DNA of 36,378 nt from Promethearchaeati archaeon (GTDB taxonomy: Archaea; Asgardarchaeota; Njordarchaeia; Njordarchaeales; Njordarchaeaceae). The DNA is taken from assembly GCA_026993975.1 (NCBI GenBank), contig JALWRR010000201.1, forward strand, positions 1-36,378, in the 5' to 3' direction. Below are positions 1 through 36,378 of this stretch, one piece after another. Under the pieces are notes generated by a model, which worked only from the letters and a program-made list of their open reading frames with translations, searched no databases and was not told where the DNA came from. A program made the translations under genes and the position numbers. The stretch's first letter is position 1. Every line of letters begins with the position of its first letter.

Positions 1-217
1 GCTGCTCTTTTAATCTCCCCTTAGAATATAGCTTCCTCAAGCTATCCTCTATTCTACTTAAAGCTCTCTTTAGGATACTTTCATCAATATCACGCATCCA
101 TACCTCGTAACCAGCCATGGCAAATACTTGAGCTATTCCATGTCCCATTGTGCCAGCTCCTATAACGCATATCCTCTTAATTCTTTCTAATGATAATGAT
201 TCAGATCCGCTGGACAA
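1..217 (-). CDS. 3-hydroxyacyl-CoA dehydrogenase, N-terminal part (cut by window edge)
   Basis: Oxidises 3-hydroxyacyl-CoA to 3-oxoacyl-CoA with NAD+, in beta-oxidation-type or 4-hydroxybutyrate-type acyl-CoA pathways. Only about the first 72 residues lie in the window. They show the Rossmann entry KRICVIGAGTMGHGIAQVFA followed by the AGYEVWMRDI strand, which is typical of the family. The start is TTG at 217: on the minus strand GGTGT (223-227) sits exactly five bases before it. A GTG at 226 lies inside that Shine-Dalgarno sequence. A TATA-like element at 282-289 (minus strand) would give a leader of roughly 40 nt. The gene diverges from the thiolase. Many crenarchaeal homologues are fused to enoyl-CoA hydratase; that part would lie outside the window. 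Family assignment is firm; substrate is not determined. Confidence 0.85.
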   Translation of the reverse strand, partial: MSSGSESLSLERIKRICVIGAGTMGHGIAQVFAMAGYEVWMRDIDESILKRALSRIEDSLRKLYSKGRLKEQ

Positions 218-407
218 GAAAAACACCCTTTCATAGGGAACTTTGTTTTTTAATACTCATTAGTATGAATCCTAAATTTAGTTTATATTTGTTTACCTAA
301 GAGATGCCCTGCATTATAAATACTCATTAAACATAATTATTAAATAATTAATACAACATTATATTACTTTACGCACTTTCCATCTTTCGAAATCTTTGGT
401 GAGAAAC
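218..407. promoter_or_regulatory. Divergent promoter region between dehydrogenase and thiolase genes
   Basis: A plus-strand TATA-like element (TTATATTA, 359-366) predicts a start of transcription near 388, about 20 nt before the thiolase start. A minus-strand TATA-like element is at 282-289. An 11-base direct repeat AATACTCATTA occurs at 252-262 and 319-329. The first copy is part of the inverted repeat ATACT-catt-AGTAT (253-266), which lies at the predicted minus-strand transcription start. These could be regulator sites, but no regulator is known. Confidence 0.4.
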
Positions 408-1586
408 TTGAGAAAAGTTGCTATAATCGGTTATGGTCATTCTAAATTTGGTAAAAGAACGGACGTAAATTTTTTTGAGTTAGGTTGGGAATCAATAAAA
501 GAAGCAATCAACACAGCTGGTATTTCTCAAGAAGATATAGATTTCGTAGCTTTATCGAACTTTGGTTTATGGAGTTCCGAACCATCTCCAGCAGCATCAA
601 TTCTAGAATATGCAGGTTTAACACCTAAGGAAGTTATTAGAGTAGAGACAGCATGTTCCTCTGGAAGCGCGGCTGTTAAAACAGCTTATATGGCGGTAGC
701 TAGTGGGAGCGCTGATATAGCTCTAGCCATAGGTATAGAGAAGATGCATGAGAGTGGTACCTCAGATGTAGTTGAGTTATTGGGTAGAATCGGTAGTTAT
801 TTCTGGGAGTTCGAGAATTTCGGACCAACATTTGTTGGTTATTACGCTTTATACGCTAATCAATACATGCATAAATACGGTGCAAAGGAAGAGGATTTAG
901 CGAAAATAGCTGTTAAAAATCATTATTACGGTTTCTATAATCCAAAAGCACAATTTAGAAAAAAGATAACGATTGAAGATGTAATGTCATCACCATACAT
1001 AGCTTGGCCACTAAAACTCTACGACTGCTCACCAATAACGGATGGTTCGGCTGCACTAATCCTGGCCTCAGAGGAGGTGGCGAGGAAGCTTACAGATTCT
1101 CCAGTATGGATCAAAGCGATTGAGGGTGCAACAGCAACAGCAAATCTCGCTAAGAGGGATAACTATATAAGTATACCTTCAGCGGTCATAGCTGCTAGAA
1201 AAGCATATAAGAAAGCTGGTATTGATCCAGAGAAACCCTATAAGCATATTGACGTAGCGGAGGTTCACGATTGCTTTACAATTGCTGAAATTATGGCTTA
1301 TGAGGATTTAGGTTTCGCTAAGAGGGGTGAAGGTTTTAAGTTGGCTAGAGAGGAGCAAACATATATAGGGGGTTTAATCCCTGTTAATTTGAGTGGAGGA
1401 CTTAAATCTAAGGGGCATCCTATTGCAGCGACAGGTGTTAGCATGATGGTTGAGTTAACTAAGCAATTGCTTCAGAAAGTTGAATCAGCTAGGCAAGCAC
1501 CAATAAACAATGGCACTGCTTTAGCTCATAATGTCGGGGGTACAGGACATTACGTGTTTGTAACAATCTTATCGCTTAGTAAATAG
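408..1586 (+). CDS. Thiolase-family acetyl-CoA C-acetyltransferase (archaeal type)
   Basis: Condenses or cleaves acetoacetyl-CoA/3-oxoacyl-CoA. The protein has the archaeal thiolase signature: nucleophile cysteine in VETACSSGSAA (about residue 83), an active-site histidine in the EVHDCFT segment, GHPIAATG, and a C-terminal HNVGGTGHYV. About 392 residues is the family's usual length. The start chosen is TTG at 408, because GGTGA at 398-402 lies five bases upstream and the resulting N-terminus (MRKVAIIGYGHSKFG) matches the family. A TTG at 396 and GTG at 399 are upstream, the latter within the Shine-Dalgarno site. The DUF35 gene follows 11 bases later. In methanogens, thiolase, DUF35 protein and HMG-CoA synthase form a channelling complex. 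No HMG-CoA synthase is nearby here, so beta-oxidation or acetoacetyl-CoA cleavage are equally possible roles. Confidence 0.88.
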   Translation: MRKVAIIGYGHSKFGKRTDVNFFELGWESIKEAINTAGISQEDIDFVALSNFGLWSSEPSPAASILEYAGLTPKEVIRVETACSSGSAAVKTAYMAVASGSADIALAIGIEKMHESGTSDVVELLGRIGSYFWEFENFGPTFVGYYALYANQYMHKYGAKEEDLAKIAVKNHYYGFYNPKAQFRKKITIEDVMSSPYIAWPLKLYDCSPITDGSAALILASEEVARKLTDSPVWIKAIEGATATANLAKRDNYISIPSAVIAARKAYKKAGIDPEKPYKHIDVAEVHDCFTIAEIMAYEDLGFAKRGEGFKLAREEQTYIGGLIPVNLSGGLKSKGHPIAATGVSMMVELTKQLLQKVESARQAPINNGTALAHNVGGTGHYVFVTILSLSK

Positions 1587-1597
1587 GGGTGATGAGA

Positions 1598-2092
1598 TTG
1601 AGTAATAATGATGAGAAATCAAGTTATGAAGGTCTTCCAGTAAGCTTGGACAAGAAGCTTGGAGTTCCAGTATGGAATGATGTTAGAGAACTAAAACTAA
1701 GATACAGGATGTCTCTTGGTAAGATCAAGAAGTTCTTCTCTGCATTGTCTGAAGGAAAGATAATGGCAACTAAGTGTAAGCATTGCGGAAGAATATATTT
1801 CCCTCCTCAAGCAGACTGCCCATATTGCATGAGGAGTGACATGGAGTGGGTGGATGTACCTAATGAGGGGGTGCTCGAGACATTCACAATAGTCAATATA
1901 AAGCCAACTACTTTTAGTCATTACGACGACTATGTCTTGGCTATAGCTAGGTTCGGTGATGGTATTAAGGTTCTAGCTTGGTTGAGAGTAGATGAGAAAT
2001 CTAGAGTAAGGATTGGTATGCGTGTGAAATTGACTGTGATTAAGCGGATTCCAGAGGGATACTATACGTTTGAGCTTGAGCCGATCGATTAA
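1598..2092 (+). CDS. DUF35 zinc-ribbon/OB-fold acyl-CoA-binding protein
   Basis: Small partner protein of archaeal thiolases. In characterised complexes the DUF35 protein holds the CoA arm between thiolase and HMG-CoA synthase. It shows an N-terminal helical segment, then a rubredoxin-like zinc ribbon with CKHC and CPYC (cysteines near residues 60, 63, 74 and 77), then the OB-fold beginning at the GVLETFTIVNI segment. The start is TTG at 1598, five bases after GGTGA (1588-1592). A GTG (1589) and ATG (1592) precede it but overlap the Shine-Dalgarno sequence and the thiolase stop context. It is almost certainly co-transcribed with the thiolase. Family confident; exact partner reaction inferred from context. 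Confidence 0.88.
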   Translation: MSNNDEKSSYEGLPVSLDKKLGVPVWNDVRELKLRYRMSLGKIKKFFSALSEGKIMATKCKHCGRIYFPPQADCPYCMRSDMEWVDVPNEGVLETFTIVNIKPTTFSHYDDYVLAIARFGDGIKVLAWLRVDEKSRVRIGMRVKLTVIKRIPEGYYTFELEPID

Positions 2093-2116
2093 TTATCAGT
2101 ACGTTAAATATATCTA

Positions 2117-2422
2117 CTAATGATGCTCATTCATTTCTTTCAATATTAGATCTAATTTATCCCTCGCATTATTATATAGCTTATAGAAATAATTTTTCGC
2201 ACTTGGAGTTCTCAACGATTCTATCACATCCTTAATAGAGTTTAAAGATACTTCCGCGCTTTTTATAATTAACCTAGCGCTATCCATATAGATCCTGTCA
2301 TCAACATCTAACTCGATACCCTTCAATTTCTCGTTTAATAACTCATGAATTTTATCGAGAGTAGCTATGAGAATGCTTAGTTTCCAGAATAAGTATGACG
2401 ATATGTATGGATCTTCAGACAT
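2117..2422 (-). CDS. Small helical hypothetical protein
   Basis: I do not recognise this protein of about 101 residues. It is predicted almost entirely helical, acidic at the start (MSEDPYISS), with a heptad-like hydrophobic pattern suggesting a helical bundle or dimer. It has no cysteine, no signal peptide and no membrane segment. ATG at 2422 is preferred; a TTG three codons upstream (2431) is possible. It is convergent with the DUF35 gene, whose stop lies 24 bases away, and is transcribed alone. The flanking AT-rich stretch provides candidate promoter sequences but no clear Shine-Dalgarno site, so expression may be leaderless. Probably a real gene because composition and lack of overlap fit, but function is unknown. 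Confidence 0.55.
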   Translation of the reverse strand: MSEDPYISSYLFWKLSILIATLDKIHELLNEKLKGIELDVDDRIYMDSARLIIKSAEVSLNSIKDVIESLRTPSAKNYFYKLYNNARDKLDLILKEMNEHH

Positions 2423-2705
2423 TATTATCAATCCGCTAGAATGATCTATTAATATATTTAGTTTATTTTTTATTGAAATTTAAATATTGAATATTTTTTT
2501 AGCATTGATTTTTAATCAAGCTTATCGCGGTGCGGAAATATTTCTTCCCTGAAAATTTCTAGATTTATGTATAATCCTTACGATCTCTATAGGTGGAACT
2601 CCTTGTATTCCCAGAGTTACGTAAAAAAATAGAGAATTAGAGAAAGCTGAATTTAGAAGAAATTTTATATAGTGTTCGCAGAGTTTTTGTTTCTTGAATA
2701 AGTAA

Positions 2706-3221
2706 ATGTTTATTGCGCTCTTTTTGGGCGCTAGATTGAATAATGACCTTATCCTGGAAGTGTTTGATTTGAAACAATATTGGAGTGTTTTATTGAAAGA
2801 GCCGATTAGAAATATAGTTGATTTAAATAAAATAGAGTTCATTGATGTCAGGGAGATATATAATAATTATGTTGGGTTCGAGAAATCGGTGCTACTAGAG
2901 CTGGTGGAAAACTTTAATAAGTTTAATAATTACGAGAGCAAAACAATGATTAGCGAGGTTAAATCTCCTGAGGGAGAAGATCTAAGCGATAGACCAATAT
3001 TAAGCCTAGTCGGGGTGGATAAAAATAATTTAAGATTCGGGATTCTTATCTATCTGAGTGATAAAGATGCGGTTATTTTAGGGTTATGGCCAAAACAATT
3101 CTTCGATGCTGTGAAAAGTGATGAGAATGTGCTTATTGGTGCAATAGTTGCTTTTCTTAAAGCTCCAGAAAACTGGAAACAAGTTTTATTAATCCTACCA
3201 GCTAGTCTAGAGATAAATTAG
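2706..3221 (+). CDS. Hypothetical protein, mixed alpha/beta
   Basis: Unrecognised soluble protein of about 171 residues. The N-terminal half is mainly helical (KSVLLELVENFNKF). The C-terminal half alternates strands and helices (RPILSLVGVDKNN, LRFGILIYLSDKDAVILGLW, then VLLILPASLEIN), giving the impression of a small alpha/beta domain. No catalytic motif, cysteine cluster or membrane helix is visible. ATG at 2706 has no clear Shine-Dalgarno site, but a TATA-like TTTATAT at 2664-2670 would start transcription near 2693. TTG at 2736 is an alternative start. The gene is followed by a small hairpin and T-run. Neighbours are equally anonymous. Real gene likely; function unknown. Confidence 0.6.
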   Translation: MFIALFLGARLNNDLILEVFDLKQYWSVLLKEPIRNIVDLNKIEFIDVREIYNNYVGFEKSVLLELVENFNKFNNYESKTMISEVKSPEGEDLSDRPILSLVGVDKNNLRFGILIYLSDKDAVILGLWPKQFFDAVKSDENVLIGAIVAFLKAPENWKQVLLILPASLEIN

Positions 3222-3236
3222 GTAAAGCAGGGTTCT

Positions 3237-3267
3237 CCCATTTTATGGGGTGTTTAAGGAGTTTTTT
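3237..3267 (+). terminator. Possible terminator: short hairpin and T-run
   Basis: CCCAT-TTT-ATGGG (3237-3249) forms a perfect 5-bp stem, 15 bases after the upstream stop codon, and a run of six T follows at 3262-3267. Archaeal termination depends mostly on the T-run; the hairpin may be incidental. Confidence 0.35.
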
Positions 3268-3475
3268 CTCATATAACATTGCCTAATTAGCTATATTAAC
3301 GCTTCTGCGGGTAATTAAGAGTCATGTTCAATTTTTAAGGAAAAATTTAAAATTAAATCATGGTTTTTATATTGCGTCGTTCAAGCAACGTTTATTCGAT
3401 AATATTTATCATCCAAAGTATAATAAAGATAAAATTCTCGAAATCAAAATTTTTCTAAGATATTTAGGTGTTATT

Positions 3476-3790
3476 ATGAATGAAAAGTTTGATGAAAGAG
3501 TTCGGGAAGAGGCCCTCTTTTTAGTTTCCTCAGCTAGAGATTACCTCAAGAAACTGAATACGTTTCTAGAAAAGCTTAAGATAGAGGATTTCATGAAGAC
3601 TCTAGAGCAATTACATAGAGCGTTTGGTGAGATTCTAGGCTTAACCAAATATATGCAGGAGAACATGGATAAGTTCAGTGAGACATATTACTCAGTTATG
3701 AACGAGATGCAACTTATCTTGCAAGAGACATTTAATATAACTGAAAGCTTCATTAGAGAGTTAAAAAAGAGAATTAATAATGTGTCATAA
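3476..3790 (+). CDS. Small helical hypothetical protein
   Basis: Unrecognised protein of 104 residues, predicted to be three or four long amphipathic helices (VREEALFLVSSARDYLKK, FMKTLEQLHRAFGEI, and a C-terminal FIRELKKRI). It has no cysteine, membrane segment or signal sequence. A helical-bundle or adaptor-like protein is plausible. GGTG at 3467-3470 lies five bases before the ATG, supporting this start. It is convergent with fixX, with 37 bases between stops. It resembles the other small helical protein at 2117-2422 in size and composition, but I see no convincing alignment between them. Confidence 0.65.
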   Translation: MNEKFDERVREEALFLVSSARDYLKKLNTFLEKLKIEDFMKTLEQLHRAFGEILGLTKYMQENMDKFSETYYSVMNEMQLILQETFNITESFIRELKKRINNVS

Positions 3791-3827
3791 AGAGCTATTA
3801 TTGTCACACAGTATTAAAGAGATATAA

Positions 3828-4121
3828 TTAACCAAATCTATATTGTACGCCGAACCCTCCCCTAGGATGATTCCATTTAACTGCATCATTTGGACAAGCT
3901 ACCCTGCAAGAACCGCATTCTAAGCAGCCCTCATAATTAAACTGTATCTTCCCATTTTCATCAAGCGTATATAGGTTTGCTGGACACACATATAGACAGG
4001 GCTTTAAATCGCATGTATCGCACTTAGATACATCAACAATTATGTGTGGTTCCTCATCGACATTAAATACAACGAGAGCAAGCCTCTCTTCAATGCTTAA
4101 CTTTTTCTCGACATTACTCAT
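3828..4121 (-). CDS. fixX: FixX-type ferredoxin subunit of bifurcating ETF complex
   Basis: Carries electrons from the flavoprotein FixC onward in the FixABCX (EtfABCX) complex. It has two [4Fe-4S] motifs: cysteines at about residues 34, 37, 42 and 46 (CDTC...PC...CP) and at 66, 69, 72 and 76 (CLECGSCRVACP). The preceding FNYEGCLECG context is diagnostic for FixX. Length of 97 residues is normal. Its ATG overlaps the fixC stop (ATGA), with GGTGA seven bases upstream, so it is translationally coupled and the last gene of the operon. Assignment is strong from both motif and synteny. Confidence 0.92.
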   Translation of the reverse strand: MSNVEKKLSIEERLALVVFNVDEEPHIIVDVSKCDTCDLKPCLYVCPANLYTLDENGKIQFNYEGCLECGSCRVACPNDAVKWNHPRGGFGVQYRFG

Positions 4122-5401
4122 ATAGATCTCACCGCCCTTAATCCATCTCTAATCAGCCCGAGAAGAGAGATTTTCTTCTTTTTCATGATTCCCCTTAGGG
4201 TTGGATATAGTCTTCTGGGGTTACCATCAACCGTTAGTATCTCTCTGAAGAAATCATTCAATAATTCGGGATACTTGGTGTATATTCTCTCATTCGATAG
4301 AAACTCTGGAGCTTTTCTGAATGCTTCTAGCTCCCGGTATATGAAGCTATTCCTAAGCTTTTTTAGATATATCGATAAAGCATTTCTGTCGCTTCCTCCC
4401 TTGCTATGGGCTTCCAGGATAGTATCAGCTGCAATCTTGCCAGATTCAATAGCGAAATCAACGCCTCTAACAATTAACCCAGTATTTAACTCGAATCCAG
4501 CTGCTGCCCCAATAACTAAGTAGCCATCTCCAACAAGATATCTATCTGGTAGTTTTCCTCGCTCAACAACGAAGTGAGCTGAGTACTCTATCATGTACGA
4601 GTCTTTTAGTAAGCGTTTTAGTAAGGGATGCATTCTGAACTCTTCCACTATATCATACATCTTGATCCTCTTTCTCGCTGGCTCATCCAGCCTAACAACA
4701 ACGCCTAGCGCTACTTCGTTCTTCATAGTGTATAGGAATCCTCCACCTATGGCCCCTAAAGATGGGTAACCAACTAGTAATGCTGCAACGCCCTCATCAT
4801 CATTAACACCGAATCTCTCATTGATCTTTTCGGAATCTAATCTAAATACCTCTTTGACACCTAGAGCAACTTCATTAGGTTTAGTTTTAGGTTTGAGGTT
4901 AAGGGAATCTAGTAGAACGGTGTTTGCGCCTTCCGCAATTACTACATAATCAGCTATTAATTTATCCTCTCCAGCTATCACACCCTTAACTTTCTTGTTC
5001 TCTATTATTAATGAATCCACCCGCACACCATTAGCTATCAAAGCGCCTGCATTCTCAGCCTTCTCCCCAAGCCACTTCACAAATTTAGTTAAGTATGCAG
5101 TGAAGCTCTCTTCTAAAAATCCTTTATCAGCGAAAAACTCTACCTTAACTGCACTATCTCTGGTCATAAAGTACAATTGCTCTTTTCTAACCCATCTCTC
5201 TATTGGAGCTTCATCCTTATACTCTGGGAAATACTTCTTTAGGACATGGCTATAGATTCTTCCACCATAAACATTCTTAGCCCCTAATTCGGAGGCCTTA
5301 TCTAATATCACTACATCTAAACCACTCTTAGCAAGGAAGTATCCCGCTGTTAAACCGCTTGGCCCAGCTCCAATAATAGCTACATCAAATTTCTCTGACA
5401 A
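4118..5401 (-). CDS. fixC: FixC, ETF-quinone-oxidoreductase-like flavoprotein
   Basis: FAD subunit of the FixABCX complex, accepting one electron branch from FixAB and passing it with FixX to a quinone. It begins with the dinucleotide fold DVAIIGAGPSGLTAGYFLAKSGL and an acidic end of strand two (VVILDK). A second FAD contact appears in VGDGYLVIGAAAGFELNTG, and a C-terminal helical part matches the geranylgeranyl-reductase/ETF-QO family. Length of 427 residues is as expected. The start is TTG at 5401, four bases after the fixB stop region, with a GAGGG ribosome site overlapping the end of fixB. The FixA-B-C-X order rules out a stand-alone geranylgeranyl reductase. The C-terminus is strongly basic and may contact the membrane. 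Confidence 0.9.
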   Translation of the reverse strand: MSEKFDVAIIGAGPSGLTAGYFLAKSGLDVVILDKASELGAKNVYGGRIYSHVLKKYFPEYKDEAPIERWVRKEQLYFMTRDSAVKVEFFADKGFLEESFTAYLTKFVKWLGEKAENAGALIANGVRVDSLIIENKKVKGVIAGEDKLIADYVVIAEGANTVLLDSLNLKPKTKPNEVALGVKEVFRLDSEKINERFGVNDDEGVAALLVGYPSLGAIGGGFLYTMKNEVALGVVVRLDEPARKRIKMYDIVEEFRMHPLLKRLLKDSYMIEYSAHFVVERGKLPDRYLVGDGYLVIGAAAGFELNTGLIVRGVDFAIESGKIAADTILEAHSKGGSDRNALSIYLKKLRNSFIYRELEAFRKAPEFLSNERIYTKYPELLNDFFREILTVDGNPRRLYPTLRGIMKKKKISLLGLIRDGLRAVRSI

Positions 5402-5404
5402 TAC

Positions 5405-6358
5405 TTAACCCTCTTTGATCTTTTTTAGTTTCTCTATTAATTTGGGTAATACTTGATATAGATCACCTATTACGCCATAATCCGCAAACTTGAAGATCGG
5501 TGCCTCTGAATCCTTATTTATTGCTACGATAATTTTTGATTCCCTTATACCTGAAGTATGCTGTGGTTGACCAGATATTCCAGCAGCGATATATAATTTA
5601 GGCCTTATACTTACTCCCGAGATACCTATCCACTCTGAAGCCCATCCATAATCAGCTGCAAGTGGGCGGGTCACACCCCATGCGCCTCCTAGGATACTCG
5701 CTAGCTCTTTTAACATCTCTAAATCCTCTTTCTTTCGAATACCTCTGCCACCACCAATCACTACATCTGCCTCATCTAGTTTGATTCCTTCCTCAACAGC
5801 TTTTGGAACGAACTCAGTTAATTCTAGAGTTATATCGCTTAAATCAATTGTTCTCTGGATTACTTCAGCTGTTCCTCCTTCTCCTCTAGCCTTAAAAACT
5901 CCTGGCTTAATTAATAACACTGCTTTATCTCCTTTAACTTCCTCCTTAGCTAGAGCTTTCCCCGAATAAACAGGTCTCTCTGCAATTATTTTTCCATTAT
6001 CAAGCTCTAATTTAGATACATCCACAATTAATCCCGCATTGATTTTAGAAGCTATTAGACCACTAAGAATCTTATTCTTGTAACTAGAGTTCATCAGGAC
6101 ATATTTAACATTGAATTCACCGATAGCTTCCTGTAAAGCCTTTAGATATGCGACTGGATTATAATTATTGAGTCCCTCAGAACTATACACAAGGATCTTG
6201 CTGAATCCTAGGTCAGCTATATTATTTACTTGATCAGCATTATTAGCCCCTATAACAAGGCCAATAATTTCGCCTCCGAAACCCTCCTTAAATAGCTTTC
6301 CAGCACTTATTAATTCTCCATAAAGATTAATTTTGTCTGAGTAAATCAAGATGCTCAT
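5405..6358 (-). CDS. fixB: FixB, electron-transfer flavoprotein alpha subunit
   Basis: Alpha subunit of the bifurcating electron-transfer flavoprotein. The N-terminal domain (about 1-180) has the ETF alpha/beta fold. The C-terminal FAD-binding domain contains GGGRGI, VTRPLAADYGWA, the adenine/phosphate-contacting GISGQPQHTSGI and AINKDSEAPIFKFADYGVIGDL, all hallmarks of EtfA. Length of 317 residues is normal. The ATG overlaps the fixA stop (ATGA) behind a strong GGAGG site, so it is coupled to fixA. With fixA, fixC and fixX present it belongs to the bifurcating group, described in Pyrobaculum and diazotrophs, rather than to a conventional ETF. Confidence 0.92.
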   Translation of the reverse strand: MSILIYSDKINLYGELISAGKLFKEGFGGEIIGLVIGANNADQVNNIADLGFSKILVYSSEGLNNYNPVAYLKALQEAIGEFNVKYVLMNSSYKNKILSGLIASKINAGLIVDVSKLELDNGKIIAERPVYSGKALAKEEVKGDKAVLLIKPGVFKARGEGGTAEVIQRTIDLSDITLELTEFVPKAVEEGIKLDEADVVIGGGRGIRKKEDLEMLKELASILGGAWGVTRPLAADYGWASEWIGISGVSIRPKLYIAAGISGQPQHTSGIRESKIIVAINKDSEAPIFKFADYGVIGDLYQVLPKLIEKLKKIKEG

Positions 6359-7131
6359 AAGACTCCCTCCTCCTTTAAGTAATTAATCAATTTATCTATA
6401 ACCTCATCGAGCTTTGAGGGATCAGAAGCATCTAATATCACTTGCTTTCTCTTCTCCTCATAAGCCTTAACATCAGTAGTAATTACTAGATCGCTGATTT
6501 CCCCTAAGCCTAGATCAGAGACAGAAAGCTCATTTATCTTCTTTCTCTTGGCTCTGAGAATATCCTTTAATTTAGGTATCCTCGGTTCATTTATCTCTAG
6601 AGTGACTGTCACAACCACAGGCATCTTTGACTTATATGTGTATTTACCATCATCTAGAGCGGATTCAGCAGTAATCTCGTTATTCTCCACATCTAGTTTG
6701 CTCACGAAAGGTATTATTGGAATGTTCAATAAGCTAGCGATTCTAGCCCCTAATGTCCCACTGAAACTATCTGTAGAAGCACCACCAAGCATAACTAAAT
6801 CAAAGGGTCCTTTTGATTCATAGAACTTACTGAATACATTAGCTATGAATCCTGTATCATGAAATTCCTCAACTGGGATTAAATATGCCTCGTCCGCACC
6901 CATAGCGTACGCTTCAAGAAGTATCTTGTTTGCTTCTTTAGGACCTATACAGAGCACTACTACTTCCCCACCATGCTTCTCCTTAATCCTTATTGCTTCC
7001 TCAAGGGCTCTCTTATCCATATCACCCATTTTTTTAGGGGTCTCATCAAGCAGAATCTCTCTTGTTTTTGGGTCTATTGATAGGTTCTCAACTTGAAGCG
7101 AATACTTAATACCAACAAGAGTTCTAACCAT
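6355..7131 (-). CDS. fixA: FixA, electron-transfer flavoprotein beta subunit
   Basis: Beta subunit of the bifurcating ETF and first gene of the operon. In characterised complexes FixAB oxidises NADH and splits the electrons between quinone (via FixCX) and low-potential ferredoxin/flavodoxin. Visible features are the N-terminal VGIKYSLQ strand, a DKRALEEAIRIKEKHGGEVVVLCIGP segment (AANTIGGER-fold family), and the LLGGASTDSFSGTLGARIA-like flavin/AMP-contacting stretch. The start is taken as ATG at 7131, with a GTGGGG ribosome site upstream; a GTG at 7143 is an alternative that overlaps that site. Length is about 258 residues. The upstream 320-base spacer carries TATA-like elements on this strand. 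Confidence 0.9.
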   Translation of the reverse strand: MVRTLVGIKYSLQVENLSIDPKTREILLDETPKKMGDMDKRALEEAIRIKEKHGGEVVVLCIGPKEANKILLEAYAMGADEAYLIPVEEFHDTGFIANVFSKFYESKGPFDLVMLGGASTDSFSGTLGARIASLLNIPIIPFVSKLDVENNEITAESALDDGKYTYKSKMPVVVTVTLEINEPRIPKLKDILRAKRKKINELSVSDLGLGEISDLVITTDVKAYEEKRKQVILDASDPSKLDEVIDKLINYLKEEGVL

Positions 7132-7454
7132 GCTTATCCCCACTCAGAGAGCTAAAGAACTGCAATTAATATAGATTCATCAAAAACATATAATTATAAC
7201 GGCTATACAATATCATTAAATAAATACCGGGATAGATTTCTGGTCAGCTACTAGCGAGATCTGTATAACCCTAGAGAAATAATTAATCATGCTAAAACAA
7301 AATTTGTATAGATTATATAGTATCAATGTTAGTAAAGCGTAAAGCTTTAATATGACATAAGATAGTTATTGTTTCTAGTGTATGAAATTAAAATGTGTTA
7401 ACTTATACAATTTTTAACAAATAATGAAATTTGATAAATGAGAGATGATAAGGA
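7132..7454. promoter_or_regulatory. Divergent spacer upstream of fixABCX and a winged-helix gene
   Basis: No gene seen. On the minus strand, TATA-like elements occur around 7185-7198 and 7165-7175, suited to fixA. On the plus strand, CTTATACAA near 7400-7408 suits the winged-helix gene. A locally GC-richer stretch (about 7227-7290) can form a five-base-pair stem with one G-T pair (ACCGG/CTGGT), but no RNA family is recognisable. The adjacent winged-helix protein could regulate both promoters; this is inference only. Confidence 0.35.
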
Positions 7455-7769
7455 ATGAGGAAATATAGAGTTGCGGATAAGTATAAGGCAATAAAGGTTA
7501 TAGATCCATATTCAATAGCTATAATTCTAGCGTTGAGGGAGGGAAGCAAGAACATTACCTTGGTTAACTTATCAGCAACAGAGTACGCTGAGATGACTAT
7601 AGCCACAACCATAAAAAAGTTAAGGGAGTTAGCTAAGTACGGTTTAGTTGAATGGAAGGAATCATCTATTGGCAGGGGAATAAAAGAGAAGACATATAAG
7701 TTGACAGAGAGAGGAATGGCTCTAGCTGATGCATTAGCAAAAGTTTTGGGAATTAATAGTAAGCAGTAG
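7455..7769 (+). CDS. Winged-helix DNA-binding protein
   Basis: Probable transcription regulator of 104 residues. It is one winged helix-turn-helix: a helix containing SIAIILALREGSKN, a second segment EYAEMTIATTIKKLRELAKYGLVEW that reads as recognition helix plus start of the wing, then KEKTYKLTERGMALADALAKV as the wing strand and last helix. This layout is common in archaeal HxlR/PadR/MarR-like regulators. No effector domain or cysteines are present. ATG at 7455 is preceded by a GATGAT/AAGGA-like site. It diverges from the fix operon, so that operon and its own gene are the obvious candidate targets, but no operator was identified. A T-rich stretch follows the stop. Confidence 0.8.
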   Translation: MRKYRVADKYKAIKVIDPYSIAIILALREGSKNITLVNLSATEYAEMTIATTIKKLRELAKYGLVEWKESSIGRGIKEKTYKLTERGMALADALAKVLGINSKQ

Positions 7770-7774
7770 ATGAG

Positions 7775-7815
7775 ATTTTTTACTCTGAGCGGACAATTTT
7801 TAATATTTCCTCTCA
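7775..7815 (+). terminator. T-rich candidate terminator
   Basis: Two T-runs (six T at about 7776-7782 and five T near 7796) directly follow the stop of the winged-helix gene, before the promoter of the helicase gene. This suits archaeal T-run termination. Confidence 0.3.
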
Positions 7816-7903
7816 TACCGTTCCTTACCCTAATAGTTATAAATCATTTTTCTTTCTTTCATATTATATTGATCAACATCAGTTTTACCTTAGGTTTAGT
7901 AAA

Positions 7904-9763
7904 TTGAGTTCACCACTGAGATACTTTCCTTATTCTCCGAGATTCAACCAAGCCAAGGTAATGAAAAAGCTTTACTTAGAGATGAAGGATGGAAAATCAA
8001 TATTCTTTAATGCTCCAACGGGCTATGGTAAGACTCCAGTAGTGTTATCATCAGCGCTTCCCATCGCTGAGAAACTGGGGTTAAGAATTATCTGGACTGT
8101 TCGAACGGGTAATGAGACAGATAGACCGATAGAAGAGCTTCTTAATATTTCCAAAAAGATTGGTAGGTTTATTTTCGGTTTCTCACTTAGGGGAAAAAGA
8201 GACATGTGTTTGTTAGCAAGGGAAAGAAATATAAGTGATCATGAGGGAGTTAGCGTTGTGTGTCAAAAACTAAGGAGAAAATGCCAGTATTACCACAATC
8301 TCTCAGTAGGGCACTTCACTTTCACTAAACCCTTAATATTCAGTGAGATTCTTGATTACGCAATGAAAACTAGGATTTGTCCATACTTCCTCCAATTTAA
8401 ATTACTGAGAAAAGCCACAGTTATTTCTTTGAGCTATAATTACATATTCTCGAGAGCTATTAGCTGGAGTATAAGAAATCATATAAACTTGAGAGACTCA
8501 ATCTTGATTGTTGATGAAGCCCATAACATGCAGAATGTTATATCCTCACTTTACTCAGATAAGATAACTATAAATACAGTTGATCGAGCCATAAATGAGT
8601 TAAAAGAGTTTAGAGATAAAGATTCTGTAAAGCTACTGGATAAACTCAAGCACTTAAGAGATCTACTAGCTAAAGAGGCTAATAGCCTTAAAGGTGAAGA
8701 TGATTTATTCGATATAGAGAGCATATTTTATGAATCTGGTATTGATGACGATGATGTAAACCATGCTAGAAAAGTTATATCGAAGATTTATTCAAATAAG
8801 CTTAAGGAGGGTAAATCACCCAGATCATCCCTACGGCACTTAATTGATTTCCTAGTAACATCAATCAATATGCTTGGAATTAATGGAATTGTATTCCTCA
8901 AGTATAGGGATAAAAACAGGGTGATCTTTGAGAGATGGGATATGAGGGCGTCAGAATACCTCAACGATATTTGGGGACAATTCTACAGCATAGTATTCAT
9001 GTCTGGTACCCTTAAACCCTATAAAGCTTTCTCCGAAATTATTGGACTGAATGAATATGTGGCTATATCAGATAAATTCAATGTACTGAAGACGAACGTT
9101 ATCTCCCTAATAGTTAAGGATCTAAGTACTAAGGGGGAAGAGCTAGATAAAGAAATGCGCAATAGATATGTGGAAGCACTAAAGTTGATTATTCCGGAAC
9201 TAGAGTTTAACACAGCTATTTTCTTCGCTAGCTACCGGATTATGAATGAGTTAATAGATGAAGTAACAGATCTAGCTAAAGAACACGATAAAAAGATTTA
9301 TGTTGAGAGAGAAGGAATGAAAGGAGAGGAAGCCAGGAAGATACTAGATGATTTCAAGAAAGGCTCCAATAACATTCTTCTAGCCTCAATGCAAGGTAGA
9401 TTCGCCGAAGGAGCAGATTTTCCCGGTGAAGCACTTGAATGCATAATATTGATCGGTATACCTTTCGAGAAGTTAACAATGAGAACCAAGCTATACATAA
9501 ACTATTACACGGAACTATATGGTTCCACTAAAGGCAAGTTCTATGCCTATATCCTCCCAGCGCTAAAACGAGCATCACAATCAATGGGTAGAGCTATTAG
9601 AGGCCCAAGCGACAAAGCTATTATAATAGCGATGGATGAGAGGTATAGAGAGAAGAGATATTTAAAGCTCTTGCCTTACTTCTTCACACAAAACGTAAAA
9701 CTAGTTAACACTCTAGCAGCTATAGACTTTATTAACGATTTCAAAAAAATAAGAAGAAACTAA
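7904..9763 (+). CDS. XPD/Rad3-type Fe-S DNA helicase
   Basis: SF2 5'-to-3' helicase of the XPD/Rad3/DinG group. Walker A APTGYGKT is near residues 38-45. Four cysteines, near 102, 120, 127 and 159, fit the [4Fe-4S] cluster domain. The DEAH box is near 204-207. Motif III-like YSIVFMSGTL, motif V LLASMQGRFAEGADFPG and motif VI QSMGRAIRGP complete the set. About 619 residues is close to archaeal XPD length. The start is TTG at 7904, preceded by an AGGTTT-like site, with a TATA-like CATATTATATT around 7858-7868. It is transcribed alone. Crenarchaea often have more than one XPD/DinG-like helicase, so I do not assign the nucleotide-excision-repair symbol. Confidence 0.88.
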   Translation: MSSPLRYFPYSPRFNQAKVMKKLYLEMKDGKSIFFNAPTGYGKTPVVLSSALPIAEKLGLRIIWTVRTGNETDRPIEELLNISKKIGRFIFGFSLRGKRDMCLLARERNISDHEGVSVVCQKLRRKCQYYHNLSVGHFTFTKPLIFSEILDYAMKTRICPYFLQFKLLRKATVISLSYNYIFSRAISWSIRNHINLRDSILIVDEAHNMQNVISSLYSDKITINTVDRAINELKEFRDKDSVKLLDKLKHLRDLLAKEANSLKGEDDLFDIESIFYESGIDDDDVNHARKVISKIYSNKLKEGKSPRSSLRHLIDFLVTSINMLGINGIVFLKYRDKNRVIFERWDMRASEYLNDIWGQFYSIVFMSGTLKPYKAFSEIIGLNEYVAISDKFNVLKTNVISLIVKDLSTKGEELDKEMRNRYVEALKLIIPELEFNTAIFFASYRIMNELIDEVTDLAKEHDKKIYVEREGMKGEEARKILDDFKKGSNNILLASMQGRFAEGADFPGEALECIILIGIPFEKLTMRTKLYINYYTELYGSTKGKFYAYILPALKRASQSMGRAIRGPSDKAIIIAMDERYREKRYLKLLPYFFTQNVKLVNTLAAIDFINDFKKIRRN

Positions 9764-9890
9764 ATATCAGGGAAAATCTAATTAGATATAGTGAGATGTC
9801 AGAATAAACTAAATCTAAGAACGCAGATATAGTATTCATTAATTTTATTATATTATATTTACTCAAAATAACGCTTGATAGGTGTTTAAA

Positions 9891-11105
9891 GTGCTAGGTT
9901 CATCAAGAGTAATAGCAACAAATATAGATGAGAGCTTGCCATTCTATTTATTAGATGATTATCGAAAAGAACTTGTAGCGGAAATTAAAAGAATTGAAAA
10001 GATAGGTGATAAACTAGCTCTAGTTCTTGATGATACTATTTTTTATCCAGGAGGAGGTCATCAGCCGCATGACACTGGTCGAGTAATTATAAATGGGAGA
10101 GAGTTTTTGATCAATAAAGTTGAGAAAAGAGAAAACACTATATTACATTACCTTAATGAGTTTACTGATACGACAAAATTACCAGTAGGTAGCAAAGTTA
10201 AATTAATGATAGATTGGGAGAGACGGTACAGAATCATGAAACTGCATACAGCTGAACACATATTCATGGAATGTATCCGTAAGGAGGGATATGATTTAGA
10301 GAACGGTCAATGGGGCCCAGATAAGGGATTAATAGTATTTAATGAAGAAATTCCTCCTGAAACCCTATTCAAGTGCGAAGCGGGAACGAATAAGATAATC
10401 AGGAAGGATCTCTCAGTATATAGAGTCATAAATAGAAATTACATTACGATAAAGATAGATGAATATAGTGAGAGGCCGTGTGGTGGGACTCACGTAAGTC
10501 GCACGGGAGAAATAGGGTTCTTCAAGATAATTAGTATTCTGAAGCGTGGTAAGGCAGTGTATTTTAATGTTGGCAACGAAGCGATTGATTCAATTATTAA
10601 GGATTACAATGATTTACTCTCGATAGCTATAAATACACTTAACTTGAGACAGGAGATTGATTTAAGGAAAGTTAATAAAATGATTTTAGATACAGTAAAG
10701 GATTTCTCTGGGATAAGAAACCAAAATGAGAAATTATCGAGAATGCTGATCAAGATAATTATTCAGTTACCATACAGAGAAGTTAAAATTGGTGAACACG
10801 TATTTAAAGCACATTATCTAGATTTAACTGATCTAGAGGTTCAACCAAAGCATCTCAAGAGGATAGGACAATTGATATCCAGTGGAGAGAAAGAAGAATT
10901 CGTGATTTTTAAGCTGTCTGAAGAATCAGTAGCTCTAATCTTTAAGCGCTCCAAAAAGCTTTTTAAAAAGTTAAGAAAGGAGCTGAGAAGAATCACCAAG
11001 AATGAATCAACTAAAGTTCAGGTCAGTTCCATAGAGGGAGGCCTCGTAATAAAATCAATGAATCAAAACATAGATAGTATTATAAAACTAATACAAACAT
11101 CATAA
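9891..11105 (+). CDS. AlaX-L type alanyl-tRNA editing protein
   Basis: Trans-editing protein that hydrolyses Ser-tRNA(Ala) or Gly-tRNA(Ala). It resembles the editing part of alanyl-tRNA synthetase: substrate-pocket FYPGGGHQPHDTG, then the zinc-binding HTAEH (histidines near 119 and 123) and CGGTH (cysteine 197, histidine 201). A C-terminal part of about 190 residues resembles the AlaRS C-terminal/DHHA1-like region found in large AlaX proteins. The start is GTG at 9891, five bases after GGTGT (9881-9885); the GTG at 9882 lies within that site. A TATA-like element near 9850-9858 leaves a leader of only about ten bases. The final residues are basic, suiting tRNA contact. Confidence 0.87.
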   Translation: MLGSSRVIATNIDESLPFYLLDDYRKELVAEIKRIEKIGDKLALVLDDTIFYPGGGHQPHDTGRVIINGREFLINKVEKRENTILHYLNEFTDTTKLPVGSKVKLMIDWERRYRIMKLHTAEHIFMECIRKEGYDLENGQWGPDKGLIVFNEEIPPETLFKCEAGTNKIIRKDLSVYRVINRNYITIKIDEYSERPCGGTHVSRTGEIGFFKIISILKRGKAVYFNVGNEAIDSIIKDYNDLLSIAINTLNLRQEIDLRKVNKMILDTVKDFSGIRNQNEKLSRMLIKIIIQLPYREVKIGEHVFKAHYLDLTDLEVQPKHLKRIGQLISSGEKEEFVIFKLSEESVALIFKRSKKLFKKLRKELRRITKNESTKVQVSSIEGGLVIKSMNQNIDSIIKLIQTS

Positions 11106-11128
11106 AGAATCAGTCATTATTAATTCTC

Positions 11129-11148
11129 TTGAAAAAATAAAAGAAAAG
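11129..11148 (-). terminator. T-rich terminator for the surface-protein gene
   Basis: On the minus strand this reads as pyrimidine/T-rich sequence with runs of four to six T, starting about ten bases past the stop codon of the surface-protein gene. It lies between two convergent genes. Confidence 0.4.
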
Positions 11149-11158
11149 TGTGAATAAT

Positions 11159-13714
11159 TCACTCCCGCTTCTTAATGAAGATTCCTCCAACAATTATCAC
11201 AACTAGAGCTATACCAATAAGAAGCACAAGCACTCTCGGTACTTTCGGTGTGGGAGCTGTTCCTCCACCGCCAGGAGCAGGAGTTACAGCAGAGACTAAT
11301 TCTAGTATCGCTTGAGAGAATGTTTGAACGAATTGACTTGATGATGATTCCTGAAGCATTCTTACGCCAGCAGCATAGAACATTCCTCCCTCCGAGGTCT
11401 CATTTTCTCCCTTCCCGGGTCTAGTTCCCTTTTCCATCTCGTATGGTCCGAAATCATAGATAACTATTGTTGGATTAGATAATAATTCGAATGAACCAGA
11501 AGCCTCTATGTTTAATTCATACTCCACAATAATCGTGCTATTTACAGGTAGATCTATAGGGTTCTCCTTGTTACCAATAACAACGTAAGTGATACCGATC
11601 TTATCATTAGTTACTGCGCCGTAACCAGTTGTTAGAGCGGTACCGTTAATAACTACATTTCCTGCGAATGATACTTGTGAAGCGTTCCAGTAATCAATTA
11701 TGTGAATTATTGTTGTGTTTAAATCACCCACATTACTGATCTCTAAGTGAACCTTGATTTTTCCAGTAGTGTTATCAATAGTCAAGGTCTTGTTGACAGA
11801 GATTTCTGCATGAAGCAATGGATACCTAAAGATTCTTCCTCTCAATCTAGCAGGTGGCAAAACGAACATTGAATACAAGTTGGAAGCTATTGGACCAGCT
11901 TTAAACTCAGATATTCCTGATGTAGTGAAGTTCTTTGTGAAACCATCATAATAAACTATTGCCCCAACGAAATGTAGTCCTGGCTTAGTCCTAACTTCGT
12001 AAGTTGTTCTTCTCTCATAACTGTATCCGCTCTCAAAATAGTCATTGATTTGATCCACATGGAAAGTATCTAGTATATCCATATCTATTATGTTACCATA
12101 CTCATCTAGTATTCCATGAATCACTTGTACACTTATGTTCTTAGCTGGCAGAGCACCAAAGTTAGTTAAATTGGTTACTACTGTAACAGTCTTACCTACT
12201 TCGACGAAGCTCTTGCCAGTAGGTGTCTCTACATGGACTTGGGGAATCAGGAATGTTCCATTGCAGCTTAATGGGTAGAAGAAACCATTAGCAACAATAC
12301 TATATTTTACACCAGCATTATCTGTGTAAACGACTATAGGTCCAAAGTTAAATGGTAGTAACTTATCACCTATAAGCGATGGATTAAAGTTCAAAGTCAT
12401 TTCTCTAATAGCGGTATCTCCAGGTCCCAATAAACCTATCTTTGTTCTTAACATGTATCTTGTTCCATGAGGGCCTCTCACTTGATCTAGTTCCCAATCT
12501 TTCGGTAAAAAGTAATTATTCTTTATTAACCACGATATCGTGTCATAAGCGTCTTTGTCTAGTGGTATTATAGCTCTAACTCTCTTAGCTACCGCAGAAC
12601 CATTATTTGTTACCTCTAATTTAAGAGTTAGGTACGTATTCGGGCTTATTGGATATGGTTCAGCAGTGAATTTAGCTTGAAGCACAGGGAATTTATTCAT
12701 TCTTTCCGAGTAATTATAGGGCTTGAACTTAATTACTACGTCATCTAGCGTACTTGGCCAATTGTATTCCCAGCTACCATCTAAGGCTTTTGCGTGAAGT
12801 ATGTATTGATAATAACCAGTGATTCCAGGGAATGAGCTATTGGTTGGCGTGCTAGCGTTTCTATCTAAGATAACAGGGAAAGGTATCTTTACCTCAATCG
12901 TGCTCCACATTGAATCCTCTGACCAACTTATTTCCCCAGTATGCTGAAATATGTGATTGATCGATATAATATATTGCTCTGAAGTATCATTATAAGTCAC
13001 TGCATTCTCAGCGATGAATGCTGCTCCTACAACTGGAATCAATTCATTCCTGTTTCCATTCTTGTTCAAATCATCTTTATCTCTTCCAATAACAAGCATC
13101 AATCTAGCGTAGGGCGAATCTAAGATAGCATCATAGGTTACTAGACCCATAAGTCCTTCTGATCCCAAAATGTTCTTGAATGTGTTCTGGAAGAACAAGT
13201 CAAAGTCCGTATCATTCATTATCGCGTAGAACTGAAGAGTAACCATATTATTCTTGAACTCTTCCCAGATAACATGATAAGTTAATCCATATGCTGAACC
13301 AATAATATTAGCGGCTCTAAATGCATCAGCAATAGCGTCTTCCTCACCATAACCCGCTCCAGCCTGATACTGCAATATTAATGAAGCTCCTGGAGGTATC
13401 TCCCAGACAGGTCTATGAATGTAATGAGTCCAGTCAAATCCCTTTCCAAACGATAGAACTACGAGATTTATTCTACTGAACGCTGGATCATTTATATCGA
13501 ATCCTATTGTAGTGTTGCCTCCGATTCTAACAGCTATAGCAGCCATCGCCTTATTCTTCCCCCATAATAACTGTATGCCCTCCGCGTAAGCATTATAGTT
13601 CAGCGTGTTATTCTCTTGCGCCCGAAGAGGCTGAATCGTTATCGGGGTTGTTGAATTTAAAATCAGGAATGCGATAGCAAAGGCTATCGCGATCTTACCT
13701 GCATTCTTAAGCAA
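11159..13714 (-). CDS. Large secreted, membrane-anchored surface glycoprotein
   Basis: Predicted extracellular protein of about 851 residues. It has a basic start and hydrophobic signal (GKIAIAFAIAFLILNS) ending near an alanine-glutamine site, a long beta-rich ectodomain, a proline/glycine/threonine linker near the C-terminus, one membrane helix (VLVLLIGIALVVIIVGGIFI) and a KKRE cytoplasmic tail. The first about 280 residues are not assigned but resemble a DOMON-like beta-sandwich. At least three CARDB/Ig-like repeats follow, with motifs such as LEVTNNGSAVAKRV, VVTNLTNFGALPAKNI and LEISNVGDLNTT. Many N-x-S/T sequons suggest heavy N-glycosylation. TTG at 13714 is preferred as start, five bases after GGTGA (13720-13724); an ATG four codons upstream (13726) is the alternative. 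Ligand and role are unknown. Confidence 0.75.
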   Translation of the reverse strand: MLKNAGKIAIAFAIAFLILNSTTPITIQPLRAQENNTLNYNAYAEGIQLLWGKNKAMAAIAVRIGGNTTIGFDINDPAFSRINLVVLSFGKGFDWTHYIHRPVWEIPPGASLILQYQAGAGYGEEDAIADAFRAANIIGSAYGLTYHVIWEEFKNNMVTLQFYAIMNDTDFDLFFQNTFKNILGSEGLMGLVTYDAILDSPYARLMLVIGRDKDDLNKNGNRNELIPVVGAAFIAENAVTYNDTSEQYIISINHIFQHTGEISWSEDSMWSTIEVKIPFPVILDRNASTPTNSSFPGITGYYQYILHAKALDGSWEYNWPSTLDDVVIKFKPYNYSERMNKFPVLQAKFTAEPYPISPNTYLTLKLEVTNNGSAVAKRVRAIIPLDKDAYDTISWLIKNNYFLPKDWELDQVRGPHGTRYMLRTKIGLLGPGDTAIREMTLNFNPSLIGDKLLPFNFGPIVVYTDNAGVKYSIVANGFFYPLSCNGTFLIPQVHVETPTGKSFVEVGKTVTVVTNLTNFGALPAKNISVQVIHGILDEYGNIIDMDILDTFHVDQINDYFESGYSYERRTTYEVRTKPGLHFVGAIVYYDGFTKNFTTSGISEFKAGPIASNLYSMFVLPPARLRGRIFRYPLLHAEISVNKTLTIDNTTGKIKVHLEISNVGDLNTTIIHIIDYWNASQVSFAGNVVINGTALTTGYGAVTNDKIGITYVVIGNKENPIDLPVNSTIIVEYELNIEASGSFELLSNPTIVIYDFGPYEMEKGTRPGKGENETSEGGMFYAAGVRMLQESSSSQFVQTFSQAILELVSAVTPAPGGGGTAPTPKVPRVLVLLIGIALVVIIVGGIFIKKRE

Positions 13715-13762
13715 TTTTTTCACCATTTAATTAGATTTATTTATGAGATATGTTTCAATATT

Positions 13763-13770
13763 CTTTATAC
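13763..13770 (-). promoter_or_regulatory. TATA-like element of the surface-protein gene
   Basis: On the minus strand this reads GTATAAAG. A transcription start about 26 bases further (near 13740) would give a leader of about 26 nt with GGTGA just before the TTG at 13714. Confidence 0.4.
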
Positions 13771-13833
13771 TCCAAGAAATAATTTAAATGTTTCCAAAAA
13801 TAATTATATATGTAATATTTTTCTTACACCATT

Positions 13834-14493
13834 TTATGAAGAGACCCTATTTATGCAACTGATTATTGACAATGCGTCTAACTTATCAATAATGCATGCG
13901 TTTCCTAGGTTAGGTAAATTGTTCCTATTTTTCTTGTTTTTGAGTATTATGGCATGGCATCCAGCGTTTCTAGCTGCTTCTGCATCTAGGTAATGATCAC
14001 CAACGTATATGCATTCCTGCGGCTTTGCATTAAGTTTCTCGCATATTCTGAGAAGCCCGTCTGGGTATGGCTTAGGCTTTGCGTCTTCTCTTGTGATAAT
14101 TAGCTCTATCTCGCTCCATAATTCTAGCTTGCTGACTACTTCTTGAACGTATTTTCTTCCACTTAGAGAATATATAGCTATTATGTATCCCATTTTATTC
14201 AGTTTGCTGATTACTTCTCTTGCTTTTTCTTCAATTGCTGCGTTTTTGAGTGCTCTTAATTCGTATTCAGTAGCTATCTCAGAAGCTTTAAGATATATTT
14301 TCCAAGCTTTCTCAGTATCATTGAATTTTTTTCTTAACGCGTCATAAACTTTCTTAAAGAATGGTGAATCCACGGAAATTCTTATTCCATACTTAGATAA
14401 GAACCTTATGATTTCTTCTCTCGCTTCAATAAATACTGAGAAAGCGGGATGCACGATTACTCCGTCAACATCAAAGATTATTACTCTGATCAT
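13834..14493 (-). CDS. HAD-superfamily phosphatase
   Basis: Haloacid-dehalogenase-like hydrolase of 219 residues, subclass with a helical cap inserted after motif I. The nucleophile and acid/base aspartates are D8 and D10 in IIFDVDGVI. Motif II is the serine in YSLSGRK. Motif III is the lysine region AKPKPYPDGL. Motif IV is VGDHYLDAEAARNAG. The overall pattern matches phosphoglycolate-phosphatase/beta-phosphoglucomutase relatives, but substrate cannot be read from sequence. It starts with ATG 12 bases after the stop of the Mth938-domain gene, behind GAGGT, and forms an operon with it. Confidence 0.85.
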   Translation of the reverse strand: MIRVIIFDVDGVIVHPAFSVFIEAREEIIRFLSKYGIRISVDSPFFKKVYDALRKKFNDTEKAWKIYLKASEIATEYELRALKNAAIEEKAREVISKLNKMGYIIAIYSLSGRKYVQEVVSKLELWSEIELIITREDAKPKPYPDGLLRICEKLNAKPQECIYVGDHYLDAEAARNAGCHAIILKNKKNRNNLPNLGNACIIDKLDALSIISCINRVSS

Positions 14494-14505
14494 TAGATTA
14501 TACCT

Positions 14506-14850
14506 CTAGCAAGTTAAGTGAAGTGCAGCTACCACCCTCTTGCCTTCCGCTATGAGTTTATTGAATTCATCGCAAGCATCACTAGTGCGCTTAACTATGA
14601 CTTTGATCCCCATTTCCTCAATCTTGTTAATGAGATCTTTAGGAACCTTCATAGCCCCCATTGCTCCAGTGCCTATAATCAGTATCTCCGGCTTATACTC
14701 AATTACATCGATTATATCCTCGTAATGTAGTTTATGCCCCTCTTTTCTCCACCAATTCGCCGCAATTTTATCTGGATAAATGATGAGATCAGAAGTATAC
14801 TTCTTGCCGTTAACAATAATTTCCCCGAAAGAATAATGATCTATCCTCAT
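14506..14850 (-). CDS. Mth938-domain (DUF498/NDUFAF3-like) protein
   Basis: Small single-domain protein of about 114 residues from the Mth938/DUF498 family, whose eukaryotic members help assemble respiratory complex I. The archaeal role is not established. Characteristic segments are FGEIIVNGKKYTSDLIIYPD, a WWRKEGHKL loop, the strand PEILIIGTGAMGAM and the C-terminal GKRVVAALHLTC. The start is ATG at 14850, eight bases after GGTGA; the GTG at 14862 lies inside that Shine-Dalgarno site. It is first in a two-gene operon with the HAD phosphatase. The family assignment rests on these motifs; any functional link with the phosphatase is inference. Confidence 0.82.
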   Translation of the reverse strand: MRIDHYSFGEIIVNGKKYTSDLIIYPDKIAANWWRKEGHKLHYEDIIDVIEYKPEILIIGTGAMGAMKVPKDLINKIEEMGIKVIVKRTSDACDEFNKLIAEGKRVVAALHLTC

Positions 14851-15116
14851 ATTCGGACTCACCTAAATTAGCAATAGCTTATGCCCCTAAAATTAAATTG
14901 TTAAAAAACATGGCATTAAAGCTTTAAGTCATTGATTATATGCACTATGTGTAGTCACAGATACTTCGCTCATCATGATACTGATTAATTTTTATTGATG
15001 GTTTAACCTTATATTTCCTGTAGGTGAGTAGTATTATATTACGTTCTGCTATATCGGATCCGTAGCGATTAGAGCTATTCCTGTTATATTAAGCGCTTTA
15101 GTGCTGGTGGTTCCCG

Positions 15117-15695
15117 TTGCCGGAAGCGATACCGTTCATTAAAATAGTTGTGCTTGGTGATCTGGAAGAGGAGGAAAATCTTGCTAATAGATTGAAACTG
15201 GAGAGTGATCGTGTATCTAGAATCAAGCTTAATGTTGAGGGTGTTGATATTAACGTTATTTTTGTTTTTCCGGATCCCAGAACACGCAACGAGCAGTTTC
15301 TTGAAATATATCTAATAGAAGCAGATATAATTATTCTCTGTTTATCTCAAAAAGTGTTTAATGAGATCCTAAAAGGCAACTTCGTTAAGTTATGGAAATA
15401 CCCTGATAAACATTACGTGATTTTAACTAGTGATGAGATGGATCAAATAAGCGTCTTCGATGAATTACTTAATCTCGGCTTAAAAAGAATAACCGTAAAA
15501 TCAATCTCGGAGATAAAGAGTATGAATGATCTAGAGTCAATTATTAGAGAAGTTATTAAGAGATCGCTGAGCGATCTAGTTAAGTCAAGGAAGAGGACTC
15601 TTTTAGCTGGTTCACTAAAGTTTCTTGACGATGAAATAGTATTTAAAGAGGAGAAAGAGGGATTAATAAAAAAGATTCTCGAGGATTTACTGTGA
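15117..15695 (+). CDS. Degenerate Ras-like small-GTPase-fold protein
   Basis: Protein of 192 residues whose strand order resembles a small GTPase, although the nucleotide site is missing. It opens with FIKIVVLGDLEEEENLANRL, where a P-loop would normally read GxxxxGK(S/T). A strand pair VEGVDINVIFVFPDPRTRNEQFL follows in the place of the switch II/DxxG region. Then come EADIIILCLS, a HYVILTSDEMD strand where NKxD would lie, a LGLKRITVKSISE strand where the SAK motif would lie, and a final helix. A basic C-terminal extension of about 50 residues follows. The start is TTG at 15117, six bases after GGTGG. The fold call is inference from pattern; no homology search was possible. A nucleotidyltransferase/HEPN-like gene follows 27 bases later, probably in the same operon. 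Confidence 0.6.
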   Translation: MPEAIPFIKIVVLGDLEEEENLANRLKLESDRVSRIKLNVEGVDINVIFVFPDPRTRNEQFLEIYLIEADIIILCLSQKVFNEILKGNFVKLWKYPDKHYVILTSDEMDQISVFDELLNLGLKRITVKSISEIKSMNDLESIIREVIKRSLSDLVKSRKRTLLAGSLKFLDDEIVFKEEKEGLIKKILEDLL

Positions 15696-15722
15696 GGCAT
15701 AAAGTACTAGTAGTGATCAACC

Positions 15723-16604
15723 TTGAATTCTCTAATTATCGATAAGGAGATAATACAGGTGGCTATTAGGAAGCTTAATAATGATTTAATCACTATCTAT
15801 AGAGCTGGTGATCTCTTAAATTGCGAGAAAGTAAGCATGATTCCTACGGAGATAGATTACTTAATAGTGACAGAGAACTTTATGAGTGACCTAGCAACAT
15901 TTCTAAGTAAAGTGAAGGAAGCTCTTCCCTTGGAATTTAGGGCTAGAGTAAATATAGAGGTTATCCAGAGAGAACTAGCTCTCCATTTCTATAGACACGC
16001 TATATATCCAGTTGTTAACGCTATTATAAATGGCAAAGTCATATATGGGAACGCTCCTAGAGAATTCTCTAGAAGCAATTACGAAGTTTCCTCTCTCTCA
16101 ACGCATTACTTAATTTGCAAGGCTCTATATAGATTTAACTACGCTGAGGAGGAATTTGTGAAAGGAAACCTAAGAGATGTGGCTCGGCATTTATTTTACT
16201 CAGTGAAATATTCCATAGCAGCGTTAATCATGGGGACAAGAAAAATAATTGTTAATTGCTGGAATGAAATGTTCAAAATAATTAGCATTGATGCTAACAA
16301 GTTACATAGAGTCATTTCTGAATGGATCATGGGGATAAATAATAAGCCCTGGAGGATTCATAGGATACACAAATTTAATTATGATACTCTCCTCTTCATC
16401 AGGGAATTAGATACTCCCTACAGGGTAATTAGAGAGGTCTGGACTACTCTAGATAAAGAGAACCTCATCGATTTCATAGGTTTAGCCAGGATAATTAAAA
16501 GTAAGAAACCAGACTATATCGATTTCGTATGCATCGACGATAAACCAACTCTAATTATATATAATCGCGATAAAGAGGAGAGGATAAGCTTAGTTAATGA
16601 TTAA
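15723..16604 (+). CDS. Degenerate nucleotidyltransferase-HEPN-like protein
   Basis: Protein of 293 residues. Residues 1-110 resemble a minimal nucleotidyltransferase: a YRAGDLL turn in place of the usual GSxxxG, then TEIDYLIV in place of SDIDLLVV, and later INGKVIYGN, a common ending of such domains. The metal-binding acidic pair is incomplete, so catalysis is doubtful. Residues about 130-180 (YAEEEFVKGNLRDVARHLFYSVKYSIAAL) look like a HEPN helical pair without a clear RxxxxH RNase motif. The C-terminal about 90 residues are not assigned. TTG at 15723 has a GTGAT site upstream. It likely shares a transcript with the pseudo-GTPase. Together they resemble a regulatory module, but no function can be assigned. 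Confidence 0.55.
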   Translation: MNSLIIDKEIIQVAIRKLNNDLITIYRAGDLLNCEKVSMIPTEIDYLIVTENFMSDLATFLSKVKEALPLEFRARVNIEVIQRELALHFYRHAIYPVVNAIINGKVIYGNAPREFSRSNYEVSSLSTHYLICKALYRFNYAEEEFVKGNLRDVARHLFYSVKYSIAALIMGTRKIIVNCWNEMFKIISIDANKLHRVISEWIMGINNKPWRIHRIHKFNYDTLLFIRELDTPYRVIREVWTTLDKENLIDFIGLARIIKSKKPDYIDFVCIDDKPTLIIYNRDKEERISLVND

Positions 16605-17362
16605 CCCAACATCGTATCTAGAATAAGCATAAGTAGAAAACCAGCCATTACAGCGAGCGTAGATTTATCAAAGTACTCTCCATGCTGCGCCTCAGGAATC
16701 ATCTCATTTATAACAACAAACATCATGGCTCCAGCGCAGAAACCGAAGAAATATGGCAATAAACCATGAACTAGTGACACTATAAAGTATACTAAAATAG
16801 CGTTTAATGGCTCTACTAAACCAGAAAATACTGAGAAACTAAAGGCTTTACGCTTAGAGAAACCCGAACTATAGAGTGGTGCAGCTACAGCGAATCCCTC
16901 TGGAATATTCTGGATCCCTATAGCTATAGCGACTTCAACACCTAATATCAAACTTCCAGAAGCAAAAGCTACTCCAACGGACATTCCTTCAGGCATATTA
17001 TGTAGCGTTAATGCACTAAATATTATCAATGCTTTAGTTAATGCGGGGCTAGCTGTTTCTCCAGTTAATTTATAGTAAAAAACGTGTACTCTATCCTTAA
17101 GCAGTAAAACAAAAAGCACTCCTATAATGAATCCAATAGATACACTCACTGTGCCTCCGAGCTCCATGCCTGGAATAAGCAAGCTGAATATGGATGATGC
17201 TAACATAATTCCTGCCGCTATTGCATTACCTATATCGAATTTCCTGTGACTAAACTCGTCTCTCATAAATAGAATAGGAATGCCTCCTGTCGATGTTGCC
17301 ACTAGACCAGCTAACAAGGCAGATACGAGAAAAAACGTGAATGGATCCATACTTATAACCAT
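16601..17362 (-). CDS. ZIP-family divalent metal transporter
   Basis: Inner-membrane Zn/Fe/Mn transporter of the ZIP family, with about eight hydrophobic helices in about 250 residues. The two metal-binding helices are clear: TLHNMPEGMSVGVAFA and the following IGIQNIPEGFAVAAPL, containing the conserved HNxPEG and xNxPEG residues. A charged cytoplasmic loop around KDRVHVFYYKLTGE separates the third and fourth helices. Starts at 17362 (ATG) or 17350 (ATG, MDPFTFF) are possible; neither has a strong ribosome site. It diverges from the TauE gene across an AT-rich core shared by both promoters, and converges with the preceding gene, overlapping its stop by four bases. Metal specificity not deducible. 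Confidence 0.88.
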   Translation of the reverse strand: MVISMDPFTFFLVSALLAGLVATSTGGIPILFMRDEFSHRKFDIGNAIAAGIMLASSIFSLLIPGMELGGTVSVSIGFIIGVLFVLLLKDRVHVFYYKLTGETASPALTKALIIFSALTLHNMPEGMSVGVAFASGSLILGVEVAIAIGIQNIPEGFAVAAPLYSSGFSKRKAFSFSVFSGLVEPLNAILVYFIVSLVHGLLPYFFGFCAGAMMFVVINEMIPEAQHGEYFDKSTLAVMAGFLLMLILDTMLG

Positions 17363-17394
17363 TAATAATCTTGATTAATTGATTCATCATATAA

Positions 17395-17408
17395 CATATT
17401 TTTAAATA
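17395..17408. promoter_or_regulatory. Shared TATA-like core of ZIP and TauE genes
   Basis: An AT-rich element with TTTAAAAATA on the minus strand and TTTTAAATA on the plus strand. Placed at the usual distance, it predicts starts near 17374 (minus) and 17429 (plus), both giving short leaders to the flanking genes. It may act as a back-to-back promoter. Confidence 0.35.
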
Positions 17409-17452
17409 GTGGGATAGAAGAGAGTTTAAAAAATTAATGATGAGGATTATCG

Positions 17453-18307
17453 ATGCAGGAGATAATTATTCTATACGTGATTTTAATAGCTTTCCTAGCT
17501 GGGTTTATAGGTTCTATTCTTGGGTTAGGCGGAGGATCTATCCTAGTCCCATTCCTTGATATGTTAGCTGACGCAGGTTTTCTCCCCGGCGTTAATATTC
17601 ATCAGATAATCGCGACAAGCCTAGTTTGCACGATAGCTACCTCCAGTACAAGCAGCAGTATTTATATCGAGAAGAAAATAACAAACATGAGAATAGGTAT
17701 ATTTCTAGGAACGATAAGTATTCTAGGCGCGTTTACCGGCGCAACAATATCCGTTATGCTTCAAGGCAACATTCTTAGATTCTTATTTGGAATCCTATTG
17801 ATTTTTACAGCATATAACATGATTAAGGGAAAGAGATATACTCTGAAAAGAAAGGAAGTGAGGGAAGATAAGCTAGCTAGATTACTCGGCTTAAACGGCG
17901 AATATTATGATGAATCCGAAAAGAAAACAATAACATATCAAGCTCAAAACACCGTGAAAGGATTCATCTTAACTTTCTTCGGGGGGTTAGTATCAGGATT
18001 ACTGGGAATAGGGGGAGGAGTAATAAACGTACCAATATTAGTCCTCATCCTTGGCCTTCCACCTAAAGTAGCATCAGCTACGAGTTTATTTATCATTGGG
18101 TTAAATGGCGCAACAGGCGGAACAATATATTGGTTAAGCGGTCTGATTGAACCACTATTAGTCGCTCCAGCGGTATTAGGGATATTTATTGGTGCTACAA
18201 CTGGAACAAAGTTCTTTAGAAGGTTGAGAAATGAGACGTTGCGAAAGATATTTGCTATATTCCTGCTTTACGTCGCTTTAAGAATGATATACAAGGCTTT
18301 CTACTAG
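17453..18307 (+). CDS. TauE/SafE-family (UPF0721) membrane permease
   Basis: Integral membrane protein of 284 residues, about eight helices, in the TauE/SafE family of exporters for sulfite, sulfoacetate and similar anions. The internal duplication typical of the family is visible: GFIGSILGLGGGSILVPF in the first half and GGLVSGLLGIGGGVINVPI in the second. A charged loop (about residues 125-160, KRYTLKRKEVREDKLARLLGLN) lies between. The ATG at 17453 follows a GAGGAT-like site. A DUF1634-like gene follows with its ribosome site overlapping this stop; the same pairing is common in archaea. Substrate is unknown, and sulfur compounds are only a family-level expectation. Confidence 0.87.
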   Translation: MQEIIILYVILIAFLAGFIGSILGLGGGSILVPFLDMLADAGFLPGVNIHQIIATSLVCTIATSSTSSSIYIEKKITNMRIGIFLGTISILGAFTGATISVMLQGNILRFLFGILLIFTAYNMIKGKRYTLKRKEVREDKLARLLGLNGEYYDESEKKTITYQAQNTVKGFILTFFGGLVSGLLGIGGGVINVPILVLILGLPPKVASATSLFIIGLNGATGGTIYWLSGLIEPLLVAPAVLGIFIGATTGTKFFRRLRNETLRKIFAIFLLYVALRMIYKAFY

Positions 18308-18316
18308 GTGTTTCTA

Positions 18317-18649
18317 ATGAATGAGTATGACTTATACAAATATATCAAGATGAGTGTGCTCGTCAGCATAATACTGTTCATAATGGGCTTATCAATAACA
18401 GTAATTAATCAAACCTACACAGTGAGTACGAACATAAGTATTAACGATTTCATTAATCAATTGCTCTTGGGGAACCCTACCGCTATTATTTATCTGGGTA
18501 TACTAAATTTGATATTGATACCGATAGTCTCATTATTCTATCTAGATGTAACATATATTGCAGATAGAGATAAAAATATGTCATTATTAACGATTATTAC
18601 GATATCAATGTTAATAATAGTTATACTAATAAAATTACTACTTTTCTAG
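18317..18649 (+). CDS. DUF1634-like small membrane protein
   Basis: Small membrane protein of 110 residues with three predicted helices (VSIILFIMGLSITVI, AIIYLGILNLILIPIVSLFY and the C-terminal LLTIITISMLIIVILIKLLLF). This fits the DUF1634 family, which often accompanies TauE-type permeases and may act as an accessory subunit. The start is ATG at 18317, exactly five bases after GGTGT (18308-18312 region). The GTG inside that site would add three residues and is not preferred. It converges with the creatininase-family gene, overlapping its stop by four bases. Confidence 0.75.
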   Translation: MNEYDLYKYIKMSVLVSIILFIMGLSITVINQTYTVSTNISINDFINQLLLGNPTAIIYLGILNLILIPIVSLFYLDVTYIADRDKNMSLLTIITISMLIIVILIKLLLF

Positions 18650-19419
18650 CTTTCAATAAACTCTTTAACAACACTTAATGTCCTTTCAAGCATTGCTTGC
18701 CACAACTTCTCACCCTTCTCAACACTTGCTTTAGTTGGATCACCTATACTTCCAGTATCAGTAAATTCATCAGTATTCCAGGCCGTCGTAACTCTTATTG
18801 GAGACCACAAAGCAGCATACTTCATCTTAGGAGTCTTGATATTAGGTTTAGTTATCTTATCTTTTCTTACTTTATCTGGAATTATTACTAATGCTACACT
18901 TGTTTCAAATTCGCATGCATGCCCCCAAATCTCTGATTCCAGGACATCCTTAATTACATCATTGATTAATTCCCACGGATTTATCAATATAGCTTTCAGC
19001 TTTGTTTTCTCTTTTATCTCTCTAAGAGCTAGATTCAGTGTAGGAATATTTCCACCATGACCATTAATAATAATTAGTTTCCTTACGCCATGTTTATCAA
19101 GGCTCCTAGCTATATCCCTAACCATAGATAGTAGTGTGCTTGATTCTAGGGTGATTGTTCCTTTAAAGTGCATGTGGTGCGGAGAGATACCGTACCATAT
19201 CGGTGGAAGAACCAGTACGTCACCACTCAACTTACTAGCTATCTCTCTCGATAATATGTATGAGCTATAACTATCCATACCTAGGGGTAAATGTAAACTA
19301 TGTTGCTCGCAACTACCAACGGGCAATATAACAGCTTTTATCTTATTAATCTTCTCACTTATCTCAAACCAAGTATGATCCTTCCACTCAAGCATTAACA
19401 GCGCCTCAATAATCTCCAT
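18646..19419 (-). CDS. Creatininase-family amidohydrolase
   Basis: Metal-dependent hydrolase of 257 residues. Metal ligands fit the family: E38, H40 and D49 in GSCEQHSLHLPLGMD, the histidine of INGHGGN, and the glutamate of HACEFETS. Archaeal members include ArfB, which deformylates a purine-like intermediate in riboflavin and F420 synthesis, and that is a reasonable candidate role here. Creatinine hydrolysis itself is unlikely in this organism. ATG at 19419 gives the longer form; ATG at 19395 (MLEWKDHTW) has GAGGCG upstream and matches the usual family start better. Upstream minus-strand TATA-like elements are near 19473-19486 and 19434-19441. Confidence 0.8.
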   Translation of the reverse strand: MEIIEALLMLEWKDHTWFEISEKINKIKAVILPVGSCEQHSLHLPLGMDSYSSYILSREIASKLSGDVLVLPPIWYGISPHHMHFKGTITLESSTLLSMVRDIARSLDKHGVRKLIIINGHGGNIPTLNLALREIKEKTKLKAILINPWELINDVIKDVLESEIWGHACEFETSVALVIIPDKVRKDKITKPNIKTPKMKYAALWSPIRVTTAWNTDEFTDTGSIGDPTKASVEKGEKLWQAMLERTLSVVKEFIES

Positions 19420-19724
19420 GAAGAATTAATCTTAGTTATATAATCTTCCTATTCTCTCCTACTAAATAAGTATCGTTTATATAAGTTAATTATCGTACTT
19501 ATCGTAAACAGCTATGTGATGCATCTAGATAAGAATTTAGTATTATTCTGATGCATGATTGTTTGATTATGAGTGAAATTTAGATTAATCCTAATTAATC
19601 TTAACACATAATGCAGATTTATAGCATTTGTATAACTTAATTATTGTTACAATGCTAATAAAAATACTTTTCAGTTAACAGTACTTATCTTTATAATTTA
19701 ATTATTGATTAATGTGTTCGAGTT
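19420..19724. promoter_or_regulatory. Divergent spacer between creatininase-family gene and nreA
   Basis: No gene seen. It contains a perfect 8-bp inverted repeat, AGATTAAT-CCTA-ATTAATCT, at 19582-19601, and a half site ATTAATCT at 19425-19432 next to the hydrolase start. TATA-like TTATAATTTA at 19690-19700 predicts a start near 19722, making nreA essentially leaderless. The octamer TGATGCAT occurs twice (near 19516 and 19552). No complete C/D box RNA could be assembled from these. Confidence 0.4.
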
Positions 19725-20951
19725 ATGTCAAGAATACCTAGGGAGGTTTGTGCTTACTGCAAGGGAGTGAAAAAGCTCTGTGGAGCAAAGGTATGCCCAA
19801 TACTCATTAAGAGTGCGACAGCATTGAATTTGATTCCCAAGATAGTTAATAAGAGAAGTCTAGATGGATTTTCTCCACCTAACTTACTCGTAGGTGAGCA
19901 TGGTTATCCTCTTGTTAATCTCGGCCCAATATCAACAAATGAATTTTCTTATGCAAGGGAAGATCCAGAAATTTGGGCTAGGAAGAGATTGGATCTAATA
20001 GATATATTGAAGATGAGAGTAAGTATGCTTTATGCTTTTCAGAAAGTTAAGGTAACTAGATATAACTATCTCATCGATGCGTTGAAAGAGATGATTATTA
20101 GCTTAAAGCCCGTTGACATAGATATATACTTAAAGAAAGAACCGAAAATACTAATAAACTTTGATGCTGATATTCCCCCAATTGGAGCATCAGGTATTCT
20201 AGAGAGAGTAGAGATAGCTGGGAACCCAATAACTACAAGGAAGATTGAGCAAGCTGTTGAAGAGGACGTTAAAACGATAACTATTGTACCAGAATTATGG
20301 AGACATGGAATGAATTTCTATTACATTCAGAGATTACTATCCGCCGGTCTATTAGGAGTTAAGGCTAGAAGAAGAATTGTACCAACGAGATGGAGCATTA
20401 CTGCAACTGATAGTATCTTAGGCCAATTCTTTCTAAGGAAAATAAGGTATAGTGGCACCCTAGGTCAATCATCCCTACATTACTGGGAGTATCTAGGGAA
20501 CAAGTACTATATCTTATTGATACCGAATGAATCCTGGGCAATGGAGATGTTCGAGATATGGTTACCATACAGTGTCTGGGTTAGAGAATCAAGAAACCCA
20601 GTAATAATACATATTCATGAGGACTATGACGGTAAACCAAATAAGATAGATGGTGGCTATATGGCGATTCGCTATAGTGTTCTCGAATACCTAACGAAAG
20701 TGAATAAGAAAGCAGCCGTCATAGCTATAAGAATAATCACACCTAAGTATTTTGCTCCAGTCGGAAGTTGGCAGATAAGGGAGAGCGTTAAGCTTGCTTT
20801 GCAATCACCTCCAATAATGCGAGGTGAACCTGAAGAGTTGCTGAATGAAGTAATGCTTAGAGAAAAGGATAACTTAAATATTGATTTTAGCAGTAAATCA
20901 TGGATATTAAGGAGAATCAAGCAACCTAAATTAATAGACTTTATTAAGTAG
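19725..20951 (+). CDS. nreA: Nre-family DNA repair protein
   Basis: Archaeal Nre protein (408 residues), implicated in repair of DNA damage through PCNA. It starts with the family zinc-finger-like motif CAYCKGVKKLCG...CPI, followed by the conserved NLLVGEHGYPLVNLGP and the second domain with GTLGQSSLHYWEYLGN. The last residues read QPKLIDFIK, matching the PCNA-interacting Qxx(I/L)xxF(F/I) motif, as in haloarchaeal NreA. ATG at 19725 has no Shine-Dalgarno site and lies about three bases from the predicted transcription start, so translation is probably leaderless. It stands alone between two spacers. NreB is an alternative name used when two paralogues are present; one zinc motif and the C-terminal motif favour NreA. 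Confidence 0.87.
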   Translation: MSRIPREVCAYCKGVKKLCGAKVCPILIKSATALNLIPKIVNKRSLDGFSPPNLLVGEHGYPLVNLGPISTNEFSYAREDPEIWARKRLDLIDILKMRVSMLYAFQKVKVTRYNYLIDALKEMIISLKPVDIDIYLKKEPKILINFDADIPPIGASGILERVEIAGNPITTRKIEQAVEEDVKTITIVPELWRHGMNFYYIQRLLSAGLLGVKARRRIVPTRWSITATDSILGQFFLRKIRYSGTLGQSSLHYWEYLGNKYYILLIPNESWAMEMFEIWLPYSVWVRESRNPVIIHIHEDYDGKPNKIDGGYMAIRYSVLEYLTKVNKKAAVIAIRIITPKYFAPVGSWQIRESVKLALQSPPIMRGEPEELLNEVMLREKDNLNIDFSSKSWILRRIKQPKLIDFIK

Positions 20952-21179
20952 AAATGATTCAAATTTTTAGAACAGTCATGATCTCTATCCTCTATGATAA
21001 GCTCACAAGTATGAGATAATTTAATTTACCTAAAATTTCATCTAAGCCATTACGTTAGCGGCTAGAAACTAATTTACGCAAATATTATAATACAGGTATT
21101 TTATTCAATCAATAATTTAAATAATAGAGGTTCCCCATTTTAAGAGAAACCATATTTAATGAATTAGCGGTGATTAATA

Positions 21180-22487
21180 ATGCCAATTAAAGGGATAGAT
21201 TCAATAGATTTAATTAAGAGGGTTCTAGATGGCAAGAGACTCACAAAAGACGAATTAAAACAGATTATAGAAGATGCCCTAGGGGGCGCTCTACCCGATG
21301 TAGCAATTACAGCATTTATTGTAAGGCAATATATTAAGCCGTTCTCAATTGACGAAATAGCTGACTTAACAATGGCTATGGTTGAAACTGGCAAGACTGT
21401 TGATTTTGGTCCTAATACTGTGGATAAGCATAGTATTGGTGGTGTTCCCGGGAATAAGGTCTCTCTACTGATAGTTCCTATTATCGCTTCAACAGGCCTC
21501 AAGATCCCTAAGACTAGCTCGAGAAGCATAACAACAATAGGAACAGCAGATACGTTTGAAGTTTTAACGAATGTTAATCTCTCTCTAGAGGAAGTTGAGG
21601 AAGTTGTTAATAAGGTTAATGGATGCATAGTGTGGGGTGGAGCACTAGATATAGCTCCAGCTGATGATCTATTTATCCAGAAAGTAGAGAGTGTTCTAAG
21701 GATTGATCCTATATCACAATTGCTTGCTTCAATTATGGCGAAGAAAGTGGCTATGGGGGTAAAGTACCTCGTTATAGATATTCCTCAGGGGAAAGGAACT
21801 AAAGCTGAAACAATGGAGGATGCAATGAAATTAGCTAGAATGTTCGTTGATATAGGGCAGAAATTGAATGTTCATGTAGAAGGAGCAATCACTTACGGGG
21901 ATCAACCAATAGGTCATGCCGTTGGACCAGCATTAGAAGCAAGAGAAGCGTTAATGACTCTTGAGGGAAAAATCCCCTCAACATCACTAGTGGAAAAAGC
22001 CACAGGCTTAGCTGGTATCCTCTTAGAAATGACTGGAAGAACCCCGCCTAACAGGGGTTCAGAGGTAGCAAAAGAAATCTTGAAATCTGGTAAAGCGCTT
22101 AAAAAGATGAGAGAAATAATCGAAGCGCAGGGAGGAGATCCGAAGATAAAATCCGAGGACATACCAATAGGCCAATATACTGCTGATATAGAGGCTACAG
22201 CAGACGGTTACGTTGTTTCTATAGATAATAGGGCTATTATGGCTATCGTGAGAGCAGCTGGTGCTCCTAAAGATAAGGGTGCAGGGGTTATTGTTCATAA
22301 GAAAGGTGGTAGATACGTTAAGAAGGGTGAGCCTGTCATGACGATATACTCTAATAGTGAGGCTAGGTTAGATGAGGCTTTGAGTCTAGCTAGAACATTA
22401 GAACCAGTTATTATAGAGGGGATGATTAGAAAAAGAATAGTGCAAGCGCAATTCTTAATGAGTGCGTCTTTTGAGGAATCTGGCTAG
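21180..22487 (+). CDS. deoA: AMP phosphorylase (short form) / thymidine-phosphorylase family
   Basis: Phosphorolyses AMP to adenine and ribose-1,5-bisphosphate in the archaeal pentose-bisphosphate pathway. It carries the phosphate-binding VDKHSIGGVPGNK and the TSSRSITTIGTADTFEVL signature, closer to AMP phosphorylase than to bacterial pyrimidine phosphorylase, plus GGALDIAPADD. At 435 residues it lacks the about 80-residue N-terminal domain of Thermococcus AMP phosphorylase. An in-frame TGA three codons upstream and GGTGA six bases before ATG 21180 show this is not a start error. It converges with R15P isomerase, the next enzyme. The lost domain helps oligomerise the Thermococcus enzyme, so the quaternary structure may differ and nucleoside specificity should not be assumed. 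Confidence 0.82.
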   Translation: MPIKGIDSIDLIKRVLDGKRLTKDELKQIIEDALGGALPDVAITAFIVRQYIKPFSIDEIADLTMAMVETGKTVDFGPNTVDKHSIGGVPGNKVSLLIVPIIASTGLKIPKTSSRSITTIGTADTFEVLTNVNLSLEEVEEVVNKVNGCIVWGGALDIAPADDLFIQKVESVLRIDPISQLLASIMAKKVAMGVKYLVIDIPQGKGTKAETMEDAMKLARMFVDIGQKLNVHVEGAITYGDQPIGHAVGPALEAREALMTLEGKIPSTSLVEKATGLAGILLEMTGRTPPNRGSEVAKEILKSGKALKKMREIIEAQGGDPKIKSEDIPIGQYTADIEATADGYVVSIDNRAIMAIVRAAGAPKDKGAGVIVHKKGGRYVKKGEPVMTIYSNSEARLDEALSLARTLEPVIIEGMIRKRIVQAQFLMSASFEESG

Positions 22488-22488
22488 A

Positions 22489-23448
22489 TCATATATCTAT
22501 TTTAATTATTTCCCATATTTTTGGATACATTTCTTTAAAAGCTCTTATTACATCGCTAGGTGGAATTATGCCTGCTTCTGTTATTATTGCATCAATGAAT
22601 TCTGGTGAAACAGTTTCAAAGGCTGGATTCAGGATTGTGACTCCTTCAGGCGCATCATGCCAAACCTCCTTTGGATTCCGCATCTCAATGGTTATGTAAT
22701 CCCCGAGGATAGATTTTAGATCTAGTTTTAGGAGAGTGGTCGTTACGTATAAAGGGAAATCGAACTCCTTAGCCACTAATGCGAGAAGCTTACTACCAAT
22801 CTTATTTACTATTACTCCATTACTACCAATTGCATCAGACCCAATCATTGCTAGATCAGGCTTATATTTTCTAGCAGCCCATCTCATCGCGCTATCAACA
22901 ATATAATAAACCTTTATCCCACTTTCAGCTAGCTCTCTTGCTGTTCTTCTTCCCTGATAAACAGGCCTAGTCTCTGACGCTATAACACGGATGTTCTTGC
23001 CTTTCTCATGAGCTTTTCTAAGAATCTCAACTACAGTGGTTGAGTGACAGTGAGTCATAACTATTCCTTCGTCAGGAACTCTCTTCCAACCGATTTCTAT
23101 TATTTTCCTGAAAGCGTTTCTCAATGTTTCTAAATAGCTATCAGCAGCCCTAGTTAATTCCTCCCTGATTACAGATAGTTCAGCTTTTTCCTCTAGCAAT
23201 TTACTATAAATGGATTTAATTAGATTTAATCCATTCTGCATAGCTGGTTCAGTAGGTCTGCTATTGAAAAGCATTTCAATAGACTTATTTAATGTATCTA
23301 ATAACTCCTCGTCGGTAGACTCGCTAAGGACGCGTTTAATCGTTTCCATAGCTGTAACCGCGATTCGGGTTGCGCCTCGAATCCTTAAGCTAGCGATATC
23401 CTCTTGAATTCGCTTAACATAATCCAATAAATTTTCTTGAGAAGACAT
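22489..23448 (-). CDS. Ribose-1,5-bisphosphate isomerase (eIF2B-like)
   Basis: Isomerises ribose-1,5-bisphosphate to ribulose-1,5-bisphosphate. It is an eIF2B alpha/MtnA-fold protein: an N-terminal helical domain with the substrate motif RIRGATRIA, then the Rossmann-like domain with VMTHCHSTTVVE (cysteine about 134), SETRPVYQGRRTA, VDSAMRW, and MIGSDAIGSNG (aspartate about 205). These match the catalytic Cys133 and Asp202 of the Thermococcus enzyme. A C-terminal ITEAGIIPPSDV is typical. The start is ATG at 23448, five bases after GGTGT; an in-frame GTG at 23457 lies within that site. Its convergent neighbour AMP phosphorylase supports this rather than a translation-factor eIF2B role. No RuBisCO is in the window. 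Confidence 0.87.
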   Translation of the reverse strand: MSSQENLLDYVKRIQEDIASLRIRGATRIAVTAMETIKRVLSESTDEELLDTLNKSIEMLFNSRPTEPAMQNGLNLIKSIYSKLLEEKAELSVIREELTRAADSYLETLRNAFRKIIEIGWKRVPDEGIVMTHCHSTTVVEILRKAHEKGKNIRVIASETRPVYQGRRTARELAESGIKVYYIVDSAMRWAARKYKPDLAMIGSDAIGSNGVIVNKIGSKLLALVAKEFDFPLYVTTTLLKLDLKSILGDYITIEMRNPKEVWHDAPEGVTILNPAFETVSPEFIDAIITEAGIIPPSDVIRAFKEMYPKIWEIIKIDI

Positions 23449-23499
23449 AAAAGACACCTATTTAAATAAAAATCAGTGGTGATTAAAAAGTTAAACCGA

Positions 23500-24381
23500 T
23501 TATTTAGCGGGTACAAATGTTCTTATCTCTACGAAGAACCAAGCTATGAACGCTGCTATTAATCCCATTGCTGCTCCAATTATTCCAGCAACGATCATAA
23601 CGCCTATAACTATAACTTCCATTCCTATATTGAATATTGATCGAACAGCGCCAACTAGCTGAGGCCACCATATTCCCGTCAGGACGGATATGCTCAGCAT
23701 AGCAACTATTATACCGTTTATTAATGCACCACGCCAATATCCCGTGACCCATCCTATGAATATTCCTGGGAGTATGAAGTCAAGTAGTATTATTAACTCG
23801 AAGAACCTTGTTAAATCGTTTTGCAAGCCATAAGCCGAGTACAGTAAGTAAGTTGTTGTTATGGTTAATGCATAGAATATTATTCCTATGACTAATCCGA
23901 TAAGCATATTTTTCGTATCTCTTCGCCCAAGAATCTCAAATTTTCTTACCCTACTTTCAAGAGTTTTTGTTAATTCTCTAGTGAGAATTAGGGATGCCTT
24001 CTCAGCCTCTTCTTGATCAATAAGACCTGTCTCTCCAGGTATAATCTTATCTAATGTCTCCTTATTTCGATTCAGAAAACTCTCAAATACCCTCCAAACG
24101 AGCTTAGGATTATCTTCTGGATCTGTGATTGCGACAGCTAGTATTCGGACTCCATCAACATCTATATATCTGTATGACATTTTCACATGTTCAAACTCTA
24201 TTATCTGTACTCTACTACCTAAAGCATCATAACCGAACATTGATACTGCGGATAAGAAGTTAACCATCAAGCTGTGATCTCTACCAGCGACTCTCTCAAG
24301 TATATAATCTGGTATCTTCGGGTGAACGTAATGCCAGATTAAAGTTCCCTCCTCAGAGGCCAAGTACATCAAATAAATCAT
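23500..24381 (-). CDS. Longin-like domain fused to four-helix membrane protein
   Basis: Protein of 293 residues. Residues 1-115 read like a longin/roadblock-type fold: strands YLMYLASEEGTLIWHYV, a helix DHSLMVNFLSAVSMFGYDA, strands around RVQIIEFEHVKMSYRYIDVDGVRILAVAI, then a helix (NPKLVWRVFESFLNRNKETL). A charged helical linker follows, then four hydrophobic segments from about 160 (LIGLVIGIIFYALTIT; ELIILLDFILPGIFIGW; ALINGIIVAMLSISVL; VIVIGVMIVAGIIGAAMGLI). I know of no named family with this build. The ATG at 24381 has GTGAG five bases upstream. It lies downstream of the STAND-TPR gene on the same strand after 156 bases with a TATA-like TTTTTATAC, so it may have its own promoter. The fold call is inference. 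Confidence 0.6.
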   Translation of the reverse strand: MIYLMYLASEEGTLIWHYVHPKIPDYILERVAGRDHSLMVNFLSAVSMFGYDALGSRVQIIEFEHVKMSYRYIDVDGVRILAVAITDPEDNPKLVWRVFESFLNRNKETLDKIIPGETGLIDQEEAEKASLILTRELTKTLESRVRKFEILGRRDTKNMLIGLVIGIIFYALTITTTYLLYSAYGLQNDLTRFFELIILLDFILPGIFIGWVTGYWRGALINGIIVAMLSISVLTGIWWPQLVGAVRSIFNIGMEVIVIGVMIVAGIIGAAMGLIAAFIAWFFVEIRTFVPAK

Positions 24382-24537
24382 TTGTTCTCACGTAATTCTA
24401 CTAGTCCTAGAGATTTAGATTGTGTGTTATAGATATGATGTTATGGTGTATAAAAATTTATTCAATGATGCTCCTTAAAAAAACATAATTCAGCATGATT
24501 ATTTAAATAATTATAGGTAAAAGAAGAAGAAATCTCG

Positions 24538-27500
24538 TTATTTACCTATGAATCTTTTTCTCAGGGTTCTCAACTCGTTTTCAATTTCCATAATGTTTTC
24601 CTTCAAAGGATCATCTAGTTTTCCGCGAGTGAGTATTTTTATGTCTTTTAGTGCTTTATACGCTCTATCGAATAGCTCTTTAGCTCTTATAACATTTAGT
24701 TTTTTGGGTGGTAGGGAGGAAACTATAGATATGAAGTCCCTTAGATCCATAATCGATTGATCGAATTGCTTTAGAGAATTCTTGATTCTGCTGTCGAAGA
24801 GGATTAAGCTGCACTTCATGTAAGCAAGCTCTATCGGGTCAAACTTGCCTTCAAGTTCAGCTAGAATGCCTCTACATGCATTCAAGTCCTCTTCTACCTG
24901 TTCTATTCCTAGCTCTGAGAAGAATCTAGCTATTGCTCTACGTAGTCTTAAGTTGAATTCATATGATTTAATCATTGGTCTCTCATCTTCTGATATCTTA
25001 TCACTAATTAACTCTATTGTTTCTATGGCTGTACCTAGTAATTCGTAAAGATCGTTAAACATTGATAATGAGTACCATATTTTTGCGAGAGAGATTGTTG
25101 TCCATGATAAAGAGCCAAAGTAATCAACTGCATCTAATGGGAGTTCTGAGCTTTCCTTGATTTTACTGAAGATATGTATTAGTATATCCTTTAGCACTAA
25201 AGTAGCCTTGTTCAAGAATTCTTCAGGAGATGTAAGATGCTGTTTAAGAATCCTAGTTATCTTCAGTAATATTAGAACAGTTTCTGGTTTCTTCCATTCA
25301 CCACTATCACTTAGAACTGTTTTAAACAATTCTCTCATCTTATTCAGAATATTTATTGCTGATTGGTATTGCGCTGATTCTAGATGAGATCTAAATAAAT
25401 CCTTGAAAGTATCTAAGTAATCCTTCATATTTACGTGCTCTGCTCCGTATTGAGCTATTATGGAGTTAGCTACGCCGATAGCCTTACTCAATATACCAAT
25501 AGCTCTCTCATAATTACTTAACCTCATGTATACCTTTCCAAGCATCTTGAGTATATTGAAATAACTTATCCAGATATCCTTCGCACTAATCCCCATCTTA
25601 ATAAGCATCTCTATATTATCTCTAGCTTCAATTAGTAAGTCCGCGGTCTCTTTCTTATTATTGCTTCTGAGCAAGATTCTAGCTATCTTGGGAGCTACCT
25701 TGATTTTATGAATCATTAGATCGAGAGTACTAGGACTAAAGCTCATAGATTTGCTTAACTCATATATCTCGTTATAATATATAAACGCTTGATTGTAGTT
25801 CTCGCTTGATGCGTAAATATCCCCTATTTTCTCGTAGATTGTGAATAGGTTTTTTAGGACGATCGGGTCGATTATCTTAGGGGTCTGCACGCTTATTAAG
25901 TAGTTTAGGAATTTTAAATGCTCTGATAGCCAGGGGAACTCTCTGGTGAATAGTTCTGAATCAGTTATAATGTCTACTACTAAATCAAGGGTGTTTGAGT
26001 ATGTTCTTAATACTATTATGTCGCGAGGATAACGATTTAAGTAACCTTTGGATTCATCAGCTATCTTCTTAAGGATGCTTAAAGCTTGATTCTTTTCCTC
26101 CTTTAGGAATATGTTAGCCTTTAAGAAAAGAGAATTAAGATATATCCTCTGTAAATCCCGGCCAAAAGGCTCTTCAAGAATTGTTTTATCAATAGATATG
26201 AATTCATTATAATTGCTTTCAAGTGACTTAATATAATCTAATGCTTCATTAATCCTTCCATTAACATATAAGGTTTTACTTAATAATAAATAACAATGCA
26301 TTTTCTCAAGTAAAGTTTCTTGATTTAAGGGTATTCTCTCTATCTTCTCGAGATTAACTCTTATTATACTTAGCGCGTCAGAGAAATGCCCTTTGGCAAA
26401 CAATATCTTAGCTAGTTGTGTTCTAGCCCTTATCTTGTCAAAATCGGTTGATTCAGGATTATCGATCAGCGCTCTATATATCCCTACGGCTTCTTTATCT
26501 AAGCTAATTGACTCAAGTAATTTAGCGTAAAAATGCTTCATTGTGGTGTCTAAATCAATCTTATCAAGAATCCAATTAAGCATTATCACGTTTTCTCTTA
26601 ATTGACCAGTAAAATACAGGTTATTGATGGTTTCTTCAAGAACATTTAGTAATTTTTCTCTAGATATATTACCAAGCACATTTAAATACTGCATTAGCGC
26701 GTAAAAATCGTTTCTCTTTTTGTATTTTCCTAAAAGGAAATCAGTAAACGCATTAATCTCTTCCTCACTAATATCTATGCCCATGCTACTTAAAGCCGAT
26801 ATGAACAAGTTATGTAATCTCCATGCATCATACATCTCTAACTTAGGTTTAACTATGGAGAAAGAAATAATATTATCAACTAGATCCTCACCACTTTCCT
26901 TGTCAAAGAAGCTGCCTAACTCACCAGGATCAAACCAATCAAGTATAGACGCCATGTAAAATATTTTCTTATCTCTATTACTCATCTGATTAACATAATG
27001 CTCAATAATGCGGTTTTCATCTAATTTCTCTTCTCCAGAGATCAGCTTTTCAGCGTAATCAATGATATCCACGCCGCTTCTAGATAATTGATCCAAGTAT
27101 TCTGCATATAATGTTAAGTAAAACGCCTTACCCTTAGTTATCTTAATGGAGTTTTCAACGAACTCCTCAGTAGAAATGCCTAGCCTATTCTCCAAGTACT
27201 TATCTACATCACTTGATTGAAATGGTTGAAGCTGTATCGAAATCAAGTGCTGGGGATTACTCCAAGAATCTGAGTACTTAGACCAATTAATTTTCTCTCT
27301 AGTAGAAACGATGATAAACATTCTACTTGATAAAGCTGCTAGAAGAATGGGTATTAATTCATCATGCAATAAGTCCTTGCTTAAAGAATCAATTATCATA
27401 ACTATTCTAGAATCCTCACTTAGCTCTCTCAACAAGTCCTCCGCTAAAGCTAGAGGTAATAATTGAATTAAATGATAATTTTCAAGTGAATCGAGATCTA

Positions 27501-28020
27501 TCCTATCCTGGAAAGTGAGACTATCCCCATAAATCCTGCGAATTGCTTCTAACACCCTAGAAAGTACTATATACGCGTTACGCTTTTCTTTTCTCGGTCT
27601 AAGAACAGCTCCATCTTTAGCTTCGATGATATCAAGTACTCTCCTATTAATCGTGTCAAGTACAGTATCAAAGTTATTCAACTTTGTATCAAATTTAACG
27701 CTGATTAATCTGCCTAAGGATAAGAGAATATTCATAGCGCTTCTATCGCCTTCAGCATCTAGAGCTATATAGCTTATTCCAGCATCCTTCACAGATGTCT
27801 CTAAGAAATACTTAAGCAACCATGTCTTCCCAATTCCAGCTTGTCCATACACATTTATTATCGGCGAATTACCATTCTTCATATAGAGCTTAAGGAACCC
27901 TTTCAATGCCTCTAGGGCCTCCTTTTGGTTAATAAATTGAGACTCTATTAAATCAAACTTTAGTCTATCTAAGCGATATTCTTCAGCCAATTCTTTCTCC
28001 TTAGTATAGTAAAGTATCAT
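24538..28020 (-). CDS. STAND-type NTPase with TPR-like repeat tail
   Basis: Very large cytoplasmic protein (1160 residues). A P-loop ATPase domain occupies about residues 20-330: Walker A GQAGIGKT at 59-66, Walker B IVMIIDS near 206-212, and a sensor-like IIVSTRE near 236-242. This is the arrangement of STAND/AAA_16 (MalT, NACHT-like) regulators. A winged-helix-like middle region follows (about 340-430, NRDKKIFYMASILDWFDPGEL). From about 490 to the end it is helical with repeated TPR-like units such as KIRARTQLAKILFAKGHFSDALSI and MLGKVYMRLSNYERAIGILSKA. No effector or membrane domain is obvious. Minus-strand TATA-like element at 28057-28065 and GGTGT six bases before the ATG support its own promoter. 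Signalling, defence or cell-biology roles are all open. Confidence 0.7.
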   Translation of the reverse strand: MILYYTKEKELAEEYRLDRLKFDLIESQFINQKEALEALKGFLKLYMKNGNSPIINVYGQAGIGKTWLLKYFLETSVKDAGISYIALDAEGDRSAMNILLSLGRLISVKFDTKLNNFDTVLDTINRRVLDIIEAKDGAVLRPRKEKRNAYIVLSRVLEAIRRIYGDSLTFQDRIDLDSLENYHLIQLLPLALAEDLLRELSEDSRIVMIIDSLSKDLLHDELIPILLAALSSRMFIIVSTREKINWSKYSDSWSNPQHLISIQLQPFQSSDVDKYLENRLGISTEEFVENSIKITKGKAFYLTLYAEYLDQLSRSGVDIIDYAEKLISGEEKLDENRIIEHYVNQMSNRDKKIFYMASILDWFDPGELGSFFDKESGEDLVDNIISFSIVKPKLEMYDAWRLHNLFISALSSMGIDISEEEINAFTDFLLGKYKKRNDFYALMQYLNVLGNISREKLLNVLEETINNLYFTGQLRENVIMLNWILDKIDLDTTMKHFYAKLLESISLDKEAVGIYRALIDNPESTDFDKIRARTQLAKILFAKGHFSDALSIIRVNLEKIERIPLNQETLLEKMHCYLLLSKTLYVNGRINEALDYIKSLESNYNEFISIDKTILEEPFGRDLQRIYLNSLFLKANIFLKEEKNQALSILKKIADESKGYLNRYPRDIIVLRTYSNTLDLVVDIITDSELFTREFPWLSEHLKFLNYLISVQTPKIIDPIVLKNLFTIYEKIGDIYASSENYNQAFIYYNEIYELSKSMSFSPSTLDLMIHKIKVAPKIARILLRSNNKKETADLLIEARDNIEMLIKMGISAKDIWISYFNILKMLGKVYMRLSNYERAIGILSKAIGVANSIIAQYGAEHVNMKDYLDTFKDLFRSHLESAQYQSAINILNKMRELFKTVLSDSGEWKKPETVLILLKITRILKQHLTSPEEFLNKATLVLKDILIHIFSKIKESSELPLDAVDYFGSLSWTTISLAKIWYSLSMFNDLYELLGTAIETIELISDKISEDERPMIKSYEFNLRLRRAIARFFSELGIEQVEEDLNACRGILAELEGKFDPIELAYMKCSLILFDSRIKNSLKQFDQSIMDLRDFISIVSSLPPKKLNVIRAKELFDRAYKALKDIKILTRGKLDDPLKENIMEIENELRTLRKRFIGK

Positions 28021-28056
28021 TGAAAAACACCCTTAAAAACGTAAGATGAAATGTGA

Positions 28057-28065
28057 TTATAGATA
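28057..28065 (-). promoter_or_regulatory. TATA-like element of the STAND-TPR gene
   Basis: Reads ATCTATAAT on the minus strand. Transcription starting about 26 bases downstream (near 28035) gives a leader of about 15 nt containing GGTGT. Confidence 0.4.
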
Positions 28066-28186
28066 TATTGTAGAGTATTCAAATCTTACAGTTAGCTATA
28101 GAAAAAGGGGAAAATACAATAAAAATATGGCATAAATAAAGAAAATTGAGATAAAATCATATAGGGATTAATATGAATCGCTTTAA

Positions 28187-29938
28187 TTACTTAATATTCA
28201 TCTTTTCCTTAAAATAATTAAGAGCCTCAATTATGTAATCCCTAGTTATGAATCCCTTCGCGGACTCGGTCTCAAATATTCTATCCGGAATCCTTAATCC
28301 AGAGATAGAGAATCCCTCTCGCACCTTAAGCCTATACTTCTCCCGATAAATCTCTTCACCAAGTTTCTTTAACTCATCAACACTAAAACTATAACCCAGA
28401 GGTTCTAATGCATCACGAACAAGTTCAGGCTTATAGATACCCCGAGCAAAGAAACACACAACTAAGCTTGATAATATCTGTCTCCAAGATTCCTCTGTAA
28501 CAAGCCTATCTATAAGTTCTTGGGGAGATAGTGTCTCACCAAGTGTCTTTTGATCCAAACTATATCCAGCGTTATCTAAGTGACTGTGTCTAGCCCCTAT
28601 GAGATATCCTATGTGAGCAGCTGGACCAGTATGATACCCAGGCATCTCATTTTTACCGAAAGCTAGAGCGAATTCTTGTCCACCATAGATAGCTGAGCAG
28701 TGATCGATACCCATCGCTAAGTTCTTGTAAAAATCGTTTGGTTGCTCAACGATCAGTTCTATAGCTCTTATATAGTTCTCATAATCACCCCAAGAGAGTT
28801 TTACGATTGTGTCCTTTTCACTAATTATGCCCCTCTCTAATGCCTCAGTGGCCCAAGCCAATGAGACTCCCGTGCTCATTGCATCGAGCCCCATTACCTC
28901 GACAGTCTCAATTAGTTTTAGTAAACCAACAGGATCCTTTATCCCTAGCATTGCCCCAAGGGAATATGTTGGCTCATAATCATAAGACACAAACATTGTT
29001 TTATAGAAATATGGTTCATCAACATACGGTTCTCTCCAGCTTGCTATGTGAATGCATGCTACTGGGCAATGAGCACAAGCAACTCTTCTTCCTAAATAAT
29101 TCTTCGCGAGATTCTCTCCACTTATCTTATCAGCATGCTCGAAGCTAGATTGCTTTAGATTTCTTGTTGGTAAAGCATGTATTTCGTTTAAATGCAATAC
29201 ATTAGCTGGAGTACCTAAGTCATGATACTTCTTCATTACAGGAGATTTAACCGCTCTATCATATATCTCCTTATAAATATCCCTAAAACGAATCTTATCT
29301 TTAACAGGTAACTCAAGCTTTCCAGAAACAACAAGAGCCTTAAGCTTCTTCGAACCAAACACAGCACCAAGACCTAGTCTACCAAAATGACGATAAGTTT
29401 CTGTTATTACACCAGCATAGCGCACTAATTTTTCTCCGGCTCTACCAATTCTCATTATTGTTCTATGTCCAGGAGAGATCTCATTCTCCCGTATTACACG
29501 ACCAACAGTGTAACTAGATCCCATTCCCCAGTAAGCGCTAGCATCTCGGAAATATACTTTATTGCCGTGAATTGCGATATAGATAGGTATCCGTGATTTA
29601 CCCTTAATCACTATAGCTCCATAACCAGCCATTCTTATAGCGATAGCGCTTCTACCACCAGCGTGACTTTCACCAAAATTCCCTGTTAGCGGGCTCTTAA
29701 AAACAGCAACAGTCTTAGACGCTAGAGGATAATATCCGACTAAGGGTCCTACAGCGAAGACTATGACATTCTCTGGACCCAATGGATCAGCTCCTTTAGG
29801 TAGCTCTTCTTTCAATAATTGTACTGCGACCCCAGTTCCTCCTAACCACCTATCGAATAGATCCTCTCGATCCTCTACCCAGTATCTAAGCCGGGTTAAA
29901 TCAATATAAAGGACTCGTCTCAAATACTTATCAACCAT
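28187..29938 (-). CDS. AOR-family tungsten/molybdopterin aldehyde:ferredoxin oxidoreductase
   Basis: Oxidises an aldehyde to the acid and reduces ferredoxin, using bis-pyranopterin tungsten and one [4Fe-4S] cluster. The cluster ligands CAHCPVAC fall at residues 288, 291 and 295, and the fourth is in LVVCFFARG at 495. This is nearly identical spacing to Pyrococcus AOR (288, 291, 295, 494). The N-terminal YIDLT...LGGTGVA and KSPLTGNFGESHAGGR are cofactor-domain signatures. Length is 583 residues. The start is ATG at 29938, two bases after the stop of the polyferredoxin gene, with a GGTGG/GAGTGAGA site overlapping that stop; longer in-frame readings extend into the upstream gene. Subfamily (AOR, FOR, GAPOR or WOR) is not resolved. 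The neighbouring polyferredoxin suggests an AorA/WOR5-like multi-subunit enzyme. Confidence 0.88.
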   Translation of the reverse strand: MVDKYLRRVLYIDLTRLRYWVEDREDLFDRWLGGTGVAVQLLKEELPKGADPLGPENVIVFAVGPLVGYYPLASKTVAVFKSPLTGNFGESHAGGRSAIAIRMAGYGAIVIKGKSRIPIYIAIHGNKVYFRDASAYWGMGSSYTVGRVIRENEISPGHRTIMRIGRAGEKLVRYAGVITETYRHFGRLGLGAVFGSKKLKALVVSGKLELPVKDKIRFRDIYKEIYDRAVKSPVMKKYHDLGTPANVLHLNEIHALPTRNLKQSSFEHADKISGENLAKNYLGRRVACAHCPVACIHIASWREPYVDEPYFYKTMFVSYDYEPTYSLGAMLGIKDPVGLLKLIETVEVMGLDAMSTGVSLAWATEALERGIISEKDTIVKLSWGDYENYIRAIELIVEQPNDFYKNLAMGIDHCSAIYGGQEFALAFGKNEMPGYHTGPAAHIGYLIGARHSHLDNAGYSLDQKTLGETLSPQELIDRLVTEESWRQILSSLVVCFFARGIYKPELVRDALEPLGYSFSVDELKKLGEEIYREKYRLKVREGFSISGLRIPDRIFETESAKGFITRDYIIEALNYFKEKMNIK

Positions 29939-29940
29939 TC

Positions 29941-30345
29941 TCACTCCACCTCTTTTAATGCAATTACTCCATGGGGACAAAAATCAACACAGTATCCACA
30001 GTAAACACATATGATCGGTTTATTCACTGAATCATCCCAGAAAACAGCTCCTATTGGACAAGCATCGACGCATGCGCGGCAGCCAATACACTTATTAGCA
30101 TAAAATATAACTCCGCCGCCCTTCCTAGGAATTAGCGCATCAGTTGGGCATGCTTTAGCGCATGGTGGATCCTTACATGCTCTACAAACTATGACGGAGA
30201 AGCCTCTCTCGAAGCCTCCTAGACTCTTAACATGGATAGCTGCTTTCATTAGTCCTCCAGTTCCAAATCTTCTATTGCACGCGAACATGCATAGTTGGCA
30301 GCCTACACATCTCTCAGCATCTATGACAGCTAATCTTTTAACCAG
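29941..30345 (-). CDS. AorA-like polyferredoxin with four [4Fe-4S] motifs, probable CTG start
   Basis: Electron-transfer subunit of the AOR operon. Read from 30345, the 134-residue protein has sixteen cysteines in four complete motifs, near residues 13/16/19/23 (CVGCQLCMFAC), 54/57/62/66 (CRACKDPPCAKACP), 86/89/92/96 and 113/116/119/123. Starting at the first ATG (30288) would lose three of the four ligands of the first cluster. There is no ATG, GTG or TTG between the in-frame stop and that cluster. CTG at 30345 has GGTGA (30352-30356) six bases upstream, the same spacing as the AMP phosphorylase gene. Similar sixteen-cysteine subunits accompany AOR in Aromatoleum (AorA, which polymerises) and WOR5 in Pyrococcus. 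Its stop precedes the AOR start by two bases. Confidence 0.82.
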   Translation of the reverse strand: MVKRLAVIDAERCVGCQLCMFACNRRFGTGGLMKAAIHVKSLGGFERGFSVIVCRACKDPPCAKACPTDALIPRKGGGVIFYANKCIGCRACVDACPIGAVFWDDSVNKPIICVYCGYCVDFCPHGVIALKEVE

Positions 30346-30356
30346 TTTTAATCACC
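30343..30356 (-). promoter_or_regulatory. Ribosome-binding site supporting a CTG start
   Basis: Minus strand reads GGTGA (30356-30352), six-base spacer, then CTG (30345-30343). It decides the start of the polyferredoxin gene because no standard start codon is available upstream of the first cysteine motif. Confidence 0.6.
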
Positions 30357-30729
30357 AAAATTTTTTAATAATCCACATAATATAGTTGCATTTTGCATAA
30401 AAGTATTTGCCAATATTTTTTATTGTTTTCTATATTGCTCAATAATTTTTTTAGAGTTTAATTATTGTTTATCTTGTTCACTTTCAAGCTTTCACTAATG
30501 CTAGCCACTGACATAGGTGGCTGATTCTATTAAACTTTATCTCAATGCTAGATTTTTAGTGCTGAATATGCTGAAATTTAAAATTTTTTGCTTATTTTTG
30601 GAAAAATTTCATGTTAGAGTTGGGTGCAATATTTATTGTTAAGGTTTTTATTGATGGAATTACTAAGTCATCAATCAAAGGTATATGACTCATAGCATCA
30701 AATTAATTATTTTCCGAAGGTAAAGTGTG
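30346..30729. promoter_or_regulatory. Divergent spacer between the AOR operon and the coiled-coil gene
   Basis: No gene seen. Minus-strand TATA-like elements around 30397-30403 and 30376-30385 could serve the polyferredoxin-AOR operon. A 6-bp hairpin AGCCAC/GTGGCT is at 30503-30522. A 7-bp inverted repeat ATTGATG...CATCAAT (30650-30675, 12-base gap) lies directly upstream of a plus-strand TATA-like TATATGA (30682-30688). That predicts a start near 30711, about 19 bases before the coiled-coil gene. The inverted repeat is well placed for a regulator. Confidence 0.4.
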
Positions 30730-33700
30730 ATGAAAAGGAGTTTGCTTGATTATATTCAATACTACACAAAGCTCGATGAGAGAACCATTAAATATTATCT
30801 AGATCTACTTGATCAAAGAATCATTTCCAAGGAGTTCTTCAAATATTACGTGAATGAGCACTCGCTTCTTAATTTTGAGAAATGGCTCACTGACAAGGAT
30901 CTAATAATTCAGATTCAAAATGGTTACTTGGTTCTTCCTCCAATATCTGCTTTAATAACTGGGTTAGTTAAGCTGAGGGATAGTTTAAAGTCCTTTAATA
31001 AAGCCTATTTAGATGCATTCAATGAATCAATTCAATCGCTCAAGAAAGATTTATTGAGCATAGATATTGCTTCTGGGGACGAGATTAACATAATTACTGC
31101 ATATAGAGATCTTTTCGAGAAAGCAATTACAGGGCTAAAGAATCACACTAAGAGTATTCAAGATGTTCTTAATTATTATAATGCAGTGTTAAAGCGAATA
31201 TCATTGACTCTGAATGAATTATCTACTATGATGAGTAAATTTAATGGTAGGATTCTAAGTGTTGAAGATAAGATAGGAGAGCTAGAGGGATTAATTAAAG
31301 AGAAGAGAGATTTGATTTCTAGTGAAATAAAAAGGCTGGATGAAGTGCTTCATGGAATTGAGAGCGATGTAATTAATTTTGTGAATGAATTCAAGAATAC
31401 AGCTGAATCATCAACAAGCAGTATAATGAAATTAGTACAAGAGCAGATCGATCTAATCAATAAGCTGAAGGAAGACTTCTCTAGATCAGCTAAAATACTT
31501 ATTGATAAGAAAGATGAGTTCGAAAAAAGTCTCGATGAAGTGTCTCAAACGTTACTAGAGAAGCGTGAGGAGATCAAAGCTATATTGAAAGAGATAAAAA
31601 GTAATGTTGATGACATAATACATAGCGAGGTCAATGATTCACTAAAAACAATGAAGGATACGCTTGAGATGATGAGTAGTGAGACATTAAGGATCTTTAA
31701 TGATAATCTCCAGAAGATTACTAAGGATATAACTGATATCAGTGAGGGTTTCTTAAGAGAAATAAATAATGTCTCTGAGAAGCTAAGGAAGAACGGTGAT
31801 GAATTATTACTTATCCAGAAAGAAGTAATCCAGAGAATTAAAGAGGATATAAATAGTTTCATCGAATCCAACTCAGAGAATTTAGATAAAGTGGAGGAGA
31901 ATGTCTTAGAAAGGGTTAATGAGATAGTTAATGTGAGTGAATCATTAATAAAACAGATCAGGAATGATTTCGCAGTTATAGATGAGCTATCCTCCAAGCA
32001 AGCAAACTACTTGTCTCAGTTTATTGCTCTACAAGTATCGAACCTTGAGGTTGAGAAAGAGCACTTCATAGTGAACCTCAGAACTCTTCTAAGTAAGGAT
32101 AAGAGAGAAAATACAGGACTAGATATGATTTTCAGTAGATTGAAAGGAGCTATTGGACGGTTAGAGGACTTATATAACTTAAAGGTAAGGCAGATATACA
32201 AGAGTCTTAATGACTTAAAAAAGGAGGGAGAGGAAAAATTATCGAGAATCAGTACTAGCACCATAATGAAAGATATTGAGACAGTAATCGGATATTTCTC
32301 TAATTCTTTGATCAGAATTGAAAGAATTCTTGAATTAATAGAGAGTCTCAGTAATAAGTTAGATTCACGGGCAAGTAAGTTCACTGAGATACCCATTGAA
32401 ACAGGCTTAGAGGAACTAAATAAGCTTCTGAACGGTCTCAGTGAAGAGAATAAAAGCGAAGTCATAAAGCTTTTTAATAAACAGAGGTCTCTGTATCTTA
32501 GTGCCTTGAAGAGCTTTAGAAAGGAGGCTAAGAAAGATCTGGAGCAAGTTATTAGAGAAATAAAAAGCGAATTAGATACTCTTCGGAGCTTAGAGGAAAA
32601 TGCTAGAGCGAGCGTGAGCGGGTTTAGTGATGAATTAAAGAAATCTATCTTAGAGGCCTATGAAACGCTGATTAACGAATACGTGAATCTCTTATACGAG
32701 AGCACTAAAGAGAGCATTATTCAAATGATTTATGACGGTGAAAAAATTCTTGATAGCGAACGGGAGAAAATGAGTGATGCGTATTCTTCCATAATTGACT
32801 CAAAGGAAAAAATAATGGGTGAGCTAGTGAAATTCATTAAGATGTATCATGAGAGAGTTATTAGTGCTTTAAGTGATCTCGGGAAAGAACTACAGGGTTT
32901 TACAGCAAAAGAATTCGCTGAGCTTAGAGACGCTGTAATAAGTAGGATAAATAAATCGATTGATCAATATAGGGTTGAGATCAATAAGCTATCTAATGAC
33001 CTCGAATCACTAATCAAACCTATCAGGAATTACTTAAGCAATCTAAGTTTAGAAACAAACCAGTTTATTGATCGGAGAGTAAGCGAGTTTAACGAGGAAG
33101 TTAAAAAATATGTGGGTGAAATCAAAGAGATAACAAGCAAATATGAAAACAATATGACTTTGCTTAAAAAGAATATGCTAGCTGAGATAAATAATGTCCT
33201 AGAGCAAATTAAAGAGCTAAAGAAAATAGACATAGAGAATCATATCAGAATTTTCAATAAAACCATGGAGAACATTAACAAGTCTCTATCCACCTCTATA
33301 AGCAATACAGTTGATGCCGCTTCTAGTCTCATAGATACATCAATTAATGAGGCATCGAATCTAATAAATCAAGAATACTCCCAATTGATAAACAATACTA
33401 CTAGTGAGCTAAGCAAGCTAATCAATGACACTATATTCTTATTTGAGAATCATTTAACAGAAGCGAATAGAATTAGGGAAGAGATAGATGATGTTAAATC
33501 AAAATGCCTTGATAATACAAATAAACTTGTAAACGAATTAAACAGTATTAATAAAAATATAGATTATGTATCAAAGGAGATAACTGCATCTTATAATGAG
33601 CTAACTGCATTTAACCAAGAGGTAGTAGAGAGACTAAAAGAGTTACTATCTAGTTACCAAGAAGTACTAGGCATGTTATCAGGCTATAAGGAGGAGATGA

Positions 33701-34398
33701 ATTCAAGTAAAAAAGATTTAGAATCAGAAATAAAAAGATTGAGTAAGAGAATAGATGAGTTTAACAATGAGATCATGGGACTTGAGTCAAATAAAGAAAA
33801 AGTAATAGGTGTTCTAAATACCTATGTAGATGCGGTAACAAGACCTATCCAGTACTTAAAAACCACACTAAATAATTTTGAGAGATATTATTCAAGAAAA
33901 ATAAAGAAGAAGGAATCTGACATCTCAAATGAAATATTAGGTTTAATAGATCTTGGTAACTCGCTAATAAGTTTGATTAAGGGTAAATGGAGAGACAGAG
34001 AGCTTATAGGAGAAATTCTTTACGGTAAGAATATTGTGTCTGAATCCATCAAGAGCATGCTTACCTCGGATTCAAGTAATGTGAATATAATAGTACCAAG
34101 CGAAATCGTGAGAAACATACTGGATATAATCAATGGCAATAATAAGAGGGCCAGAACAGTATTGTACACTAATAATACAGATATACTCAGAGAGAGCAAG
34201 ATTAGTAAAAACTTGAAAATTGAGAGGATCAAAGAGGATATCCCATACTTAGTGATTGTTTCAAACGGTGAAAGAGCGATTATATGTGATAAGAATCTTA
34301 ATTACGCAATAGAATTAGTCAATGATGAGTTAATAAGAGAGATATTGTTCACGTGGATTAAAAGCAAGTACGCAAAGAAAATAAAATTTAGAATATAA
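30730..34398 (+). CDS. Giant coiled-coil protein with helix-turn-helix-like N-terminus and PLD-like C-terminus
   Basis: Unrecognised 1222-residue soluble protein with no signal peptide or membrane helix. Residues 1-80 (LLDYIQYYTKLDERTIKYYLDLLDQR ... DLIIQIQNGYLVLPP) look like a winged helix. About residues 85-1080 are almost uninterrupted charged helix with heptad spacing and very few prolines or cysteines, consistent with long coiled coils. The last about 130 residues switch to an alpha/beta domain: NVNIIVPSEIVRNILDII, ARTVLYTNN, YLVIVSNGERAIICD, then a terminal helix. This resembles the catalytically inactive PLD-like sensor of TrmB regulators. ATG at 30730 is chosen; GTG at 30727 is possible. 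It converges with the polyprenol kinase gene, overlapping its stop by 11 bases. Function unknown; the TrmB-like reading is inference. Confidence 0.65.
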   Translation: MKRSLLDYIQYYTKLDERTIKYYLDLLDQRIISKEFFKYYVNEHSLLNFEKWLTDKDLIIQIQNGYLVLPPISALITGLVKLRDSLKSFNKAYLDAFNESIQSLKKDLLSIDIASGDEINIITAYRDLFEKAITGLKNHTKSIQDVLNYYNAVLKRISLTLNELSTMMSKFNGRILSVEDKIGELEGLIKEKRDLISSEIKRLDEVLHGIESDVINFVNEFKNTAESSTSSIMKLVQEQIDLINKLKEDFSRSAKILIDKKDEFEKSLDEVSQTLLEKREEIKAILKEIKSNVDDIIHSEVNDSLKTMKDTLEMMSSETLRIFNDNLQKITKDITDISEGFLREINNVSEKLRKNGDELLLIQKEVIQRIKEDINSFIESNSENLDKVEENVLERVNEIVNVSESLIKQIRNDFAVIDELSSKQANYLSQFIALQVSNLEVEKEHFIVNLRTLLSKDKRENTGLDMIFSRLKGAIGRLEDLYNLKVRQIYKSLNDLKKEGEEKLSRISTSTIMKDIETVIGYFSNSLIRIERILELIESLSNKLDSRASKFTEIPIETGLEELNKLLNGLSEENKSEVIKLFNKQRSLYLSALKSFRKEAKKDLEQVIREIKSELDTLRSLEENARASVSGFSDELKKSILEAYETLINEYVNLLYESTKESIIQMIYDGEKILDSEREKMSDAYSSIIDSKEKIMGELVKFIKMYHERVISALSDLGKELQGFTAKEFAELRDAVISRINKSIDQYRVEINKLSNDLESLIKPIRNYLSNLSLETNQFIDRRVSEFNEEVKKYVGEIKEITSKYENNMTLLKKNMLAEINNVLEQIKELKKIDIENHIRIFNKTMENINKSLSTSISNTVDAASSLIDTSINEASNLINQEYSQLINNTTSELSKLINDTIFLFENHLTEANRIREEIDDVKSKCLDNTNKLVNELNSINKNIDYVSKEITASYNELTAFNQEVVERLKELLSSYQEVLGMLSGYKEEMNSSKKDLESEIKRLSKRIDEFNNEIMGLESNKEKVIGVLNTYVDAVTRPIQYLKTTLNNFERYYSRKIKKKESDISNEILGLIDLGNSLISLIKGKWRDRELIGEILYGKNIVSESIKSMLTSDSSNVNIIVPSEIVRNILDIINGNNKRARTVLYTNNTDILRESKISKNLKIERIKEDIPYLVIVSNGERAIICDKNLNYAIELVNDELIREILFTWIKSKYAKKIKFRI

Positions 34399-35122
34399 TT
34401 GGGAACACGTAGAAGTAGTAGAGCATAGTTACTATAGGAATAAGCAAATTATCAATATCCGCTGGCGATAGTGCCTCAACAATAGTAGCTATAAAAGCTA
34501 TCAATACTATATCACTGATCATAGCAATAAGGCCCGCTGGTCCCCCAATTGGATTGATTATGGATACTAAGATAAGAGACCCAATGATACCGAAAATAAA
34601 CATGCCTAATGACCCCTCAACGCTCTTTTCATTTCCAAGTAATCTGTATTTTCTCTTCCCATAATACTTACCGAACACTGGAGCTAGCCCATCCCCCCAA
34701 CCAAGAATAGCCATAGTAACTACAGCAGAATACTTCATAAAGAAGAATACACCGAGAACATCCATAACTAATGTGAAGAATAACGGTCCCTTCAAAAGCT
34801 CCTTCGGATTTCCTGTTCTCGTCATGGTTTTAACAGCTGTATCCTCAGGAGTAGCCGTGAAGCCCTTAACTAGGAAAAGAATGGTCCATAATAAGGCTAC
34901 GGCAATATTAAATGTGTATGACCAATGCCCACCATAGTAGAGAGGCCAGAAGATAACCCATGATCCAGCGGCGATATGAACTATTTTTCTTGAGATATCT
35001 TGTGGAAAGCCCTTAGAAACCAAGAAATCCATGAATTTAATCACGGACATTATATATATAAAGACTATAACTGTGCATATAGAGTTCCAGATTAATGGAT
35101 TAAGGTTATAGGGTGGTATCAT
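34388..35122 (-). CDS. Polyprenol/phytol-kinase-family membrane protein
   Basis: CTP-dependent isoprenoid-alcohol kinase family (dolichol kinase SEC59, phytol kinase VTE5), 244 residues with about seven hydrophobic helices. Family motifs are SRKIVHIAAGSWVIFWP, GWGDGLAPVFGKYYGKRKY, GNEKSVEGSLGMFIFG and the C-terminal VEALSPADIDNLLIPI. The ATG at 35122 follows a GGTGA that overlaps the stop of isopentenyl phosphate kinase, so the two are co-transcribed. The likely substrate is a C15-C20 or longer prenol, producing the monophosphate for lipid or glycan-carrier synthesis. Bacterial and archaeal members are little studied, so substrate is inferred. A few residues of the coiled-coil gene overlap its 3' end on the opposite strand. 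Confidence 0.85.
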   Translation of the reverse strand: MIPPYNLNPLIWNSICTVIVFIYIMSVIKFMDFLVSKGFPQDISRKIVHIAAGSWVIFWPLYYGGHWSYTFNIAVALLWTILFLVKGFTATPEDTAVKTMTRTGNPKELLKGPLFFTLVMDVLGVFFFMKYSAVVTMAILGWGDGLAPVFGKYYGKRKYRLLGNEKSVEGSLGMFIFGIIGSLILVSIINPIGGPAGLIAMISDIVLIAFIATIVEALSPADIDNLLIPIVTMLYYFYVFPIIF

Positions 35123-35135
35123 TATGATTATTCAC

Positions 35136-35894
35136 CTAAGGAATAAATCTCGTACATACTACTTTTTCTCCCTTTAAATATTTTCTCAATCTACCTTGTT
35201 CAACAAGATTGATAAACGTTACCCTAATCCCAGCATCAAGGATTCTCGAAACCCACTCGAGTTTTCCTCTAATCCCACCAGTAGCATCTCCTTCATAGCG
35301 TATTTTACTCATGATATCCAGTAACTCGCTTCTTTCAACTTTCTCTAAGGTCTCTCCCTGGTAAATTAACCCATCCACATCCATAGTGAATATTACTTCA
35401 TCAGCACCTAATTTCTCAGCTAAGAAATATGCTAGGTAATCACCAGAAGCGATCCTAGGCATTTGCTTAACTCTATCGAAGGGGCCATCAGCAGGAATAA
35501 CTGGAACTACACCAAATCTAAGAAATCTCTCGATGGGCTCTATGAAATAATCCCTTATTTCATCATTCTCTAGAATTATGAATGAGGATGGGTAAAAAGG
35601 GAATGCTGGAATTCCCGAATCAATTAATGATCTCAGAATTCCTTGTGTTAATTCACTCACCCAGTACTTGACGTTAGATATACCAACAAGCTTCTCTAAC
35701 CCTTTTATCTCTACATGTAGGTTCTGTTTTAGAACGAGTGGATGGCCAAATGATCCAGTGCCATGCGTCAATACTATATTTGGGTAACCTGGTTTTACTT
35801 CCTCTCCAACCCTTTTTATTACATTTTCTCTAGCTTTGAGAGGTTCTTTCTTAACTGTTATTGCACTACCACCAATCTTAATAACTCTCAACAT
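35136..35894 (-). CDS. ipk: Isopentenyl phosphate kinase
   Basis: Phosphorylates isopentenyl phosphate to IPP with ATP, the last step of the archaeal alternative mevalonate pathway. This is an amino-acid-kinase fold: VIKIGGSAITVKK for ATP phosphates, then HGTGSFGHP with the catalytic histidine H51 characteristic of IPK, SGDYLAYFLAEKLGADEV, TMDVDGLIY and DATGGIRGKL. Length of 252 residues is normal. The start is ATG at 35894, with GGTGT seven bases upstream; the GTG at 35912 precedes that site. It is first of two genes, with the polyprenol kinase 13 bases downstream. IPK enzymes can also phosphorylate longer prenyl monophosphates, which makes the pairing biochemically sensible. Confidence 0.92.
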   Translation of the reverse strand: MLRVIKIGGSAITVKKEPLKARENVIKRVGEEVKPGYPNIVLTHGTGSFGHPLVLKQNLHVEIKGLEKLVGISNVKYWVSELTQGILRSLIDSGIPAFPFYPSSFIILENDEIRDYFIEPIERFLRFGVVPVIPADGPFDRVKQMPRIASGDYLAYFLAEKLGADEVIFTMDVDGLIYQGETLEKVERSELLDIMSKIRYEGDATGGIRGKLEWVSRILDAGIRVTFINLVEQGRLRKYLKGEKVVCTRFIP

Positions 35895-36097
35895 TTCATT
35901 AACACCAGTCACATTATGCTATGAGAACTCTTAAGCAAAATAATGTTTTAGTTGTCAAGAATTTAGCCTTTCTTCTTTTTAAGTCTTCTATGCAGAGTTA
36001 GAAGTTTAAAAGCAAGCGCAATTATCACTAGTATTACTCTAGCGTTCTTTATCTTAACGTTTTGAAAGATGTTTTAAAGCAGAATGACGTGTAAAAG

Positions 36098-36106
36098 TTT
36101 TATATT
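36098..36106 (+). promoter_or_regulatory. TATA-like element of the vapB gene
   Basis: Reads TTTTATATT. It predicts transcription from about 36128, within or just past the first of two direct repeats. Confidence 0.4.
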
Positions 36107-36114
36107 GAAATGTA

Positions 36115-36162
36115 TGTTTACATTATTTGTAGACAATGATTTGGTGTTTACAATGTCTGTAG
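36115..36162. repeat. Two 18-base direct repeats at the vapB promoter and start
   Basis: Copy one is at 36115-36132 and copy two at 36145-36162, both starting TGTTTACA and ending TGTAG, matching at 15 of 18 positions with a 30-base period. The second covers part of the ribosome-binding site and the start codon at 36153. Antitoxins of this class usually repress their own operon, so these may be operators. Confidence 0.45.
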
Positions 36163-36374
36163 TTGTATCTGTTAGAGTTAGGAAGGAGTTAAAGGAGGAG
36201 GCGGAGAGGTTAGGTATAAATATTAAAGAGGTCTTTGAGAGATCGTTAATAAACGCTATACAGAGAGAGAAGAAAAAGAAGCTTAAAGAAGCTGTAAAAA
36301 ACGTATTAAAAAACCTTGATATAAGCGAGGAGGAGTGGATTAGTTTGATTAGAGAGATAAGGGATGAGAGATGA
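36153..36374 (+). CDS. vapB: VapB-type antitoxin
   Basis: Antitoxin of a VapBC toxin-antitoxin module, 73 residues. The N-terminal SVVVSVRVRKELKEEAERLGINIKEV is a ribbon-helix-helix-like DNA-binding segment. The rest is a charged helical tail (REKKKKLKEAVKNVL, then SEEEWISLIREIRDER) that would wrap around the toxin. The start is ATG at 36153, five bases after GGTGT (36143-36147). A longer reading from 36084 is not supported because it crosses the promoter repeats. The TGA stop overlaps an ATG at 36371 in the ATGA arrangement typical of vapBC operons. Confidence 0.8.
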   Translation: MSVVVSVRVRKELKEEAERLGINIKEVFERSLINAIQREKKKKLKEAVKNVLKNLDISEEEWISLIREIRDER

Positions 36375-36378
36375 AGTT
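36371..36378 (+). CDS. vapC: Probable vapC PIN-domain toxin, first codons only
   Basis: ATG overlapping the antitoxin stop as ATGA, followed by AAG and two bases before the window ends. The position, the overlap and a GGGATGAG ribosome site suggest VapC. The coding sequence itself is not visible, so this rests on context alone. Confidence 0.4.

Follow-up and report, generated by a model that had tools for sequence, protein, structure and literature searches.

A giant coiled-coil protein with TrmB-superfamily ends from a Njordarchaeia archaeon, member of an Asgard-wide family of possible intracellular rods

What is a protein that resembles a TrmB-type transcription regulator at both of its ends and has about a thousand residues of coil between them? 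A gene encoding such a protein lies in the window analysed here, a stretch of 36,378 bases that makes up one entire contig (G000:C201) of a 2.30 Mb MAG in 216 contigs that is 87% complete. The initial annotation read the product as a single stretched regulator and took Thermoproteota as the group to look in, whereas the host belongs to the Njordarchaeia among the Asgard archaea, and NCBI taxonomy places Njordarchaeota within the kingdom Promethearchaeati. Features of the gene and its surroundings are collected in Table 1. The ATG at 30730, which yields a product of 1,222 aa, is better placed behind the GAAGGT motif than the GTG at 30727 and, because of that motif, is likely the true start as judged from the sequence, in line with the start given initially.

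The gene is a lone transcription unit, with a divergent pair upstream and two convergent genes downstream. The divergent pair (28187-30288, minus strand) encodes an aldehyde ferredoxin oxidoreductase and an overlapping 4Fe-4S ferredoxin. The membrane protein of the nearer convergent gene yielded no Pfam match above the cut-off. Elsewhere on the minus strand, 24538-28020 encodes a protein of 1,160 aa whose N-terminus resembles an AAA_16/STAND ATPase and which also has TPR repeats, for which a PADLOC search was negative, and 11159-13726 is an 855-aa ORF without a Pfam match at E 1e-5.

Table 1. Features of the giant coiled-coil gene, its neighbours, and a related gene elsewhere in the host genome (window coordinates except in the last line)
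Feature	Coordinates	Strand	Basis or remark
Giant TrmB-like coiled-coil protein gene	30727..34398	+	ORF; 1,223 aa from GTG 30727
Shine-Dalgarno-like GAAGGT, 8 nt before ATG 30730	30716..30721	+	By eye, putative
Winged helix, TrmB-type, divergent, residues 1-71	30727..30939	+	Profiles, AlphaFold
Near-continuous coiled coil, residues 73-1089, ~1,017 residues	30943..33993	+	Periodicity, AlphaFold flanks
Mainly hendecad part, residues ~250-900, period 3.6-3.7	31474..33426	+	Periodicity
Coil island, residues 644-680, at least 60% identical to orthologue	32656..32766	+	Possible contact site
Second conserved coil island, residues 819-854 (KKIDIENHI)	33181..33288	+	Orthologue alignment
Pro765, kept in orthologue	33019..33021	+	Possible kink
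Pro1040, kept in orthologue	33844..33846	+	Possible kink
PLD-like alpha/beta domain, TrmBL2 type, residues 1096-1215	34012..34371	+	Profiles, AlphaFold, Foldseek
Polytopic membrane protein, convergent neighbour	34388..35122	-	Dolichol/phytol-kinase-type enzyme likeness by eye
Amino-acid-kinase-family gene	35136..35912	-	Isopentenyl phosphate kinase-like by eye
Cys4 protein gene in host genome (G000:C80)	L065:9695-10576	-

Searched alone, the N-terminus of the window protein had no Pfam match, and its C-terminus reached only 19.2 bits (E 8e-4) against PF11495, Regulator_TrmB, below the cut-off of 22.2, with the match stopping at profile position 122 of 233, i.e., within the first half. As a result, we collected relatives from the genus, the order, and the phylum, aligned them, and built profiles of the two end domains, including leave-one-family-out profiles from which the window's own family was omitted. 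With the leave-out profile, the N-terminus of the window protein scored 28.1 bits against 10.1 for the best decoy (E 9e-8 for 1,000 sequences), and the N-terminal family profile matched TrmB 3QPH (E 5e-12) and TrmBL2 (1.5e-7) in the PDB. AlphaFold predicted a winged helix for the N-terminal fragment, leading into one long helix (pLDDT 89.4), in agreement with the winged-helix-like first 80 or so residues noted initially. When this model was searched with Foldseek, winged-helix proteins were matched only weakly (best E 0.07, with 3QPH at rank 13), so the specific link to TrmB at this end rests on sequence, by which the N-terminus can be assigned to the TrmB-type winged helices of the PF01978 kind. 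At the positions of TrmB Tyr50 and Asp51, the alignment, read by eye, has L48 and N49 in the window protein and Ser and Ala in one group of its paralogues (group C, below); the TrmB recognition tyrosine (Y50), taken as a mark of DNA recognition, is thus replaced in the window protein. The winged helix has a net charge of +3, a quantity that is uninformative as a criterion of DNA binding.

At the other end, the leave-out profile found the window C-terminus with 20.0 bits (E 2e-5), and the runner-up at 15.1 was itself a PLD-type protein. The C-terminal family profile retrieved TrmBL2 (5BOX, 7e-5) and TrmB (3QPH and 2F5T) from the PDB, and the TrmBL2 entry 5BQT was also among the structures matched by the family profiles. 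For a C-terminal fragment of 175 residues, AlphaFold gave a mean pLDDT of 79.5, rising to 81-94 across the alpha/beta domain that had been described as the last ~130 residues, and the ten top-ranking Foldseek matches of this model were all TrmBL2 or TrmB, rather than a chemoreceptor or an SMC-like domain. These searches support the assignment of both ends to the TrmB superfamily. The idea that the protein keeps both ends of a TrmB regulator is nevertheless only partly right, since the chain ends after the PLD-like domain and the C-terminal sugar-binding subdomain of TrmB is absent, which makes TrmBL2 the template and not the sugar-sensing regulator. Among solved structures, the C-terminal domain is most closely related to TrmBL2, an archaeal chromatin protein, rather than to the sugar sensor. 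The last 150 residues contain no histidine, and the PLD catalytic motif HxK(x)4D is consequently lacking.

Between the two ends, hydrophobic residues recur with a period of 3.64-3.66, about 28 s.d. above shuffled sequences. In 100-residue windows, a hendecad repeat (11/3) prevails across roughly residues 250-900, and the period comes nearer to heptad (~3.5-3.6) only near residues 100-250 and 900-1050. The initial description of about 1,000 residues of charged heptad helix was right as to a near-continuous coil, poor in proline (three in the 956 residues of the coil middle) and charged (net -30 in the middle), and wrong as to the repeat, which is mostly hendecad (period ~3.66). The great expansion that it saw relative to a TrmB-type coil is borne out against the short helix of TrmBL2. 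At 0.15 nm per residue, ~1,000 residues of uninterrupted helix would come, by arithmetic, to ~150 nm; bends or breaks in the rod are possible at the two prolines in Table 1 and near residues 441-454, where the coil is weak. No transmembrane segment was found (the highest 19-residue Kyte-Doolittle mean is 1.45), which agrees with the proposed cytoplasmic location. An extracellular stalk was rejected in view of the lack of such a segment, the winged helix coming first, and the lack of sequon enrichment (16 sequons vs. 14 +/- 3 in shuffles). Profile matches to ATG17, SMC, ASRP, ZorA, SpiroCoCo, and apolipoprotein were put down to shared periodicity and discarded because they were confined to the coil, those from Pfam and NCBIfam all being below curated cut-offs.

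The protein is not the single stretched regulator that it first seemed. As a full-length query it found no match in the named genomes because its coil sequence is not conserved. The C-terminal profile found matches (E <= 1e-6) in 99/99 sampled Asgard genomes; the sample comprised genomes at least 85% complete, and the 45 with at least 90% completeness and at most 5% contamination were all positive. The genomes surveyed for relatives are MAGs and incomplete. Among the matches listed, most open frames span 450-1,916 residues. For 21 further proteins from 15 genomes, the full sequence was analysed: all except one also carry the winged helix. Their coils have a period of 3.66-3.68 in 17 cases and of 3.54-3.62 in the remaining four. 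Two of these proteins, from one genome, have a PLD-like domain that is not at the very end; the domain order is consistent across the phylum. The largest relatives seen, with the longest coils, have ~1,795-1,916 aa (G025:C26, G050:C14 at L105, and G044:C35 at L106). As a separate observation, several f6 genomes (e.g., G062:C35 and G101:C9) contain repeated ORFs of ~560 aa that match only the second half of PF11495 (about 160-231), that is, its sugar-binding part without the PLD-like half.

The host genome encodes three such proteins: the window protein, one of group B (G000:C80, 1,219 aa), and one of group C (G000:C149, 716 aa), the last being 84% identical to its homologue in Candidatus Njordarchaeota archaeon M288 (JAHQWF010000009.1), on which the placement of the host among the Asgard archaea, in the same genus, rests. 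The window protein sits on a long branch whose placement in the tree has support of 0.4-0.8, and it has only one clear orthologue; we propose that it is a fast-evolving paralogue within the Asgard rod family. The orthologue, in the sister genome G004 (contig C119), is truncated to its last 606 residues, of which 217/591 aligned residues are identical to the window protein, and it is followed by the same two neighbours, whose products are 82% (34388..35122) and 76% (35136..35912) identical between the genomes. On another contig of that genome, of 3.6 kb (G004:C142; L072:882-3464, minus strand), a group B coil with its C-terminal domain shares a reading frame with a cytidylate kinase domain; we set this apparent fusion aside as a possible assembly chimera.

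In two paralogue groups, the sequence of the coil drifts and its length hardly changes. With the second proline of the N-terminal PP motif and a glycine of the C-terminal domain as anchors, the span in group C is exactly 504 residues in all five proteins from two families, even though coil identity drops to 17-20% between the families and is still highest at zero offset. In group B, the span is 1039-1040 in 3/3 members of the genus, with coils ~15% identical, and 997 and 1,001 in the two proteins of a neighbouring family. Between the window protein and its orthologue, coil indels of +14, -6, and -7 nearly cancel. The remaining relatives, among them short ones (388-544 residues), differ in length, so that each paralogue group and lineage has a length of its own. 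Length differences between paralogues showed no pattern of multiples of 11. A span that stays constant at 15-20% coil identity suggests that coil length itself is selected, as would be expected of a fixed-length spacer or rod whose reach matters.

Group B has a further peculiarity. In front of its gene, and often overlapping it by a few bases, lies a gene whose ~285-residue product (Cys4 protein) contains four invariant cysteines and has no Pfam match above the cut-off. The Cys4 protein occurs in 71/99 Asgard genomes, and in at least 26 genomes, by comparison of the tables by eye, its gene lies no more than about 5 kb upstream of a giant coil gene, in the same orientation. From this gene order, the Cys4 protein is a candidate obligate partner of the group B coil protein. 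No Cys4 gene stands beside the window gene, though the host genome carries one (Table 1).

The reading that we favour, tentatively and at somewhat less than an even chance, is that the window protein forms a parallel dimeric rod and serves as a tether or length standard; of the possible partners of its winged-helix end, the chromosome would be the likeliest. The proposal builds on ends homologous to TrmB/TrmBL2, a near-continuous coil of constant length in its paralogues, family members in every sampled Asgard genome, and the lack of a transmembrane segment. A TrmBL2-like ancestor would have become a cytoplasmic structural protein through enormous extension of its dimerisation helix. Two chains would lie side by side in the same direction and form a stiff rod, roughly 100-150 nm long, that carries a pair of winged helices on one tip and a pair of PLD-like domains on the other. 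By analogy with TrmB/TrmBL2, the winged-helix end may bind DNA, or else a chromosome-bound protein, while the PLD-like end would hold a partner at a fixed distance, be it a second protein of this kind or something bound to the membrane or the cytoskeleton. This would make the molecule a tether and length standard, not an ordinary repressor. Counting against this reading are the unconserved recognition tyrosine and the net charge of only +3 on the winged helix, as well as the places where the coil may bend or break. The tethering or nucleoid role suggested initially would fit such an arrangement.

A similar rod could instead serve the cytoskeleton or tether membranes without touching DNA, its winged helix being a protein-protein module as in ESCRT-II. 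We regard this as rather unlikely, though it is the most serious of the alternatives. The lost recognition tyrosine and the low positive charge of the winged helix would suit it, as would the conserved Cys4 partner in group B, which suggests a complex, and one study describes winged helices of archaeal and Asgard ESCRT proteins as acting in protein complexes (PMC10936438). Nevertheless, at both ends the nearest relatives of known structure bind DNA, and no link to ESCRT or actin genes was seen beside the window gene. The consulted passages of the ESCRT literature treat winged-helix and coiled-coil proteins of Asgard and other archaea without mention of TrmB or of these proteins.

It is improbable that the protein is a chromatin coat in the manner of TrmBL2 and uses its coil as a scaffold for oligomerisation, to bridge or bundle DNA. 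TrmBL2 shares the domain order, likewise has no sugar-binding subdomain, and tops the fold search; a coil of 1,000 residues, however, far exceeds what coating needs, the TrmBL2 helix being short, and the strict coil length would be left unexplained. A conventional ligand-responsive transcription regulator whose linker has become elongated, a role that a TrmB-type winged helix combined with a PLD-like domain would suit, is quite improbable: the sugar-binding subdomain is lacking, the recognition tyrosine is not conserved, allosteric signalling across ~1,000 residues is unlikely, and the gene stands as a lone transcription unit rather than in a transporter operon. An SMC-like molecule that folds back at a central hinge so that its ends meet would fit the length, the globular domains at the termini, and weak matches of the coil to SMC profiles, but with those matches confined to the coil, no ATPase domain match, and no recurrent dip or break in the middle of the coil across 39 family members, we give this very little credence. 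An assembly artefact or chance ORF, which a MAG in 216 contigs might raise, is refuted by the orthologue and synteny in the independent MAG G004 and by the consistent domain order across the phylum, leaving it a negligible probability.

Returning to the tethering rod, we offer a wider and more doubtful suggestion: that the Asgard phylum has a hitherto unrecognised, several-member family of set-length intracellular rods with TrmBL2-type ends which, together with the Cys4 protein, might arrange the chromosome with respect to the membrane or cytoskeleton. The organisation of the chromosome and cell interior in Asgard archaea is of interest given their kinship to eukaryotes, and the family supplies concrete candidates, with DNA-binding-type heads on very long rods, usually in several copies, whose length is kept over their sequence; the invariant-cysteine partner of one group adds to these. 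Annotation pipelines would show merely a weak TrmB match or a generic coiled coil. We found no published description of these proteins in the literature on Asgard archaea, coiled coils, and TrmB, subscription papers being mostly outside reach.

Among known systems, TrmBL2, a DNA-stiffening chromatin protein, has no sugar-binding subdomain, whereas TrmB and TrmBL1 carry this additional subdomain (PMC4877046, PMC4158304), its residues in TrmB including Asn305, Gly320, and Glu326 (PMC4158304). The window protein shares with TrmBL2 (Pyrococcus furiosus PF0496; 5BOX, 5BPD, 5BPI, 5BQT) the order of winged helix, helical dimerisation segment, and PLD-like domain. It departs from that tetrameric DNA-coating protein of 264 residues with a short helix in its length, its ~1,000-residue coil, and its unconserved tyrosine. 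Both end domains are also homologous to those of TrmB/TrmBL1 (3QPH, 2F5T; PF01978, PF11495), with 3QPH the best N-terminal profile match, but these are regulators of sugar uptake and metabolism of 338-341 residues with the sugar-binding subdomain that the window protein does not have. ZorA tails, SMC arms, and SpiroCoCo have a long coil in common with it, to which their matches are confined; the window protein has neither the MotA domain and transmembrane segment of a MotA/ExbB- or ZorA-type protein, nor an ATPase Pfam match as in SMC/Rad50, nor the catalytic motif of an active PLD enzyme. A further likeness is to groups B and C of Asgard genomes, which are identical to it in architecture and in their hendecad coil. 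Group B adjoins the Cys4 gene and group C, of ~715 residues, has strong Pfam TrmB matches, whereas the window protein is more divergent and its gene stands alone.
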